DNA of 64,000 nucleotides from Pseudoxanthomonas sp. (GTDB lineage Bacteria; Pseudomonadota; Gammaproteobacteria; Xanthomonadales; Xanthomonadaceae), in contig NZ_PKDG01000014.1 of assembly GCF_002863005.1 (NCBI RefSeq), positions 62,001 through 126,000 of the forward strand, in the 5' to 3' direction. The notes under the pieces were generated by a model. That model was not told where the DNA came from. It made no database searches and was given only the letters and a program-made list of their open reading frames with translations. The number at the start of each line of letters is the position of its first letter. The stretch's first letter is position 1. Shown here piece after piece: positions 1 to 64,000 of this stretch. The position numbers and the translations under genes were made by a program.

Positions 1-33
1 GCCGTCATCGCCGTTCCGCCGGAGTCGTCTGTC

Positions 34-942
34 GTGGATGCACCTGCACGTCCCGTCCGCCGCCATGCCGCTACCACCGAGCCCGCCTGGGTGCAGGTGC
101 TGCTGGTACTGGGGGCGCTCGCTTTCCTGCTCTCGTTCCTGCTGCTGCCGCTGGCATTGGTGTTCGTGGAAGCGCTGCGCGGCGGCTGGACGGCCTTTGC
201 CGCCGCCATCACCGAAACCGATGCGCTGGCCGCGGTACGACTGACGCTGCTGGTGACGGCGATCGTGGTGCCTCTCAACCTGGCCTTCGGCGTCGCGGCC
301 GCGTGGGCGGTCAGCAAGCACGAGTTCCGCGGCAAGCGGTGGCTGGTGACGCTGATCGATCTTCCATTCGCGGTATCGCCGGTGGTCGCCGGGTTGATCT
401 ACGTGTTGATCTTCGGTGCGCAGGGCTGGGCCTACGCGTTGATCGATGAAGGCTGGCGCCTCTCGCTGCCGCTGCTCGGCGAGCTGCACGTGCAACTGCC
501 GAAGATCATCTTCGCGCTGCCGGGCATCGTGCTGGCCACGATCTTCGTGACGTTCCCGTTCATCGCGCGCGAACTGATGCCGCTGATGGAGCAGCAGGGT
601 ACGGACGAAGAGCTGGCTGCGCTCAGCCTCGGCGCCAGCGGCTGGCAGACGTTCTGGCGCGTCACGCTGCCCAACATCCGCTGGGCGCTGCTGTACGGCG
701 TGCTGTTGTGCAGTGCGCGCGCTCTGGGTGAGTTCGGCGCGGTCTCGGTTGTGTCCGGCCACATCCGCGGCCGCACCAACACGCTGCCGCTGCATGTGGA
801 AATCCTCTACAACGAGTACGCATACAGCGCTGCGTTTGCGGCGGCCTCGCTGCTGGCGCTCACCGCGCTGGCGACGCTGGTGCTGAAGACCTGGCTGGAA
901 TGGCGCCACGGCGAAGCCCTGGCCGCCAACCACCGTCATTGA
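34..942 (+). CDS. cysW: Sulfate/thiosulfate ABC transporter permease CysW
   Basis: Inner-membrane permease subunit of the sulfate/thiosulfate importer, which works with CysT, CysA and a periplasmic binding protein. The 302-residue product has about six hydrophobic segments. The ABC-permease coupling loop ([20 protein letters not shown], about residues 190-209) is clear, and the length fits the family. The start is a GTG, with GGAG about 10 bases upstream. cysA follows after 12 bases, so the two are one operon; cysT and the binding protein should lie to the left of the window. The family assignment is firm. The CysW rather than CysT label rests on the position just before cysA and on overall resemblance. 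Confidence 0.93.
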
Positions 943-954
943 GAAGGCGACATC

Positions 955-2025
955 ATGGGCATCAAGATCGAACACCTGGGCAAGCAGTTCGGCGACTTCG
1001 CTGCGCTGGATGACGTGTCGCTGGACATCCGCCAGGGCGAGCTGCTGGCGCTGCTCGGACCCTCGGGCTCCGGCAAGACCACGTTGCTGCGCGTCATCGC
1101 CGGACTCGAGCATGCCGATCGCGGGCGCGTGCTGTTCGACGGCGAAGAGGCGACGCGTCTCAGCGTGCAGGCGCGGCGGGCGGGCTTCGTGTTCCAGCAC
1201 TACGCGCTGTTCCGCCACCTGACGGTGGAGGAGAACATCGCCTTCGGCCTGCGCGTGCGCAAAGGCCGCCATCGCGTGCCCGATGCGACCATTCGTGCGC
1301 GGGTCGCGGAACTGCTTTCGCTCGTCCAGCTCGACGGCTTCGGCGCGCGCTACCCGGCGCAGCTCTCAGGCGGTCAGCGGCAACGCGTGGCCCTGGCGCG
1401 GGCGCTCGCCATCGAGCCACGCGTGCTGCTGCTCGACGAACCGTTCGGTGCGCTCGATGCGCAGGTGCGTCGCGACCTGCGGCGCTGGTTGCGCGAGCTG
1501 CACGACCGGACCGGGCTGACGACCATCTTCGTCACCCACGACCAGGAGGAGGCGCTGGAGCTGGCAGACCGCGTCGCGATCCTCAACCGGGGCCGCATCG
1601 AGCAGGTGGGCAGTCCAGCCGATGCCTATGACGTGCCGGCATCGCCGTTCGTGTATTCGTTCGTCGGTGCGGTCAACCGGCTGCCCGCGCGCTGGGAGGA
1701 CGGCACACTGCGTGTCGCCGGCTTGCCGTTGCAGTCGCACGGCCAGGTGGGGCAGGAGGGGGATGCGGAGGTTTACGTGAGGCCGGAGGATCTCCATCTC
1801 GTCGATGCCGCCGGCGCGTCGTCCTGGCCCGCGACCATCGTCGACGCGCAGCGGACCGGGCCGCGCCTGCGCCTGCGCACGCGTCTGGTCGACAGCGGCG
1901 TGGAGCTCGACGTGGAATTGCCCGCCGACCGTGAAGGCCCGACGACGCGGCCCGGGCAGTCCGTCCATTTGGCACCAAAACGGTTCGGATGGTTTCCCCG
2001 CGGTGGTGCAACGGCACCAGCCTGA
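955..2025 (+). CDS. cysA: Sulfate/thiosulfate ABC transporter ATPase CysA
   Basis: ATP-hydrolysing subunit of the sulfate importer, on the cytoplasmic face of the membrane. All nucleotide-binding motifs are present in order: Walker [10 protein letters not shown] near residue 36, the Q-loop FQHY, the signature LSGGQRQR, Walker [13 protein letters not shown] and the switch histidine [10 protein letters not shown]-terminal TOBE-like domain of about 110 residues completes the 356-residue protein, the usual CysA length. It starts 12 bases after cysW and is the last gene of the unit. Sulfur control through CysB is expected for the family, but any promoter lies outside the window. Confidence 0.96.
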
Positions 2026-2213
2026 TGCGGTGTAACTGCATGAATTGATTGAAAAAGAAACCAATTTCCGATGACTTCGTCCAGCACTTGACGCAGGCGA
2101 TTGGTGCGGCGCACTATCAGGTTGCAGTTAAAAAACCGTGAAGCTGTGATTACGGTGTGATACCGATCACCGCCTCCGCCGCCACCGTCCGCCAACCGAT
2201 CAGGAGACTCCGG

Positions 2214-2960
2214 ATGAAGCCCGTCAAGCTCGCCACCGCCCTTGCCACCGCCCTGCTGCTGGCCCTGCCGCTGTCCGCGTTCGCGCAGGATGCCGAGGAA
2301 GAAGCCTCGTCGCCTTTCAGCGCCACATTCACCGGCACGTCCGACTACGTCTTCCGAGGCGTCTCGCAGACGGACAACAAGCCGGCGTTCCAGGTCGGCG
2401 CCACGTATTCCGCTCCGTTCGGCCTTTACGTGGGCGCGTGGGCGTCGAACGTGGACTTCGGACGCGGCGGTCCTGACATCGAAGTGGACTACTTCGTCGG
2501 CTGGAACAAGGATCTCAACGACGCCTGGAACATCGACCTGGGCGTGAACCGTTATACCTACGAGCGCGCCGCCAGCGATTACGGCGACATCGACTACAAC
2601 GAGTACCTCGCGAAAGTCACGTGGAGCGGTCCGGTCACCGTCGGCGGCATCCTCGGTTATGCGGACGATTACGGCAACACCGGCGCGGACCAGGTGTATG
2701 CGGGCGTGTCGGCGAGCTACGACATCGGCGACAGCGGGTTTTCCGTGGCCGCGAGCACCGGTTACACGTCCATCGATTACGGCAGCGACGGGCGCGCCGA
2801 CTACTACGACGGCTCCATCTCCGTGTCCAAGGCGTTCGGCCCGGCGACCGCGACCCTGGGGTATTACGACACCTTCGGCTCGGATGCCTCCGAGCTTCGC
2901 AGTGCTTCGGACATCTACAAGCCGGGCCTCGTCCTGACGGTCGGTATCGCCGTGCCCTGA
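2214..2960 (+). CDS. TorF family putative outer-membrane porin
   Basis: Predicted outer-membrane beta-barrel of 248 residues. The first 24 residues form a signal peptide ending in LSAFAQ. The rest alternates aromatic and polar residues as in beta-strands, with an early SDYVFRGVSQT motif typical of the TorF/gcw_chp porin family, and ends on hydrophobic residues. I chose the ATG at 2214, not an upstream in-frame start, because CAGGAG precedes it and the signal peptide begins there. The gene stands alone: cysA ends 188 bases upstream and a terminator follows. In relatives this family often sits beside nitrogen-regulation genes, but none are here. The substrate is unknown. Confidence 0.85.
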   Translation: MKPVKLATALATALLLALPLSAFAQDAEEEASSPFSATFTGTSDYVFRGVSQTDNKPAFQVGATYSAPFGLYVGAWASNVDFGRGGPDIEVDYFVGWNKDLNDAWNIDLGVNRYTYERAASDYGDIDYNEYLAKVTWSGPVTVGGILGYADDYGNTGADQVYAGVSASYDIGDSGFSVAASTGYTSIDYGSDGRADYYDGSISVSKAFGPATATLGYYDTFGSDASELRSASDIYKPGLVLTVGIAVP

Positions 2961-2981
2961 CGCTGGCAGCTGCGTGTAAGG

Positions 2982-3007
2982 AAAAGGGCGCCTCGCGGCG
3001 CCCTTTT
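2982..3007. terminator. Bidirectional rho-independent terminator
   Basis: The perfect inverted repeat AAAAGGGCGCC-TCGC-GGCGCCCTTTT lies between two convergent genes, the TorF porin and tdh. A-tracts and T-tracts flank it on both strands, so it can stop transcription from either side. Confidence 0.85.
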
Positions 3008-3032
3008 CATTCATCCTGTGCCTGACGCGACC

Positions 3033-4067
3033 TCAGTTCCAGCTCAACACCACCTTGCCGGCCTTGCCCTGTTCCATCAGGTCGAAGCCCTTCTGGAAGT
3101 CGTCGATCGGCAACTGGTGCGTCAGCACCTTGCCCAGCGGAAAGCCGCTCAGCACGAGCTGCGTCATCTTGTACCAGGTCTCGTACATCTTGCGGCCGTA
3201 GATGCCCTGCACCGTGAGGCCCTTGAAGATGATGCGGTCCCAGTCCACGCCGGCACCCTTGGGCAGGATGCCGAGCAGCGCGATCTTGCCGCCGTGGTAC
3301 ATGCAGTCGAGCATGTCGTTGAAGGCGCGCGGGTTGCCGCTCATCTCCAAGCCCACATCGAAGCCTTCCATGTGCAGGTCGGCCATCACGTCCTTCAGCG
3401 ACGTGTTGGCGACGTTGACCACGCGGGTGGCGCCCATGTCGGCCGCCAGTTTCAGGCGGAAGTCGTTGACGTCGGTGACCACCACGTTGCGCGCGCCGAT
3501 GTGCTTGCAGATGCCGGCGGCGATGATGCCGATCGGGCCCGCGCCGGTGATCAGCACGTCTTCGCCGACCACGTCGAACTCCAGCGCGCAGTGCGCAGCG
3601 TTGCCGTACGGGTCGAAGAACGCGGCCAGCTCGCTGGGGATCTGGTCCGGGATCGGCCACAGGTTGCTGGCGGGCATCACCATGTACTCGGCGAAGGCGC
3701 CATTGCGGTTCACGCCGATGCCGACGGTGTTGGGGCACAGGTGCTGGCGACCGCCGCGGCAGTTGCGGCAATGGCCGCAGACGATGTGGCCCTCGGCCGA
3801 TACGCGCTGGCCGACCTCGTAGCCCGTCACCGCCGAACCCAGCTGCGCGATGCGGCCCACGAATTCGTGGCCGATGGTCAGGCCGGGCTTGATGGTGCGC
3901 TGGCTCCACTCGTCCCACAGGTAGATGTGCAGGTCGGTGCCGCAGATGGCGGTCTTCTCCAGCTTGATCAGCACCTCGTTGGGGCCGGGCTGCGGGACGG
4001 GCAGTTCCTCCATCCAGATGCCTTTGCCGGCCTCGCGCTTCACCAGCGCCTTCATCGTCTGTGCCAT
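3033..4067 (-). CDS. tdh: L-threonine 3-dehydrogenase
   Basis: Zinc- and NAD-dependent cytoplasmic enzyme that oxidises L-threonine to 2-amino-3-ketobutyrate, the first step of threonine breakdown to glycine. The 344-residue product has the catalytic zinc motifs CGTD and GHE, the structural zinc loop CGHCRNC...C, and the nucleotide-binding GAGPIG. Length and the N-terminus ([10 protein letters not shown]) match the family. The open frame runs on upstream, but that part overlaps the divergent peptidase gene and is rejected. The usual partner kbl is not adjacent. A 181-base divergent region separates it from the S46 peptidase. Confidence 0.95.
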
Positions 4068-4248
4068 CGGGCATCGATCCAGGGAAATGAGGGCGCGGAT
4101 TATACGCCCCGGTCCATGGTGGACCCGTGGTGGGGTCCCTGGCTCGTATGCGTGGCGTGGAGGCTGGGCCGGCGTAGGACAAAAGTCATGGTCGGCCGGG
4201 GCGGCAGGTTCATTACAATCGCAACCTTCTGTCCGTTCCGGGATTTCC

Positions 4249-6417
4249 ATGCGTCCGAACCTGCTCGCCGCCGCCCTCGCGGTTCCGCTCTCCCTGCTCG
4301 CCGCCCAGATCGCCCAGGCGGGCGAGGGCATGTGGGTGCCTCAGCAACTGCCTGAAATCGCTGGCCCGCTGAAGAAGGCGGGGCTGAAGCTGTCGCCGCA
4401 GCAGCTCTCCGACCTCACCGGCGATCCGATGGGCGCGGTCGTCGCGCTGGGCGGCTGCACCGCCAGCTTCGTCTCGCCGAACGGACTGGTGGTCACCAAC
4501 CACCATTGTGCCTACGGCGCGATCCAGCTGAACTCCACCGCCGAAAACAACCTGATCAAGAACGGCTTCAACGCGCCGACTACCGGCGATGAAGTCAGCG
4601 CGGGTCCGAATGCGCGCGTGTTCGTGCTGGACGAGATCACCGACGTGACGAAGGACGCGAAGGCGGCCATCGCCTCCGCCGGCGCCGACGCGCTGGCGCG
4701 CACCAGGGCGCTGGAGACCTTCGAGAAGAAGCTGATCGCCGACTGCGAGGCCGAGGCCGGTTTCCGCTGCCGTCTCTACAGCTTCTCCGGCGGCAACACC
4801 TACCGCCTGTTCAAGAACCTGGAAATCAAGGACGTGCGCCTGGCGTACGCGCCTCCGGGCAGCGTGGGCAAGTACGGCGGCGACATCGACAACTGGATGT
4901 GGCCGCGCCACACGGGCGACTTCGCCTTCTACCGCGCCTACGTGGGCAAGGACGGCAAGCCGGCCGCGTTCTCCAAGGACAACGTGCCGTACCGGCCGAA
5001 GCATTGGCTGAAGTTCGCCGACAAGCCGCTGGGTGAAGGCGATTTCGTGATGGTGGCCGGTTATCCGGGGTCGACCAACCGTTATGCGCTGGCCGCCGAA
5101 TTCGACAACACGGCCGCCTGGACGTACCCGACCATCGCGCGCCACTACAAGAACCAGATCTCGATGGTGCAGGAGGCCGGCAAGAAGAACGCCGACATCC
5201 AGGTGAAGTACGCGGCCACCATGGCCGGCTGGAACAACACGAGCAAGAATTACGACGGCCAACTCGAGGGCTTCAAGCGCATCGACGCGGCCGGCCAGAA
5301 AAAGCGCGAAGAGGCTGCCGTGCTGGCATGGCTCGAGGGCCAGGGCGTGAAAGGCCAGCCTGCACTGGATGCGCACGCAAAGCTGCTGGCCTTGTTGGAT
5401 CAGAACAAGGCCACGCGAGAGCGCGACCTTACGCTGGCGATGTTCAACACCACCGCGATGATCGGCTCTGCCACGCAGCTGTACCGGCTGTCGATCGAGC
5501 GCGAGAAGCCCAATGCCGAGCGCGAATCCGGTTACCAGGAACGCGACCTGCCCGCCATCGAAGGTGCGCAGAAGCAGCTGGAGCGCCGCTACGTGGCCTC
5601 GATGGATCGCCAACTGCAGGAGTACTGGTTGAACGAGTACCTCAAGCTGCCGGCGGACCAGCGGGTGGCGGCCATCGATGCGTGGCTGGGCGGCAACGAT
5701 GCTGCCGCAGTCAAGCGCGCGCTGGATCGCCTGGCGGGCACCCGGCTGGGCAGCACCGACGAGCGGCTCAAGTGGTTCGCGGCCGATCGGAAGGCGTTCG
5801 AGGCCAGCAACGATCCGGCCATCCAGTACGCGGTGGCGGTGATGCCGACGCTGCTCAAGCTCGAACAGGAGCGCAAGACCCGCACCGGCGAGAACCTGGC
5901 TGCGCGCCCGGTCTATCTGCAGGCGCTGGCCGACTACAAGAAGAGCCAGGGCGAGTTCGTCTACCCGGACGCCAACCTGTCGCTGCGCATCACCTTCGGC
6001 AACGTGATGGGTTACGCGCCCAAGGACGGCGTGGCGTACACGCCGTTCACCACGCTGGAAGGCGTCGTGGCCAAGGAAACCGGACAGGATCCGTTCGACT
6101 CGCCCAAGGCATTGCTCGATGCCGTGGCCGCCAAGCGCTATGGCGGACTGGAGGACAAGCGCCTCGGTTCGGTGCCGGTGAATTACTTGTCCGATCTGGA
6201 CATCACCGGCGGCAACTCCGGCTCGCCGGTGCTGGATGCGCACGGCAAGCTGATCGGGCTCGCCTTCGATGGCAACTGGGAATCGGTGAGTTCCAACTGG
6301 GTGTTCGATCCGAAGATGACCCGCATGATCGCCGTGGACGGTCGATACCTGCGCTGGATCATGCAGGAGGTCTATCCGGCTCCCCAACTGCTGAAGGAAA
6401 TGGGCGTCGGCCAGTAA
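4249..6417 (+). CDS. S46 family dipeptidyl-peptidase
   Basis: Secreted or periplasmic serine dipeptidyl-peptidase that removes dipeptides from the N-termini of peptides, as DPP7/DPP11 do in bacteria that feed on protein. The 722-residue protein starts with a signal peptide (about residues 1-23). Visible triad elements are His in TNHHCAYG, Asp probably in the GGDIDNW segment, and Ser in GGNSGSPV. The FDGNWE segment after the serine has Gly where DPP11 types carry Arg, so I lean to the DPP7-like, hydrophobic-preferring class; that is inference from memory. The ATG at 4249 is chosen because the signal peptide starts there. Confidence 0.93.
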
Positions 6418-6527
6418 CACCTGCAACTGAGCGGCAGGCACGGGACGGGAGCGGGTATGATCCGCTCCCGTCCTCGTTTCCAGCTTCCGGAAACGGGACC
6501 GCTTCTCACGAATGGACACACCGACGC

Positions 6528-7172
6528 ATGCGCATCCTGCTTGCCCGCCACGGCGAAACGCCGTGGAACGCCGAAGGCCGCTACCAGGGCCAGATCGACA
6601 TCCCGCTTTCCCCCGTCGGCGAAGGGCAGGCGACCGCACTGGGCCTGCGCCTGAAGGACGTCCGCATCGATCGGGCGGTGGCATCGCCGCTCTCGCGTGC
6701 GCAGCGGACGGCAAAGCTGGCGTTGGGCGAGGCGCGTGCCGACCTGCTGCAGACGGATGCGGACCTCCAGGAGATAGCGCACGGTGAATGGGAAGGTCTG
6801 CTCGCCAGCGAGATCCAGGACAAGGACCCGGCGCGCCTGCTCGCATGGCGCGAGGAACCCGACACGGTGCTGATGCCGGGCGGAGAGTCGCTGCGCCAGG
6901 TGCTGGATCGTTCATGGCGCGGCCTGGCGCGCGCCGTCGACGGCCTGGGCGACGACGACACCCTGCTGATCGTGGCGCACGATGCGGTGAACCGTGTCCT
7001 GCTGTGCCGCATCCTCGGCCTGCCGATCGCGAAACTCTGGACGTTCCGCCAGGCGCCGACCACGCTCAACCTGCTGGAGGGCCCGACGGTCGACCAGCTG
7101 GAGGTCGTGCGCCTCAATGATTGCGCGCACCACACGCCCTTCTTCGGCGAAGCGAAGCACCGCGCGCTCTGA
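6528..7172 (+). CDS. Histidine phosphatase family protein (phosphoglycerate-mutase-like)
   Basis: Cytoplasmic phosphatase of the phosphoglycerate mutase superfamily, 214 residues. The phospho-accepting histidine is in LARHGETPWN (residues 5-14), and a second catalytic histidine is in VAHDAVNRVLL near residue 150. The substrate cannot be told from sequence; members act on sugar phosphates, alpha-ribazole phosphate and similar small molecules. The ATG at 6528 is the natural start because the conserved strand MRILLARHGE begins there. It heads a co-directional run; the TonB-domain gene starts 42 bases on. Confidence 0.85.
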   Translation: MRILLARHGETPWNAEGRYQGQIDIPLSPVGEGQATALGLRLKDVRIDRAVASPLSRAQRTAKLALGEARADLLQTDADLQEIAHGEWEGLLASEIQDKDPARLLAWREEPDTVLMPGGESLRQVLDRSWRGLARAVDGLGDDDTLLIVAHDAVNRVLLCRILGLPIAKLWTFRQAPTTLNLLEGPTVDQLEVVRLNDCAHHTPFFGEAKHRAL

Positions 7173-7214
7173 GACTGCGCTACGCTCCGGACGGGAGCGA
7201 ACGGGGAGACTGCG

Positions 7215-8027
7215 ATGAAAGCCTGGATCCTGGTCCTGGCCATGACCGGCCTGCTGTCGGCGGCCGGCGCCGGTGCCGTGGACGACATCGGTGCGCACGT
7301 CGTGACGAAGGTGCCGCCGAAGTACCCGGCCGACGCCGCGCGTGCGGGCATCTCCGGGACCGTCGTGCTGGTCATCACGGTCACGGCGACCGGTGCGGTG
7401 GAGAGCATCCTGGTCGAGCGATCCTCCGGCAACCGGTCGCTGGATACCGCCGCGATCGATGCGGCGAACGAATGGACGTACGCGCCGTCGATCGAGCACG
7501 GCAAGGCCGTCCGTGGCCGCGTGCGCGTGCCGGTCGACTTCACGATGGGGGACGAGGACGAGCCCGTGCGCGCCGCCGTCGCGCATCTCGCGCCGCGCCT
7601 CCGCGTGCCGGTCGTGACGCCGGATGCCGATGGAACCCTGCCACGGTTCATCCAGGATCCATTGCCGCTGGAAGCCGACGGCGTCGCCGCCACCATGGCA
7701 TTGCTGGAGTCGCAGGCCACGCCGATCGACCTTCCCGACTTGCCTGCCGACATTGCCCTCTATACGTGGACGGGCGAAAACGGCGAGACCCGTTGGGAGG
7801 TGTACACCGGTGAGATACCGCACGCGCCCACACTGGTCCGCACGCGTCTGACCACGGATGGCAAGCATGGCTTCTCCGTGACCCGCGTGCTCTGCGAAGC
7901 GAAGGATGCGGAGGCCTGCAAGCGGTTCCTCGGCCATGTGCAGCGTTCCGGACGCCAGCGCGCCGTGCCCCTGAAGACGCCGGAGGCGGGCGGCGCCGGA
8001 TCGAAGGGCGCCGTGCCTGGGGGATAA
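7215..8027 (+). CDS. TonB C-terminal domain protein
   Basis: Predicted secreted or periplasmic protein of 270 residues with a signal peptide (about 1-21) and then at once a TonB C-terminal domain (about 30-115: PPKYPADAARAGISGTVVL, then a TAAIDAANEWTYAP-type segment). The long proline-rich spacer and membrane anchor of true TonB are missing, so a role as ordinary energy transducer is doubtful. The C-terminal 140 residues show no recognised domain. Its stop overlaps the start of folC (TAATG), indicating translational coupling. Confidence 0.75.
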   Translation: MKAWILVLAMTGLLSAAGAGAVDDIGAHVVTKVPPKYPADAARAGISGTVVLVITVTATGAVESILVERSSGNRSLDTAAIDAANEWTYAPSIEHGKAVRGRVRVPVDFTMGDEDEPVRAAVAHLAPRLRVPVVTPDADGTLPRFIQDPLPLEADGVAATMALLESQATPIDLPDLPADIALYTWTGENGETRWEVYTGEIPHAPTLVRTRLTTDGKHGFSVTRVLCEAKDAEACKRFLGHVQRSGRQRAVPLKTPEAGGAGSKGAVPGG

Positions 8028-9301
8028 TGGCGCGCATGCGCACCCTCGACGACTGGCTTTCCCATATCGAACACCAGCACCCCAGGTCCATCGAAATGGG
8101 TCTGGAGCGCGTGCGCGAGGTCGCCGCGCGGATGTCGCTCGGCAAGCCCGCGCCGCGCGTCATCACCGTTGGCGGCACCAACGGCAAGGGCTCGACCGTC
8201 GCCTTCCTCGAGGCCATCGCGCGCGCGGCCGGATGGAAGGTCGGGGCGTACACGTCGCCGCACCTGCTGCGCTACAACGAACGTGTCCGCATCGATGGCG
8301 TCGATGCCGACGATGCTTCGCTCGCCGCCGCCTTCGAAGCGGTGGACGCCGCGCGCGGCGGCACGACGCTGACCTACTTCGAGTTCGGCACCCTGTCGGC
8401 GCTGTGGTTGTTCGAGCGCGCATCGCTCGACCTGGCCGTGCTCGAGATCGGCCTGGGCGGGCGCCTGGATGCGGTGAACATCGTCGATCCCGATGTCGCC
8501 GTCATCACGACGGTCGACATCGATCACACCGACCTGTTGGGCCACGACCGCGAAAGCATCGGCGCGGAGAAAGCGGGCATCGCCCGTGCATGGAAGCCGT
8601 TGGTCCTCGGCGAGGTGGATTCGCCCTCCAGCGTGTTGCGCCATGCCTATGCCGTCGGCGCGAATGCGCTGCGTCTCGGCAGCGATTTCTTCCACGAGCC
8701 CGTCGACAGCCAGCGCTGGCGCTGGCGCGAAGTCGGCGCAGAACTCGACCTGCCCGTGCCGGTCCTGTCCGCGCCTTCGCAGCGGGCGAACGCCGCCACC
8801 GCGATCGCCGCGTTGCGCGCCTTGCCGGGAGACGCCTTGTCCGACGAGGCCTTTTCGAAGGGCGTGGCCAGCGCGATGCTGCCGGGCCGCCTGCAGCGTG
8901 TCAGGCATGCAGCCGTGGATGTGGTGCTGGACGTCGGCCACAACCCGCAGGCGGCGCGCGAACTGGCGTCGTGGTTGCAGGCCAATCCGATCGGCGGCAG
9001 CACGCGGGTGGTCTTTGCCGCGCTTGCCGACAAGGATGTGCAGGGCGTGACCGGTGCGCTCGCCGACTTGCCGCTGCAGTGGTTTCTTGCGGGACTGACG
9101 CTGGGGCCGCGGTCGCAGGCGGCCGAACAGCTTGCGGCCCGACTGCAGGACGGCATCAGGCAAGTGGCGTCGTTGCATACGGGTGTGGCGGAAGCGTTGC
9201 GTGCGGCGCTCGACGCATCGGCGCCGGGAGATCGCGTGCTGGTGTTCGGCTCCTTCCACACCGTCGCCGACGCGTTGCAGGTCCTGCATTCAGGTCGATG
9301 A
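8027..9301 (+). CDS. folC: Bifunctional dihydrofolate synthase / folylpolyglutamate synthase
   Basis: ATP-dependent ligase of the Mur family that adds glutamate to dihydropteroate and then to folates, in the cytoplasm. The 424-residue product shows the P-loop VGGTNGKGST near residue 48, the YTSPHLLRYNERVRI motif, and the later GLGGRLDAVN and ITTVDIDHTDLLG segments; length is close to E. coli FolC. Two close starts exist (8027 and 8036, MRTLDDW); the first overlaps the preceding stop. The order folC, SPOR protein, cvpA, purF is the same as folC-dedD-cvpA-purF in E. coli. Confidence 0.95.
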   Translation: MARMRTLDDWLSHIEHQHPRSIEMGLERVREVAARMSLGKPAPRVITVGGTNGKGSTVAFLEAIARAAGWKVGAYTSPHLLRYNERVRIDGVDADDASLAAAFEAVDAARGGTTLTYFEFGTLSALWLFERASLDLAVLEIGLGGRLDAVNIVDPDVAVITTVDIDHTDLLGHDRESIGAEKAGIARAWKPLVLGEVDSPSSVLRHAYAVGANALRLGSDFFHEPVDSQRWRWREVGAELDLPVPVLSAPSQRANAATAIAALRALPGDALSDEAFSKGVASAMLPGRLQRVRHAAVDVVLDVGHNPQAARELASWLQANPIGGSTRVVFAALADKDVQGVTGALADLPLQWFLAGLTLGPRSQAAEQLAARLQDGIRQVASLHTGVAEALRAALDASAPGDRVLVFGSFHTVADALQVLHSGR

Positions 9302-9368
9302 CGGGGTGCGCCGCGATGCGCGCCGTATAATCGCTGCGGCATTCCCGCCGCAGCTGCCGTGGACCTGG

Positions 9369-10388
9369 ATGGATACTGCCCTGAAACAGCGCCTGATCGG
9401 CGCCGTCGTGCTGGTGGCGCTGGCCGTCATCTTCCTGCCCATGCTGGTGAAGGGGCCTGCACCCGACAGTGGCGTGTCCGACGTACCGCTGGACGTGCCG
9501 CCCGCGGCCGATGGCGAATTCGAAACGCGTGAACTGCCGCTGGTGACGCCGGGCAACGCACCTGCGTCCGGTGCCGTGGGACTGCAGGGCCAGGTGGCTG
9601 CGCCCGCCGCGGAGCCGGCGCCGGCTGCGGGCGCCCTTCAGCCGGCGGCGACGGCGGCCGGCAACTTCGCCGTCAGTTTCGGCGCCTACGCCACCCAGGC
9701 CGATGCCGACGCCGTCTTGGCCCGTGTGCGTCAGGCGACCCTGCCGGGCTTCGTCGAGCCGGCCACCATCAACGGCAAACCCGCGTTCCGCGTTCGCGTC
9801 GGTCCCTACGCCGACCGTCCGCAAGCCGAAGCCGCGCGCCTGGACGCCATCAAGATCCGCGGCGACGTCAACGCCCAGGTCGTGACGCTCGACGTGCCCG
9901 CCGGCACGCCGGCTGCCACACCGTCGACTGCCCCCGTCGCGTCCGTCGCCACGGCCACCCCGGCCACGCCCGCCGTCACCACCCAGGCGCTGCCCCCCGA
10001 GCCCGCGAAACCGGCGCCGAAGCCGGCGACGACCGAGGTCAAACCGGCTGCCGCCCCGGTGCCGGCACCGACGAAGCCCGCCGCCACCACGCCGGCGACA
10101 GCGACGGCATCTGCGACCAAGCCTGCCGAGGCGACGAAGCCCGCCGCGTCGGGGACCGGGTTCGCCGTGCAACTTGGGGCCTTCTCGAATGCGTCCGACG
10201 CCAACGCGTTGCGCGACCGTGCGCGCAGTGCCGGCTTCAGTGCGTTCGTCGAACAGGTGCGCACCGACAAGGGCACGCTCAATCGCGTGCGCGTGGGACC
10301 GGTCGCCAACCGCGCCGATGCGGACCGACTGAAGGGACAGGTGGCATCGAAGATCGGTGTCGACGGCATGGTCCGTCCGCACCCTTGA
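9369..10388 (+). CDS. Two-SPOR-domain inner-membrane protein (DedD-like)
   Basis: Single-pass inner-membrane protein, 339 residues, with a short cytoplasmic tail, one membrane segment (about 9-27) and a periplasmic part. SPOR domains bind denuded septal peptidoglycan, so a cell-division role is likely. There are two: about residues 95-175 (NFAVSFGAYATQADADAV) and 260-337 (GFAVQLGAFSNASDANAL), joined by a Pro/Ala/Lys/Thr-rich linker of about 80 residues. E. coli DedD has one SPOR domain; the position between folC and cvpA supports a DedD counterpart. The ATG at 9369 is chosen because the membrane segment follows directly. Confidence 0.9.
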   Translation: MDTALKQRLIGAVVLVALAVIFLPMLVKGPAPDSGVSDVPLDVPPAADGEFETRELPLVTPGNAPASGAVGLQGQVAAPAAEPAPAAGALQPAATAAGNFAVSFGAYATQADADAVLARVRQATLPGFVEPATINGKPAFRVRVGPYADRPQAEAARLDAIKIRGDVNAQVVTLDVPAGTPAATPSTAPVASVATATPATPAVTTQALPPEPAKPAPKPATTEVKPAAAPVPAPTKPAATTPATATASATKPAEATKPAASGTGFAVQLGAFSNASDANALRDRARSAGFSAFVEQVRTDKGTLNRVRVGPVANRADADRLKGQVASKIGVDGMVRPHP

Positions 10389-10428
10389 TGCCGTCGCGCC
10401 GCCGCATCGAGCGCCACGGGCGCGCCGC

Positions 10429-11040
10429 ATGAGCGCGCTGGACCTGACGCTGCTGGCCATCGTCGGCGTGTCGACCCTGTTCGGCCTGATGCGCGGTTTC
10501 ATCAGTGCGCTCGCGTCGATGGTCGCCTGGCTGTTGGCCGGCTGGGTGGCGTTCCATTACGGCGGCGACGTGGCCCATGCGTTGTCGGGCGACGGCCAGC
10601 CGTCGGCGAGCGAGTTGCTGGGCGGCTACGTGATGAGCTTCATCGGCGTGATGATCTTCGTCGGACTGACTGGCTGGGCCATCCGCCACCTCGTCAAGTC
10701 GGTGGGCCTGTCGGGTCTGGATCGCGTGCTGGGTCTGGCGCTGGGACTCGCGCGTGGGGCCTTCGTCGCCTGCATCGTGCTGCTGCTGGCCGCCTTCACC
10801 GAGTTGCCCCGCGAACCTGAATGGAAACGCTCGTCCGTCGTCCCCGTGCTGCTGCCGGGTGCGCAATGGTTGTCGCAATGGTTGCCGGAATGGACTGTGC
10901 AGGAACTGGACTTTGGCAACGGACGCCCAGCGGGCGATAATGCGCGCCTGCAAACGCTGCTGCCCCTGCCGCTGGAAGAGCCCGGCGCACCACAGGAGCA
11001 CGCCCCCTCGTCGGCCTCACCCGCGTCGAAACCGGAGTAG
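10429..11040 (+). CDS. cvpA: CvpA family inner-membrane protein
   Basis: Polytopic inner-membrane protein of 203 residues, named for colicin V production and also linked to envelope-stress tolerance. Four hydrophobic segments cover about residues 3-165, with the family signature [19 protein letters not shown] at the N-terminus, followed by a charged, Pro-rich tail. The ATG at 10429 begins the first membrane segment; an upstream in-frame start at 10357 would overlap the SPOR gene and is rejected. purF follows after 7 bases, the classical cvpA-purF arrangement. Confidence 0.9.
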
Positions 11041-11047
11041 ATCCACC

Positions 11048-12517
11048 ATGTGCGGCATCGTCGGAATCGTCGGCAACCAGAACGTCGCCGGCCAGCTTTA
11101 TGACGGGCTGACCGTCCTCCAGCACCGCGGACAGGACGCCGCCGGCATCGCCACGGCCGACGGCACGCGGCTGCGCGTGCACAAGGACAACGGACTGGTA
11201 CGGGACGTGTTCAACGCCAAGGCGATGAGCGTGCTGGAAGGGCGCGTGGGCATCGCCCATTGCCGCTATCCCACCGCCGGCTCCGAGGGCATGGACGAAG
11301 CGCAGCCGTTCTACGTGAACTCGCCCTACGGCATCGCGCTGGCGCACAACGGCAACCTGATCAACACCGACGCCTTGCGCCAGGATGTGTTCGCGCAGGA
11401 CCGCCGCAACATCAATACCGATTCGGACAGCGAAGTGCTGCTGAACGTGTTCGCGCACGAGCTGGACCTGCAACGCACGCTCACCCCGGAAGCCGCGATC
11501 CGCGCCGTGGCCGGCGTGCATCGCCGGGTGAAGGGCGGTTATGCCGTCGTCAGCGTGGTGCTGGGCCTGGGCCTGGTGGCGTTCCGCGATCCGCACGGCA
11601 TCCGGCCACTGGTGCTGGGCAAGCGCGAGCATGGCGAAGGCACCGAATACATCATCGCCTCCGAATCCGCCGCGCTCGACATCCTCGGCTTCGTGCGCAT
11701 GCGCGACGTGCAGCCCGGCGAGGCGATCGTGATCACGGCGCGCGGCGAGCTGTTCAGTGAAATCGTCGCGGACGCCCCGCAGCACGCACCCTGCATCTTC
11801 GAGTACGTGTACTTCGCGCGCCCGGATTCGATGATCGACAACGTGTCGGTGCACAAGGCCCGCATGCGCATGGGCGTGAAGCTGGGCGAGAAGATCCTGC
11901 GCCTGCGTCCCGACCACGATATCGACACGATCATCCCGATCCCGGATACCTCGCGCGACGCTGCGCTGGAGATCTCCAACGTGCTGGGCGTGAAGTACCG
12001 CGAGGGCTTCATCAAGAACCGTTACGTCGGCCGCACGTTCATCATGCCGGGGCAGGGCGAACGGGTGAAGTCGGTGCGCCGCAAGCTCAACCCGATCAAC
12101 CTGGAATTCCGCAACCGCGTCGTGCTGCTGGTCGACGATTCGATCGTGCGGGGCACCACGTCCAAGCAGATCGTGCAGATGGCGCGCGATGCCGGCGCGC
12201 GCAAGGTCTACCTGGCCAGTGCAGCGCCGCCGGTCCGCCATCCCAATATCTACGGCATCGACATGCCGGCCGCCGACGAGCTGGTGGCGCACGAACGCAG
12301 TGTCGAGGACATCGAGCGCGAGCTGGGCTGCGACTGGCTGATCTACCAGGACTTGGAAGACCTGGAAGCCGCCGTGCGCGAGGGCAATCCGAACCTCACG
12401 GAGTTCGATTCTTCGTGCTTCGACGGCAAGTACGTCACCGGTATCGAGCCGGGATACTTCGCGCGCATCGAACAGGCGCGCTCCGACGAAGCCAAGCGCA
12501 AGCGCCGCGTCGGCTGA
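11048..12517 (+). CDS. purF: Amidophosphoribosyltransferase
   Basis: First committed enzyme of purine synthesis: makes 5-phosphoribosylamine from PRPP and glutamine in the cytoplasm. The 489-residue product begins MCGIVGIVG, so the catalytic Cys is residue 2 after Met removal and there is no propeptide, as in the E. coli enzyme. The glutaminase domain covers about 1-240 (RYPTAGS, AHNGNL) and the phosphoribosyltransferase domain follows, with the PRPP loop [15 protein letters not shown] near residue 360. A ferritin-like gene follows after 14 bases. Confidence 0.97.
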
Positions 12518-12531
12518 CGCGGCCGGCGGAC

Positions 12532-13329
12532 ATGGCCACGCTGTTCGAGGCCGCGCGCATCTGCCTGGACGCGTCGGACATCGACGCGAAGGTCGCGTTG
12601 ACGCAGGACTACGCCACCGCGTTCGCGCGCGGCGAACTCGCAGCCTGCCCCGATGCGCCGCCGCCTGCGCCGATCCGCATGCCAGGACGTCCGCCCAGGC
12701 CCGTGCTGGTGCACCCGCGCGACCTGCCTCGCCGCGGACTGGGCAGCGTGCCGGGCAGGGCAGCCTTCATCCATGCCATCGCGCACATCGAACTCAACGC
12801 GATCGATCTGGCCTGGGATGCGGTGTACCGCTTCCGGGGACTGCCGGCCGCGTTCTATGCGGACTGGGTCGGCGTGGCCCATGACGAGTCGCGCCACTTC
12901 GTGCTGCTGCGCGACCGGTTGCGTGAACTGGGTTACGACTACGGCGACTTCGACGCGCACAATGGTCTTTGGGAAATGACCGAGAAGACCGCACATGACG
13001 GTCTTGCGCGGATGGCGCTGGTACCGCGCGTACTGGAAGCGCGCGGGCTGGACGTCACGCCCGGCATGATCGTGAAGCTGCGCGACCTCGGAGACGAACA
13101 GACCGTCGCGATCCTCGACGTCATCCTGCGCGAGGAAGTCGCGCACGTCGCCGCGGGGTCACGCTGGTTCCGCTGGTATTGCGAACAGCGCGGCGTCGAG
13201 CCGCGCGCGCGCTTCCGCGAACTGCTGAGGGAGTACGCGGGCGGCTACCTGCACGGTCCGTTCAATATCGAAGCGCGGCTGCTGGCAGGTTTCGACGAGG
13301 ATGAACTGGCGGCGCTGGAAGCGCCGTGA
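12532..13329 (+). CDS. DUF455 ferritin-like protein
   Basis: Ferritin-like four-helix protein of 265 residues, DUF455 family; function not established. Carboxylate/histidine metal-ligand motifs typical of di-iron proteins can be seen: AHIELNAIDLAWDA (near residue 85), DESRHF (near 122) and EEVAHV (near 203). It ends the folC-purF run, 14 bases after purF, and its stop is followed 19 bases later by a palindromic repeat that may act as mRNA 3' end. The ATG at 12532 follows purF directly; upstream in-frame starts would overlap purF. A redox or hydroxylase role is possible but unproven. Confidence 0.85.
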   Translation: MATLFEAARICLDASDIDAKVALTQDYATAFARGELAACPDAPPPAPIRMPGRPPRPVLVHPRDLPRRGLGSVPGRAAFIHAIAHIELNAIDLAWDAVYRFRGLPAAFYADWVGVAHDESRHFVLLRDRLRELGYDYGDFDAHNGLWEMTEKTAHDGLARMALVPRVLEARGLDVTPGMIVKLRDLGDEQTVAILDVILREEVAHVAAGSRWFRWYCEQRGVEPRARFRELLREYAGGYLHGPFNIEARLLAGFDEDELAALEAP

Positions 13330-13348
13330 CGTCGAGGGTGGAACAGCG

Positions 13349-13413
13349 GTGGGAGCGACGTAAGTCGCGATGACGGCACCGCGGTAGTTCATCGCGACTT
13401 GCGTCGCTCTCAT
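13349..13413. repeat. REP-like palindromic repeat, copy 1
   Basis: Imperfect inverted repeat. The left arm GTGGGAGCGACGTAAGTCGC(GATGA) pairs with the right arm ATCGCGACTTGCGTCGCTCT, with a loop of about 16 bases. It lies between the convergent DUF455 and lpxH genes. Two more copies are at 16190 and 28163. This copy has the most diverged right arm (ends CTCTCAT, not CTCCCAC). Confidence 0.85.
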
Positions 13414-13439
13414 GGACTGCATCTCATGGCACGCATCGC

Positions 13440-14177
13440 TTAGAGCGAATCCAGCGCCGTCCCGTCAGGCTCGACGCGCAGTACGGATCCCTGTTCGTAC
13501 CAGTCGCCCAGCACGATGCGGCGGCAGGTGCGATCACCGACCGCGAGGTCGTGGATCGCCGGGCGGTGCGTATGGCCGTGGATCAGCGTGTCGATGCCGA
13601 ACTGGGCCAGCGTGGCGTCTACCGTCGCCAGCGTCACGTCGGTCAGGGTTTCGAACTGCGCCTTGTCGTTCTGCTTCATGCCGCCCTGGTGCGCGGCGCT
13701 GGCAGCGCGTGCCTGCGCCGCGAAGGCCAGCCGTTCGGCCAGCGGCTGCGCCAGGAACTGCGCCTGCCAGGCCGGATTGCGTGTCTGCGCGCGGAACGCT
13801 TGATACGCGACGTCACCGGTGCACAGCAGATCGCCGTGCATCAGGATCGCCGGCTTGCCGTACAGCATGACGACGGCGGGGTCGGGCAGGATGCGCATGC
13901 CGGCTCGGCGTGCGAAAGCATCGCCGACGAGGAAATCGCGGTTGCCCCGGATGAAGTACACCGGCACCCCGGCGTCGGCCACCTCGCGGGTCCGGGCGGC
14001 CACGTAGGCGCCGGTCTCCGAGGGGTCGTCATCGCCGACCCAGGCCTCGAACAGGTCGCCCAGGATGTACAGCGCATCGGCGCGGCGGGCCTCGACCTGC
14101 ATGAAGGTCCCGAACAGCTCGGTCACGGCGGGGCGTTCGGCGTCCAGGTGCAGATCGGAGATGAAGAGTGTGGTCAT
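13440..14177 (-). CDS. lpxH: UDP-2,3-diacylglucosamine diphosphatase LpxH
   Basis: Peripheral inner-membrane metallophosphoesterase of lipid A synthesis; hydrolyses UDP-2,3-diacylglucosamine to lipid X and UMP. The 245-residue product has the di-metal motifs in order: FISDLHLD (residues 5-12), GDLFEAW, RGNRDFL, MHGDLL and HGHTHRP. Length matches E. coli LpxH (240). It is transcribed alone and divergently from gltX, 90 bases between the starts. Confidence 0.95.
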
Positions 14178-14267
14178 GCCGGGATTCTAAGCCCTCCCCC
14201 TGAACGAGCAGGGGGAAACGCGGTGCGCGCGGGTTAAAATCGCCGTATTCCGTCCATCGAGTTCCCC

Positions 14268-15674
14268 ATGGCCTGCCGTACCCGCTTCGCCCCCAGTCCC
14301 ACCGGCTACCTCCACATCGGTGGCGCCCGCACGGCGCTGTACTGCTGGCTGGAAGCGCGTCATCGCGGCGGCGATTTCATCCTGCGCATCGAGGACACCG
14401 ACCGCGAGCGCAGCACTCAGGCCGCGATCGACGCGATCCTGGATGCGATGGACTGGCTGGGCCTGGGCTACGACGAAGGCCCGATCTACCAGACCCACCG
14501 CATCGACCGTTACCGCGAAGTCGCCGAGCAGCTGGTCGCCGCCGGCAAGGCCTACTACGCCTACGAGACGCGCGAAGAACTCGACGCCATGCGCGAGGCC
14601 GCGATGGCGAAGCAGGAGAAGCCGCGCTACAACGGCGCTGCGCGCGAGCAGGGCCTGCCGCACCGCGACGATCCGAACCGCGTCATCCGCTTCAAGAATC
14701 CGCTCGACGGCGTGGTCGCCTTCGATGACCTGATCAAGGGCCGCATCGAGATCGCCAACAGCGAGCTCGACGACATGGTGATCTTCCGCCCCGACGGCTA
14801 CCCCACGTACAACTTCGCCGTGGTCGTGGACGACTGGGACATGGGCATCACCGAAGTTATCCGCGGCGACGACCACATCAACAACACGCCGCGCCAGATC
14901 AACATCTACGAAGCGCTGGGCGCGCCGGTGCCGAAGTTCGCGCACATGCCGATGATCCTGGACGAGCAGGGCGCCAAGCTGTCCAAGCGCACCGGCGCGG
15001 CCGACGTGATGCAGTACAAGGACGCAGGCTACCTGCCGCACGCGCTGATCAACTACCTGGCGCGGCTGGGCTGGTCGCATGGCGACCAGGAACTGTTCTC
15101 GCGGCAGGAGCTGATCGAGCTGTTCGACGTGAAGGACGTGAACTCCAAGGCCGCGCGCCTCGACATGGCCAAGCTGGGCTGGGTGAACCAACACTACCTG
15201 AAGAACGACGCGCCTTCGGACGTCGCGCCGCATCTGGTCTACCAACTCGAAAAGCTCGGTATCGATCCGTCGGCCGGGCCTGCGCCCGCCGATGTCGTCA
15301 TCGCCTTGCGTGATCGCGTGCAGACGCTGAAGGACATGGCCGAGAAGGCGGTGGTCTGGTACCAGCCGTTGGACGTGTACGACGAGGCTGCCGTGGCCAA
15401 GCATCTCGGGGCCGCGGCGAAGGCACCGCTGGCCAAGGCCCGCGAGCGGCTCGAGGCGCTGGCGGACTGGAACGCCGAGAGCGTGTCCACGGCCCTGCAC
15501 GAGGCTGCGGCCGCGCTCGAACTCGGCATGGGGAAGGTGGCCCAGCCGCTGCGCGTGGCGATCACCGGCACCCAGGTCAGCCCCGATATTTCGCAGACCG
15601 TATACCTGGCCGGTCGCGACGAAGCCTTGAAACGCATCGACGCCGCACTCATCAAGAGTGGTACGTCCGCCTGA
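14268..15674 (+). CDS. gltX: Glutamyl-tRNA synthetase
   Basis: Class I aminoacyl-tRNA synthetase that charges tRNA-Glu. The 468-residue product has the HIGH-type motif [16 protein letters not shown] (residues 7-22) and the KMSKS-type loop KLSKRTGA near residue 240. The C-terminal anticodon-binding domain is present and full length. The ATG at 14268 puts the first conserved motif 6 residues in, as in E. coli. zur starts 13 bases after the stop, so the two may be co-transcribed. Confidence 0.97.
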
Positions 15675-15687
15675 CTCCGGATCGCCC

Positions 15688-16176
15688 ATGCCGCACGTCC
15701 ACGCCTGCACCGACCCGCACCACCACGTCCACGATGCGCAAGCCTTCGTGGCGGCGGTGGAGCACGCGTGCCAGGAGCGTGGCCTGCGGCTGACCCCGAT
15801 CCGCGCCCGAGTACTGCAACTGATCGCCGAAGCCGGCAAGCCGGTGAAGGCTTACGAACTGCTCGAATGGGTGCGCGCGACCAAGGGGGTCGGTGCCGAT
15901 GCGCCGCCCACCGTCTACCGCGCGCTGGATTTCCTGATGGCGAACGGTTTCGTGCACAAGCTCGAATCGATGAATGCGTTCGTCGCCTGCCATCACCCGA
16001 ACAGTGCGCAGCACTCGGTGCCGTTCCTCATCTGCGACCGCTGCCACAGCGCGGTGGAGCTGGAGGACCGCGACGTGGTAGCGGCACTCGATGCGCGAGC
16101 CAAGGCGCTTGGCTTCCAGCCGCAGGCGCAAACGCTGGAAGTGCATGGGCTGTGCGCGCGGTGCGCCGAGGCTTAG
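15688..16176 (+). CDS. zur: Fur family regulator, zinc uptake regulator Zur
   Basis: Dimeric DNA-binding repressor of the Fur family, here assigned to zinc. From the ATG at 15688 the product has 162 residues: a His-rich N-terminus (HACTDPHHHVHD), a winged helix (LRLTPIRARVLQLI, then PPTVYRALDFLMANG) and a C-terminal domain with CDRC and CARC zinc pairs. An in-frame start at 15658 would overlap gltX and is less likely. Zur, not Fur, is favoured by the sequence style and because a near-consensus Zur box stands 4 kb away at a histidine-rich receptor gene. Regulation: zinc-bound Zur represses uptake genes. Confidence 0.88.
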   Translation: MPHVHACTDPHHHVHDAQAFVAAVEHACQERGLRLTPIRARVLQLIAEAGKPVKAYELLEWVRATKGVGADAPPTVYRALDFLMANGFVHKLESMNAFVACHHPNSAQHSVPFLICDRCHSAVELEDRDVVAALDARAKALGFQPQAQTLEVHGLCARCAEA

Positions 16177-16189
16177 GCCTCAGCTTGCT

Positions 16190-16255
16190 GTGGGAGCGAC
16201 GTAAGTCGCGACGAACCCCCTCTGGCATGTCGTCGCGACTCACGTCGCTCCCACA
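16190..16255. repeat. REP-like palindromic repeat, copy 2
   Basis: Near-perfect inverted repeat: left arm GTGGGAGCGACGTAAGTCGC, right arm CGCGACTCACGTCGCTCCCAC, separated by about 24 bases. It lies between convergent zur and the MFS gene, 13 bases after the zur stop, so it may form a 3' stem on both transcripts. Confidence 0.88.
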
Positions 16256-16266
16256 AGGCAACGCTC

Positions 16267-17502
16267 CTACGCCGCTTCCGGCACTGCTTTAGGCGACGTT
16301 TCCCGGATCGGCAGGTTCGCTACCGCTGCGATCAGCGCCAGCACCATGTCCGCGTACCACATCCAGGTGTAGTCGCCGAAGCGCTCCAGCGCCAGACCAC
16401 CCAGCCATGCGCCGAAGAAACCGCCGACCTGGTGCGACAGCAGGGTCAGTCCGAACAGCGTGCCCAGGTAGCGCGGGCCGAACAGCTTGCCGACCAGTCC
16501 GGCGGTTGGCGGTACCGTGGCTAGCCAGGTGAAGCCAAGCGCGGCGGCGAAGATGTAGAACGTCAACGGCGTGGGCGGCGAGACCAGATAGAGCGCGATC
16601 ATCACCGCGCGACTGGCGTACATCACCGCGAGGATCCACTTCATCCGCACGCGCTGGCCGAGTGCGCCGGCGATCAGGCTGCCCGCCACGTTGAACAGGC
16701 CGATCAGCATCAGCGCTACGGCGGACACGCTGGCGGGCAGGCCGCATAGCGCCACTTCGCCCGGAAGGTGCGTCACCAGGAAGGCGATGTGCACGCCGCA
16801 GGTGAAGAAGCCGAGGTGCAGCATCCAGTAACTACGGTCGCGCAGGGCGATCGCGATCTGCTGCTTCAGGCTGATGTCGCCGATCGCGGTGGCCGTGGTC
16901 GCGCCCGTCGTCGCCACGGCTTTCTTGCGCAGCGGGAAGGCCAGCGGGATCGCGAGCAGCGATGCGACCGCCAGCGTGTACATCGCACTGGCCCAGCCTG
17001 CGAACGCGATGACGGCCTGCACCAGCGGCGCGAACACGAACTGGCCCAGCGATCCGCCCGCGTTGATGAAGCCGGCGGCGAACGAGCGCTTCTCGGGCGC
17101 CAGTTGTTGCGCGGTCGCGCCGATCAGGATCGAGAAGCTGCCGGCGCCGGCGCCGGCCGCTGTCAGTACGCCCAACGTGAACATCAATCCCCACGGCGAG
17201 GTCAGGTGGGGCGTGAGCGCGAGTCCCAGAGAGAGAAGGACGGCGCCGAGCACCAGCACGCCGGTCGAACCGCGCTTGTCCGCCACCGCGCCGAACACGG
17301 GCTGCACCGCGCCCCAGGTGAACTGGCCGATGGCGAGGGCGAAACTGATCGCGGCGATGCCGATGCCCGTTTCCTGGTGGATCGGGGCGACGAACAGTCC
17401 GGTCGTCTGCCGCGCTCCCATCGTGATCATCAGGGTGGCGGATGCGGCCAGCAGCAGGCCCCAGTGCATGCGCGGTGCGGGTGTTGCGAGGGTGGCGCTC
17501 AT
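16267..17502 (-). CDS. Major facilitator superfamily transporter
   Basis: Inner-membrane MFS transporter of 411 residues with about 12 hydrophobic helices. Oxalate/formate-antiporter-like or CynX/NimT-like features are suggested by GARQTTGLFVAPI in helix 1 and the AVADKRGS loop between helices 2 and 3. The substrate is unknown. Its ATG overlaps the MarR stop (ATGA), so translation is coupled. The pairing with a MarR repressor and an operator suggests induction by the substrate or a toxic organic compound. The open frame extends upstream through the MarR gene, which is rejected. Confidence 0.85.
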   Translation of the reverse strand: MSATLATPAPRMHWGLLLAASATLMITMGARQTTGLFVAPIHQETGIGIAAISFALAIGQFTWGAVQPVFGAVADKRGSTGVLVLGAVLLSLGLALTPHLTSPWGLMFTLGVLTAAGAGAGSFSILIGATAQQLAPEKRSFAAGFINAGGSLGQFVFAPLVQAVIAFAGWASAMYTLAVASLLAIPLAFPLRKKAVATTGATTATAIGDISLKQQIAIALRDRSYWMLHLGFFTCGVHIAFLVTHLPGEVALCGLPASVSAVALMLIGLFNVAGSLIAGALGQRVRMKWILAVMYASRAVMIALYLVSPPTPLTFYIFAAALGFTWLATVPPTAGLVGKLFGPRYLGTLFGLTLLSHQVGGFFGAWLGGLALERFGDYTWMWYADMVLALIAAVANLPIRETSPKAVPEAA

Positions 17503-17942
17503 GCAGCGTCTCCCAAGTGCTTCCGCAGAAGATCGTCGAGACGTTCGAGGCCGTCGTGCAGGCGTTTGACAGCAGTGTCGCCCATCAAGCCGTCGATGAC
17601 CGCTTGCGCGCGCTGCCAACGGGGTTTCGCGCGGGTGAGCCGCGCCCGTCCTTCGGTCGTCAGCGCGACCAGGCGCTGACGTGCATCCTCGCCACGCACG
17701 GTTTCCAGCAAACCGGCGTCCATCAGCGGCGAGAGGTTGCGGGTCAGCGTGGTGCGATCCATGCCGAGTTCGTCCGCGAGTCCGCCGAGCGCGCGAGGCT
17801 CGCGTTCCGTGCGGCGGAGGATCGAATACTGGTTGAGGCTCAGGCCGACGGCCGCCAGTTCGTGGTCGTACACCTGGGTCACGCGCCGGCTGGCCCGCCT
17901 CAACCGGAAGCAAGTGCAGACGCTGGGCGTAGGGGTGGGCAT
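17499..17942 (-). CDS. MarR family transcriptional regulator
   Basis: Winged-helix repressor of 147 residues from the ATG at 17942; a TTG at 17969 is in frame but would overlap the operator. Core motifs are LSLNQYSILR, a recognition-helix region LADELGMDRTTLTRNLSPL (near residue 75-93) and the wing EDARQRLVALT. The gene is first in a two-gene operon with the MFS transporter (4-base ATGA overlap). A 22-base palindrome begins 27 bases upstream of the start, consistent with autorepression released by a small ligand. Confidence 0.88.
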   Translation of the reverse strand: MPTPTPSVCTCFRLRRASRRVTQVYDHELAAVGLSLNQYSILRRTEREPRALGGLADELGMDRTTLTRNLSPLMDAGLLETVRGEDARQRLVALTTEGRARLTRAKPRWQRAQAVIDGLMGDTAVKRLHDGLERLDDLLRKHLGDAA

Positions 17943-17968
17943 GCACGGACTCGCACGAGAGGAAGCCA

Positions 17969-17990
17969 ATTATGTGTATATGCACATAAT
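17969..17990. promoter_or_regulatory. MarR operator palindrome
   Basis: The sequence ATTATGTGTAT-ATGCACATAAT is a 22-base palindrome with one mismatched pair. It is strikingly AT-rich against the GC-rich background and lies just upstream of the MarR start. Size and form match MarR operators. Confidence 0.75.
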
Positions 17991-18002
17991 CGATGTCAAG
18001 AA

Positions 18003-18030
18003 GGGCGGCTGCCTTGGAGGCCAGCCGCCC
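18003..18030 (-). terminator. Probable terminator of the zinc receptor gene
   Basis: A strong GC stem, GGGCGGCTG...CAGCCGCCC with a 10-base loop, lies 24 bases after the stop of the minus-strand receptor gene. On that strand it is followed by TTCTTG, a weak T-tract, so termination efficiency is uncertain. Confidence 0.55.
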
Positions 18031-18053
18031 CGGGGAGGACCGTCAGGTGTCGA

Positions 18054-20228
18054 TCAGAAGTACGCGCGGATGCCGAACGCCACGCCGCGGCCCGGCAACG
18101 GCGCGTAGTCGCGCAGCAGCGAGGTATGCGGGCGGGCTTCTTCGTCGGTCAGGTTGCTGCCGTCCAGGAACACTTCCCAGCTCGATGCCACGCGATCCCA
18201 CCGGTATGCGACGTGGGCATCGACCAGCGTGTATCCGTCGCTCGGCGCCTCGTTCTGCGCCACATCGTCCTGCTTGCTGTAGCGCACCGCGCCCAGCGAG
18301 GCCCGCCAGCCGCCACGCGACCAGCCCAGGTCGGCGCCGACGCGCATCGGCGAGATGCGCGGCAGATAGCCGCCCTGCGCGATGTCGACTTCGTAGCCGT
18401 GCGTGTGGTCGCCGTGCGGGACCTCGAAGGCGACCGTGCGCAGCCCGTTGCCGTCCAGCTTCGCGCGCACGTAGTCGCCATACAGGCGCAGGTCCCAGGC
18501 ACCTGCGGCGGTGTCGGCCAGTTGGATCTTCGCTTCCGCCTCGGCACCCGTGAACGTCGCATCGTCCTGCGTCCACAGTCGGACCGGATAACCTTCCTCT
18601 TCCACGCCCGTGTCGGTGAGGTAGACGAAGTCCTTGAACCGGGTCTGGTACAGCGCGAGCTTCAGGTCCACGCGATCGGTGTGCCAATGCGCGCCGATTT
18701 CCGCACGCACGCCTTTCTCCGTATCCAGCGAGGCATCGCCGATCTCGATCGACTGCGTAGCCACGTGCGTGCCGCCAGCGAACAGTTCTTCGTTGGTCGG
18801 CGCGCGCTCCGACCGGTCCAGGCCGAAGCGCAGGTCGAAGCCGTCGCTCAGGCGCCAGATCGCCGCGGCCGACAGATTGGTGGCGCCGAAATCGATCGAT
18901 GCGCGGTCGTCGGGCTTCAGCTTGACCTGGTCGTAGCGGCCGCCCAGCTCCAGCTTCCATGGGCCGAAGTCCTTCTGCTGCAGGACGAACAATCCCAGGG
19001 TGTCCGTGACCGTGGACGGCACGAAGGCCTCCGCCCCCACCGCGCTGAAGTCGGTGCTGCCGACCTGCAGGCCGAAGGCGCCGCGCCAGCCGTTCCACGG
19101 TTTCTGCACCGCTTCCAGCCGGGCGTCATACCCCTCGTTGGTGAAGCGCGTGCCGATCTCGTCGCCTTCCAGCTCGACATGTTCGTAGTCGTTCCACGCG
19201 GCACGCAGGTTGAGGCTTTCCAGGAACGACACCGGGTCGTAGACGCCAGCCTTCACGTCCCACCGGTTCTGCACCATGTCGATGCGCACGGGGCCTTCTT
19301 CGTGCGCCTCGTCATCGTGGTCTGCTTCTCCGTCATGGTCGTGGTCGTGGTCTTCCTCGCCATGCACGTGGGCACCGGCGGGAATCCCGTAGTTGCTGCG
19401 GTAGGTGCTGGCGGCAAGGCCGAAATAGCCACGGTCGCCGAGATAGCTAGCGCCGACCGCGCCTGCCTTGGTGCTGAGCGAACTGTTCGGCAGCGTGCCG
19501 TCAGGCTGGGGTTCCTCTTCGTGTTCCTCGCCTTCCTCATGCTCGTGCAGGATCGCGACGCCGGGAATGTCGTAGTCGTCGGTGTCGCGCACCAGGCCAT
19601 CGACGTGCAGCACCCAGTTTCCGCTCACACCGTCGACGCGGAACATGCCGGTGCGTTCGTCGTTGACCGTGTTGCCGCGGACTTCGGCGCGGCCGCTGAG
19701 CGGCTGGTCGGGGATCGATTCGGCCAGGCGGCCGTCCACGACATTGACGGCGCCGCCGATGGCGCCGCTGCCGAACAGCAGGGTCGCCGGGCCCTTCAGC
19801 ACTTCAATCTGGTCGGCGAGGAAGGGTTCGATGCTGACCGCATGGTCGGCGCTCACCGTGGAGGCATCCATCGAGCCGAGGCCGCCGGACAGCACCTGCA
19901 CGCGCGGTCCCTCCTGGCCGCGGATGATCGGCCGGCCAACGCCCGTGCCGAAGTAGGTGGCCTGCACGCCCGGCAGCTTGGCGACCGTCTCGCCCAGCGT
20001 GCCGGCCTTGGCCTTGTCCAGGTCTTCGCCGTAGAGGACATCCACGGGCGTGGCGACGGATTCGGCATTGCCCTTCAGCGGCGAGGCCGTGACGACGACC
20101 GCGTCCAGGTCCTTGGCCTGGGGGGCGCCGGCGTCGTTGGCGAAAGCGAGGGGGGAGACCAGCGCGAGGGCGAGGGCGGTCACCAGCAGGCGAGGAGCGG
20201 GGCGGGCGAGACGGCGTGGGGATGGCAT
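18054..20228 (-). CDS. TonB-dependent receptor, ZnuD-like zinc receptor
   Basis: Outer-membrane TonB-dependent receptor of 724 residues for import of a metal, most likely zinc. A signal peptide covers about 1-30. A TonB box (DLDAVVVTASP) is followed by the plug domain (IIRGQEGPRVQVL, IEVLKGPATLLFGSGAIGG) and a barrel ending in IRAYF with a terminal aromatic. Two extracellular segments are packed with His, Glu and Asp (near residues 218-235 and 283-310, e.g. HVHGEEDHDHDHDGEADHDD), the hallmark of ZnuD. A near-consensus Zur box lies 35 bases upstream of the start. Zinc is favoured; copper or nickel remain possible. Confidence 0.9.
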   Translation of the reverse strand: MPSPRRLARPAPRLLVTALALALVSPLAFANDAGAPQAKDLDAVVVTASPLKGNAESVATPVDVLYGEDLDKAKAGTLGETVAKLPGVQATYFGTGVGRPIIRGQEGPRVQVLSGGLGSMDASTVSADHAVSIEPFLADQIEVLKGPATLLFGSGAIGGAVNVVDGRLAESIPDQPLSGRAEVRGNTVNDERTGMFRVDGVSGNWVLHVDGLVRDTDDYDIPGVAILHEHEEGEEHEEEPQPDGTLPNSSLSTKAGAVGASYLGDRGYFGLAASTYRSNYGIPAGAHVHGEEDHDHDHDGEADHDDEAHEEGPVRIDMVQNRWDVKAGVYDPVSFLESLNLRAAWNDYEHVELEGDEIGTRFTNEGYDARLEAVQKPWNGWRGAFGLQVGSTDFSAVGAEAFVPSTVTDTLGLFVLQQKDFGPWKLELGGRYDQVKLKPDDRASIDFGATNLSAAAIWRLSDGFDLRFGLDRSERAPTNEELFAGGTHVATQSIEIGDASLDTEKGVRAEIGAHWHTDRVDLKLALYQTRFKDFVYLTDTGVEEEGYPVRLWTQDDATFTGAEAEAKIQLADTAAGAWDLRLYGDYVRAKLDGNGLRTVAFEVPHGDHTHGYEVDIAQGGYLPRISPMRVGADLGWSRGGWRASLGAVRYSKQDDVAQNEAPSDGYTLVDAHVAYRWDRVASSWEVFLDGSNLTDEEARPHTSLLRDYAPLPGRGVAFGIRAYF

Positions 20229-20262
20229 GGAATGGGCATCACTCAGGTGGGGTTGCGAATGA

Positions 20263-20277
20263 TGTTATATTATACCA
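20263..20277. promoter_or_regulatory. Zur box between receptor and MerC-domain gene
   Basis: TGTTATATTATACCA matches the core of the enterobacterial Zur consensus TGTTATAWTATAACA at 14 of 15 positions. It sits 35 bases from the receptor start on one side and 41 from the MerC-domain gene on the other, so one operator could control both. A second, weaker half-site (GACAATATAACC, 20283-20294) follows. Confidence 0.75.
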
Positions 20278-20318
20278 ACAGTGACAATATAACCCTCCCG
20301 GAAGTCATACTCGTCTCC

Positions 20319-20726
20319 ATGAAGTCCTCGTTCCGATCGCTGCTCGACCGCTTCGCCGCCGCCGGCTCGCTGGTCTGCGCGCTGCATTGCGCCATCACGC
20401 CGCTGCTGCTGGCGGTGATCCCGTCGCTCGGACTGTCGATCTGGCTGGGCGATGGCTTCGAACGCGGCTTCGTCGTGTTCGTCACGGTGCTGGGGCTTTT
20501 CAGCCTGATATGGGGCTACCGCCGGCACCGCGCCTTCCGCGCGTTGGGCATGTTGCTGTTCGGTCTAATGGCCCTGTGGGCCGGCGTGCTGTATGCGCCC
20601 TTGCACGAAGCCGCAGTGCCCCATGCCGTCGTGATGACGGTGGGGGGGCTGCTGGTGGGGCTGGCGCACCTGCTGAACCTGCGCCTGAACCATTGGCACG
20701 TGCACGACGCCAGCTGCGCCCACTGA
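20319..20726 (+). CDS. MerC domain membrane protein, candidate zinc-regulated
   Basis: Small inner-membrane protein of 135 residues with four hydrophobic segments. It has the MerC-type start: a short amphipathic stretch and then SLVCALHCAITPLLL, where the two cysteines are three residues apart around Leu-His. The C-terminus is His- and Cys-rich (NHWHVHDASCAH). MerC proteins of mercury operons move Hg(II) inward, but no mer genes are present. The Zur box upstream and the divergent zinc receptor suggest a role in zinc handling; this is inference. The frame is open upstream, but the ATG at 20319 begins the conserved part. Confidence 0.82.
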   Translation: MKSSFRSLLDRFAAAGSLVCALHCAITPLLLAVIPSLGLSIWLGDGFERGFVVFVTVLGLFSLIWGYRRHRAFRALGMLLFGLMALWAGVLYAPLHEAAVPHAVVMTVGGLLVGLAHLLNLRLNHWHVHDASCAH

Positions 20727-20866
20727 GTCCGGCGACACGGCGGCAGCGGCCGTGGAGGCCCCGCTGTGGTAGGCTTTGCGGCCTCGCGCGCGGCGCCCCG
20801 GTCTGGTGGATGCCCGCGCAGCCGCCCTCGTCCGGGCGGACTTTTCATTGAATCAGGAGAACACAG

Positions 20867-21040
20867 ATGGGCAAGGGTGATCGCAAGACGGCCAAGGGCA
20901 AGCGCTATTCGTCCAGCTACGGCAACGCGCGCAAGCGTACCGTCGCCAAGGCGGGCATCGCCGCCACCGCTACCGCCAAGAAGTCGGTCGTGAAGGCGCC
21001 GGCGAAGAAGGCCGTGGCCAAGAAGGCTGTCGCCAAGTAA
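20867..21040 (+). CDS. 30S ribosomal protein bTHX
   Basis: Small basic protein of 57 residues. The N-terminal half (MGKGDRKTAKGKRYSSSYGN) is the conserved THX signature; THX sits in a cavity at the top of the 30S head. The C-terminal half is an extra Ala/Lys repeat (APAKKAVAKKAVAK), which makes it longer than the Thermus protein. AGGAGA precedes the ATG by 6 bases and a strong terminator follows the stop. Confidence 0.88.
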   Translation: MGKGDRKTAKGKRYSSSYGNARKRTVAKAGIAATATAKKSVVKAPAKKAVAKKAVAK

Positions 21041-21074
21041 GCCCGCCGCGCCGGTACGCCGGTCGCGAACGCAA

Positions 21075-21102
21075 GACCCCGGCTCTCGCCGGGGTTTTTG
21101 TT
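21075..21102 (+). terminator. Rho-independent terminator of the bTHX gene
   Basis: The hairpin ACCCCGG-CTCT-CGCCGGGGT is followed by TTTTGTTTTT, 35 bases after the stop. It also lies at the 3' end of minus-strand hutI, where the A-rich side is weaker. Confidence 0.85.
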
Positions 21103-21104
21103 TT

Positions 21105-22331
21105 TCAGGGGGGGCTCACGACCCGACCGCCCACATGCACGGCCGAGACCAGATCGCCGCCCAGCCAATACGCCAGTTGCGCTGGCTGGCCGATGCGCCA
21201 GCGCACGAAGTCCGCGCGCTGTCCCACTACCAGACGGCCGCGATCCTCGAGGCCCAGCGCCTGCGCAGCATGCACGGTGGCGCCGCGCAGCGCTTCCTCC
21301 GGGGTCAGGCGGAAATGCGTACAGGCCAGCGACATGGCCAGGCGCAGCGACTGCAGGGGCGACGTGCCCGGGTTGCAGTCCGTCGCCACCGCCATCGGCA
21401 CGCCATGAACGCGGAACGCCTCCAGCGGCGGCAGTTTCGTTTCGCGCAGCACGTGGAAGGCACCCGGCAGCAGGACCGCCACGCTGCCTGCGCGCGCCAT
21501 CGCCGCAACGCCGGCCTCGGACGTGTATTCCACGTGGTCGGCCGACAGGCCATCGAATGCCGCGACCAACGCCGCGCCGCCACCATCGCTGAGCTGGTCG
21601 GCATGCAGCTTCACCGGGATGCCCAATGCGCGCGCCGCTTCGAACACGCGCTGCGTCTGCGCCGCCGTGAAGCCGATACGCTCGCAGAAGGCATCCACCG
21701 CGTCCACCAGACCTTCCTCGTGCAGCGTCGGCAGCCACGTGCACACGGCGTCGATGTAGTGGTCCTCGCGCCCGGCGAACTCGGGCGGCAGGGCATGCGC
21801 ACCAAGGAAGGTGGTGCGCACGGTGATACCGAGGATGTCGCCGATGCGGCGCGCCACGCGCAGCATCTTGCGTTCGTTGTCGAAGTCGAGGCCGTAACCG
21901 GACTTGATCTCCAATGTCGTCACGCCGTCGTCGCGCAAGGCGCGCGCGCGTGGCAGCGAGGCGTCGAGCAGGGCGTCCTCGCTGGCGGCGCGCGTGGCCC
22001 GTACCGTGGACACGATGCCGCCGCCGGCGCGCGCGATGTCTTCGTAGCTGGCGCCTTGCAGGCGCTGTTCGAACTCGCCAGCCCGGTCGCCGGCGAACAC
22101 CACATGCGTGTGGCAATCCACCAGGCCAGGCGTCACCCAGTCGCCCTGCGCGTCCACGACATGGTCGGCGACGGACGCTGGCGGCGCCGGTAGATCCGCG
22201 AGACGACCTGCGAACACGAATGCGCCATCGCGCCAGCCCAGCGCACCGTTCTCCACCATGCCATAGCCGTCATCGCCGGCCAGCGTGACCAGGCGGGCGT
22301 TGACCAGCAGGCCATCCCAGCGCGTCTCCAT
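21105..22331 (-). CDS. hutI: Imidazolonepropionase
   Basis: Metal-dependent amidohydrolase that opens imidazolone-5-propionate to N-formimidoyl-L-glutamate, third step of histidine breakdown. The 408-residue product shows the metal ligands [14 protein letters not shown], a histidine in SADHVEYT, and the Asp in ATDCNPG. The ATG at 22331 is chosen because GGAGG lies about 9 bases before it and the length then matches the family; in-frame starts further up overlap a small gene. It is preceded by a 64-residue membrane protein gene (4 bases) and divergent to hutF. Confidence 0.95.
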
Positions 22332-22335
22332 GTCG

Positions 22336-22530
22336 TCAGTCACCTCCACCGCCACCATCGCAGCCACCGCCTCCGCTGTCGGATGCACAGCCCATGTCGC
22401 CGTGCGTGGTGGAGCCGCCATCGTTCACGCGATCTCCGGCGCCGCCTTTCTTCTTCTGCGCCTGCACGGCGATGAAGACGGCCATCAGCGCGAGGGCGAC
22501 GGCAACCAGTGAGAGGACGATGGCAAGCAT
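22336..22530 (-). CDS. Small membrane protein with Gly/Cys-rich tail
   Basis: A 64-residue product, not recognised. The first 23 residues form one membrane helix ([20 protein letters not shown]), followed by a KKK stop-transfer signal and a hydrophilic tail ending in [18 protein letters not shown]. The two cysteines in a glycine run recall Gly/Cys-rich tails of other small bacterial membrane proteins of unknown use. The stop is 4 bases before the hutI start, so it is probably co-transcribed. The hutI ribosome-binding site lies inside its last codons. It is divergent from hutF, whose start is 72 bases away. Confidence 0.6.
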
Positions 22531-22602
22531 GGCGGCGGGCGTGTCTTGGCGTGGGCGACGCGGTAGCCTAACGCACCCCTGTCGCCGGCCGTAAGCACCG
22601 CC

Positions 22603-23859
22603 ATGTCGAATCCCCATTCCCACGCAGGCCTGCCCATCCTGACCGACGAAGGATGGCGCGTTCCCGGCATCGCCAACCTGCATTCGCACGCCTTCCAGCG
22701 GGCAATGGCGGGGATGGCCGAGCACCAGACGAATCCGGAAGACAGTTTCTGGACCTGGCGGGAAATCATGTACCGCTTCGCCGCGCGGATGACGCCGGAG
22801 AGCACCTACGCGGTGGCGACGCAGCTGTACACCGAGATGCTGGAAGCCGGCTACACCCGCGTGTGCGAATTCCATTACGTGCATCACCAGCCCGACGGCG
22901 CGCCCTACGACGACCCCGCGGCGATGTCGAACGCCCTGATTGCCGCCGCGCGCGACACCGGCATCGGCATGACCCTGTTGCCGGTGCTGTACATGACGGG
23001 CGGCTTCGACGGTCGCGAACTGTCGGCGCGCCAGCGGAGGTTCGGGCATGACGTGGATGGTTTCCTACGCCTGCTCGAAGCCCTGCGTCCGCTGCAGGAC
23101 GCGCGGCTGCGCGTCGGCTGTGCGTTCCACAGCCTGCGTGCCGTACCGGAAGCCGCCATGCGCGAGGTGCTGTCGGCACTGTCTGCCGATGCGCCGGTGC
23201 ACATCCACATTGCCGAACAGGTGGGTGAGGTACAGGACTGCCTGGCGCTGCGCGACGCGCGCCCGGTGGAATGGTTGTTGCGCGAATTCCCGGTCGATCG
23301 GCGCTGGACGCTGGTGCACGCCACGCACCTGACGCCGGAAGAAACACGTGGCATCGCCGACAGCGGCGCCACCGTCGCGATCTGTCCCACGACGGAAGCG
23401 AACCTCGGCGATGGCCTGTTCCCGCTGCGCGAGTTCCTGCAGGCCGGCGGCCGCTGGGGCATCGGTTCGGATTCGCACGTCTCGGTATCGCCGGTGGAAG
23501 AGCTGCGCTGGCTGGAGTACGGCCAGCGACTCATCACGCGCCATCGCAACATCGCGGTGCTGCCGGGTTCGCCGAGTGTCGGCCGTACCCTGCTGGCGGG
23601 AGTACTGGACAGCGAGGCGGATGCCACGGGCCTTGCGCCGGATCCGCAGGACGCCGTCTGGCTGGATGCCGATGCCACCGCGCTGGCAGGCGCGACGGCC
23701 GACGACGTGGTCGACCGCTGGCTGTTCGCGGGCAACCGGCCATTGGTCCGCGCGGTCCGGGTCGGTGGCCGCGAGGTGGTCACCGAAGGCCGCCACGTGG
23801 ACGGCGATGCCATCGCGCGTCGCTACGGCACCACCGTGCGCCAGCTGCTGGGCGACTAG
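22603..23859 (+). CDS. hutF: Formimidoylglutamate deiminase
   Basis: Zinc amidohydrolase that converts N-formimidoyl-L-glutamate to N-formyl-L-glutamate and ammonia, the branch of histidine breakdown used by pseudomonads and xanthomonads. The 418-residue product has the ligands NLHSHAF (residues 26-32), the histidine in HIHIAEQ, VHATHL and SDSHVS. It is longer at the N-terminus than hutI and lacks its signature. The gene is transcribed away from hutI, with a 72-base shared promoter region. hutU is 9 kb away; hutH and hutG are outside the window. Confidence 0.94.
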   Translation: MSNPHSHAGLPILTDEGWRVPGIANLHSHAFQRAMAGMAEHQTNPEDSFWTWREIMYRFAARMTPESTYAVATQLYTEMLEAGYTRVCEFHYVHHQPDGAPYDDPAAMSNALIAAARDTGIGMTLLPVLYMTGGFDGRELSARQRRFGHDVDGFLRLLEALRPLQDARLRVGCAFHSLRAVPEAAMREVLSALSADAPVHIHIAEQVGEVQDCLALRDARPVEWLLREFPVDRRWTLVHATHLTPEETRGIADSGATVAICPTTEANLGDGLFPLREFLQAGGRWGIGSDSHVSVSPVEELRWLEYGQRLITRHRNIAVLPGSPSVGRTLLAGVLDSEADATGLAPDPQDAVWLDADATALAGATADDVVDRWLFAGNRPLVRAVRVGGREVVTEGRHVDGDAIARRYGTTVRQLLGD

Positions 23860-23985
23860 GGCTTGGCGCGCCGGCCATCCGCGGGATCGCGGCGTTCGTC
23901 GCGGCCACCGGGTCGTCCATCGCAGATCCGCACGCGTGGCGACGGCGTCCGCCAGCATGGCCACCATCCCGTCAGGAGAACCGCC

Positions 23986-25629
23986 GTGGCCTATGCTCAT
24001 TCGATCGCTCTCGCCCTTGCCGCCGCCGGCTTCGCCGCCGTCACGCCCGCCCATGCCATGACCGACCAGGCGCTGGCCGGCAAGGTCCAGCAGCGCCTGC
24101 AGGGCGATCGCACCGGGGCCTGCATGGCCGTCGCGGTCATCGAAGCCGGCACCGTCGCCCGCACCTACCAGTGCGCGGATGCGAAGGATGCGTCGCGCAT
24201 CGGTCCCGATGCCGCCTTCGAGATCGGCTCGGTCAGCAAGACCATGACCGCGGCCTTGCTCGCCGACCTGATCGGGCAGGGGAAAGGTTCGCTGGACGAT
24301 CCGCTCTCCGCCTGGTTGCCCGAAGGCACGAAGCTGCCGCAGTTCCAGGGCCAGCCGATCCTGCTGCGCCACGTCGTGACCCACACCTCCGGACTGCCGG
24401 CGCTGCCCTCGCGCATGGGGGCGCCCGACATGACGGATCCCTATGCGAAGCTGGACGAAGCCGCACTGCTCGCCTCGTTGGGCGACGTCACCCTCACCGC
24501 AGCGCCCGGCACGAAGTTCGAGTATTCGAACTTCGCCTCGATGGTGCTCTCGTACGCCGTCGCGCGTCGTGCGGGCACGGATATGGAGACGCTGCTGAAG
24601 CAGCGCCTGTTCGCGCCGCTCGGCATGCGGCATGCCTATGTCGATGTGGCGCCCGCCGGTGTGCGCGCCGCCGTGGGCCATACGCCGAACGCACGGGCCA
24701 CGTCCGCCTGGCATTTCCAGACCAACCTCGCCGGTGTCGGCGGCGTGCGCGCCACGCTGGATGACATGGTGCGCTACGTGCAAGGCCAGTTGGGGACCGA
24801 ATCCACCTCGATCTCGGCCGCCCTGCAGCGTTCGCAGCAGAAGGTGTCGGATGCACCGCCGATGGCGATGAACTGGATGCTGATGCCCGTTGGCGGACGC
24901 ACCGTGCACGTGCACGAAGGCGGCACCGGTGGTTTCTCGTCGTTCGTGTCGTTCGACAAGGACAAGCAGCGCGGCGTGGTGATCCTGTCCGACACGACGT
25001 GGAACTCGATCGGCAGCCTGGGCTCGCTGGGTCTGCATCTGGTTGATGCCAGCTTCCCCCTCGGCACGCCGCGCCGCGAGGCCACGCCGGACGGCGCGCT
25101 GCTCGACGCACTCGCCGGGGAATACGAACTCGCCGGCGGCATGAAGATGGCCCTGCGCCGCAAGGGCGATGCGCTGGAAATCCAGGTGGCCGGCCAGGGC
25201 ACGTATGCGATGGGCTACGACAGCGCAGGCGATTTCTATCCGCGCGAGTTCGACGCGGTGCTGCGGCCGCAGCGCACGGCGGCCGGCCAGTCGTTCACGT
25301 GGATGCAGATGGGGGGCGTGCTGCCGGCCAAGCGGATCGATGCCGCCGCGGCGAAGCCCGCGTTGAAGATCGATGTCGCCACACTGCGCGAATACGAGGG
25401 CGAGTACCCGCTGGTGCCTGCGTTCGCGCTCACGGTGAAGGCGCAGGGCGAGACGCTGACCATCCAGGGCACGGGCCAGCCGGCGCTGCCGGTGCAGGCG
25501 GTCGAACGCGATGTGTTCGTCATGGACGCCGTCGGTGCTGAAATCCGCTTCGAACGCGATGCGGCCGGCAAGGTGGTCGCGCTGACGCTGAAGCAGGCCG
25601 GCCAGCAACTGCGCGGCGAAAGGAAGTAA
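23986..25629 (+). CDS. Beta-lactamase-like serine hydrolase with two C-terminal repeats
   Basis: Secreted or periplasmic serine hydrolase of the class C beta-lactamase/penicillin-binding-protein superfamily, 547 residues. The start is GTG at 23986, with CAGGAG 8 bases before it and a signal peptide (about 1-24) right after. Catalytic motifs: SVSK (nucleophile Ser), YSN, and HEGGTGGF in place of KTG. Two related beta-rich segments of about 80 residues follow (LAGEYELAGG..., YEGEYPLVPA...), like DUF3471 domains. Substrate unknown; D-amino-acid peptides or esters are options. A sensor kinase gene begins 2 bases after the stop. Confidence 0.85.
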   Translation: MAYAHSIALALAAAGFAAVTPAHAMTDQALAGKVQQRLQGDRTGACMAVAVIEAGTVARTYQCADAKDASRIGPDAAFEIGSVSKTMTAALLADLIGQGKGSLDDPLSAWLPEGTKLPQFQGQPILLRHVVTHTSGLPALPSRMGAPDMTDPYAKLDEAALLASLGDVTLTAAPGTKFEYSNFASMVLSYAVARRAGTDMETLLKQRLFAPLGMRHAYVDVAPAGVRAAVGHTPNARATSAWHFQTNLAGVGGVRATLDDMVRYVQGQLGTESTSISAALQRSQQKVSDAPPMAMNWMLMPVGGRTVHVHEGGTGGFSSFVSFDKDKQRGVVILSDTTWNSIGSLGSLGLHLVDASFPLGTPRREATPDGALLDALAGEYELAGGMKMALRRKGDALEIQVAGQGTYAMGYDSAGDFYPREFDAVLRPQRTAAGQSFTWMQMGGVLPAKRIDAAAAKPALKIDVATLREYEGEYPLVPAFALTVKAQGETLTIQGTGQPALPVQAVERDVFVMDAVGAEIRFERDAAGKVVALTLKQAGQQLRGERK

Positions 25630-25631
25630 GC

Positions 25632-26849
25632 ATGGAGCGGACCTATCCGCTGCGACAGAAGCTGCCCGCCGAAGTGCTGGTGGGCGGCGATGCGGTATGG
25701 AGTCGCTACCGTCAGTATCCGGTGTTCGGCCTGCGTTGGCTGCTCGGGCGCAGCCTGCTGTTCTGCAGCGTGATCGCGGTGGTCGCCGCCTTCATCGGCG
25801 CCGGCAGCGGTGTGGCGGTACAGGACCTCGGCGTCGCGATCAAAGTGGGCCTCACCGAATTCGTGGTCTTCAGTCTCATGGCCACGTTGGGACCTGCGTT
25901 GGCCACCGCGGTGCGGCACCGTGCATGGCCGGTGGCGCGCGAGCGCAAGGCCGTCGTGATCGCCGTGCTGGTCGGCATGGTGCTCAGCTTCTTCATCGAT
26001 CGCGTCGGATCGTCCTACATCGAACAGTTGATCAAGCCAGGCCTGGAGGCTGCGGGACTGTCGATGAATCCGCCCACATTGACGCCGTTGGTGAAGGCGA
26101 TCGGGCTGGCGATCAACGTCGCTGGGCTGGTTGTCGTCTACGGTCTGTTCGGCGGCGGGCTGGCGCTGCGGGCGTACTTCAGTGAACACCGCCGCTGGGA
26201 CGAGCACCATCATGAACGCGAACTCAGCGCGCTGGAAGGACGCGTGCACGAAGCCGACCTGCGCCTGGGCGTGCTGCAGGCGCAGGTGGAACCCCATTTC
26301 CTGTTCAACACCCTGGCCTCGGTGCGCGCGCTGGTGCGGCAGGATCCCGCACAGGCCGAAGCCACGCTGGATGCGCTGGTCGATTTCCTGCGCGCCACCA
26401 TTCCGAAACTGCGCGACGACCGCGGCCTGCACGCCACGCTCGGCCAGCAGCTCGATATCTGCAGCAGTTACCTCGCACTGATGCAGGTGCGCATGGGCGG
26501 CCGGCTGGCGTACGCCGTGCGCGCCGACGATGCGGTGCGCGCGTCGCCGTTCCCGCCCTCGCTGCTGATCACACTGGTGGAGAACGCGATCAAACACGGC
26601 ATCGAACCCAGGCCGGGTCCGGGCCGCATCGACATCGAGGCGGTCCGCGAGGACGGCATGCTGCGCGTGCAGGTGCGCGACGATGGCGCCGGCCTACGCC
26701 CCGGCCTGAGTACCGGCGTGGGCCTGGCGAACGTGCGCGAACAACTGTCGGCGCGTTACGGCACGCGTGCCGCGTTCGCCTTGACGCCGGCCGTCGACGG
26801 TCGCGGTGTTTGCGCGGAGATCCGCGTGCCGCTAGGGTCGTCGGCATGA
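25632..26849 (+). CDS. LytS-type sensor histidine kinase
   Basis: Inner-membrane histidine kinase of the LytS/YehU family (His_kinase, PF06580 type), 405 residues. Four hydrophobic segments cover about residues 35-190. The phospho-accepting His lies in QAQVEPHFLFNTLASV near residue 220, and the ATPase core has the N-box LITLVENAIKHGIEP and the G-box DDGAGLRPG. No PAS or GAF domain is seen, so the signal is probably sensed in the membrane. It overlaps the response regulator by ATGA and follows the hydrolase gene by 2 bases, a three-gene operon. Confidence 0.92.
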   Translation: MERTYPLRQKLPAEVLVGGDAVWSRYRQYPVFGLRWLLGRSLLFCSVIAVVAAFIGAGSGVAVQDLGVAIKVGLTEFVVFSLMATLGPALATAVRHRAWPVARERKAVVIAVLVGMVLSFFIDRVGSSYIEQLIKPGLEAAGLSMNPPTLTPLVKAIGLAINVAGLVVVYGLFGGGLALRAYFSEHRRWDEHHHERELSALEGRVHEADLRLGVLQAQVEPHFLFNTLASVRALVRQDPAQAEATLDALVDFLRATIPKLRDDRGLHATLGQQLDICSSYLALMQVRMGGRLAYAVRADDAVRASPFPPSLLITLVENAIKHGIEPRPGPGRIDIEAVREDGMLRVQVRDDGAGLRPGLSTGVGLANVREQLSARYGTRAAFALTPAVDGRGVCAEIRVPLGSSA

Positions 26850-27607
26850 AGGCCGTCACCGCCCTGATCGCCGAAGACGAAGCGCCGCAGCGCCGCGCGC
26901 TGCAGCAACAGCTGCGCGCGGCGTGGCCGGAGCTCGAGATCGTGGCCATCTGCGAGGATGGCCTGTCGGCACTGGATGCCGTCGCGCAACACCGCCCGCA
27001 GGTCGCCTTCCTCGACATCCGCATGCCGGGCGTCAGCGGCCTGGACGTCGCGCGGCAGGTAGTGGCGCAAGGCGGGTTGGTGGTGTTCACCACCGCGTAC
27101 GAGGATTACGCCATCCGTGCGTTCGAGGCCGGTGCGGCGGACTACCTGTTGAAGCCGGTGCAGGACGCGCGCCTGGCGCAGGCAGTGGAGCGCATGCAGG
27201 CACGCCTGGCCGAAACGCGCGCACCGGACATGCGCATGCTGATCGACGATCTGGAAGCGCGCCTGCGGCCGCAGGGCGATCGCCTGATCCGCTGGATCAC
27301 CGCCAGCGTCGGCGACAGCGTGCGCATGATCGCGATCGACGAGGTGCTGTTCTTCCAGGCGCAGGACAAGTACGTGCGCGTGGTGACCGCCGATGACGAA
27401 GCCATCATCCGCATGCCGTTGAAGGATCTGCTTGGCGGACTCGACCCGGACGTGTTCTGGCAGGTGCACCGCGGCGTGCTGGTGCGCGTGCAGGCCATCG
27501 ACCGCGTGCGCAAGGACGAACTCGGCCGGCACCTGTTGAGCGTCAAGGGACGCGACGACGTGCTGCCGGTCAGCGGCGCCTTCCAGCAGCGCTTCCGCGG
27601 GATGTGA
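26846..27607 (+). CDS. LytTR family response regulator
   Basis: DNA-binding response regulator of 253 residues. The receiver domain (about 1-120) has the acidic pocket ED near residue 11, the phospho-acceptor Asp in VAFLDIRMPG and the Lys in LLKPV. The C-terminal LytTR domain (about 150-250) has IDEVLFFQAQDKYVRVVT and the motif FWQVHRGVLV. It is translationally coupled to the kinase gene. LytTR proteins bind short direct repeats; none was identified in the operon's own upstream region. Confidence 0.94.
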   Translation: MKAVTALIAEDEAPQRRALQQQLRAAWPELEIVAICEDGLSALDAVAQHRPQVAFLDIRMPGVSGLDVARQVVAQGGLVVFTTAYEDYAIRAFEAGAADYLLKPVQDARLAQAVERMQARLAETRAPDMRMLIDDLEARLRPQGDRLIRWITASVGDSVRMIAIDEVLFFQAQDKYVRVVTADDEAIIRMPLKDLLGGLDPDVFWQVHRGVLVRVQAIDRVRKDELGRHLLSVKGRDDVLPVSGAFQQRFRGM

Positions 27608-27613
27608 CCCGGC

Positions 27614-28111
27614 TCAGCCGAACAGGTCGCGCGACCTGGGCTGCGCACCTTCCAGTTCCAGCAGGAACTGCTTGGTCGGCAGGCCGCCGCCGAAACCGGT
27701 GAGCGCACCGTCCGCACCGATTACGCGGTGGCAGGGCAGCACGATGGGCAGCGGATTGCGACCGTTCGCCGCGCCCACCGCGCGCATCGCGGTGGGCTTC
27801 CCCACTCGCTGCGCCAATTGCGCGTAGCTGATCGTCTCGCCATAGCCGATCCCCGCCAGCGTCATCCACACGGTGCGCTGGAAGTCGGTGCCGCGCGGCG
27901 CCAGCGGAAGATCGAAATCGCGTCGCTTCGCCGCGAAATAGGCGTCCAACTGGCGCGCCGCCATATCGAGCACGCGATGATCGCCCGGTGTCCAACCTTC
28001 CCGATCTGCCGGATGCCGGTTGCATGGGAACTCGATCGCATGCAGCCCGTCCTCGTTCGCGGCGAGGGTGAGCGTGCCCACAGGGCTGTCGAGATGGCGG
28101 AAGAGGATCAT
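27614..28111 (-). CDS. ogt: Methylated-DNA-protein cysteine methyltransferase
   Basis: Suicide repair protein that moves alkyl groups from O6-alkylguanine to its own cysteine. The 165-residue product has the acceptor motif [11 protein letters not shown] near residue 126 and the upstream DNA-binding helix [26 protein letters not shown]. It begins [14 protein letters not shown], as Ogt does. It is downstream of the Ada-AlkA fusion gene on the same strand, separated by a palindromic repeat, which fits a common adaptive response to alkylation. Confidence 0.94.
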
Positions 28112-28162
28112 GGCGTGGGCAGGATAGGGGAACTGATGGTGAAGACGCGCGAAGTGTTTCCT

Positions 28163-28229
28163 GTGGGAGCGACGTAAGTCGCGATGAGGCCTTACCGGCG
28201 ACCCTTCGCGACTTACGTCGCTCCCACAA
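28163..28229. repeat. REP-like palindromic repeat, copy 3
   Basis: Near-perfect inverted repeat with arms GTGGGAGCGACGTAAGTCGC and GCGACTTACGTCGCTCCCAC. It is the most symmetric of the three copies and overlaps the last codons of the Ada-AlkA gene (28213-28229). Confidence 0.88.
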
Positions 28230-29709
28230 CAGGAGGCGGCTTCGCTACCGCCATGCTGCCCTTCCACACATGGATCACCGCATAGCCGCGCCAAGGCCGC
28301 CACGCTTCGGCGCGCGCAGTCAGCGCTTTGGCGGTCATCCGCGTGCCGTCCGTCGGTACGGCCTTCTGCAGTACCAGGTCGTCGGCGGGAAACGCATCCG
28401 GGTGGCCGAGCGCGCGCAGCGCCATGTAATGCGCCGTCCACGGACCGATGCCGGGCAGGGCGACCCAGCGCGACGTGAAATCCTCCAGCGTGCGCTCGGG
28501 CAGGAAATCCACCCGTCCCTCCAGCAACGCGCGCGACAACCCGCGGATCGTGTCGGCGCGTGCGCGGGTCAGGCCGATCTCCGTCAGGTCCACATCGGCC
28601 AGAAGATCCGGTGTGGGGAACAGATGCGTCAGTGCGTCGAACGGGATCGCCAGCGGCGTGCCGTGCCGTTGTGCGAGGCGTGCGGTCAACGTGCGTGCCG
28701 CGGCCACGCTGACCTGTTGGCCGATCACCGCGCGCACCGCGATCTCGAAGCCATCCCAGCCGCTCGGCAGGCGCAGGCCGGGACGCGCGGCGAGCAGCGG
28801 CCGCAATCGCGGATCGTCGCCGAGTGCGTCGGCGATCGCGGCGGGATCCGCATCCAGGTCGAACATGCGGCGAAGGCGGCTGACGATCTGCAACAGGTCG
28901 CTCGGGGCGCTGCCGTGCAGTTCCAACCTCAGTGCGTGCGAACTGGCGTCCCACGCGCTGACGCGGAGCCAGCCGGGTGCGTCCGGCGTTCCAATCACGC
29001 GCAGGTAGCTGCGCTCATCGACGACTTCCACGCCGGGCAACGCACGGCCACGCAGGAAATCGAGCATCGCGGTGAAGTCGTACGGCGGGCGATAACCGAG
29101 CCGCAACGTCATCACCTCGTGCGTCGGCGGTAGCTCGCGCTTGCGCAGGTCGCGCGGCGCCATCCTGTATTCCTCGCGGAACGCCGTATTGAACCGGGTC
29201 AGGCTGCCGAAGCCGGCGGCCAGCGCCACCTGCGTGATCGGCAGCGTGGTTTCGGTCAGCAGCTGTTTGGCGAACAACAGGCGACGCGTGCCGTGCACAT
29301 CCACCGGCGTGGCACCGAGGCGATCGGTGAACAGCCGCCGCAGTTGCCGTTCGCCCAGGCCCACGCGTTCGGCAAGGTCGGCTACCGGTGCGTCGACCAG
29401 GGCACCCTGGTCGATCAGCTTCAAGGCGCGCGCCACCACTTCATCTCCACGCCGCCAGGTGCCATCGCCCGGTGCCAGTTCCGGCCGGCAGCGCAGGCAG
29501 GGGCGGAAGCCCGCGGCTTCTGCGGCCGCTGCGTTCCGGTAGTAGACGATGTTCTGCGGTTTCGGCGCCGGTGCCGGGCACACCGGCCGGCAGTAGATCC
29601 GCGTGCTGGTGACGGCGGTGAAGAACAGCCCGTCGAAGCGCGGATCGCGGCTCAGCCGCGCCTGTTCGCAGACGTGGCGGTCGGGCAGCAGGCTGGCGGC
29701 ATCGGACAT
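28213..29709 (-). CDS. Ada-like regulator fused to AlkA DNA-3-methyladenine glycosylase
   Basis: Cytoplasmic alkylation-repair protein, 498 residues, in three parts. An Ada zinc domain (about 10-80) has the cysteines IYCRPVC and CLRCRPE; the Cys in YCRP is the methylphosphotriester acceptor in E. coli Ada. An AraC-type helix-turn-helix follows (about 90-185). An AlkA glycosylase ends the protein (about 200-485), with a helix-hairpin-helix [17 protein letters not shown] and the catalytic Asp in FPADDLVLQ. It should both regulate and excise alkylated bases. Its last residues (VVGAT) and TAA stop are encoded by a palindromic repeat. ogt lies downstream. Confidence 0.94.
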
Positions 29710-29758
29710 GCGCGCAGGCTAGCACCGGCCATGCGTTAGGACTCGCCGTTTCCGGACA

Positions 29759-31006
29759 TCAATGCGGCGACGGCGTCCGCGGCCGCAGGACAGGCGCGAA
29801 GGTATCGAGCGTGCCGTCGTTCGGGGCCGCAGGTATTCCCAGCAAGTGGGCGAGCAGGGGATAGACGTCGACGTTGTCGAAGGCGGGCAGCGCCGCGTTC
29901 GGGAAGAAGTCGGGGCCGGTGGCCACGAAGAACGCACGCATCTGCGGGTCTTCCGGTGCGAAGCCGTGCTCGCCTTTCACGGGCTGCCTGGGCAGTGGGT
30001 GGCGATGCAGCTGCAGGCGCCAGCCGACGTCCGACTGGCACACGAAGGGCGCTATGCGCGGATTGCGCCCGTAGTGCCAGGCCGCGGGCAGCGTTTCCTT
30101 GCTCCAGCAGGTGTAATGGTCGTGGCGGCCGACCAGGCGGCGCGCCACGTCCGCTTCCTGGCCGGGGCGCGGGATGATGTGGGCGACGGGACCGAGCGAG
30201 GACCAGGAGAACAGGGCCTCCGGCAGCACGTCGTCGAGATAGGCGGTATCGACGCTGCGCACATCGGCCATGCCATGGTCCGACAGCACGATCAGGTTGG
30301 TCGAATCCCGCAGGCGCCGCCCCTCCAGGCCGCGCAGCAACGCCGCGAGGGCGTCGTCGATCTCGTGCATGGCAGCGAGTGCCCGGGGCGAAAAAGTGCC
30401 GTCGGCATGCGCGGCGACATCGTACTGTTCGAGATACAGGGTGATGAAGCGCGGGCGCTCGGCCGCCGGCAGGTCCAGCCACGCCAGGACGCTGGCCACG
30501 CGCTGGGCGGGCGTTGTTCCACTATCGAAGGGGCGCCAATGGTCGGGGCGTCCGCCCGCGATTTCCGCTTCCGAACCGGGCCAGAACATCGTCGCCGTCT
30601 TCAGGCCGGCGCGCTGGGCGCCGATCCAGACCGGTTCGCCGCCCCAGAACCGGCCGTCGCGCCCGGAGGCTTTCTTCGATTCGAACTGCCCAAGCACGGC
30701 ATCCCGCATGTCGTTGTGCACGATGCCGTGGCGATCAGGACGCAGCCCGGTCACCAGGGTGTAGTGATTGGGGAACGTCAGCGTCGGGTAGGACGGGTTC
30801 AGCCAGGCGGCATGCGCGCCTTGCGCGAACAGCGCATCCAGCGTCGGCATGCGGCCACTGCCGGGGATGTCGGCACGCAGGCCGTCGATGGAGACGAGCA
30901 GTACGGTGCGAGGCTGAGGCGCGGAAGGAGCGTTGGGGGTGGAGGCGCAGCCGGCAATCCATGACAGGACCACCAGCAGCATCACCCTGACGAATGGCAG
31001 GTGCAT
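29759..31006 (-). CDS. Nucleotide pyrophosphatase/phosphodiesterase-type lipoprotein
   Basis: Alkaline-phosphatase-superfamily enzyme of the NPP type, 415 residues; cleaves phosphodiester or pyrophosphate bonds of nucleotides in the periplasm. A lipoprotein signal ends in LSWIAGC (Cys 20). Zinc ligands and nucleophile: SIDGLRAD, the Thr in NPSYPTLTFPNHYTLVTG, LYLEQYDVAAH, LSDHGMADV and a late GEHGF. Xanthomonads have a well-studied homologue. The gene is divergent from the NTF2-like gene, 57 bases apart. Confidence 0.9.
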   Translation of the reverse strand: MHLPFVRVMLLVVLSWIAGCASTPNAPSAPQPRTVLLVSIDGLRADIPGSGRMPTLDALFAQGAHAAWLNPSYPTLTFPNHYTLVTGLRPDRHGIVHNDMRDAVLGQFESKKASGRDGRFWGGEPVWIGAQRAGLKTATMFWPGSEAEIAGGRPDHWRPFDSGTTPAQRVASVLAWLDLPAAERPRFITLYLEQYDVAAHADGTFSPRALAAMHEIDDALAALLRGLEGRRLRDSTNLIVLSDHGMADVRSVDTAYLDDVLPEALFSWSSLGPVAHIIPRPGQEADVARRLVGRHDHYTCWSKETLPAAWHYGRNPRIAPFVCQSDVGWRLQLHRHPLPRQPVKGEHGFAPEDPQMRAFFVATGPDFFPNAALPAFDNVDVYPLLAHLLGIPAAPNDGTLDTFAPVLRPRTPSPH

Positions 31007-31063
31007 GCGTTACGGGGAAAAGCTGGAATCGGCCACAGCTTGGCAGACTCCGGGGCATTCCGC

Positions 31064-31582
31064 ATGACGGCGCTAGTCCTACTTTCGTCCATCGTCCTGC
31101 TGGTTGCGTCCGGCGTCGCCAGTGCCGCCTCGCCCACGGCCGTCCACGAGGCCGAGTGCGCTGTCTGGCAGCGTGAGCTGAGTTTCGCTGACGCCGTGGC
31201 GCAGCATGACGCGGACGCCTTCGCCAGCCATCTCCACCCCCAGGCCGCCTTCGGCGTCAGCCAGAAACCGACCCGTGGGCGCGACGCGATCACCCGCGAG
31301 TGGGCGCCGCTGATCGAGGGCAAGGCGCTCAGGCTCAGCTGGTATCCGGCCACCGTGACCCTGGGGGGCGATGGCCGGACCGCTTACTCCAGCGGCCCGG
31401 CGCTGTACGAGGATCCCAAGACCGGCGATGCCCGCATCGGTCGATTCGGCTCCGTCTGGTACCGGAACGATGAAGGCACCTGGCAGGTGCTGTTCGACGA
31501 CGGCGTCGTGCCGCAGAAGGCGGATGCGGCCGCCGTCCAGCGTTTCCACGAGGGTCGGAAGGCGCGATGCCCGGCGGCCTGA
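31064..31582 (+). CDS. Secreted NTF2-like (DUF4440-type) protein
   Basis: Predicted periplasmic protein, 172 residues from the ATG at 31064, with a signal peptide (about 1-21, ending VASAAS). The body looks like an NTF2/SnoaL fold: an N-terminal helix (RELSFADAVAQHDADAFASHL), then strands and the RGRDAITREWAPLI segment usual for DUF4440. No catalytic role can be assigned. An in-frame start at 31001 would overlap the divergent pyrophosphatase gene. Confidence 0.75.
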   Translation: MTALVLLSSIVLLVASGVASAASPTAVHEAECAVWQRELSFADAVAQHDADAFASHLHPQAAFGVSQKPTRGRDAITREWAPLIEGKALRLSWYPATVTLGGDGRTAYSSGPALYEDPKTGDARIGRFGSVWYRNDEGTWQVLFDDGVVPQKADAAAVQRFHEGRKARCPAA

Positions 31583-31669
31583 GGTCCCGCTGAACCGGAC
31601 CGGGACGATCGCGACGCGCATGTCACATTGGGCGTATCGTCGTTATCCAGCCCGGCCGGAGCCCCTCTC

Positions 31670-32005
31670 ATGAAGTACGTCTCTGCCTTATTCGCTGCCT
31701 GCCTGATGGCGGCTGCCGCGCAAGCGCAAGCGCAGGCGTCCGTCGAGCGTGACGGAGACGCCCAGGCGCCGGAGCGCGCCGCCGATGCGACAGCGCCTGT
31801 CGCCCCGCCATCGAAGCATCAGGAAAAGCCTCGCCTGTCGGATGCGCATTGCATCCGCAACACCGGCAGTCGTATTCGCCAGCGTGACGCCCGGGCGCGT
31901 TGCAATGGCCTGCCGGGTCGCTCCTACACGAAGGACGAACTCGACCGTACCGGCCAGACCGGCCTCGGCCAGGCGTTGCGCACGCTGGATCCGTCCATCC
32001 GTTGA
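31670..32005 (+). CDS. Small secreted protein of unknown function
   Basis: A 111-residue product, not recognised as a named family. A signal peptide (about 1-22: MKYVSALFAACLMAAAAQAQ) is followed by an Ala/Pro-rich spacer and a compact C-terminal part with two cysteines (HCIRNTGSRI...RCNG) that could form a disulfide, and the segment GRSYTKDELDRTGQ. The pattern looks conserved rather than random. It stands 87 bases after the NTF2-like gene and ends 45 bases before the convergent ThuA-like gene. Confidence 0.65.
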   Translation: MKYVSALFAACLMAAAAQAQAQASVERDGDAQAPERAADATAPVAPPSKHQEKPRLSDAHCIRNTGSRIRQRDARARCNGLPGRSYTKDELDRTGQTGLGQALRTLDPSIR

Positions 32006-32050
32006 CACGGTGGCGGTGTGCCCGCTTCCTCGCCAAGGCGGGCGGACGTG

Positions 32051-32785
32051 TCAGCAGTCGTCCGAACGCCCGGCGGCGTAGCGCAGTCCGCGCCCGAGCT
32101 GTGCGAGGACGTTCGGATCCTCGTACACCTTCGCGTCGTGGCCGAGTCCGGTGTACCAGCTGCGGCCACCCTCGAAGGCATGGCACCACGCGATGGGGTG
32201 GTCTCCGCCCATCGTGCCGCCCTCGTAGTCGCGCTCGTCCACCGTGGCGATGACCTGCACCTGTCCGCGCGGACTGTCGCGATAGTTGTACAGCTCGTCG
32301 GTGATGCGCCAGCGTGGCCCGACAGGCTTCCCGTCGTGCTCGGCCTGCACGTGCGCCGATTGCAGCCCGGGAGGATGGCTCCTGAAGTAGGCGCCGACCA
32401 GGCGTCCATACCAGGGCCACGCGTACTCCGTGTCGGCCGCCGCATGCACGCCGACGAACCCGCCGCCCGCGCGCACGAACCCTTCCATCGCCGCCTGCTG
32501 CCCGGCATCCAGCACGTCACCGGTGGTGCTGGCGAACACGACCACGCGATAACGCGACAGGTTGCCGGCGGTGAACGCACCTGCGTCCTCGGTGTGGTCG
32601 GCCCGCAGCCCCGCTTCAGCCGCCAGCACCTTCAACGTCGCGACGGCCGTGGGGATCGCGTCGTGACGGAATCCCGCGGTCTTGGTGAAGATCAGTACGC
32701 GGTCAGGCGGAGCGGCATGTGCGGGCGACAGCAGCGACAGGCTGGCCAGCAGCAAGGGAGCAGCGATGACGCGGGAAAGGTTCAT
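32051..32785 (-). CDS. ThuA-like secreted protein
   Basis: Predicted periplasmic protein of 244 residues with a signal peptide (about 1-24, PAHA) and a ThuA (trehalose-utilisation-like, glutamine-amidotransferase fold) domain. Family motifs: [15 protein letters not shown], a [10 protein letters not shown] elbow and [22 protein letters not shown]. The role of ThuA domains is mostly linked to sugar metabolism, without a proven reaction for this type. There is no sugar gene next to it; hutU is divergent, 109 bases between starts. Confidence 0.88.
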
Positions 32786-32894
32786 GGCCGGATTCTGCCA
32801 TGTTGCCCTTCATGCACTGCAGCATGGCGATGGCTCGCGCCCGACCAGTCCTCGCGCCGATAATGACGGCAATCCCTTTATCCGGAACGCCCGC

Positions 32895-34562
<1,668 letters not shown>

Positions 34563-34643
34563 TCGTGATCAGGGTCGGCCGTACGGGGTCGTTGAGAGCT
34601 CCGCATCTTCGGGACGGCGGATAGGGATCGCTCGGGGAGTCCG

Positions 34644-35360
34644 ATGTACTCGAAAGAGGATTTCAAGCGGATGTTCGCTGCGCTGGATGAGAGCGATCTC
34701 ATCCAGCGAGGCCTCGGCCCGCTGACGCAAGAGGCGCGCGAGGCGCTCACCGAGTTGCTGGCAGAGCGTGGGCTGGCAGGGCATGCGCTCGACCTGAAGG
34801 TAGCGGAGGTCAGGCGGTCCCTGTTCGAGCGCAGTGGCGTGACCAACCACTGCGACTACTGCGGGAAGTCCGTCATTCTCCAGCCCGTGAGGCGCGGCGC
34901 CCAGAAGTTCTGCAGCCAGCGCTGCAGCGAGGACTCCATGCTGGCCGCGCGGGCGGCGACACTTGCTCCCGACCTCGTCTACCAGCATGCAATCGCCATG
35001 AAGTTCGGCGAATGTCCATGCTGCCAGCGTGGCGGCCGGACCATTGAAGTGCGCGACGCTTATCACGTGGTCTCGCTGATATGGATATACAGATACTCTG
35101 AAACCGACCAGCTCTGCTGTCGCGAGTGCGGGAGCAAAGCGAACAGATGGGCGGCGGCTGTGTGCGCATTGACGGGCTGGTGGTCGGTGTTCGGCCTGTT
35201 CTCTACCCCCTACGTCATCATGAAGAACCTCCTGGCTGTGTACCGGCGGAGAGACGGCATCGAGCCTTCTCCCAAACTCCTCTACCGGGCGCAGCTGGAC
35301 CTCGCGCGCAAGTTGCCGGCGCTGCCCGACGCCGCCAGCCTCGGCACTTCCGCGCGCTGA
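34644..35360 (+). CDS. Zinc-ribbon membrane protein of unknown function
   Basis: A 238-residue product, not recognised. Three cysteine groups suggest zinc binding: HCDYCGKS with CSQRCSED (about 70-97), CPCC (about 129) and CCRECGSK (about 157). Hydrophobic stretches follow (AAAVCALTGWWSVFGLF and PYVIMKNLL), so a membrane-attached C-terminal half is likely. Codon use is unlike the neighbours: ATA, AGA, TCT and ACT codons cluster around 35080-35110. This may mean horizontal acquisition. GGGGAG precedes the ATG. No neighbour explains its role. Confidence 0.7.
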   Translation: MYSKEDFKRMFAALDESDLIQRGLGPLTQEAREALTELLAERGLAGHALDLKVAEVRRSLFERSGVTNHCDYCGKSVILQPVRRGAQKFCSQRCSEDSMLAARAATLAPDLVYQHAIAMKFGECPCCQRGGRTIEVRDAYHVVSLIWIYRYSETDQLCCRECGSKANRWAAAVCALTGWWSVFGLFSTPYVIMKNLLAVYRRRDGIEPSPKLLYRAQLDLARKLPALPDAASLGTSAR

Positions 35361-35520
35361 CCCCAGCGCTCCATCGCTCAACCGGTCCAGCCGCGGGATA
35401 TCCTTCTTGCCCGGTGCCCAGGCCGGCGCCACGGGCGCCATCCCGAGGCGTCGCCGCGTACGGGCGGCGGCAGCCGGATGTGTCATGCTTGCCGTCGTCT
35501 CAACGACTGGAGTACACGTG

Positions 35521-35637
35521 ATGGCCAAAGGCCTGGACAAGAAGAAAGAGACGAAGAAGAAGCCTGCGAAGACCCTGAAGGAAAAGCGGGCGGAGAAAGG
35601 CGAGAAGAAGGCGACGCGCGGATTCGCGCCCACCTGA
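35521..35637 (+). CDS. Small lysine-rich protein
   Basis: A 38-residue, very basic product (MAKGLDKKKETKKKPAK, about 40% Lys). It has a block of KKK motifs and ends GFAPT. It resembles short 'MAKGxxKKKExKKK' proteins found widely in Proteobacteria without known function; nucleic-acid binding is plausible. The ATG is preceded by GGAG about 10 bases away. No operon partner: 160 bases on the left and over 200 on the right are free of genes. Confidence 0.6.
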   Translation: MAKGLDKKKETKKKPAKTLKEKRAEKGEKKATRGFAPT

Positions 35638-35856
35638 TCCGGATATCTGCACTGAGGTTCGATCCCGGGCGAGCATGGCGGACCCGGGAGGTGCGGGGTG
35701 GTGTACGCGGCGAGGGGCCGGACACTCCCATTCGCGCATGATCCATCCGTTCGTGCCAAGCGCATCCAGCGCGCGTCAGCGCCGTGCGGGGTGTCCGCAT
35801 CCGGTCAGGCGACGCGCGCAGCGGCGACGCGCCGCGTAGACCGGCCCTGCATGGGC

Positions 35857-37443
35857 TCAGGGCGAATCCGCGCTGCCAAGGCGCGCCAGCTGCTCCTCCA
35901 GTTCCACCTGCCGCGAGATGTCGGTGAACACGCCGAACCAGCCGCGGCTGCCGTCCTCCATGGTGCGGCGGATCGCACGACTGGACACCCAGCGCCAGCG
36001 GTCATCGAACCAGCGCAGGCGGAACCGCGTCTCGAAGGTGTCGCGCGCGTGCACGGCAACCAGCCATTCGGCGCGCACGCGCACGCGGTCTTCGTCTTCC
36101 ATGCGTGCATACCAGGTCGCCAGTCGCGCTTCCATGGTGCACCCTTCGGGTTCCTGCGGCGCCGGGCTGATGTAGGTCAGCGCGCCATCGCCGTCGCTCA
36201 CCCACGCCACGTTGGGCCCGAGTTCCACTGCGCCGCGATAGATCGCCTCCCGCGCCCGCATCTCTTCCTCCGCGTGCTTGCGGTCGGTGATGTCGATGGC
36301 GACCACCGACACGCCGATGGGCTGCGCCATCTCGTCGGTCACGCGCGTGCCGACCACCAGGAAGGTTTCTTCGCGGTTCGGGAAGCGGAATTCGACGCGG
36401 GAGATGTCGCCCCTGTCCAGGATCCGCTGCGATGCCTGCATGATCCATGCCGCGATGTCGGGCGTGTAGACCTGCTGGACATGCGCATCCACGATCTCGC
36501 GCAACGGCCTGCCCACCATGTGCGCGAACTGCGTGTTCGCCGCCGCGTAGCGCATGTCCGTGTCGAGGAAGGCCAGCCCGACGGGCGCATTGGTGTAGAG
36601 GGAGGACAACTGGTGCTGCCGCAGCCACGGCGACAACGGCCGTGACGCGGGCGACGCGGCGTGCACGGGCGCGTTGGCCAGCAGGTGCGCCACGGCGTTG
36701 CCCGGCATCGGCTTGCCCGTCAGCCAGCCTTGTGCGAAATCGCAGCCCAGCTCGCGCAGCACGTCCGCCTGGGCGTCGGTCTCCACGCCTTCTGCGACGA
36801 TCGGGACGTCCAGGCTGTGTCCCAGCCCGATGATGGCCGAGACCACCTTGCGGCTCTCGCGGTCGGTCGCCAGGCGCCGGATCAGGCTGCCATCGATCTT
36901 CAGTTCGTCGAAGCCGAAACGGCTCAAGCGCACCATGCTGGAGAATCCCGTGCCGAAATCGTCCAGCGCCACGCGCACACCATGCGACTTCAGGTAACCG
37001 AACGCACGCTCGGTCGCGGGTTCGTCCTCGACCAGTTCGTCCTCGGTCATCTCGATGCAGATGCGATCCAGGGAAAACGACGATTCGGACATCGCTTCCA
37101 GCAGCAGGCGCACGGCGGGCGCGTCCTGCAGCAGCGAAGGCGGCACGTTGAATGCCAAGCAGAAGCGGCCAGGCCATGCGCTGGCCTCGCTGCAGGCGCG
37201 GCGCGCGAGATTCAGGGTCAGCAGCGGCAGCAGCGATGCCTGCAGCGCGATGGGGATGAAGTCTTTCGGAGGCACGTCGCCGAACGCGGGATCGTGCCAT
37301 CGTGCCAGTACTTCCAGTCCGTGGATCGCGCCTGTCCGAAGGCAGACGATCGGCTGGTAGGCCGGGAATATCTTCTCGTGGCAGACCGCATCGGCGATCC
37401 GCTCACGGAGCATGTTGGCCGTGTGAAACGGTGGCGTCGCCAT
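35857..37443 (-). CDS. EAL-PAS-PAS cyclic-di-GMP phosphodiesterase
   Basis: Cytoplasmic protein of 528 residues with no membrane segment. The EAL domain comes first (about 20-265) and looks active: GLEVLARW, NVPPSLL, IEMTEDE, DDFGTGFSS, LKIDGSL, AEGVET and FAQGWLTGKP hold the metal and catalytic positions. Two PAS domains follow (about 280-395 and 410-520), the first with a PAC-like FLVVGTRVTDEMAQPIGV tail. The order is the reverse of the common PAS-GGDEF-EAL layout, and there is no GGDEF domain. It should break down c-di-GMP under PAS-sensed control. Confidence 0.9.
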   Translation of the reverse strand: MATPPFHTANMLRERIADAVCHEKIFPAYQPIVCLRTGAIHGLEVLARWHDPAFGDVPPKDFIPIALQASLLPLLTLNLARRACSEASAWPGRFCLAFNVPPSLLQDAPAVRLLLEAMSESSFSLDRICIEMTEDELVEDEPATERAFGYLKSHGVRVALDDFGTGFSSMVRLSRFGFDELKIDGSLIRRLATDRESRKVVSAIIGLGHSLDVPIVAEGVETDAQADVLRELGCDFAQGWLTGKPMPGNAVAHLLANAPVHAASPASRPLSPWLRQHQLSSLYTNAPVGLAFLDTDMRYAAANTQFAHMVGRPLREIVDAHVQQVYTPDIAAWIMQASQRILDRGDISRVEFRFPNREETFLVVGTRVTDEMAQPIGVSVVAIDITDRKHAEEEMRAREAIYRGAVELGPNVAWVSDGDGALTYISPAPQEPEGCTMEARLATWYARMEDEDRVRVRAEWLVAVHARDTFETRFRLRWFDDRWRWVSSRAIRRTMEDGSRGWFGVFTDISRQVELEEQLARLGSADSP

Positions 37444-37614
37444 GCAGCCCCCCTGTGCAGCCTCGCCGGACAGCCCCGTATCGCCGGGGAACCTTCCCCA
37501 TCGGCCTTGGAAGGCACGACTTGAGCGACACCGACCACCTTAGCGCGCGTCGTCGTGCGACGAAAGCGCGTCCCGGCCCGAGCTCACGTAAGGGCGGTTA
37601 CATGGCTGTGGTGC

Positions 37615-38142
37615 TCATTGCGGGACGCGGCGGATCTTCGATACGTCGTAGCCCAGCGCTTCGATCTGCCGGATGCGCGCCTGGTAATCGGTGTCGGGAA
37701 TCTGCGGCGTGCGCGCCATCAGCCAGACGTAATCGCGCTTGCTGCGGCCGACGATGGTCTGCTGGTAATCGGCATCGACCCAGGCGATGACATATTCGGC
37801 CTGGATCGGCCAGACGAACTGCATGTCCCAGACCGCGCCGCCGCCGTCCGGCTTCACCGTGCCGACCGGATGCATGGTTTTCTCCGGACCGTCCAGCGCG
37901 CCCTTGCGGAAGCGGAAGGTGGTCTGGATGCGGCCGTCCGGCATGCGGGCGTAGGACTCGACCGCCTTGTAGGCCTCCCGCTCCGGGAAGGAGGGGATGT
38001 GGGCGATGACGTACCAGTCGCCCATGAAGCGGTCCACGTCCACCGGTGCGGCGGTCGGGATGGAAGGCTTGACGTTGCCGGAGCGGCATGCGGCGGTCGT
38101 CGCGACGACCAGTGCGAGTACGAGAAAGGGCAGGGTACGCAT
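37615..38142 (-). CDS. Outer-membrane lipocalin (Blc-like)
   Basis: Lipoprotein of the bacterial lipocalin family, 175 residues, that binds lipids or fatty acids in its barrel. The lipoprotein signal ends in VATTAAC (Cys 19). The lipocalin start motif FMGDWYVIAHIPSF is at about 39-52, and the barrel ends near DYVWLMARTP. It is the last of seven genes in the lipid-modification operon, starting 1 base after the stop of the second methyltransferase. A role in carrying modified or damaged lipids is inferred from this context. Confidence 0.88.
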   Translation of the reverse strand: MRTLPFLVLALVVATTAACRSGNVKPSIPTAAPVDVDRFMGDWYVIAHIPSFPEREAYKAVESYARMPDGRIQTTFRFRKGALDGPEKTMHPVGTVKPDGGGAVWDMQFVWPIQAEYVIAWVDADYQQTIVGRSKRDYVWLMARTPQIPDTDYQARIRQIEALGYDVSKIRRVPQ

Positions 38143-38143
38143 G

Positions 38144-39226
38144 TCAGTGCCCCCGCGCCGGACGCTGGAACCGGTAATGCGCCACCAGCCACTCCTGGCC
38201 GTTGCGGTAGCCGAACAGCTCCGCGCACGCCATCCAGAACATGCGCCAGCGCTGGTTCCACAGCGCGGCGGCATCGCCATACGCCTCGCGCAGCACGCCC
38301 ATCACCGCTTCGCGGTTGGCGTCGTGCCGGGCCAGCCAGTGGTTGGCGGTGCGCTGGTAATGCGTGCCGTCGAGCAGCCAGCGCTCCTGCAGGTGCAGGT
38401 GGTCCTGGAAGAACAGCAGCAGGTCGGCCGACGGCATCATGCCGCCGGTGAAGAAGTGCCGGCCCATCCAGTTGTCCTCGCCCTGCGTCTCGAAAGGATA
38501 CATCAGGTGGCGGTGGACGAAGATGTGCACGAACAGCGCGCCGCCCGGGCGCAGCGCATCGTGGATGCGGCGCATCAGTGCGGCATGGTTGCTGACGTGC
38601 TCGAACATCTCCACCGACACGCAGCGGTCGAACGCCTGCGGTTCCAGTTGCAGCTGGTTCACGTCGCAGGTGATGACGCGCACGTTGCGCAGGCCGCGCT
38701 CGGCGCAGCGCGCTTCGATGAACTGGCGCTGCGAGTTCGAATTGGACACGGCGGTGATGCGCGCGTTCGGATAGCGCGCAGCCATCCACAGGGTCAGCGA
38801 ACCCCAGCCGCAGCCCAGCTCCAGGATGTCCTGCCCGTCGGCCAGCGCGGCGCGCTCGCCGTACAGCGCCAGCATCGCCTCTTCGGCCTGGTCGAGCGTT
38901 TCCGCGCCGGTCGGGTAGTAGCAGCTGCTGTACTTCAGCCGTCCGCCGAGGCAGTGACGGAAGAAATCGGCCGGCAGTTCGTAGTGCTGCCGGTTGGCGG
39001 CATCGGTATGCACGGCAAGCGCGCCCTGGCGCAAGGCGCGCAGGCGGTGCGCCAGCAACGCGGATTGCGCTTCCTGGCCGCCTTCGCTTTCGTCGCGCAG
39101 TCGCTGGGCGCACAGCTGGCGGATGCCGGCGCGGATCGCCGCATCGGGCAGCAGGCCACGTTCGGCCAGGCCCAGCAGGCCCGGGGCAGCCTTGTCGGCA
39201 GCCAGTTCTTCCACCATCGCGTTCAT
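38144..39226 (-). CDS. Cfa-like SAM-dependent methyltransferase, second copy
   Basis: Class I methyltransferase of the cyclopropane-fatty-acid-synthase family, 360 residues. SAM motif: ILELGCGWGSLTLW near residue 136. VEMFEHVS keeps the active-site Glu and VHIFVHRH the later His. In place of the YSC motif whose Cys helps bind bicarbonate in E. coli Cfa, it has YSSCYY. Its sequence is closer to the plant coclaurine-N-methyltransferase-like branch than to classical Cfa. It overlaps the DUF1295 gene by ATGA. It probably methylates an unsaturated acyl chain, but the product is not known. Confidence 0.85.
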   Translation of the reverse strand: MNAMVEELAADKAAPGLLGLAERGLLPDAAIRAGIRQLCAQRLRDESEGGQEAQSALLAHRLRALRQGALAVHTDAANRQHYELPADFFRHCLGGRLKYSSCYYPTGAETLDQAEEAMLALYGERAALADGQDILELGCGWGSLTLWMAARYPNARITAVSNSNSQRQFIEARCAERGLRNVRVITCDVNQLQLEPQAFDRCVSVEMFEHVSNHAALMRRIHDALRPGGALFVHIFVHRHLMYPFETQGEDNWMGRHFFTGGMMPSADLLLFFQDHLHLQERWLLDGTHYQRTANHWLARHDANREAVMGVLREAYGDAAALWNQRWRMFWMACAELFGYRNGQEWLVAHYRFQRPARGH

Positions 39227-40020
39227 CGTGTCGCCTCCTCGGCGGCGGGTTTGGGAAACCAGGGGAACAGCATCGGCGTCGTGCGCTGGTACTCGCGGTA
39301 GTCGTCGCCGCGCGTGCGCAACGCCTGCGCTTCCGTATACGGGATGCCGCTGATCCAGCGCAGGAACACGTACATCACCACCGGCCCGCACCACGACAGC
39401 CACGCCCACGGCGAACCGACGGCGAGCGCGATGTAGGCGAACCAGTGCAGCCACTCGAAGAAATAGTTCGGATGGCGCGAATACCGCCACAGCCCGTCTC
39501 GGCAGGTCTTCCCGCGGTTGCCGGGGTCGGCACGGAAGCGTGCCAGCTGGCGGTCGGCGATGGCCTCGCCGGCCACGCTCGCGATCCAGATCGCCACCGC
39601 CAGCACGAGCCATGGCCATGCGCTGTCGACAGGGCTGCGCGCGGCCGCGGCGAAGGGCAGTGCGAACAGCACCACCAGCAGTGCCTGCGCCATGAAGAAC
39701 AGGAACAGCTTGCCCTGGTGGCCTTGCCAATGCTCGCGGAGGTACCGGTAGCGGCCGTCTTCGGGCTCGCTGCGCACGCGGTGCCAGAGATGCAGCGCAA
39801 GGCGCGCACCCCAGGTCCCGCCCAGCACGGCAAGGACCGCGCGGGCCTGCCAGGCGCCGTCGCCGAGGGCGGCCAGCAGCACCGCCGCGCCGCCCACGCA
39901 GGCCGACCACAGCACGTCGACGATGCCTGTGTTCTCGTGCCGTCGCTGCCACCGCCAGCCCAGCGTCATCACGACGGCAGCGAGCACCGCGACCAGCACC
40001 AGGGCGGAGAGGGAGCTCAT
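39223..40020 (-). CDS. DUF1295 membrane protein
   Basis: Polytopic inner-membrane protein, 265 residues, with about seven hydrophobic segments, DUF1295 family. This family shares a fold with steroid 5-alpha-reductases and isoprenylcysteine methyltransferases. The family signature is visible: GLWRYSRHPNYFFEWLHWFAY (about 180-200) and a later RTRGDDYREYQRTTPMLFPW. It lies between two Cfa-like genes with ATGA overlaps on both sides. A reductase acting on an unsaturated or methylated acyl chain is inferred from fold and context only. Confidence 0.88.
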   Translation of the reverse strand: MSSLSALVLVAVLAAVVMTLGWRWQRRHENTGIVDVLWSACVGGAAVLLAALGDGAWQARAVLAVLGGTWGARLALHLWHRVRSEPEDGRYRYLREHWQGHQGKLFLFFMAQALLVVLFALPFAAAARSPVDSAWPWLVLAVAIWIASVAGEAIADRQLARFRADPGNRGKTCRDGLWRYSRHPNYFFEWLHWFAYIALAVGSPWAWLSWCGPVVMYVFLRWISGIPYTEAQALRTRGDDYREYQRTTPMLFPWFPKPAAEEATR

Positions 40021-41267
40021 GCGGCCTCCGACACGTGGCCGGGGCGCGCCATCAGCACGTGCGACACGCCGATGGAACGCTCGAGGAAGCCGCCCTCGCA
40101 GTACGCCAGGTAGAACTCCCACAGGCGGATGAAGCGCTCGTCGAATCCCTGCGTGCGTACCTCGGCCAGGCGGGTCATGAAGCGACGGCGCCATGCGCGC
40201 AGCGTGTACGCATACGACAGGCCGAAGTCTTCCTGGTGCACCACCTGCAGGTCGCTGGCCCGTGTCTTCGCGGCATACATCGCACTGAGCGACGGGATGA
40301 AACTGCCAGGGAAGACGAAGCGCTTGATGTAGTCCACCGAATCGCGTGCCTGCGCATAGCGGTGGTCTTCGATGGTGATCGCCTGCAGCAGCGCCCGGCC
40401 ACCGGGGCGCACCAGGCTGCCCAGCTTGCCGAAGAACGTCTCCAGGTACTGCGCGCCGATCGCTTCGATCATTTCGATCGACACCAGCTTGTCGTACTGC
40501 CCCTGCAGGTCGCGGTAGTCCTGCAGCAGCAGCGTCACCCGGTCCTGCAGGCCGGCAGCGGCCACGCGGGCGCTGGCCAGCGCGTGCTGTTCGCGCGAGA
40601 TCGTGGTCGTGGTGACGTGGCACCCGTAGTGCCGTGCCGCGTGCAGGGCGAAACCGCCCCAGCCGGTGCCGATCTCGACCACGCGATCGCCCGGAACCAG
40701 CGCCAGCTTCCGGCACACCGCATCGAGCTTGCGGTACGACGCGGTGTCCAGGTCGTCGTCCGGCGAGGCGAACATCGCCGACGAGTACATCAGGTCCGGC
40801 GACAGGAACAATGCGAAGAAATCGTTGCCCAGGTCGTAGTGCGCCGCGATGTTTCGACGGCTGCCTTCGCGCGTGTTGCGGCGGAGCGCATGCCAGCTGC
40901 GCAACGCCCAGCCACCGAGCCGGGCCAGGCCGCCTTCCATGCCGTCGAGCAGTGCGCGGTTGCGCACCAGCAATCTCACCAGCGCGACCAGGTCGTCGCA
41001 ACGCCACTGGCCGGCGATGTAGGACTCGCCGGCGCCCACGCTGCCCTGCGCGGCGACCGCGCGATAGAACGCGGCATCGTCGATCCACAGGTGCACCGCG
41101 GGCAGCGCGTCGCCACCGGTCCGGCCGAAACGGTGCTCGCCCAGCGCATCGCGTACCACCAGCATGCCGTGGTCCAGCGCGTCCAGGCGCGCCAGCAACT
41201 GCGAGCGCAGCAGGCGGTCGAGCGCGCCGTAGGAAGAAACGGCAGTGACGTCGGCGATCTCGTTCAT
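40017..41267 (-). CDS. Cfa-like SAM-dependent methyltransferase, first copy
   Basis: Cyclopropane-fatty-acyl-phospholipid synthase family protein, 416 residues with an extra N-terminal domain of about 110 residues. SAM motif VVEIGTGWGGFALHAA near residue 193; LLLQDYRDLQGQYDKLVSIEMIEAIG carries the conserved Glu. Two positions of the E. coli bicarbonate site differ: the YSC Cys is Ser (YSSAMF) and the LLH His is Gln (LLQAIT); the late Tyr (SYAYTL) is kept. This points to methyl transfer that does not end in a ring. Coupled by ATGA to both neighbours. Confidence 0.9.
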   Translation of the reverse strand: MNEIADVTAVSSYGALDRLLRSQLLARLDALDHGMLVVRDALGEHRFGRTGGDALPAVHLWIDDAAFYRAVAAQGSVGAGESYIAGQWRCDDLVALVRLLVRNRALLDGMEGGLARLGGWALRSWHALRRNTREGSRRNIAAHYDLGNDFFALFLSPDLMYSSAMFASPDDDLDTASYRKLDAVCRKLALVPGDRVVEIGTGWGGFALHAARHYGCHVTTTTISREQHALASARVAAAGLQDRVTLLLQDYRDLQGQYDKLVSIEMIEAIGAQYLETFFGKLGSLVRPGGRALLQAITIEDHRYAQARDSVDYIKRFVFPGSFIPSLSAMYAAKTRASDLQVVHQEDFGLSYAYTLRAWRRRFMTRLAEVRTQGFDERFIRLWEFYLAYCEGGFLERSIGVSHVLMARPGHVSEAA

Positions 41268-42055
41268 GGGGTCTCGCGGGCAAGGGAAGGGTGGTCGTGG
41301 ACGGGTGTGCGCTTCAGCCACAGGCGCAGTGCCTGCCAGTGGATGCCGGTCATCACCTGCGCGGTCATCAGGGGGTAGCGCCACAGCACGCGCGCCAGCG
41401 AGGCGCCGTCCAGGGGGCGCCTCTGCAGCGTCAGCGTGGCGTCGAAGGCACGCTGGCCTTCGCGATCGACCTGCATGTGCACGCGCAGGCCGTCGTCGGG
41501 CGTACTGAAGCGCCAGTGGTAGGCGCACGCCATGGGCAGGAAGGGCGAGACATGGAAGGCCTTGTCGAAGCCCCATTCCCAGCCGTCGCCTTTCGGCACG
41601 CCGTCGCGAACGGGCAGCACGTAGCTGTGCCGCTCGCGCCAGGGCGTGTTGGTGATCTCGGCAAGCACGGCGTCCAGGGTGATGCCGTCGGGCTGGAAGC
41701 AGTAGTAGAAGCTCACCGGGTTGAACACGTAGCCGCCATAGCGCAGATGGGTCAGCAAGCGGACCGGACCTTGCGGGCGATGGCCGGTTTCGCGCGCGAC
41801 GCGGTCGCGCACGGCCTCGGCCAGGGGCTGCTCGTGGGGCGACAGGTAGTCGCTGCGACGGAATTCGGCCAGGTTGCGGCGATTCACCGACCACAGCCAG
41901 CGTCGGTCGAAGATGCGTTCCACCTCGTCCAGGTCCAGATAGAGCTGCGCCATGCGATAGCGGAAGGCGTGCGGGCGCGGCGCATGCCGCCGATGGCGCA
42001 CCCATCCTTCGTACACCGCGCTGGCGAGGTCCGCCTTGGCCGGCCCGGCATTCAT
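41264..42055 (-). CDS. DUF1365 family protein
   Basis: Soluble protein of 263 residues, DUF1365 family, function unknown. Family features: YEGWVRHRRHAPRPHAFRYR at the N-terminus, VRLLTHLRYGGYVFNPVSFYY (about 100-120) and ITNTPWRERHSYVLP. DUF1365 genes are regularly found between an FAD amine-oxidase-like gene and a Cfa-like gene, exactly as here, so it is thought to act in the same lipid pathway. ATGA overlaps join it to both neighbours. Confidence 0.9.
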   Translation of the reverse strand: MNAGPAKADLASAVYEGWVRHRRHAPRPHAFRYRMAQLYLDLDEVERIFDRRWLWSVNRRNLAEFRRSDYLSPHEQPLAEAVRDRVARETGHRPQGPVRLLTHLRYGGYVFNPVSFYYCFQPDGITLDAVLAEITNTPWRERHSYVLPVRDGVPKGDGWEWGFDKAFHVSPFLPMACAYHWRFSTPDDGLRVHMQVDREGQRAFDATLTLQRRPLDGASLARVLWRYPLMTAQVMTGIHWQALRLWLKRTPVHDHPSLARETP

Positions 42056-43335
42056 GCCGGCACCGGTGCGTCTTCGCGGATCACGGGACCTGCCGCGTGC
42101 TGGGCCTCGAATGCCTCGACCAGCGCGCGCGCGCTGCGGATGCCATCCTCGTGGAAGCCCCAGCCCCAGTACGCGCCGGCGAACCAGGTACGCCGCACGC
42201 CCTGGATCTCGGCCTTGCGCCGCTGCGCCGCCACCATGGCATGGTCGTACACCGGGTGCCGGTAGTGCATGCGTCGCAGGACGCGCGCCGGATCGATGGC
42301 CTCGCTGCGATTGAGCGTCACCACGAACGGCTCCGGCGAGTCGATACCCTGCAGCAGGTTCATGCAGTAACTCACCGTGCAGGGCGCGGCGGGATCGGCG
42401 GGAAGATGCGCGTTCCACGCGGCCCAGGCCTTGCGATGGCGCGGCAGCAGGCGGGCATCCGTGTGCAGCACGGTGTCGTTGGACTGGTAGCGGATCGCGC
42501 CCAGCACGCCGCGCTCGCGCGCGTCGGCATCGTGCAGCAGGCGCAGCGCGTCGTCGCTGTGGCAGGCCATCACCACATGATCGAAACGTTCGGTTCCGGT
42601 GGCGGTCATCACGCCCACGTGCTCCTCGCAGCGGAGCACGGAATGCACCGGCGTGGAGACGCGCTCGCGCACCTTCCACCGCCGGCGCAGCGCCTCCACG
42701 TAGGTCGCCGAGCCGCCCGTCACCACGCGCCACGGCCGGCGTTCGCCGAGCGTCAGCATGTGGTGGTTGGCCATGAACTGCACCAGGTAACGGGCCGGAA
42801 AGGCGAGGATGCCCTGCGGCGGCGACGACCACAGGGCCGAGGCCATGGGCACCAGGTGCTCGTCCCGGAACGCGGCGCCATAGCCGCCCTGACGAAGGTA
42901 GTCGCCGAGGGTGGGGCCCGGATCGTCGCCCTCGAGCAGCGCGGGCGCTTCGCGATAGAAGCGGGCGAGGTCGCGCAGCATGCCCCAGAAGCGTGGCGAC
43001 ACCAGGTTGCGGCGCTGGCAGAACAGCGTGTCCAGTGACGTCGCATTGTATTCCAGGCCGCTGCGCGCGCTGTGGACGGAGAAACTCATCGTCGTCGGTT
43101 GCGACGCCACGCCGAGTTCGTCGAACAACCCGCACAACAGGGGATAGTGGTCGGGGTTGAACACGATGAAGCCGCTGTCGATGCGGTATTCGCGGCCCGC
43201 CTGCACGACGGTATGCGTATGCGTGTGGCCACCGAGGTAGTCGTTGGCCTCGAACAGCGTCACCTCGTGTTGCTGCGACAACCACCAGGCCGAGGCCAGC
43301 CCGGCAATGCCCGATCCGATGACCGCTATGCGCAT
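42052..43335 (-). CDS. FAD-dependent amine-oxidase-like protein of the Cfa cluster
   Basis: Flavoprotein of 427 residues. The Rossmann motif MRIAVIGSGIAGLASAWWLS opens the protein, and VTLFEANDYLGGH and the C-terminal WFAGAYWGWGFHEDGI complete the FAD site. The family (NAD/FAD-dependent, near protoporphyrinogen and amine oxidases) is tied to Cfa-like genes; a homologue desaturates methylated fatty acids in alphaproteobacterial furan-fatty-acid synthesis (from memory). It starts 2 bases after the desaturase stop and overlaps DUF1365 by ATGA. Confidence 0.9.
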   Translation of the reverse strand: MRIAVIGSGIAGLASAWWLSQQHEVTLFEANDYLGGHTHTHTVVQAGREYRIDSGFIVFNPDHYPLLCGLFDELGVASQPTTMSFSVHSARSGLEYNATSLDTLFCQRRNLVSPRFWGMLRDLARFYREAPALLEGDDPGPTLGDYLRQGGYGAAFRDEHLVPMASALWSSPPQGILAFPARYLVQFMANHHMLTLGERRPWRVVTGGSATYVEALRRRWKVRERVSTPVHSVLRCEEHVGVMTATGTERFDHVVMACHSDDALRLLHDADARERGVLGAIRYQSNDTVLHTDARLLPRHRKAWAAWNAHLPADPAAPCTVSYCMNLLQGIDSPEPFVVTLNRSEAIDPARVLRRMHYRHPVYDHAMVAAQRRKAEIQGVRRTWFAGAYWGWGFHEDGIRSARALVEAFEAQHAAGPVIREDAPVPA

Positions 43336-43337
43336 GC

Positions 43338-44288
43338 TCAGCGCCTCGCCTTGGCCAGTACCCACGCGGGCACCGGCTTGAGATCGCGCACCAGCCCGAA
43401 CAGCGCCATTGCGCGCAGGCCGTACCAGGTCAGGTCGATTTCCCACCAGCGGAATCCCTGCCGCGCGGTGCCGGGAAAGAAGTGGTGGTTGTTGTGCCAA
43501 CCCTCGCCGAACGTCAGCAGCGCCAGCCAGAGGTTGTTGCGGCTGTCGTCGCGCGTATCGAAACGGCGGCGGCCGAAGCGGTGCGCCAGCGAATTGATGG
43601 TCACTGTGGCGTGGAACAGCACGACCGTCGAGACGAAGAAGCCCCAGACCAGCATCTGCCCGCCGCTGGTGCCGAGGTGCGGTGCCACGCGTTCCAGCAG
43701 CGCACCGACACCGTACAGCGCGGCCGCCAGCAGCACCGGCACGACGGTGTCGTAACGATCCAGCCAGCGCAGTTCGGGATAGCGCGCCAGGTCGGGGATG
43801 CGCGACCAGTCGGTGCGGAAGCCGCCCCGCGTCAGGAACCAGCCCGCATGGCTCCACCAGAATCCATGCACGGCGGGGGAATGCGGATCGGCCGCGGTGT
43901 CGGCATGGCGATGGTGGTTGCGATGGTGCGCCGCCCACCACAACGGACCGCGCTGCACGCTGGACGCGCCGATCAGTGCGAACACGAACTGCAGCACGCG
44001 CGACGTGCGGAACGTGCGGTGGGAGAAATAGCGGTGGTAGAAGCCGGTGATGGCGAACATGCGTACCGCGTACAGCACCGCGGCCACGATCACCGCCACC
44101 GGGGATACGCCGACCCAGAAAACGGCCAGGCAGGCCAGATGCATGCCGATGAAAGGGGCGGCACGCAGCCAGTCGATCCGGTCGCCACCATCCTCGTGTT
44201 CCTGCGCCGCCTGGGTGTCGAACCAGCGTCGCAGCGCCGGCAGCACACGGGGCGCCGGCGGGGGAGTGGGGGAATCGCTGGCCGGCAT
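43338..44288 (-). CDS. Acyl-CoA desaturase-type fatty acid desaturase
   Basis: Integral-membrane di-iron desaturase, 316 residues, that puts a cis double bond into acyl chains (delta-9-like). Three histidine boxes are present: HRYFSH (near 85), HRNHH (near 123) and HNNHH (near 266); four hydrophobic segments anchor it. First gene of the seven-gene lipid operon, so it could supply the unsaturated substrate for the methyltransferases below it. An ECF-type promoter motif lies 27 bases upstream of the ATG. No strong ribosome-binding site is seen. Confidence 0.93.
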
Positions 44289-44314
44289 CAGGAGGTCTCG
44301 ATCGCTTGAATCCC

Positions 44315-44343
44315 TAGTACGACCGAACGCGCGCTTTGGATGC
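44315..44343 (-). promoter_or_regulatory. Candidate ECF-sigma promoter of the lipid operon
   Basis: Read on the minus strand, GCATCC (44343-44338), 17 bases, then GTACTA (44320-44315), 27 bases before the desaturase start. The same -35-like element at the same 17-base spacing stands before the sigma gene at 45218. The ATCC part agrees with the R. sphaeroides RpoE -35 (TGATCC, from memory). Confidence 0.55.
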
Positions 44344-44354
44344 GTGAAGACCGC

Positions 44355-45137
44355 TCACCCGCAGCGGCCGACCAGTGGCGTGGCCAACGCATCGCGCAGT
44401 GCACGCGCATCCGCCGCGGCGGGCGGCTGCGGGAACACGATGCGTACGTCCTGGTGCCGGCCCTTGTCGTCGCGGATGGTGGCGATGCCGGCGAATTCCA
44501 GCAGGCGCTGGTCCGCATTGGCGTAGGTCAACTGCATCGTCGGGGCGACGAAGCCGTACCAGCGATCCAGCTTCATCGCCATGCGCTGGGCGGGGATGCC
44601 GTTCCAGCGTACGACCTCGCCGGGATCCAGCTTCACCGGCATGAAGTCGAACCGGCTGGGCAACAGGAACGGTTGGGTCACGTCGCGTCCCGCGCGCAGG
44701 GTGTTCCAGTGCAGCCGCACGCTGGCATCGAATCCGGCATCGATGACCGCCCCGGCAGGCACGGCCAGCGTGCGCTCCTTCGCAGGTGCGCCCGCCTTTT
44801 CCCTGACATAGACCACCCGCCCGCGCTCGCTGCTGCGCACCCCCTCCCGGTAGCCGTCGCGCGCATCCTCGAAATCGAAGTCCGGCGCCTGTGCGGTCGC
44901 GCGGTCCACCACCGTCTTCCGTGCGAAGGCACGGCCATCGGGGCACCGGTAGAGGACCAGCCGCCGGGCGCTGCCTTCCTGCCGGTAGCGCCAGTGGGAC
45001 TCGCGGTACAGCACGGTATCGCCCTGGCGGGCGTAGGCGGTCGCCTCCTGCCGCAACACGCCCGTATCGGGGCGCGCGGCCGGGCTGGCCATCATCAGGG
45101 CGGCGAAGAGGGGCAGGACGGCCAGGGGACGGGTCAT
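44355..45137 (-). CDS. Secreted protein of unknown function next to sigma/ChrR
   Basis: A 260-residue product, not recognised with certainty; it vaguely resembles DUF3108-type periplasmic proteins. A signal peptide covers about 1-23 (MTRPLAVLPLFAALMMASPAARP). The body is rich in beta-strand patterns (DTVLYRESHWRYR, RLVLYRCPDGRAFARK, PSRFDFMPVKLDPGE, KLDRWYGFVAP). The ATG at 45137 is chosen because the signal peptide starts there; the long upstream open frame crosses the sigma gene. It is divergent from the sigma gene and upstream of the lipid operon on the same strand, so it may belong to the same regulon. Confidence 0.7.
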   Translation of the reverse strand: MTRPLAVLPLFAALMMASPAARPDTGVLRQEATAYARQGDTVLYRESHWRYRQEGSARRLVLYRCPDGRAFARKTVVDRATAQAPDFDFEDARDGYREGVRSSERGRVVYVREKAGAPAKERTLAVPAGAVIDAGFDASVRLHWNTLRAGRDVTQPFLLPSRFDFMPVKLDPGEVVRWNGIPAQRMAMKLDRWYGFVAPTMQLTYANADQRLLEFAGIATIRDDKGRHQDVRIVFPQPPAAADARALRDALATPLVGRCG

Positions 45138-45217
45138 GGGAGCGTGCCGAAGATGAACTGGTTCCTTCTTACGGCACGCACTGCGGGACGGATGCCTGGA
45201 CAACGTGCGCGCCCCCT

Positions 45218-45246
45218 GCATCCGAGTGCCGGTCATCTTCGTAGAG
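45218..45246 (+). promoter_or_regulatory. Candidate autoregulated ECF promoter of the sigma gene
   Basis: GCATCC (45218-45223), 17 bases, GTAGAG (45241-45246), 35 bases before the sigma ATG. It matches the motif before the desaturase gene in its first box, spacing and GTA start of the second box. Confidence 0.55.
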
Positions 45247-45281
45247 AGCGTCATCACGAACCCAGCCGGACCTGGCATACC

Positions 45282-45908
45282 ATGCCCACCGACCTCACAA
45301 GGAGACCGTCGCCCCTCCGGGCGGCACGTTCGGTGTCCACCGTTACCCCCGCCACGCGCGATGTCCACGACTGGACCGGCGACATGCTCGCCGTGGCCCG
45401 GCAGCGCGACCGCGCCTGTTTCATGCGCTTGTACGATCATTTCATGCCGCGCCTGTGCCTGTACCTGCGCGGCCTGGGCAATACCGAAGCCGTGGCCGAG
45501 GAGCTGTCGCAGGAGGCGCTCCTGCGCCTGTGGCAGCGGGCCGCCATGTACGACCCGCAGCAGGGTGCGGTGTCCACCTGGCTGTTCCGCATCGGCCGCA
45601 ACCTGCATATCGACCGCGTGCGGCGCGAGCCCGGCTGGGTACAGATCATGGAAGACGCCGGCCCGGCCGTCGACGAAGAGCTGGCGCGCCCGTTCAGTTC
45701 GGCCGAAGACCACGCCGAACATGCCCATCTGCAGCGCCGCATCGAGGACTTGCCCCCCGTGCAGGCGCGCCTGATGCGCATGTCCTACTTCGAGGCCAAG
45801 AGCCACCAGGAGATCGCCGACGAGCTGCAGATGCCGCTCGGCACCGTGAAGTCGCACCTGCGCCGCGCATTCCTGCGGCTGCAGGGCCAAGTACGAGGTC
45901 AGTCGTGA
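45282..45908 (+). CDS. ECF sigma factor, RpoE/ECF11-like (ChrR partner)
   Basis: Group 4 sigma factor of 208 residues. Region 2 (about 40-110) has FMRLYDHFMPRLCLYLRG and the -10-recognising STWLFRIGRNLHIDRVRR. Region 4 (about 150-205) has PPVQARLMRMSYFEAKSHQEIADELQ and GTVKSHLRRAFLRLQ. The SYFEAKSH segment and the overlapping ChrR-type anti-sigma gene (GTGA) place it in the group that answers singlet oxygen and organic peroxides in R. sphaeroides. The ATG at 45282 is preceded by the promoter motif at 45218; the frame further up is a shadow. Confidence 0.92.
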   Translation: MPTDLTRRPSPLRAARSVSTVTPATRDVHDWTGDMLAVARQRDRACFMRLYDHFMPRLCLYLRGLGNTEAVAEELSQEALLRLWQRAAMYDPQQGAVSTWLFRIGRNLHIDRVRREPGWVQIMEDAGPAVDEELARPFSSAEDHAEHAHLQRRIEDLPPVQARLMRMSYFEAKSHQEIADELQMPLGTVKSHLRRAFLRLQGQVRGQS

Positions 45909-46573
45909 ACCCGCACCATCATCTCGATCCTTCCACCGTGGTCAGCTACGCCGCCGGCGCACTGGCGGTCGAAGTGGCGATCGTGGCCGCCACCCACCTG
46001 GAGACCTGCGCGCATTGCCGCGCGCGCGTGGAAGACGCCGAGCGCATCGGCGGGCACCTGGTCGAGCAGCAGCAGCCCGCCGTCGCTGCCGGCGACCGCC
46101 AGGCCGAGCTGCGTGCGTCCATGTGGTCGCGCCTGGACGAGGCGCCCGCGCCGGCAACCGTGCCGCCGCCGCGCGCGCCGTATGAGGACGACGACCGCCT
46201 GCCGGCACCGCTGCATCCGTATTTCGGCACCTCGTACCGCGCTTTGAAATGGCGCTGGATGGCGCCCGGCGTGCATTGCATCCGCGCCCCCAACACCAAG
46301 ACCGGCACCCTACTGATGCTGAAGATCGGCCCGGGCCGCAGCATGCCCGTGCACAGCCATGGCGGCACCGAACTGACCCAGATCCTGCGCGGCGCCTACC
46401 ACGACGCGCTGGGCCAGTTCGCACCCGGCGACGTGGCCGACCTGGACAGCGATGTCGAACACCAGCCGGTCACCGTGCCCGGCACGGCCTGCATCTGCGT
46501 GTCGGCCCTCGACGCCCCGCTGCGCTTCCCCGGCTGGCTGGCGCAGCGCCTGCAGCCGTTGTTCAAGCTGTAG
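45905..46573 (+). CDS. ChrR family zinc anti-sigma factor
   Basis: Cytoplasmic anti-sigma factor of 222 residues that holds the ECF sigma factor until oxidative stress releases it. The zinc anti-sigma domain (about 1-85) has early histidines (PHHHLD) and HLETCAHCRA, the H-x3-C-x2-C pattern. The C-terminal cupin (about 100-215) keeps the second zinc site: HSHGGTE and the His in DSDVEHQP. Both zinc sites match R. sphaeroides ChrR. The start is GTG, overlapping the sigma stop. Confidence 0.92.
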   Translation: MNPHHHLDPSTVVSYAAGALAVEVAIVAATHLETCAHCRARVEDAERIGGHLVEQQQPAVAAGDRQAELRASMWSRLDEAPAPATVPPPRAPYEDDDRLPAPLHPYFGTSYRALKWRWMAPGVHCIRAPNTKTGTLLMLKIGPGRSMPVHSHGGTELTQILRGAYHDALGQFAPGDVADLDSDVEHQPVTVPGTACICVSALDAPLRFPGWLAQRLQPLFKL

Positions 46574-46585
46574 CGCCGGCGTGGC

Positions 46586-47125
46586 TCAGGACGAGGCGCG
46601 TTGCTGCCGCAGCAGCACGGCAATCTCGTCGACGCGTTCGCGGATCGCGTCCAGCGTGTCCTGCGACGAGGACGCCGCAGGCGCGGCCGACGCGTGATGC
46701 AGGCGCAGCCGCTCGCGGCGGGCGAGGATCTCGTCGCGCAGCGCATGGGCGTCGACGATGCCGACCAGCTGCATCGCATGCGCCTGCCCCGGGCTCTGGC
46801 CGGCGGTTTCAACGCGCAGGATGCTCAGGTGGTACAGGCGCAGGATCGGGCCCTCGATGAACGTCACATCCTGGATGTTCTCCAGCGGGATCGTCTTCTC
46901 GACGCGGAAGAGAATGCCCTTGCGGAACTGCAGCGTGCGGTCGTCGACGGTGCATCCGAGCCGCGCGAAGTAATGGCGCGCCCACCATTGGCCGGGCCCC
47001 GGCAGCCACAGCAGGATCAGCGGTGCGCCGACCACGCTGATCAGCAGGTACCACGCCACCATCGCGACCAGGTAGGCGCGGATCAACGGATTGAAAGAGG
47101 CTTCCAGCGGGGGCGAGGCATGCAT
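46586..47125 (-). CDS. Bacterial PH-domain membrane protein
   Basis: Inner-membrane protein of 179 residues. Two hydrophobic stretches (about 15-45: AYLVAMVAWYLLISVVGAPLIL) precede a bPH2 domain (DDRTLQFRKGILFRVEKTIPLENIQDVTFIEGPI, about 60-130), followed by a charged, helical tail (RERVDEIAVLLRQ). Resembles the YdbS/YdbT family, whose role is not settled. It is convergent with chrR, 12 bases between the stops, and divergent from the radical-SAM gene. Confidence 0.85.
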   Translation of the reverse strand: MHASPPLEASFNPLIRAYLVAMVAWYLLISVVGAPLILLWLPGPGQWWARHYFARLGCTVDDRTLQFRKGILFRVEKTIPLENIQDVTFIEGPILRLYHLSILRVETAGQSPGQAHAMQLVGIVDAHALRDEILARRERLRLHHASAAPAASSSQDTLDAIRERVDEIAVLLRQQRASS

Positions 47126-47331
47126 GGACGACAGGGTCGGCTCCGGATGACGGCGCGCATTCTGGCACGGCGCGCGCAGGCCGGCATGCGGATGCGGCCG
47201 GTCGACCGGCCCCTGATTGCGGACGGCGGGTCGCCGGCGCTGCCCTCGTCGTGCGATGGATCGCGCCGGCATCGTGGGGCGTGTCCCGTGCCGTCTCACG
47301 TCCTGCACGCCGACCCGGCTACGATTCGCCC

Positions 47332-48582
47332 ATGCAGTTGAAAGACAAGCTCGCGATCCTCGCCGATGCGGCCAAGTACGACGCATCGTGCGCGTCCAGT
47401 GGCGCCGGCAAGCGGCATTCGCTGGGCAAGGGCGGCATCGGCAGCACCGAAGGCATGGGCATCTGCCACTCGTACACGCCGGACGGGCGTTGTGTCTCGC
47501 TGCTGAAGATCCTGCTGACCAACTTCTGCATCTACGACTGCGCCTACTGCGTCAACCGCGTGTCCAGCAACGTGCCGCGGGCGCGATTCGCCACCGCGGA
47601 GGTGGTCCGGCTGACACTGGAGTTCTACAAGCGCAACTACATCGAGGGCCTGTTCCTTTCCAGCGGCATCATCCGCAACGGCGACTACACGATGGAGCAG
47701 ATGGTGGAAGTCGCCCGCAGCCTGCGCGAGGACCACCGCTTCGCCGGCTACATCCACCTGAAGACCATTCCCGAAGCGTCGCCGGAACTGCTGGCCGCCG
47801 CCGGGCGTTACGCCGACCGCCTGAGCATCAATGTCGAGCTGCCGACCGAGGCCGGCCTGAAGCAGCTCGCGCCGCAGAAAGAGGCGCAGGGCATCCGCGA
47901 TGCGATGGGCGAACTGCACTGGCGCATCCAGGCCGCGAAGCCCAGCAGGCAGGAAGCGCAGCCGAAGCGGAAACGTCCGCCGAAATTCGCCCCTGCGGGG
48001 CAGAGCACGCAGATGATCGTGGGCGCCGACGCGGCGGACGACCGCGCCATCCTGGTCAGCAGCGATGCCCTGTACCGCCAGTTCCGCATGCGCCGCGTGT
48101 ACTACTCCGCCTTCAGTCCCATCCCGGATGCGTCCACGCAGCTGCCGCTGCGTGCGCCGCCGCTGTTGCGCGAACACCGCCTCTACCAGGCCGACTGGCT
48201 GCTGCGGTTCTATGGATTCGACGTCGAGGAGATCGTCGATGGCAGTGGACCGCAGGACGGCATGCTCGACCTGGAGATCGATCCCAAGCTGGCGTGGGCG
48301 CTGCGGCATCCGGACCGTTTCCCCGTCGACCTGAACACCGCGCCACGCGAGATGCTGTTGCGCGTGCCGGGGCTGGGCGCGCGCAACGTTCAGCGCATCA
48401 TCGATTCGCGGCAGCAGGGCAGGCTGCGCGTTGCCGATCTTGCCCGCCTGCGCGCGCCGTTGCAGAAGGTCCTGCCGTTCATCGTGCTGCTGGACCACCA
48501 CCCGCGGCAACGCCTGGACGATCCCGTCCGGCTGCGGCGCGAACTGGCTCCGGCGCCACGCCAGGCCGATCTGTTCGGCTGA
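47332..48582 (+). CDS. Radical SAM / helix-hairpin-helix putative DNA-modification protein
   Basis: Predicted radical-SAM enzyme of 416 residues belonging to a family annotated as putative DNA modification or repair; reaction unknown. The 4Fe-4S cluster motif CIYDCAYC lies near residue 66, inside LLTNFCIYDCAYCVNRVSSN. Upstream cysteines (SCASSG, GICHSY, GRCVS) may hold another cluster. The C-terminus (about 340-390) has a helix-hairpin-helix: NTAPREMLLRVPGLGARNVQRI. A DUF4130 gene follows after 8 bases, its usual partner. Confidence 0.88.
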   Translation: MQLKDKLAILADAAKYDASCASSGAGKRHSLGKGGIGSTEGMGICHSYTPDGRCVSLLKILLTNFCIYDCAYCVNRVSSNVPRARFATAEVVRLTLEFYKRNYIEGLFLSSGIIRNGDYTMEQMVEVARSLREDHRFAGYIHLKTIPEASPELLAAAGRYADRLSINVELPTEAGLKQLAPQKEAQGIRDAMGELHWRIQAAKPSRQEAQPKRKRPPKFAPAGQSTQMIVGADAADDRAILVSSDALYRQFRMRRVYYSAFSPIPDASTQLPLRAPPLLREHRLYQADWLLRFYGFDVEEIVDGSGPQDGMLDLEIDPKLAWALRHPDRFPVDLNTAPREMLLRVPGLGARNVQRIIDSRQQGRLRVADLARLRAPLQKVLPFIVLLDHHPRQRLDDPVRLRRELAPAPRQADLFG

Positions 48583-48590
48583 CGCGCGCG

Positions 48591-49415
48591 ATGTTCCGCG
48601 CCACGGTGACACCTGCCTGGGATCTCGACGCGTGGCGCGTGCAGGCACGCCACGCCTGGGAAGCCGCGCTGCCCCCGGAGGACGTGGAATGGCAGGCCGA
48701 TGCGCAGGGCGAATTGCTGGCGGCCACCCCGGTGGCGGATCAGCCCGGCCGGCGTAAGGGCCTGTCGGTGCCTGCCGACTTCATGGCATTCGCAGCCTCG
48801 GTGCTCTGCCATCGCGATGCCGGCCGGCATGCGCTGCTGTACCGCTTGTTGTGGCGCATCGGCAACGGCGAGCGGGCGCTGCTCGACCGCGCCACCGATG
48901 CCGACGTGCATCGCGCGATGCGGTGGGCGCAGGCGGTGCGTCGCGACACGCACAAGATGAAGGCCTTCGTCCGCTTCCGGCAGGTGGACGGCGAAGACAA
49001 TGCCTATATCGCGTGGTTCGAGCCCGACCATTTCATCGTCGACCGCGTCGCCCCGTTCTTCATGCGCCGCTTCGCCGGCATGCGGTGGGCCATCCTCACG
49101 CCCTACCGCAGCGTGCAGTGGGATGGCTCGCAGCTGTGGGCGGGCGAGGGCGCGCAACGCAGCGACGCGCCGGCCGACGATGCCGAGGACACGCTGTGGC
49201 GTACGTACTACGCCAACATCTTCAATCCCGCCCGGCTCAACACGCGGATGATGCGGCAGGAAATGCCGCAGAAGTACTGGAAGCACCTGCCGGAGGCGCA
49301 CCTGCTGCCCGACCTGGTGCGAGAGGCCGGCCGGCGCGTGCGCGAGATGGGCGAACGTGAAGCGCAGGCGCCGCGCCGTCGGATTCCGTCACGCGTGCGC
49401 CCGCCTCGGGACTAG
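48591..49415 (+). CDS. DUF4130 protein, partner of the radical SAM protein, no UDG domain
   Basis: A 274-residue protein of the DUF4130 (TIGR03915-type) family linked to DNA repair. Core motifs: FMAFAASVLCHRDAGRHALLYRLLWR (about 65-90), RRDTHKMKAFVRFR (about 118-130) and WFEPDHFIVDRVAPFFMRRFAGM. Many proteobacterial members carry a uracil-DNA-glycosylase domain of about 200 residues after DUF4130; here the protein stops with a basic tail (RRRIPSRVRPPRD), so that domain is absent. The ATG at 48591 lies 8 bases after the radical-SAM stop. Confidence 0.85.
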   Translation: MFRATVTPAWDLDAWRVQARHAWEAALPPEDVEWQADAQGELLAATPVADQPGRRKGLSVPADFMAFAASVLCHRDAGRHALLYRLLWRIGNGERALLDRATDADVHRAMRWAQAVRRDTHKMKAFVRFRQVDGEDNAYIAWFEPDHFIVDRVAPFFMRRFAGMRWAILTPYRSVQWDGSQLWAGEGAQRSDAPADDAEDTLWRTYYANIFNPARLNTRMMRQEMPQKYWKHLPEAHLLPDLVREAGRRVREMGEREAQAPRRRIPSRVRPPRD

Positions 49416-49418
49416 GCA

Positions 49419-49820
49419 TCACGGCTGGCGCGGGAACGACCGCCAGGATGGGTCGAGCGTTGCCCACGCCGGCGCCGAATCGGTCCAGATGACCGTGTCG
49501 GGCGTGATGCCGGCGGGCTCGTCGAGCGTGCCGACGCGGATCACCATGCGTTCGGCATTTGCCGTGGCCTCGCTGAACACCTGCGTGCCACAGGCCGGGC
49601 AGAACGAGCGACGCATCGCATTGCCGCTGTCCGCCACGCTGTTCCAGCCACGCAGTTCGCCCTGCACGGTGACCGCGGCGCGCGGCACGATCAGGTTCAC
49701 CGCTGCGTTGCCGCAGGCCCAGTACTGGCAGTCGCGGCACCAGCACAACCGCACGGCGATCGGTTCCGCATCCAGCACGTAGCGCACGGCGCCGCAGCGG
49801 CATCCACCTGTCCGGACCAT
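49419..49820 (-). CDS. GFA family protein (glutathione-dependent formaldehyde-activating-like)
   Basis: Zinc-binding Mss4-fold protein of 133 residues. Zinc cysteines: GGCRCGAVRY (residues 6-15), WCRDCQYW (near 27-34) and FCPACGTQVF (near 74-83). Many members act on glutathione adducts or are of unknown use; formaldehyde activation should not be assumed. Convergent with the DUF4130 gene, 3 bases between stops. Confidence 0.88.
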   Translation of the reverse strand: MVRTGGCRCGAVRYVLDAEPIAVRLCWCRDCQYWACGNAAVNLIVPRAAVTVQGELRGWNSVADSGNAMRRSFCPACGTQVFSEATANAERMVIRVGTLDEPAGITPDTVIWTDSAPAWATLDPSWRSFPRQP

Positions 49821-50168
49821 CTTCCACCTCCCTCAGGGAGCAACAAGGTAGCGTCCCGCGTGCGTGAGCGGAAGCCGCACTCCGGTGAGGACGGTGCCAA
49901 GCGGCGCTGTGCGAGCCGACGCACGCGGACGACGGTACCCTGCCGACCGTCTGCGGACGGATGGCCTCCCGTGCACCGCCCTTGTCCGGTCGATACGTGT
50001 CGCGGCAATCCCGTTGCGAAGGCGGGCCCTTGCATGAAGCATGGCGGGCGTAGTCCGGCGTGGTTCCGCTCGCGAGGCGCCGCAGGTCACGAACCGCGCC
50101 ACGGCGTCGCGACGCGTGCGACCCGGCTTGTGTAAGGTCCATGCATGGGAACCCCTACAGGAGTCGTG
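49821..50168. other. Gene-free stretch, 348 bases
   Basis: Short open frames exist on both strands but none has a recognisable start, signal or conserved motif. It must hold the promoters of the divergent GFA and M20 genes. No repeat, operator or RNA gene was seen. Confidence 0.6.
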
Positions 50169-51731
50169 ATGTCCGGCATGCCTTCGCTTTCGATCGGTCT
50201 CGTCCTCGCGTTGTCCTGCGCGATGCCGCCTGCCGCCGCCGCGGATTCTCCGCGCCCTGCCTACGCCTGGGCCACCACCGAGGTGTTCGACGTTTCGCGC
50301 GTGCCGGCCTACGAAGGTCGCCATGATGCCGTCCACGCGCGCATCGATGCGGACCTCGCGGCGCATGTCGCGCACCTGCAGCGATGGGTGAGGCAGCGAT
50401 CCATCAGCGCACAGGACGATGGCATCGATGCGATGGCGAGCCTGGTCGCCGACGATCTTCGCGCGCTGGGCTTCAGTGAAGTGCGACGTGTCGAGACACC
50501 CGGGCATCCGGGCGTGCTGGGCTACTACGATGCCGGTGCCGAAAAGACGCTTGTCGTCTACATGATGTACGACGTGCAGCCGGTCGAGGACAACTGGCAG
50601 ATCGACGATCCCTTTGCCGGCTCGCTGGTCGAGAACGAGCACGGCACGGTGCTGATGGCACGCGGTGCCACCAACCAGAAGGGGCCGCAACGCGCGTTCC
50701 TGAATGCGTTGGACGCCATGATCAAGACGACGGGCACGCTGCCGGTGAACCTGTACGTGGTCGCCGAAGGCGAAGAAGAGCTGGGTTCGCCGAACTTCGG
50801 CAAGGTCATCGAGCCGTGGGTGGATCGACTGCGCAAGGCCGACGGAGCGTTCTTCCCGATGAACATCCAGCGCCCCGATGGCTCCGTATCGCTGAACCTG
50901 GGCGTCAAGGGCATCGTGTATTTCGAGCTGGAATCGAAGGGCGGCGCGTGGGGCGGACCGGCGCGGTCGGAAGTGCATGGTTCGGTGAAATCCCTCGTGG
51001 ATTCGCCCACGCTGCGGCTGGTGCAGGCCATCGCGTCCATGACCACGCCGGACGGCAACACCATCACCATCCCCGGTTACTACGCGCCCGTGACGCCGCC
51101 GACCCTGGAGCAGCAGCGCCTGATCAACGCGCTGGCGACCGGTGCCGACGACGCCGCGCAGCAACGCAGCCTGGGCGTCTCGCGCTGGATCGATGGACTG
51201 ACCGGACGCGATGCGATCGTGCGCAACCTGTTCGAGCCGACGCTCAATGTGGACGGCCTGTGGAGCGGTTACACCGGTACGGGCATCAAGACGATCCTGC
51301 CGCATGTCGCCACCGCCAAGATGGACTCGCGATTGCCGCCCGGCCTGGAGCCGGACGACGCGTACCGGATGATCCGTGCACACCTGGACGCCCAGGGCTT
51401 CAGCGACATCGCGCTGCGCCCGATGTCCGGCTATCCCGCCGCCTCGACGTCGGTCGAGGCGCCGCTCGTGCGATCCATGCTGGGCGTACTGAACAAGTAC
51501 GGCGCCACGACGCGTGTCTCGCCCTGGCTCGCGGGCAGCGCGCCGTTCCACCAGTTCACGCGCACGCTGGACCTGCCTTTCGTGTTCGGTGGGCTGGGCT
51601 ACGGCACCGGTGCGCACGGGCCGAACGAATTCATGCTGATCCACCCGGCCGCCGGCGTGAAGGCGGCAGGACTGGCCGACATCGAGAAGTCCTACGTCGA
51701 CATCCTGCACGCCCTGGCGGAGACGCGCTGA
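50169..51731 (+). CDS. M20 family metallopeptidase homologue, atypical metal site
   Basis: Secreted or periplasmic protein of 520 residues, M20 (carnosinase/CNDP-like) fold, with a signal peptide (about 1-24). The ATG at 50169 is chosen because AGGAG lies 9 bases upstream; an in-frame ATG at 50145 has no such site. EGEEELGSP with the general-base Glu, KMDSRLPPG and GTGAHGPNEF are kept. The first ligand motif, normally GHxDVQP, reads MMYDVQP, and the bridging-Asp motif, normally DDKG, reads TNQKG. Two canonical ligands are therefore missing. It may be an altered or inactive member. A DUF1428 gene is convergent. Confidence 0.85.
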   Translation: MSGMPSLSIGLVLALSCAMPPAAAADSPRPAYAWATTEVFDVSRVPAYEGRHDAVHARIDADLAAHVAHLQRWVRQRSISAQDDGIDAMASLVADDLRALGFSEVRRVETPGHPGVLGYYDAGAEKTLVVYMMYDVQPVEDNWQIDDPFAGSLVENEHGTVLMARGATNQKGPQRAFLNALDAMIKTTGTLPVNLYVVAEGEEELGSPNFGKVIEPWVDRLRKADGAFFPMNIQRPDGSVSLNLGVKGIVYFELESKGGAWGGPARSEVHGSVKSLVDSPTLRLVQAIASMTTPDGNTITIPGYYAPVTPPTLEQQRLINALATGADDAAQQRSLGVSRWIDGLTGRDAIVRNLFEPTLNVDGLWSGYTGTGIKTILPHVATAKMDSRLPPGLEPDDAYRMIRAHLDAQGFSDIALRPMSGYPAASTSVEAPLVRSMLGVLNKYGATTRVSPWLAGSAPFHQFTRTLDLPFVFGGLGYGTGAHGPNEFMLIHPAAGVKAAGLADIEKSYVDILHALAETR

Positions 51732-51765
51732 GCCCGCGTGCCGGCCGTCCCGCGGCCCCGTTTGC

Positions 51766-52503
51766 CTAGGCGCGCAGTTCCACGATGGGCGTGAAGCCGC
51801 CGAAGACCATCCGCTGGCCGTCGAACGGCATCGGCGGATTGTCCTTGTTGGAGGGATCCATGCGCGGGTCTTCCATCATCTTCTGCATGCCGGCGTCGCG
51901 GGTCGCCTTGTCGGGCCATTCGATCCACGAGAACGCAACCGTTTCGCCATCCTTCGCCTGCACCGCACGATGGAAATCCGTCTGCTTGCCGTGCGGCACG
52001 TCGTCACCCCAGCCTTCGACGATGCGGCTGGCGCCGTACCCCATGAAGATCGTGTCGAAAGTGGTCGCATACTCGGTAAAGGCCGCCTTGCCCGACGTCG
52101 GCGCGGCCAGGATGAAGCCATCGACGTAGGACGACGGCGCACCGTCGTCGCCCAGCACCAGCGTGGGCACGAAACCCCCGAAGATCAGGCGCTTGCCGTC
52201 GAATGGCATGGGGTTGTTCTCCGGCGACATGCGTGGGTCGTCCATCATCTTCTGCATGCCGGCATCGCGCGTCGCCTTGTCCGGCCATTCGATCCACGAG
52301 AACACCACGCTCTCGTCCTCCGTCGCCTGCACCGCCTTGCGGAAATCGGTGACCTTGCCGTCCGGAACGTCGTCTCCCCAGCATTCGACCACGCGGGTGG
52401 CGCCCTGTTCGATGAAGACGGGATCGCCGAGGGTGGCGTGGTCGACGAACTTCTGCTTGTTGGCGGTCGGCACGGCGGCCACGAAACCATCGAGGTACGG
52501 CAT
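51766..52503 (-). CDS. Tandem DUF1428 protein
   Basis: A 245-residue protein made of two DUF1428 domains (about 1-122 and 128-245); the usual protein is a single domain of about 120 residues. The halves match strongly (EWPDKATRDAGMQKMM occurs in both, as do WGDDVP and FGGF). The start ATG at 52503 opens the first domain (MPYLDGFVAAVP); a longer in-frame start is unsupported. The fold is a ferredoxin-like dimer, so one chain could form the dimer by itself. Function unknown; convergent with the M20 gene. Confidence 0.88.
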   Translation of the reverse strand: MPYLDGFVAAVPTANKQKFVDHATLGDPVFIEQGATRVVECWGDDVPDGKVTDFRKAVQATEDESVVFSWIEWPDKATRDAGMQKMMDDPRMSPENNPMPFDGKRLIFGGFVPTLVLGDDGAPSSYVDGFILAAPTSGKAAFTEYATTFDTIFMGYGASRIVEGWGDDVPHGKQTDFHRAVQAKDGETVAFSWIEWPDKATRDAGMQKMMEDPRMDPSNKDNPPMPFDGQRMVFGGFTPIVELRA

Positions 52504-52645
52504 GGAATCCTCCGGGGGATGCGGCGCCGGGATGGCGCCTTCCTGAGAGCGACGAACGGGCCAGGGCGCTTTCGACACGGCCGGCGATCACCGGGGAATC
52601 GTGGCGTGGTCGCGAGGACGTGGAGGCCTGCGCCCGCCACGCCAT

Positions 52646-53749
52646 TCAGCGCTGCAGGCACCGGCGGTAGCGTTCGTCCACGCGCGTGGCGAACCAGGCG
52701 GTGGTGAGTTCGCGCGTGATCTTCGGGCTCTCGAGCCTGATGCCGGGGATGACGGCGCGCGGCAGCGGCTTGCCCGCGCGCGCTTCGGCCAGTGCGTAGA
52801 CGCGGGCGTACAGGTCGGTGTCGCCGAAGTCGAGGCGCGTGCCGCGCTCCAGTGCCTCGCGGATGGCGCGCTCGTCCATGCGCAATGCGCCCGACAGCTG
52901 GCGCACCGCGCGCTCCGTCTGGCCGGGCCTGTCCAGTGGAGCGCCCGGATTCAGCAGATCGCCATCGAGCGACAGCGCGACTCCCGTCGCGATGCCGACG
53001 GCGCTCTGGAAGGCGGCATTGCGGCTGGCGTACCAGCCGGCGTTGTAGTCGGCGAAGCGATGCACCTTGCGCGTGTAGGGCGTGTCGTAACCCAGCAGGT
53101 GGGCGATGCCGAAATACAGCCCGCCACGTCGCGTGAAGACCTCATCGCGGATGCTGCCGTCGATCGGATAGGGGTAGCCGGCGGCCTTGGATTCGGCGAA
53201 CGGAATGCCCACCTGCATCGGTCCCCCGGTCTGCACCGGGTTGTAGTCGGAGAACAGCCGCGCCCCCAGTGGCACGCTGCCGATCATGTCCTCGTAGAGG
53301 TCGCTGAGGTCGCGTTCGGTACGCACGGTGCGCAACCGCTCGGCATAGGTGCGGCCATCGGGCGAACGCAGCGCCAGCGCCGCGTCCACGACGAACCCGG
53401 GGACGTGCAACGACGCCGCGCGGCGATCTATCTCGCTGCGCGCGATCTTCGGCAGGTTCGCCACCGCGGGATTGGCCACATAGCCGGATTCCTGCTCGGT
53501 GACGGCGAGCACGGCGCAGATGTTTTCGCTGTTGGGCTCGATCCGTTGCGTCGCGAATGCGGTTTCGATGTCGGCCGCCCAGCGCTCGCGGTCGACGACC
53601 TTCGACGGCATCCGGCGCACGATCTCGCTGCGTGTGTCGGCGGCGGGACGTGTCGGCACCGGTGGCGCGGTCACGCAGCCGGCAAGCGCCAGCAAGCAGA
53701 GCAGTACCAGCGGGCGAGAGAGGGAGCGGCACGGCGAGCGCGGGATCAT
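52646..53749 (-). CDS. DUF1615 lipoprotein
   Basis: Lipoprotein of 367 residues. The signal peptide ends in the lipobox LALAGC (Cys near 22), followed by a Pro/Thr spacer. The body matches DUF1615: VLAVTEQESGYVANPAVANL with a lytic-transglycosylase-like E-S-G-Y pattern, GPMQVGIPFAES and DYNAGWYASRNAAFQ. These recall lysozyme-type folds (Glu in EQESG, GPMQV, YNAGW), so peptidoglycan cleavage is possible. Two other lower-probability in-frame starts upstream lack a signal peptide. Confidence 0.87.
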   Translation of the reverse strand: MIPRSPCRSLSRPLVLLCLLALAGCVTAPPVPTRPAADTRSEIVRRMPSKVVDRERWAADIETAFATQRIEPNSENICAVLAVTEQESGYVANPAVANLPKIARSEIDRRAASLHVPGFVVDAALALRSPDGRTYAERLRTVRTERDLSDLYEDMIGSVPLGARLFSDYNPVQTGGPMQVGIPFAESKAAGYPYPIDGSIRDEVFTRRGGLYFGIAHLLGYDTPYTRKVHRFADYNAGWYASRNAAFQSAVGIATGVALSLDGDLLNPGAPLDRPGQTERAVRQLSGALRMDERAIREALERGTRLDFGDTDLYARVYALAEARAGKPLPRAVIPGIRLESPKITRELTTAWFATRVDERYRRCLQR

Positions 53750-53846
53750 GCGCGCAGCATACGGAGCATGACGCGCCGATGCACGACGGCGGGCGACATG
53801 GCAGGGCGCGAAGGAAAATCGCCTCGGCTCCCCTGGTGCCGTCGTC

Positions 53847-54242
53847 ATGGCAACAGCGCTCGAAAACCCCTCCTGGTCCTCACTGGATTCGATCCATCGC
53901 GATATTGTCCTTCGCGAGGGTGAGGTTGCCCGCTATCCCGCCGACCATGCTCCGGTTATCGGCGTCGCGTCCGCCCGCGCATCCTTGCGGCCGGCGCTCT
54001 ACGCACGTGTGGAGCGCCACGATGCCGTCTACCTGCCCGGCATCGCGTCGCCCCCACCTGCGGGATGGATGCCGAGATTTCGGTCTTCTGCACGCATCCG
54101 GACTTCACGGGGCGCGGCTATGCGCGGCACACAAACGTTCCTGCGCGTCAGCCGGGACAACCCGCGCGCAATGGATCTGTCCCAACGCGTGGGTTATCGC
54201 GTGCGGTGCGACATCGGGTTCTGGTCATCGCGCCGCGGCTGA
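53847..54242 (+). pseudogene. Degraded GNAT acetyltransferase (FR47-like)
   Basis: Pieces of one GNAT protein lie in two reading frames. In the first frame are the N-terminal part (REGEVARYPADHAPVIGVAS, HDAVYLPGIASP) and the C-terminal part (RVSRDNPRAMDLSQRVGYRVR, GFWSSRR). In another frame, at 54065, is the acetyl-CoA core MDAEISVFCTHPDFTGRGYAR. The core is closer to both flanks than in intact homologues, so at least two lesions, both with loss of bases, are needed. The gene is broken and should be inactive. Confidence 0.72.
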
Positions 54243-54283
54243 CGGAATGCCTTGCGCGGCGTATGAGCCGGCCCGGCGCGCCG

Positions 54284-54382
54284 TCAGGGAAACAGCGCGC
54301 CGCCCAGCATCGCCAGCGTCATGCCCAGGCCGAGGAAGGCCAGGCGTTGCAGCAGGGGCAAGGGAGCAGTAGCGCGGTGCAT
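54284..54382 (-). CDS. Possible very small membrane protein
   Basis: A 32-residue open frame, MHRATAPLPLLQRLAFLGLG then a second half MTLAMLGGALFP, which forms one hydrophobic helix with a proline-leucine start. It is shorter than normal gene-finding limits. Not recognised; could be chance, but the amphipathic start and helix breaker at the end look protein-like. No good ribosome-binding site is seen. Confidence 0.3.
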   Translation of the reverse strand: MHRATAPLPLLQRLAFLGLGMTLAMLGGALFP

Positions 54383-54490
54383 GGGACCATCCAACCGTGT
54401 TCGACGCGAACGCGCCGTGAAACCCCTGTCCTCTTGTAACGCCGTCCGACGAGCGGGCAGGCCATGCCGCCCGACGGACGGTCGGGTGCG

Positions 54491-55000
54491 TCAGGCCGGG
54501 GCGCGCTGCAACCCGTCGCCACGCGCCTTGCGCAACGCCCGCACCTGCAGGGCCATGCCCGCGAGGAATACCAGCAGCGTGGCGCCCACCAGTTTCTGCA
54601 GCAACGGATCCTGCGGACCGGAGACCAGTGGTGCGCCCACCGGAACGCGCGTCAGCGTTTCGGTGAAGCCCGGGATGAAGTGGAAGTACACGGTCAACGT
54701 GAAGGCCAACGAAGCGGCCACGTGCCGCCACGAGCCCGAAGCCGCGCCCCGACCGAGCAGCACGGCTGCGCCGAGCACGACCAGCGTCAGCACGGTCAGG
54801 CCATGGGCTTCGCTCAGCTTGCCCGTGCGCATCAGGAAGAAGCTGGTGATGCAGGTGGCCACGGTGAACCAGGTGTAGGTCTTGCCGAGTGGCGTGGCGT
54901 AGCGGATGTCGTGGTAACGCAGCAGGGCGTAGAGCCCGCCGAAGAGGGAAACCAGGCTGATCGCAGTGTGGAACCAGCCGAAAGGCGTGATGCCGAGCAT
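54491..55000 (-). CDS. Polytopic membrane protein of unknown function
   Basis: A 169-residue inner-membrane protein with four or five hydrophobic segments (GWFHTAISLVSLFGGLYALL, TWFTVATCITSFFLM, LTVLTLVVLGAAVLL, VAASLAFTLTVYFHFIPGF, LVGATLLVFLAGMALQV). The ATG at 55000 starts MLGITPFGWFHT. Not recognised as a named family; there are no obvious catalytic residues. Divergent from the DUF1800 gene with 196 bases between. Confidence 0.75.
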   Translation of the reverse strand: MLGITPFGWFHTAISLVSLFGGLYALLRYHDIRYATPLGKTYTWFTVATCITSFFLMRTGKLSEAHGLTVLTLVVLGAAVLLGRGAASGSWRHVAASLAFTLTVYFHFIPGFTETLTRVPVGAPLVSGPQDPLLQKLVGATLLVFLAGMALQVRALRKARGDGLQRAPA

Positions 55001-55196
55001 GGGGAACCCCTTGGTGTGCGCGGAGGGCGCAGGGCACGCTAGCACGCCACCCGCGGCACGGCCGGCGCCGTCCGTCGTCGCTGGCATGCGCTCGCGGGGC
55101 GTGCACCGTCCGGGTGCATGCGACGCATCGCCGCTGCGCCTGTCAACGCAAGCGCGCGCCAGGCGTTTCCGTCATGCCACCGGATGGGAGGACTGC

Positions 55197-56600
55197 ATGA
55201 TCGCGCGAGAAGCCTTGAGCGCCGCCAACCGCTTTGGACTGGGTGCACGCCCCGGGACGTTGAGTCGCATGGGCGATCCGCGCGCGTGGCTGCACGCGCA
55301 GCTCGCGTCGCCCGTGCGGCCGGTCGACAGCGGCTTGCCGTCGAGCACGGAGTATCTGCAACAGGAATACGACTACCTGCGGCTGCGTCGCGAGGCGCGC
55401 AGGACCTCCTCGCAGGAGAACGCGGCGATGGGCTTCCGTGAGCGCTTCGCCCAGGGCCAGCTGCGCGAACTGGGATGGCGCTATCGCCATGCGGTCGCGA
55501 CGGAACAGGATTTCGTGGAGCGGCTGGTGCGTTTCTGGTCGAACCACTTCGCCGTCTCCGCGGACAAGCGCACGGCGGCGCTCCATGCCGCGCCGATGGA
55601 GCGCGAAGCCATCCGTCCGCACGCGGTGGGCGATTTCGCCGACCTGCTGCTGGCGGTCGAGCGGCACCCCGCCATGCTGCGCTACCTCGACAACGTGCGC
55701 TCGGTGGGCGAGGGGTCGCGGCAGGCGCAACGGCAACGTCGGCGCACGGAGGGTACAGGCGACGCGTCGCCGCGGCGGGCCGGCCTGAACGAGAACCTGG
55801 CGCGCGAGATCTTGGAATTGCACACGGTGGGCGTCGATGGCGGTTACTCGCAGGACGACGTGCGGGAACTCGCGCGCGCCATCACCGGCTGGAGCATCGC
55901 CACGCCGCGCGATGCCGGCGCGACGACGTCGGATGCCTTCCGCTTCCGCGCCAACGCGCACGAGGCCGGTGCGCGCGTGGTGCTGGGGCGCCGCTATCCG
56001 GCGGACGGCGAGGCCCAGGGGCGCGCCATCCTGCGCGACCTGGCGTCGCATCCGTCGACCGCGCGCCACGTGTGCGGCAAGCTGGCACGTCATTTCGTCA
56101 GCGACACGCCGCCGCCTGCGCTCGTCGAACGAATGGTCGTGGCGTGGCAGCGGCACGGCGGCGCGTTGCGTCCCGTGTACGCGGCCTTGATCGACAGCGC
56201 GGACGCCTGGTCGCCCGACGCGCGCAAGCTGAAGACGCCCGATGATTTCCTGGTATCGGCCTTGCGCAGCACAAACACGCAGCCGGGTGATAGGCCGCGT
56301 GCCCTGATGGGGCTGCTGGGCCGTCTAGGGCAGCCTGCGTTCACGCCGCGCTCGCCCGCCGGCTTTGCCGACGATGCGGCCGCATGGTCCGGTGCGGACG
56401 CGGTCTGGAAGCGTATCCAGGCGGCGCAGTCGCTCGCCGAATCCGCCACGCCGGTCGATCCCGATCCCTTGCGCATCGCAACGAGCGTGTTCGGCGACCG
56501 GCTCGATGCGGACACGGCACTGGCCGTGCGCCGCGCCGAGTCGCCGCGTGAAGGATTGGCGTTGTTGTTCGCCAGTCCCAGCTTCCAGTGGAGGACCTGA
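55197..56600 (+). CDS. DUF1800 family protein
   Basis: A 467-residue protein of the DUF1800 family, which is regularly encoded next to DUF1501 and is likely exported with it. Family motifs: ALSAANRFGLGARPG (5-19), LVRFWSNHFAVS, NENLAREILELHTVGVDGGYSQDDVRELARAITGW (near 200-235) and a C-terminal SPSFQWR. No signal peptide is evident. GGGAGG stands before the ATG. DUF1501 begins 2 bases after the stop. Confidence 0.92.
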   Translation: MIAREALSAANRFGLGARPGTLSRMGDPRAWLHAQLASPVRPVDSGLPSSTEYLQQEYDYLRLRREARRTSSQENAAMGFRERFAQGQLRELGWRYRHAVATEQDFVERLVRFWSNHFAVSADKRTAALHAAPMEREAIRPHAVGDFADLLLAVERHPAMLRYLDNVRSVGEGSRQAQRQRRRTEGTGDASPRRAGLNENLAREILELHTVGVDGGYSQDDVRELARAITGWSIATPRDAGATTSDAFRFRANAHEAGARVVLGRRYPADGEAQGRAILRDLASHPSTARHVCGKLARHFVSDTPPPALVERMVVAWQRHGGALRPVYAALIDSADAWSPDARKLKTPDDFLVSALRSTNTQPGDRPRALMGLLGRLGQPAFTPRSPAGFADDAAAWSGADAVWKRIQAAQSLAESATPVDPDPLRIATSVFGDRLDADTALAVRRAESPREGLALLFASPSFQWRT

Positions 56601-56602
56601 CC

Positions 56603-57733
56603 GTGACGCTGACCCGACGCCATTTCCTCGCCGCCGCCGGTGCGGTCACCACGCTGAGCCTGTGGCCGCGCGTCGCGCAGGCAGCGGACCGCGACACGCG
56701 CTTGCTGGTGGTGTTGCTGCGGGGCGGACTGGATGGCCTGCATGCGGTGATTCCCGCCGCGGATCCGCACCTCGCGTCATTGCGGGGTGCGTGGACGATG
56801 AAGGACGCACGACGGCTGGATGCCGACTTCGCGCTGCATCCGGCGATGGACTTCACCCATGCGCTGTACGCGCGCGGCGAGTGGCTGCCGGTCGTCGCGG
56901 TGGCACCGCCCTATCGCCAGCGGTCGCATTTCGAAGCGCAGGACAATCTCGAGAACGGCGGCGGTGCGGGTGGCGGCGCGTCCACCGGCTGGCTCAACCG
57001 CTGCGTGGCGGCGATGCCCGCCTGCCGGGGGCTGTCGGTCAGTACGGTCATGCCGCTGATCCTGCGCGGCGACGCCGACGCCTCCACGTGGTCGCCGCCG
57101 CTGCAGGAGGAGGTCAATCCCATCCTGTTGCAGCGCCTGCAGGCGCTGTACGCCGCCGACCCGCGACTCGCGCAGCCGTTCGCACAGGCGGTGGAAGCGC
57201 AGGGCATGTCGTCGGGCGGCAACGTGGCGCGCCTGCCGCAGGCCATGGCGGCCGCGGCGCGATTCATGGCGACGCCGGACGGCCCGCGCATCGGTTTCGT
57301 CGAGAACACGGGCTGGGACACGCATGCGCAGCAGGTGCCGGTGCTTGCACGCAAGCTGGCCGAACTCGACCAGGGGCTGCGGGCCTTCCATGACGGCATG
57401 GCCGGCGCATGGTCGCGTACCGTCGTGATGGTGGTCACCGAGTTCGGCCGCACCGCGGCGGTCAACGGCACGGGTGGCACCGACCACGGCACCGGCACCG
57501 TCGCGATGCTGGGCGGCGGCGCCGTGGCGGGCGGACGCGTGGCGGGCGACTGGCCCGGCCTGGCGCCGTCGCAACTCAACGAGGGGCGCGACGTGCGGGC
57601 GACCACCGACCTGCGCAGCGTGTTCAAGGGCGTGGTCGGCGACCATCTGGGCGTGGCGCGCAGCGCACTCGATGCGCGCGTGTTCCCCGACAGCGCGGAG
57701 GTGCCGGCGATGGCGGGCCTGCTGCGCGGTTGA
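56603..57733 (+). CDS. DUF1501 family protein, Tat-exported
   Basis: A 376-residue protein starting at GTG (56603), with GGAGG 8 bases upstream inside the end of DUF1800. The Tat signal LTRRHFLAAAGAVTTLSL (residues 3-20) shows export in folded form. DUF1501 belongs to the alkaline-phosphatase/sulfatase superfamily; LLVVLLRGGLDGLHAVIP and VTEFGRTAAVNGTGGTDHGTG are its signatures. Substrate unknown. The pair with DUF1800 is widespread, and the genes are probably one operon. Confidence 0.92.
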   Translation: MTLTRRHFLAAAGAVTTLSLWPRVAQAADRDTRLLVVLLRGGLDGLHAVIPAADPHLASLRGAWTMKDARRLDADFALHPAMDFTHALYARGEWLPVVAVAPPYRQRSHFEAQDNLENGGGAGGGASTGWLNRCVAAMPACRGLSVSTVMPLILRGDADASTWSPPLQEEVNPILLQRLQALYAADPRLAQPFAQAVEAQGMSSGGNVARLPQAMAAAARFMATPDGPRIGFVENTGWDTHAQQVPVLARKLAELDQGLRAFHDGMAGAWSRTVVMVVTEFGRTAAVNGTGGTDHGTGTVAMLGGGAVAGGRVAGDWPGLAPSQLNEGRDVRATTDLRSVFKGVVGDHLGVARSALDARVFPDSAEVPAMAGLLRG

Positions 57734-57735
57734 GA

Positions 57736-60700
57736 TCAGGACGCGACTTGGCGGAGTTCGCCGCGCGCCAGTGCGGTGGCCTCGTCGACTTCCATCGGCC
57801 GGCCGAAGAAATAGCCCTGCATCTCATCGCAGCCCATCTGCTGCAAGGCCTGCATCTGTTCCGCGGTTTCCACGCCTTCGGCGATCGTGCGCAGGCCCAT
57901 CTCGTGCGCCAGCACGAGGAGCGTGCGCGCGATGGCGCGGTCGGTGCTCTCGGTGGCGATGCCATCGACGAAGCTGCGGTCGATCTTGATGATGTCCAGC
58001 GGCAGGCGCTGCAGGTAGGCCATGCTCGAGTAGCCGGTGCCGAAATCGTCCAGCGCCAACCGCACGCCGAGCGCGTGCAGCGCCTGCAACATCTGCTGTG
58101 CCGCACCCATGTCCTCGACCAGCACGCTTTCGGTGAGCTCCAGCGTCAACGCATCGGCGGGCAGGGCGTGCCGGCGCAGGCAGTCGGCGATCCACGGCGC
58201 CAGCGTGGGCTGCCCCAGCTGGCTGGGCGACAGGTTGACCGCGACGCTCAACGAGCGAAGGCCCATCGCGCGCCAGCGCGCCAGCTGCTGGCAGGCCTGT
58301 TCGAGCACGAAATGACCGATGTCCTCCATCAGTCCCGCGCTTTCGGCCAACGGAATGAAGACCGACGGCGGCACGTCCCCCCACGCCGGGTGGCGCCAGC
58401 GCGCCAGCGCCTCGAAGCCGGTCAGCTGCGAGGAATCGCCCGCCACCACGGGCTGGTAGGCGAGCCGCAACTGGCCGCGGGCCACGGCTTCGCGCAGGGC
58501 GGTGACGCGGCTCAGGCGGTCGTTGGCTTCCTGCTGGGTGCTTGCCGACGGCAGGCGCACTTGGTTGCGGCCCGCGCGCTTGGCCAGGTGGCGCGCATCG
58601 TCGGCGCTGCGCAACAGCGTCTGCAGGTCGGCGCCGTGCTCGGGCGCGTGCGCCAGGCCGATGCTGGCGGTGACGGTGAAGGAAGGGTGCGTGGAGTACA
58701 GCGCGATCGGCTGGCCCACCGCACGACGGATGTCTTCCGCCAGCCGCGTGAGCTGGTCGATGTCGATGTCGGGAAAGTGCGCGAGGAATCCTTCGCCGCC
58801 GTAGCGGTGCACGCTGCCCAGGCCGTCGCAGGCGGCCGAGATGCACTGCCCCATGCGCCGCAGCACCTCGTCGCCACCGTCGTGGCCGAACGAATCGTTG
58901 ACCATGCCGAACCCGTCCAGGTCGACGATCGCCAGGCCGTGGCCAGCGAGCGAAGGCGTGGCGATCTTCTCGGTGATCAGGTTGGCCTGCGCGGAGAAGC
59001 GGGGCAGCCCGGTCGCGCTGTCCATCGCGGCCGCGTCGTTGAGGCGGCGTTGCGCATCGAGGCGGCGTTCGGTTTCCAGCAGCAGCGAGCGCGCGGTTTC
59101 GGCGGCCTCCGACGAACGCCGTCGCGAGATGTCTAGCAGGAACAGCACGAACGCGATCAGCAATCCGCTGCTGAGGCCGCCCACGACCAGCGACCGCGGC
59201 AGCGTGAACGAGGTGAGCGCGGGCGGCGCCCACAACTCGAGTCGCACCTCGTGGCCGGGCAGGGCCACGTGCTCGATCGAGAGCGGCGCGCCCTGCGGCC
59301 GGCCCTGTTCCAGCGTGGGCATGCCGGCCGCGGTGGCCCGCACGGGTCGGTCGGACAGCACGGCCTTGGCGAGCGTCTTCACGAAATCGTCGAGCGAGAT
59401 GTAGGCCTGCGTGCGCCGGCCGGGCGTGTCGACCGTCATCCACCAACCGCCTTCCACCGGCAGCAGATGGCCTTCATCTGCCACGGGTGCGGGCGGCGAC
59501 GGGGCGACCGGCGCGTCGAAGCCAGGCCGCACCCAGCGGAATTCCTGCCCGTCGCCCACGCTGCGCACCACGCGGAATGCGACGTAGGCCTCCACCATGT
59601 CGTCGACGTACTGGTCGAAGAGCGGTTCGGCCTTGTCGGGTGACGCGGCAGCCAGCGACGCGGACAGCTGGCGCAGGGCACCGCGACGCAGTTCCATGCC
59701 GCGCAGGAAGGTCGGTGCGGCGATCGCGGTCTGCGTCTTCATCACGTTGCGCGTCATCGCATCGCGGTCGGCGGACGCCGCCACCCAGTACATGCCGCCC
59801 AGCATCAGCGCGGCCGCCATCGGCATCACGCCGAACAGGCGTTCCCGCAGCGAATTCTCCCCGGCCACCGCCAGCGCCAGCCCCAGTGCCACCAACTGGG
59901 CCGAGGCGGTGAACGAGATCTGGTAAAGCGACAGGCCCTCGCGATGGTGGGGCAGCTGGATCAGCAGGCCCAGTGTGGCCATGCCGGCCACCGACGCCAT
60001 CGCGATACCCAGGCCGCGGGTGATGCCCCAGCGCGCGCTTTCCCACCGCTGCAACGACTGCGGCAGCAGGGCGACTGCCACCCAGGCCGTCAGCACGCCG
60101 TAGTCGGTATAGCCGCCGATCAGCGGCATGTCCGCGCGCTGCAGCCATCCCAGCCGGTGGAGCAGCGCGTTCGCGGGCGTCGTCACGCCGCCCAGCGTCT
60201 GCAGCAACGTCAGCAACAGCGGTACCGTGACCACGCCGAGCACGACCCAGGCCGCAGGATCTCGGTCGCGTTGGCGCAGCAGCAACGCCAGCGCCACCAG
60301 CGCGACGCACAGGGTCGAGAGCGGACGCATGGGCGGGAAGTCCACGCCCATCTTGCCGACCAGGCTGCCGGGCACATGCCAGCCGACCATCGCGAGCAGC
60401 GCGAACGCGAGCACGAACGCCACCAGCTCCGTACTGGTGTCGAGACGGCGACCGGCGTGCAGCGACGGTGTGTACACCAGCAGGAACATCGCCAGCGACG
60501 ACAGCGAGAGCGACCAGCTGATCTCGGCCGTCGCACCACCCGGCTGGAACGCACCCAGCAGCGGCTGCACCGCCAGCAGCAGCAGTGCGGCGGCGAGAAC
60601 CCGCATCACGAATTCCGGCCAGAAGCCGCGCCATGCGCGGGTCCACGCGATGGCGGTTGCCGCGGCCAGCACCAGGCAGGTGCCGAGCGAATGGAACTGC

Positions 60701-60990
60701 CACAGGTGGAGGACGAGCAGCAGCGTCAACAGACTCGCGACCGCCAGCCGCACGGGCCGCTGCGCATTGCGCCAGGTCGCGATGGCCACCAGCACGCCCA
60801 CGACCGGCACGCTGTCGTCGAGCAGATGACCGTTGCCGGCGTCGACGAGCGTGAAGCCGGCGGCCAGCACCCAGGCGAGCGCAGCCGCAAAGCGCTGCGC
60901 CCACTGCACGGGCCGCCGAAGGTCCTGGTGTATCGCCAATGCTGTCCCCTGCGGAGCCGACACCCCGTCGCGATGTGATACCCAAATCAC
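57736..60990 (-). CDS. Large membrane GGDEF-EAL protein, degenerate GGDEF
   Basis: Inner-membrane c-di-GMP protein of 1084 residues. About twelve hydrophobic segments cover the first 420 residues, then a periplasmic, CHASE-like part (about 430-610), a membrane helix (SLVVGGLSSGLLIAFVLFLL) and a coiled-coil. The GGDEF domain has GGEGF near residue 730 in place of GG(D/E)EF, so cyclase activity is unlikely. The EAL domain (about 850-1080) looks active: FEALARW, NLSPSQL, LELTESVL, DDFGTGYSS, IKIDRSF, AEGVET. Phosphodiesterase is the probable activity. Convergent with DUF1501 (2 bases). Confidence 0.88.
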   Translation of the reverse strand: MIWVSHRDGVSAPQGTALAIHQDLRRPVQWAQRFAAALAWVLAAGFTLVDAGNGHLLDDSVPVVGVLVAIATWRNAQRPVRLAVASLLTLLLVLHLWQFHSLGTCLVLAAATAIAWTRAWRGFWPEFVMRVLAAALLLLAVQPLLGAFQPGGATAEISWSLSLSSLAMFLLVYTPSLHAGRRLDTSTELVAFVLAFALLAMVGWHVPGSLVGKMGVDFPPMRPLSTLCVALVALALLLRQRDRDPAAWVVLGVVTVPLLLTLLQTLGGVTTPANALLHRLGWLQRADMPLIGGYTDYGVLTAWVAVALLPQSLQRWESARWGITRGLGIAMASVAGMATLGLLIQLPHHREGLSLYQISFTASAQLVALGLALAVAGENSLRERLFGVMPMAAALMLGGMYWVAASADRDAMTRNVMKTQTAIAAPTFLRGMELRRGALRQLSASLAAASPDKAEPLFDQYVDDMVEAYVAFRVVRSVGDGQEFRWVRPGFDAPVAPSPPAPVADEGHLLPVEGGWWMTVDTPGRRTQAYISLDDFVKTLAKAVLSDRPVRATAAGMPTLEQGRPQGAPLSIEHVALPGHEVRLELWAPPALTSFTLPRSLVVGGLSSGLLIAFVLFLLDISRRRSSEAAETARSLLLETERRLDAQRRLNDAAAMDSATGLPRFSAQANLITEKIATPSLAGHGLAIVDLDGFGMVNDSFGHDGGDEVLRRMGQCISAACDGLGSVHRYGGEGFLAHFPDIDIDQLTRLAEDIRRAVGQPIALYSTHPSFTVTASIGLAHAPEHGADLQTLLRSADDARHLAKRAGRNQVRLPSASTQQEANDRLSRVTALREAVARGQLRLAYQPVVAGDSSQLTGFEALARWRHPAWGDVPPSVFIPLAESAGLMEDIGHFVLEQACQQLARWRAMGLRSLSVAVNLSPSQLGQPTLAPWIADCLRRHALPADALTLELTESVLVEDMGAAQQMLQALHALGVRLALDDFGTGYSSMAYLQRLPLDIIKIDRSFVDGIATESTDRAIARTLLVLAHEMGLRTIAEGVETAEQMQALQQMGCDEMQGYFFGRPMEVDEATALARGELRQVAS

Positions 60991-61210
60991 CGGCGCGCCG
61001 CAAGCACGGCCACGTCGTTCAGAGACTTGCAGCCGGATCGGGTCGCGCTGCCCGGAGAAATGCGTGTACTACGCCGCGGGGCACCGCGGCGGAGGGCGGA
61101 CGCGCGCTGCCTGCCCCATGCACCGCGCGCGACCCGGGTCGACCGGCCCCGCGGAGGCGACGGCATGCACATGCGCTAGAGTCCGCGCATGTTCCCCACG
61201 GAGTGTCCGC

Positions 61211-61600
61211 ATGCCGATCGAACTGAAGATGCTGGCCTGGTCCGTCGCGCTAGGCGTGTTCCATGTGCTGCTGGGTGCCGGACTCACCACACGCCAGCGC
61301 GGGCTGGCCTGGAATGTCGGCGCGCGCGACGCCGCCCTGCCACCGCTGCAGGGTGTCGCGGCCCGGGTGGACCGCGCGCTGCGCAACTTCCTGGAAACCT
61401 TTCCGTTCTTCGCGGCTGCCGCGCTTGCGGTGGTCTGGCTGAATCGCGGCGACGCCACCACCGCGCTGGGCGCGCAGTGCTACTTCTGGGCGCGGCTCGC
61501 TTACGTGCCGGTGTATGCGGCGGGCGTGCCCTATCTGCGCACGCTGATCTGGGCGATCTCGCTGTGGGGGCTGTTGCAGTTGCTGTGGGCGCTGCTCTGA
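61211..61600 (+). CDS. MAPEG family membrane protein
   Basis: A 129-residue membrane protein of the MAPEG family (eicosanoid and glutathione metabolism-type), with four hydrophobic helices. Signature segments: RVDRALRNFLETFPFFAAAALAV (about 55-77) and ARLAYVPVYAAGVPYLRTLIW (about 97-117). Bacterial members are of uncertain function; glutathione transferase or peroxidase activity is inferred from family only. The gene is free-standing, 220 bases from the divergent GGDEF-EAL gene. Confidence 0.9.
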   Translation: MPIELKMLAWSVALGVFHVLLGAGLTTRQRGLAWNVGARDAALPPLQGVAARVDRALRNFLETFPFFAAAALAVVWLNRGDATTALGAQCYFWARLAYVPVYAAGVPYLRTLIWAISLWGLLQLLWALL

Positions 61601-61701
61601 CGCCGCGCCCCCGGGATTCATGGGGCGGTCGGCAGGTACGGCGGGTTTCACCCTAGACTAGCCCGACCCACCCAGCCGGGCCCCACGCCCGGCGTCACGC
61701 C

Positions 61702-62841
61702 GTGATCGACCGGATGCTGTCCCGCACTTCCCGCCTCTTCGTTGTCCTGCTGCTGACTGCAAGCCTGCTCGTCGCCTGCGACCGTGCCGCCTCGGACCTC
61801 GCGCCCGATGCCATGGCCGAAGCGCCGCCTCCGGCACCCGATACGCCGGCGCAGCAGGCCGAGCGCGGCGACGGGGCCGTTTCGTCCGGTCCGGTTGTCG
61901 CTTCGCCGTCCGGGCAGCCGGAAGGGCTGCCGACCGACTGGCCGGTCGCCAAGGTAAGCTCGGGCAAGGCCTGGGTGAGCTGCCAGGCTGACTACACCAC
62001 CGAGCAGGGCGATGGCGTTCCGCTGGAGTCGCTGGCCTTCTTCAGCGTGGTCGATGCGCTGTCGCCCTGCCAGAAGGGCGGCGTGTTGCGGCTGCGCTAC
62101 CAGGGCAAGATCGCGGCCGATTTCACCGATCTTGTCGCGCGCGTGGCCGACATCGCCGGGCGCATGGGCATCTACAAGCGCATCCTCGATCTCGACTCGG
62201 CCGGCGGACAGGTCGAGGACGCCATCAAGGCCGGCGACGTGATCGGCGCCGGGGGCTGGACCATCTGGGTGCGCGAGGATTCGGTCTGCCATAGCGCGTG
62301 CGTCTTCGTGCTGGGCGCCGGTGACAACCGGATGATCTCCGGCAAGGTGGGCGTCCACCGCATCATCCGCATGAGCTCCACCGCCACCACGCGCGCCGAA
62401 CTCAACGACGAGCTGCGTGGCGTGTACGGGCGGGTCAAGGACTATCTCGAGCGCAACGGCGCGGCGGTCGCCATCGCCGACCTGATGATGACGGTGCCCA
62501 ACCGCCGCCTGCGCCTGCTGAGCAAGGACGAACTGCAGGAATACGGTCTGGACGGCACCAATGCCGCGCAGGACGACCTGGACCGCCTGCAGCTGATGCG
62601 CCGCTGCGGCGACGACTTCGTGATGCGTCGCGATGCCTTCATGCGCAGCTTCGACAGCGAGTGCAAGGCGGCCGGCAAGGACCTGGACCAGATGCAGGCG
62701 TGCGGACTCGCGCTGCGCGAGCAGTTCCAGTTCCCTGATGCCAAGTGCCCGGCGGACAGCCCGCTGTCGGAGTTCGATCGCGTCGCCGACCTTGACGTCG
62801 AAGCGATCGAAGCGGCCGATACGCCCGGTACCGCGCCCTAG
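61702..62841 (+). CDS. ClpP/crotonase-fold periplasmic lipoprotein (COG3904-like)
   Basis: Lipoprotein of 379 residues: signal peptide ending in LLVACD (Cys 26), a Pro/Ala-rich spacer, then a ClpP-like domain (about 120-290). LDSAGGQVEDAIKAGDVI, the SVCHSACVFVLGAGDNR motif with candidate nucleophile Ser 198 and GKVGVHRI with His 219 resemble the catalytic layout of ClpP-fold serine peptidases. Periplasmic proteolysis is plausible but unproven. Several cysteines in the C-terminal 80 residues may pair. The stop overlaps the convergent S4 gene by 4 bases. Confidence 0.8.
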   Translation: MIDRMLSRTSRLFVVLLLTASLLVACDRAASDLAPDAMAEAPPPAPDTPAQQAERGDGAVSSGPVVASPSGQPEGLPTDWPVAKVSSGKAWVSCQADYTTEQGDGVPLESLAFFSVVDALSPCQKGGVLRLRYQGKIAADFTDLVARVADIAGRMGIYKRILDLDSAGGQVEDAIKAGDVIGAGGWTIWVREDSVCHSACVFVLGAGDNRMISGKVGVHRIIRMSSTATTRAELNDELRGVYGRVKDYLERNGAAVAIADLMMTVPNRRLRLLSKDELQEYGLDGTNAAQDDLDRLQLMRRCGDDFVMRRDAFMRSFDSECKAAGKDLDQMQACGLALREQFQFPDAKCPADSPLSEFDRVADLDVEAIEAADTPGTAP

Positions 62842-63059
62842 CCGGACGCGACCACCCGGATTTCGACATCGCCGATCCGCACGGACTGGCCGGCGCGGAT
62901 CTTGGCGGTCTTGCGCAGTTCCACCGCGCCATCCACGGTCACCGCGCCGCTGGCGACGATCGCCTTGCCCTGGCCGCCGCTGTCGGCGATGCCGGCCAGT
63001 TTCAGCAGCTGGTTGAGTTCCACGTGCTCGCGGTCCAGGTCGAAGTCGATGCGTTGCAT
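62838..63059 (-). CDS. Small S4-domain RNA-binding protein
   Basis: A 73-residue protein that is essentially one S4 domain: VELNQLLKLAGIADSGGQGKAIVASGAVTVDG with the typical turn, and ELRKTAKIRAGQSVRIGD. It resembles E. coli YbcJ, whose RNA target is unknown. The ATG at 63059 is chosen by the conserved start; the frame upstream is a shadow. Convergent with the ClpP-fold gene and 27 bases after a membrane protein gene. Confidence 0.9.
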   Translation of the reverse strand: MQRIDFDLDREHVELNQLLKLAGIADSGGQGKAIVASGAVTVDGAVELRKTAKIRAGQSVRIGDVEIRVVASG

Positions 63060-63085
63060 GCGGGCAGTGTAAGCCAGGCAGCGGG

Positions 63086-63730
63086 TCATTCTTTCTCGAA
63101 CCGGGCGATCTGCTCGAGCAGCGTGCGGCCCCGGCGGACGCCCACGCTTTCCTCCCATGTGGGGTCCGTCGATGGGCGGCGGTGGCGCTGCCAGTAAATG
63201 GCCGCGACCGTACCGAGGAAGCCGGCCATGCTGATCGAGAAACTCCATGCGATCCATGCCGGCGTGCCGGCGCCCGGATCGACCCTTCCCAGCCCGGCCA
63301 GCCCGACCACGACCAGCAGCCACATGATCCACCACGGCGCGCCGCAGACCATCGCGTTGAGCCGGTAGAAGCGCTGCAGCAGGGCGAATCGCTTCTGGAT
63401 CTTCAGCACCGGCGCGGTGTAGTCCATCGTGCCGATCAGGCTCATGGTGATGAACGCCATGACCATGGTGACCACACCGAACGCGTGCAGCGCGATGCCG
63501 GTCGCGAGCAGGCCCAGTACCTCCATGTTGCGGCTCCAGCAGGCCACCCCCAGCACCAGCAGGCCGACGCCGAGCAGCGCCTGCAGGCCCTGTGCCCAGA
63601 ACAGCGGGCGCACCGTGGACCGCACGCTGTCCAGCTTGCGGTCGCGCAGCAGGTGCCACTGGATGGCCTCCTGGCGTTCCAGTCGTTGACCCAGCGTCTG
63701 CCAGGCGGCTTTCAGTTCATCCGGTTCCAT
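63086..63730 (-). CDS. Membrane protein in sigma-factor operon, candidate anti-sigma
   Basis: A 214-residue inner-membrane protein. An N-terminal cytoplasmic stretch of about 45 residues (MEPDELKAAWQTLGQRLERQEAI) is followed by four hydrophobic segments (about 46-165) and a basic tail. It is encoded 25 bases after a sigma-70-type gene on the same strand, as anti-sigma factors are, but no zinc-anti-sigma motif is present, so this role is inferred from position alone. Confidence 0.72.
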   Translation of the reverse strand: MEPDELKAAWQTLGQRLERQEAIQWHLLRDRKLDSVRSTVRPLFWAQGLQALLGVGLLVLGVACWSRNMEVLGLLATGIALHAFGVVTMVMAFITMSLIGTMDYTAPVLKIQKRFALLQRFYRLNAMVCGAPWWIMWLLVVVGLAGLGRVDPGAGTPAWIAWSFSISMAGFLGTVAAIYWQRHRRPSTDPTWEESVGVRRGRTLLEQIARFEKE

Positions 63731-63755
63731 GCGTCGGCTCCCTTCGCGGTGATGG

Positions 63756-64000
63756 TCAGAGTTCGTCGCGCAGCCGCTGCTTCAGCCGGCTGATCTTGGT
63801 GGCGACATTGGTTTCGCTCAGGCCCAGCACGTCGGCCATCTCGCGGTAGCTGTGGTCTTCCAGGTAGAGCAGCAGCAATGCCCGGTCGAGCGGCGGCTGC
63901 GCCTGGATGAAGCGGTACAGCAGGTCGACCTGCTGGCGTCCCTCGTGGTCGTGCGCATGCGGATCGGCCACGTCGTGGTGGTCTTCGTTCCATGCCTCGG
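63756..64000 (-). CDS. RNA polymerase sigma factor, C-terminal part (runs off the window)
   Basis: The last 80 residues of a sigma-70 family protein whose start lies to the right of the window. Region 4 is clear: QAQPPLDRALLLLYLEDHSYREMADVLGLSETNVATKISRLKQRL, a helix-turn-helix that reads a -35 element. The upstream part (EAWNEDHHDVADPHAHDHEG) is acidic and His-rich. An ECF type is likely from the short spacing. The four-helix membrane protein gene follows. Confidence 0.85.
   Translation of the reverse strand, partial: EAWNEDHHDVADPHAHDHEGRQQVDLLYRFIQAQPPLDRALLLLYLEDHSYREMADVLGLSETNVATKISRLKQRLRDEL

Follow-up and report, generated by a model that had tools for sequence, protein, structure and literature searches.

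The seven minus-strand genes that run from a desaturase to a lipocalin in the window, a stretch of 64,000 nucleotides from Pseudoxanthomonas sp., very probably encode the synthesis of furan fatty acids (FuFA), governed by a switch of the ECF11/ChrR type. The products are predicted from sequence to be mono- and dimethyl furan fatty acids, and not cyclopropanes. Furan fatty acids are membrane lipids with a supposed role in taking up oxygen damage caused by light. An operon that has been described in a relative as "cyclopropane synthases and hypotheticals", though it is induced there hundreds of fold, would on this reading have an assigned chemistry, that of furan and probably dimethylfuran fatty acids, and the reading suggests a possible reason for a singlet-oxygen-type switch in a presumed non-phototroph. 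The chemistry of UfaM, UfaD, UfaO and FufM is established in other species (PMC7380195); for the window we infer the assignment of each gene, the promoter and the dimethylation, and the roles given to the desaturase, DUF1295 protein, UP and lipocalin are guesses. Counted against the FuFA reading, "furan fatty acid" was not found in the first 10 of 2,318 matches of a search of the literature on the host's family.

Gene organization and proposed pathway

As originally predicted, the operon is compact, with open reading frames spanning 37615–44288, 4-nt overlaps at four junctions (FAD/DUF1365, DUF1365/Cfa1, Cfa1/DUF1295 and DUF1295/Cfa2) and gaps of 2 nt (desaturase/FAD) and 1 nt (Cfa2/lipocalin). 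The seven family assignments were confirmed by Pfam/NCBIfam profile matches (Table 1), and the adjoining ECF sigma/ChrR pair is present, divergent on the plus strand (45282–46573). An eighth gene, UP, and the promoter elements had been overlooked; UP is co-directional with the operon and lies 66 nt 5' of the desaturase. The original interpretation is partly supported, namely in its reading as a membrane-lipid operon related to methylated and furan fatty acids.

Table 1. Features of the locus (window coordinates)
Feature	Position	Strand	Family or remark
Blc-type lipocalin	37615-38142	minus	Lipocalin_2, PF08212, 143.1 bits
Cfa2, FufM-type methyltransferase (putative), coclaurine-N-methyltransferase-like	38144-39226	minus	CMAS
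DUF1295 membrane protein	39223-40020	minus	DUF1295, 230.3 bits; distant Steroid_dh likeness
Cfa1, UfaM-type acyl methyltransferase (putative)	40017-41267	minus	CMAS; C139->S, H266->Q
DUF1365 protein, UfaO type	41264-42055	minus	DUF1365, 295.5 bits
FAD amine-oxidase-like protein, UfaD type	42052-43335	minus	Amino_oxidase
Desaturase	43338-44288	minus	FA_desaturase, PF00487
GCATCC-N16-CGTA element	44318-44343	minus	before desaturase, inside operon
UP, eighth gene, 260 aa	44355-45137	minus	secreted-type; no Pfam/NCBIfam family
GCATCC-N16-CGTA element	45170-45195	minus	before UP
GCATCC-N16-CGTA element	45218-45243	plus	before sigma gene
ECF sigma factor	45282-45908	plus	sigma-70 r2/r4
ChrR anti-sigma factor	45905-46573	plus	GTG start; 4-nt overlap with sigma; TIGR02451

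In the proposed pathway the desaturase, as supplier of the unsaturated acyl substrate, would yield a cis-unsaturated chain that the UfaM-type Cfa1 would methylate with no cyclopropane closure. The FAD enzyme UfaD would convert the methylated chain into a diene, and the furan would form when the DUF1365 protein UfaO inserts oxygen derived from O2. A second methyl group would come from the FufM-type Cfa2 together with the DUF1295 protein, and the lipocalin and UP would work on the periplasmic side, where modified or oxidised lipids are their probable ligands. Sigma factor released from ChrR would act at the three GCATCC-N16-CGTA elements and so switch on its own gene, UP and the desaturase.

Comparison with characterized systems

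The operon as such is not new, since Stenotrophomonas maltophilia smlt2375–2367 is annotated alike and described as sigma-dependent (PMC11832516). The rpoEc-chrR-chrA and smlt2375–smlt2367 genes of that species share the divergent sigma/ChrR arrangement with the window, and the order there, by annotation, is the same: periplasmic hypothetical, desaturase, FAD oxidoreductase, cytosolic hypothetical, CfaS2, inner-membrane hypotheticals, CfaS1 and lipocalin (PMC11832516). The S. maltophilia set comprises nine genes with two inner-membrane hypotheticals (PMC11832516), whereas the locus in the window has eight genes and a single such protein, the Cfa1 and DUF1295 genes overlapping directly; S. maltophilia also has chrA, whereas at the window locus none follows ChrR and the next gene lies on the opposite strand. 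In the reported RNA-seq, mutation of chrR raises smlt2375–2367 by 165- to 697-fold, and expression falls back without the sigma factor (PMC11832516). In the tolerance assays of that study the homologous system is said to protect against superoxide but not against singlet oxygen, a result that counts against the FuFA reading (PMC11832516). The word "furan" is absent from the main text of that paper (PMC11832516).

The R. sphaeroides sigma-E/ChrR regulon (ufaM, ufaD, ufaO) and R. palustris fufM, as described, agree with the window in enzyme types and in ECF11/ChrR control (PMC7380195, PMC6852236), and the furan genes are part of the sigma-E/ChrR core regulon. The reported R. sphaeroides ufaM (RSP2144) is separate from RSP1087–1091 (PMC7380195, PMC6852236); in the window all four enzyme types stand together with a desaturase, DUF1295 and a lipocalin.

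The two Cfa-like methyltransferases

The two Cfa-like proteins of the original prediction are not equivalent. The bicarbonate-site residues of Cfa1 are S, E, Q, I and Y, in place of C139, E239, H266, I268 and Y317, which we take to be the intact site of Cfa in numbering and role. Cfa1 thus lacks the intact site expected of a cyclopropane fatty acid synthase and combines, as expected of a UfaM, an altered site with linkage to ufaD and ufaO. All 113 distinct CMAS copies within 600 bp of DUF1365 carry H266->Q plus C139->S/A/G. The C and H are retained in 26 of 28 distinct unlinked copies, including a second Cfa encoded elsewhere in the host genome, and among six copies at 822–5319 bp from DUF1365 five have UfaM-type residues and one has C/H. 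The altered residues may serve as a signature of UfaM, a cis-vaccenate 11-methyltransferase, by which Cfa1 is classed as UfaM type.

The interpretation of both enzymes as true Cfa was rejected on these residues. That two Cfa-type enzymes make cyclopropane or saturated methyl-branched chains, in keeping with the S. maltophilia annotation, is accordingly improbable, even though both proteins match CMAS, Cfa1 is 40.5% identical to the genome's own canonical Cfa, and the S. maltophilia homologues are named CfaS1 and CfaS2 (PMC11832516). Apart from the residues lost in Cfa1 and all of the linked copies, the separate Cfa with an intact site, the published furan roles of the linked FAD and DUF1365 enzymes and the greater nearness of Cfa2 to plant N-methyltransferases than to Cfa all speak against it.

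Cfa2 is 50.6% identical over 330 residues to an R. palustris JSC-3b gene product, the apparent FufM counterpart, whose gene has a 4-nt overlap with one for DUF1295. Compared with the UfaM-type protein at locus L135, a stand-in for R. sphaeroides UfaM, the JSC-3b protein, itself standing in for RPA0924, shows 26.3% identity across 232 residues; the identity of FufM RPA0924 to UfaM is given as 26% (PMC7380195). Counted against this comparison, two canonical Cfa proteins are 34.8% and 32.2% identical to the L135 stand-in, and the published value for RPA3082 is 38%. A published comparison puts FufM at 37.9% identity to an Arabidopsis methyltransferase, and among solved structures Cfa2 comes closest to plant N-methyltransferases of the coclaurine type, with 251 bits where E. 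coli Cfa scores 92. Of 80 named loci, 62 have a DUF1295 gene no more than 700 bp from Cfa2. On these comparisons Cfa2 is classed as putatively of FufM type, usually partnered with DUF1295.

It is less improbable than the cyclopropane reading, though still unlikely, that only monomethyl FuFA is made and that Cfa2 and DUF1295 modify a different substrate, such as a small amine or some other lipid. Such a division would suit the N-methyltransferase relatives of Cfa2, the lack of an assigned role for DUF1295 and the position of Cfa2 beside FAD-DUF1365 in just 7 of 40 phylum loci. Dimethylation, on the other hand, is favoured by R. palustris FufM, reported as an active methylase of 9M5-FuFA (PMC7380195), by its apparent JSC-3b counterpart adjoining DUF1295, and by the occurrence of Cfa2 within the operon in 49 of 50 loci of the host's taxonomic family.

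FAD enzyme, DUF1365 protein and UP

The window FAD protein is 41–46% identical over 403–410 residues to the copies in loci L130, L131, L135 and L170. In R. sphaeroides and R. palustris the chemistry of the homologous enzymes is reported as largely assigned, the FAD enzyme being UfaD and the DUF1365 protein UfaO, which places O2-derived oxygen in the furan ring (PMC7380195); the earlier statement that the DUF1365 step is undefined is thus outdated. In the window the DUF1365 gene adjoins the UfaD-type FAD gene, as expected of UfaO. An alignment of 55 DUF1365 sequences contains 11 invariant residues. The predicted structure is a confident barrel-plus-helix model (pLDDT 95) that matched no PDB entry at E<=0.001; separately, weak fold leads to fatty-acid-binding, nitrobindin and lipocalin barrels were noted.

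UP matched no family in the Pfam/NCBIfam profile search. Its predicted structure (pLDDT 87.7) gave weak Foldseek likeness to VioE, DUF1849, RseB, LprG and LolA folds, too weak for a function to be assigned from the fold, and this line was dropped. Smlt2375, a periplasmic hypothetical of S. maltophilia, is its counterpart by position alone.

The sigma/ChrR pair and its candidate promoter

The anti-sigma factor scored 163.8 bits against TIGR02451 (cut-off 124.5), placing it in the ChrR family, and 159.1 against the stricter equivalog NF051881, below the cut-off of 300. By sequence, the same element stands before each of three genes, those for the sigma factor, UP and the desaturase, as would be expected if an ECF11 sigma gene and its targets have a promoter in common. 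These putative promoters appear to be new and are kept in ChrR relatives: the element occurs in 21 of 24 upstream regions of 12 ChrR loci (shuffled mean 0.013, maximum 1) and in the desaturase-proximal position in 7/7 ChrR loci having UP. Promoter position and conservation make up this evidence. A reversed-pattern control (23 genome sites versus 3) was abandoned as too lenient because genomes lacking DUF1365 or a regulator also have many sites, with 15, 13 and 10 in three same-genus genomes without DUF1365, while six genomes classed as "no regulator" have 6 to 10 each.

The suggested control of the operon by sigma/ChrR is likely, given the three window elements and the S. maltophilia RNA-seq (PMC11832516). 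That the neighbouring sigma factor does not drive the operon is very improbable: in 21 of 50 family loci the stretch read does contain the core genes but no ChrR or RskA pair, and just one of the 21 has the element, but an operon- or sigma-proximal element is found in 11 of the 12 ChrR loci.

Conservation of the gene set

FAD, DUF1365 and Cfa1 are each present in 50/50 family loci, the desaturase in 49, DUF1295 in 48 and the lipocalin in 22; the loci without desaturase or Cfa2 (L082 and L085) are both at contig ends. Since the core genes recur across the 50 loci, their association exceeds chance. In the 40 phylum loci fetched, FAD and DUF1365 occur together in all, Cfa1 in 32 and ChrR in 16. 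Counted against the FuFA reading, DUF1365 is absent from three other genomes of the genus, so that the pathway is dispensable in these. Plasmid searches found related genes, all below 60% identity.

Exchange of the sensor and a candidate regulon

The window itself has ChrR, whereas in 17 of the 50 family loci the operon is headed by a SigK/RskA-type pair of the kind known from mycobacteria, and the element is retained in 15 of these 17. The same promoter element thus seems common to two different sigma/anti-sigma switches, which makes sensor swapping directly testable. Rv0449c–Rv0446c are presumably the FAD, DUF1365, UfaA1 and DUF1295 counterparts. M. tuberculosis sigK is described as autoregulated from the Rv0449c promoter (PMC7509140), and a SigK/RskA-like pair replacing ChrR has already been noted in R. 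capsulatus, so the idea of a sensor swap is not wholly new (PMC7074977). For the 21 loci with neither pair, inspection of ORFs by eye revealed no obvious dedicated regulator within 2.6 kb upstream; two have a distant ECF-like ORF about 0.9–1 kb away, and one locus gave no ORF.

We consider it an even chance that all this reflects a single ancient response to photo-oxidation, a regulon in which the furan pathway is joined by DUF1295, DUF2177, UP, lipocalin and fasciclin proteins, FolE, photolyase and the repair of methionine sulfoxide, with one GCATCC-N16-CGTA promoter and interchangeable cupin-type ChrR or RskA pairs, the sensor being swapped while promoter and output were kept, and with several of the same families induced by singlet oxygen in green algae. 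The SAK1-dependent singlet-oxygen genes reported for Chlamydomonas include CFA1, CFA2, DUF1365, DUF1295, a fasciclin, MSRA3 and DUF2177 (PMC4067076). Each of these families also occurs here or in relatives; the algal system is eukaryotic with a different regulator, and the likeness is one of family names.

Candidate co-regulated genes include two more lipocalins, a photolyase, FolE and a fasciclin, for which other genomes gave mixed support. In the host's genome, with 22 of 23 sites scored, 9/22 were promoter-like, by a rule that overlooks the sites before UP and the sigma gene in the window itself, seen in a separate site reading. The RskA genomes G035, G061 and G038 gave 8/16, 5/15 and 0/8, counts that omit two operon sites each, and the ChrR genome G037 gave 0/4 (4 of 9 sites fetched, two others lying in the operon). 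Of the genomes with neither pair, G022 gave 3/10, none convincing, and G096 gave 3/10, these involving a SigK-like-looking sigma factor, MsrA and a fasciclin.

Gene layout and published relatives

ORF calls and Pfam and NCBIfam matches confirmed the gene list, strands, overlaps and gaps of the original prediction, which described seven genes running from the desaturase through the lipocalin. One gene had been overlooked: UP, which matched no Pfam or NCBIfam family, lies 66 nt upstream of the desaturase, and the eight co-directional genes stand opposite the divergent sigma/ChrR pair with 144 nt between them. One gene past ChrR is a radical SAM gene that could be compatible with a photodamage neighbourhood.

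Positions of the operon and neighbouring genes in the window
Feature	Position	Strand	Description
Operon	37615-45137	minus	UP, desaturase, FAD (UfaD type), DUF1365, Cfa1, DUF1295, Cfa2, lipocalin
DUF1365	41264-42055	minus	UfaO type
UP	44355-45137	minus	260 aa
Sigma	45282-45908	plus	ECF sigma factor
ChrR	45905-46573	plus	anti-sigma factor
Radical SAM	47251-48582	plus	putative DNA modification/repair radical SAM protein (TIGR03916, 567 bits)

The operon and its control are already known from the relative S. maltophilia, in which the nine genes smlt2375-smlt2367, divergent from rpoEc-chrR and sharing their gene order with the window operon as matched by annotation alone, rose 165- to 697-fold when chrR was mutated, an effect reversed when the sigma gene was also deleted; activation raised tolerance to superoxide and not to singlet oxygen (PMC11832516). 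The word "furan" appears nowhere in the main text of that study. Mono- and dimethyl furan fatty acids are made by UfaM, UfaD, UfaO (a DUF1365 protein) and FufM in R. sphaeroides and R. palustris (PMC7380195). The core sigma-E/ChrR regulon contains the furan genes, which singlet-oxygen-driven ChrR turnover is described as needing (PMC6852236), and Arabidopsis homologues of UfaM/D, UfaO and FufM were found at lipid droplets (PMC10940516). Furan fatty acid chemistry is predicted for the window operon, with a fuller enzyme assignment than was first proposed.

DUF1365 occurs in 50 of 99 family genomes, that of the window included, and is missing from all three other genomes of the same genus examined, which points to a possible gain or loss of the operon during the history of the genus. 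Gene neighbourhoods were inspected at each of the 50 family loci, with score thresholds applied to gene calls: FAD, DUF1365 and Cfa1 are each present in every locus, desaturase and Cfa2 in 49 each, DUF1295 in 48, lipocalin in 22 and UP in 18. A phylum sample held DUF1365 in 94 of 299 genomes; 40 of these loci, fetched for gene content, contain FAD (40), Cfa1 (32), ChrR (16), DUF1295 (9) and Cfa2 (7).

Proposed assignment of the enzymes

Cfa1 copies were aligned to E. coli Cfa and counted as linked when within 600 bp of DUF1365 (113 distinct copies, 115 rows). All 113 carry Q in place of H266 and S, A or G in place of C139, while E239, I268 and Y317 are unchanged in all 115 rows. The CMAS copies not linked to DUF1365 (28 distinct, 29 rows) keep C and H in 26 cases, including the second Cfa of the window's own genome; the remaining two have S and Q. 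Six copies stand 822 to 5319 bp away from DUF1365; UfaM-type residues are seen in five of them, and C and H in one. In Cfa the aligned positions bind bicarbonate. By this alignment Cfa1 is of the UfaM type and, since two of its bicarbonate-site residues are altered, should transfer a methyl group and leave the ring unclosed.

The closest solved relatives of Cfa2 are plant coclaurine-type N-methyltransferases (251 bits, against 92 for E. coli Cfa), and FufM is reported to be 37.9% identical to Arabidopsis LIME1 (PMC10940516). A close Cfa2 was found in 14 of 61 genomes of one alpha family; in R. palustris JSC-3b its gene and a DUF1295 gene overlap by 4 nt, and the protein shares 50.6% identity with the window Cfa2. 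To the UfaM-type protein of L135, which probably belongs to Rhodobacteraceae and stands in for R. sphaeroides UfaM, its identity is 26.3% (published for RPA0924, 26%). Two canonical Cfa proteins of JSC-3b kin are 34.8% and 32.2% identical to the same stand-in (published for RPA3082, 38%). Judged by these similarities, Cfa2 is probably of the FufM type. Of 80 named loci (the best 80 of 580 relatives), 62 have a DUF1295 gene no more than 700 bp from Cfa2, and an RPA0923 deletion was constructed in the furan fatty acid study (PMC7380195).

The model of DUF1365/UfaO has a beta-barrel-like fold with a C-terminal helix (pLDDT 95) and no clear match among PDB structures; invariant residues include H21, R23, Y145 and K165.

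One promoter element beside two sigma/anti-sigma pairs

The element GCATCC-N16-CGTA is present in 21 of 24 regions upstream of sigma and operon at the 12 ChrR loci. Dinucleotide shuffles of these regions gave a mean of 0.013 sites and a maximum of 1, a test that is partly circular because the element was spotted by eye in the same regions. Desaturase-proximal sites and loci headed by a SigK/RskA-type pair are independent of this discovery set; the desaturase-proximal element is present in all seven ChrR loci having UP. Three elements lie in the window: one precedes the sigma gene, one precedes UP, and one separates UP from the desaturase. The third fits the UP/desaturase gap and would permit transcription of the seven genes without UP.

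The 50 family loci comprise 12 with ChrR, 17 with an RskA-type anti-sigma factor (RskA_C match of 76.8 bits in L037) and another ECF sigma, and 21 with neither. Four RskA-type sigmas compared with the window sigma are 22-26% identical to it, and ChrR-linked and RskA-linked sigmas form separate clades. An operon or sigma gene has the element no more than 200 bp away in 11/12 ChrR, 15/17 RskA and 1/21 "neither" loci; when just the 320 bp before the desaturase are considered, the counts are 11/12, 12/17 and 1/21. Elsewhere in the genome, ChrR scored above cut-off in one RskA case out of 17 and in no "neither" case out of 21, with sub-cut-off matches in 10 of 41 genomes searched. As the element is retained at both ChrR and RskA loci, one promoter appears, on sequence grounds, to be served by two different sigma/anti-sigma pairs. 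Replacement of ChrR by a SigK/RskA-like pair had already been remarked in R. capsulatus (PMC7074977); the newer, testable point is that the promoter is kept while the sensor is swapped.

UP-like copies, recognised by eye, also stand away from the operon at L355 and L384 in genomes of RskA relatives, each preceded by the element. UP may be mobile separately from the lipid operon.

Candidate regulon

The window's genome has 23 exact element sites, many of them attributable to chance since 6 to 15 were counted in genomes that lack the operon or whose operon has no adjacent regulator. A promoter-position rule was passed by nine of 22 scored sites, behind which lie genes for the desaturase, two more lipocalins, GTP cyclohydrolase I, photolyase, an Oxidored_molyb (MsrP-like) protein, fasciclin, DUF4426 and DUF1275. 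The two other lipocalins (L285 on contig 1 and L300 on contig 10; PF08212, 115 and 168 bits) lie 23 and 35 bp behind the element; all three lipocalins may respond to the window sigma factor.

Published R. sphaeroides responders include photolyase, fasciclin and folE2, of another GTP cyclohydrolase family (PMC7074977), and SAK1-dependent singlet-oxygen genes of Chlamydomonas include CFA1, CFA2, DUF1365, DUF1295, fasciclin, MSRA3 and DUF2177 (PMC4067076). No candidate regulon genes were found at the eight sites of genome G038 or the four fetched sites of G037. FolE and UP recur behind the element in two RskA genomes, G035, with a BLUF protein, fasciclin and an outer-membrane barrel in addition, and G061, with DUF2177; G035 FolE, BLUF and DUF2177 were checked against Pfam, whereas UP, the fasciclin and barrel of G035 and the FolE of G061 were recognised from sequence. 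The BLUF blue-light sensor protein of G035 (L359, RskA-type) lies 40 bp behind the element.
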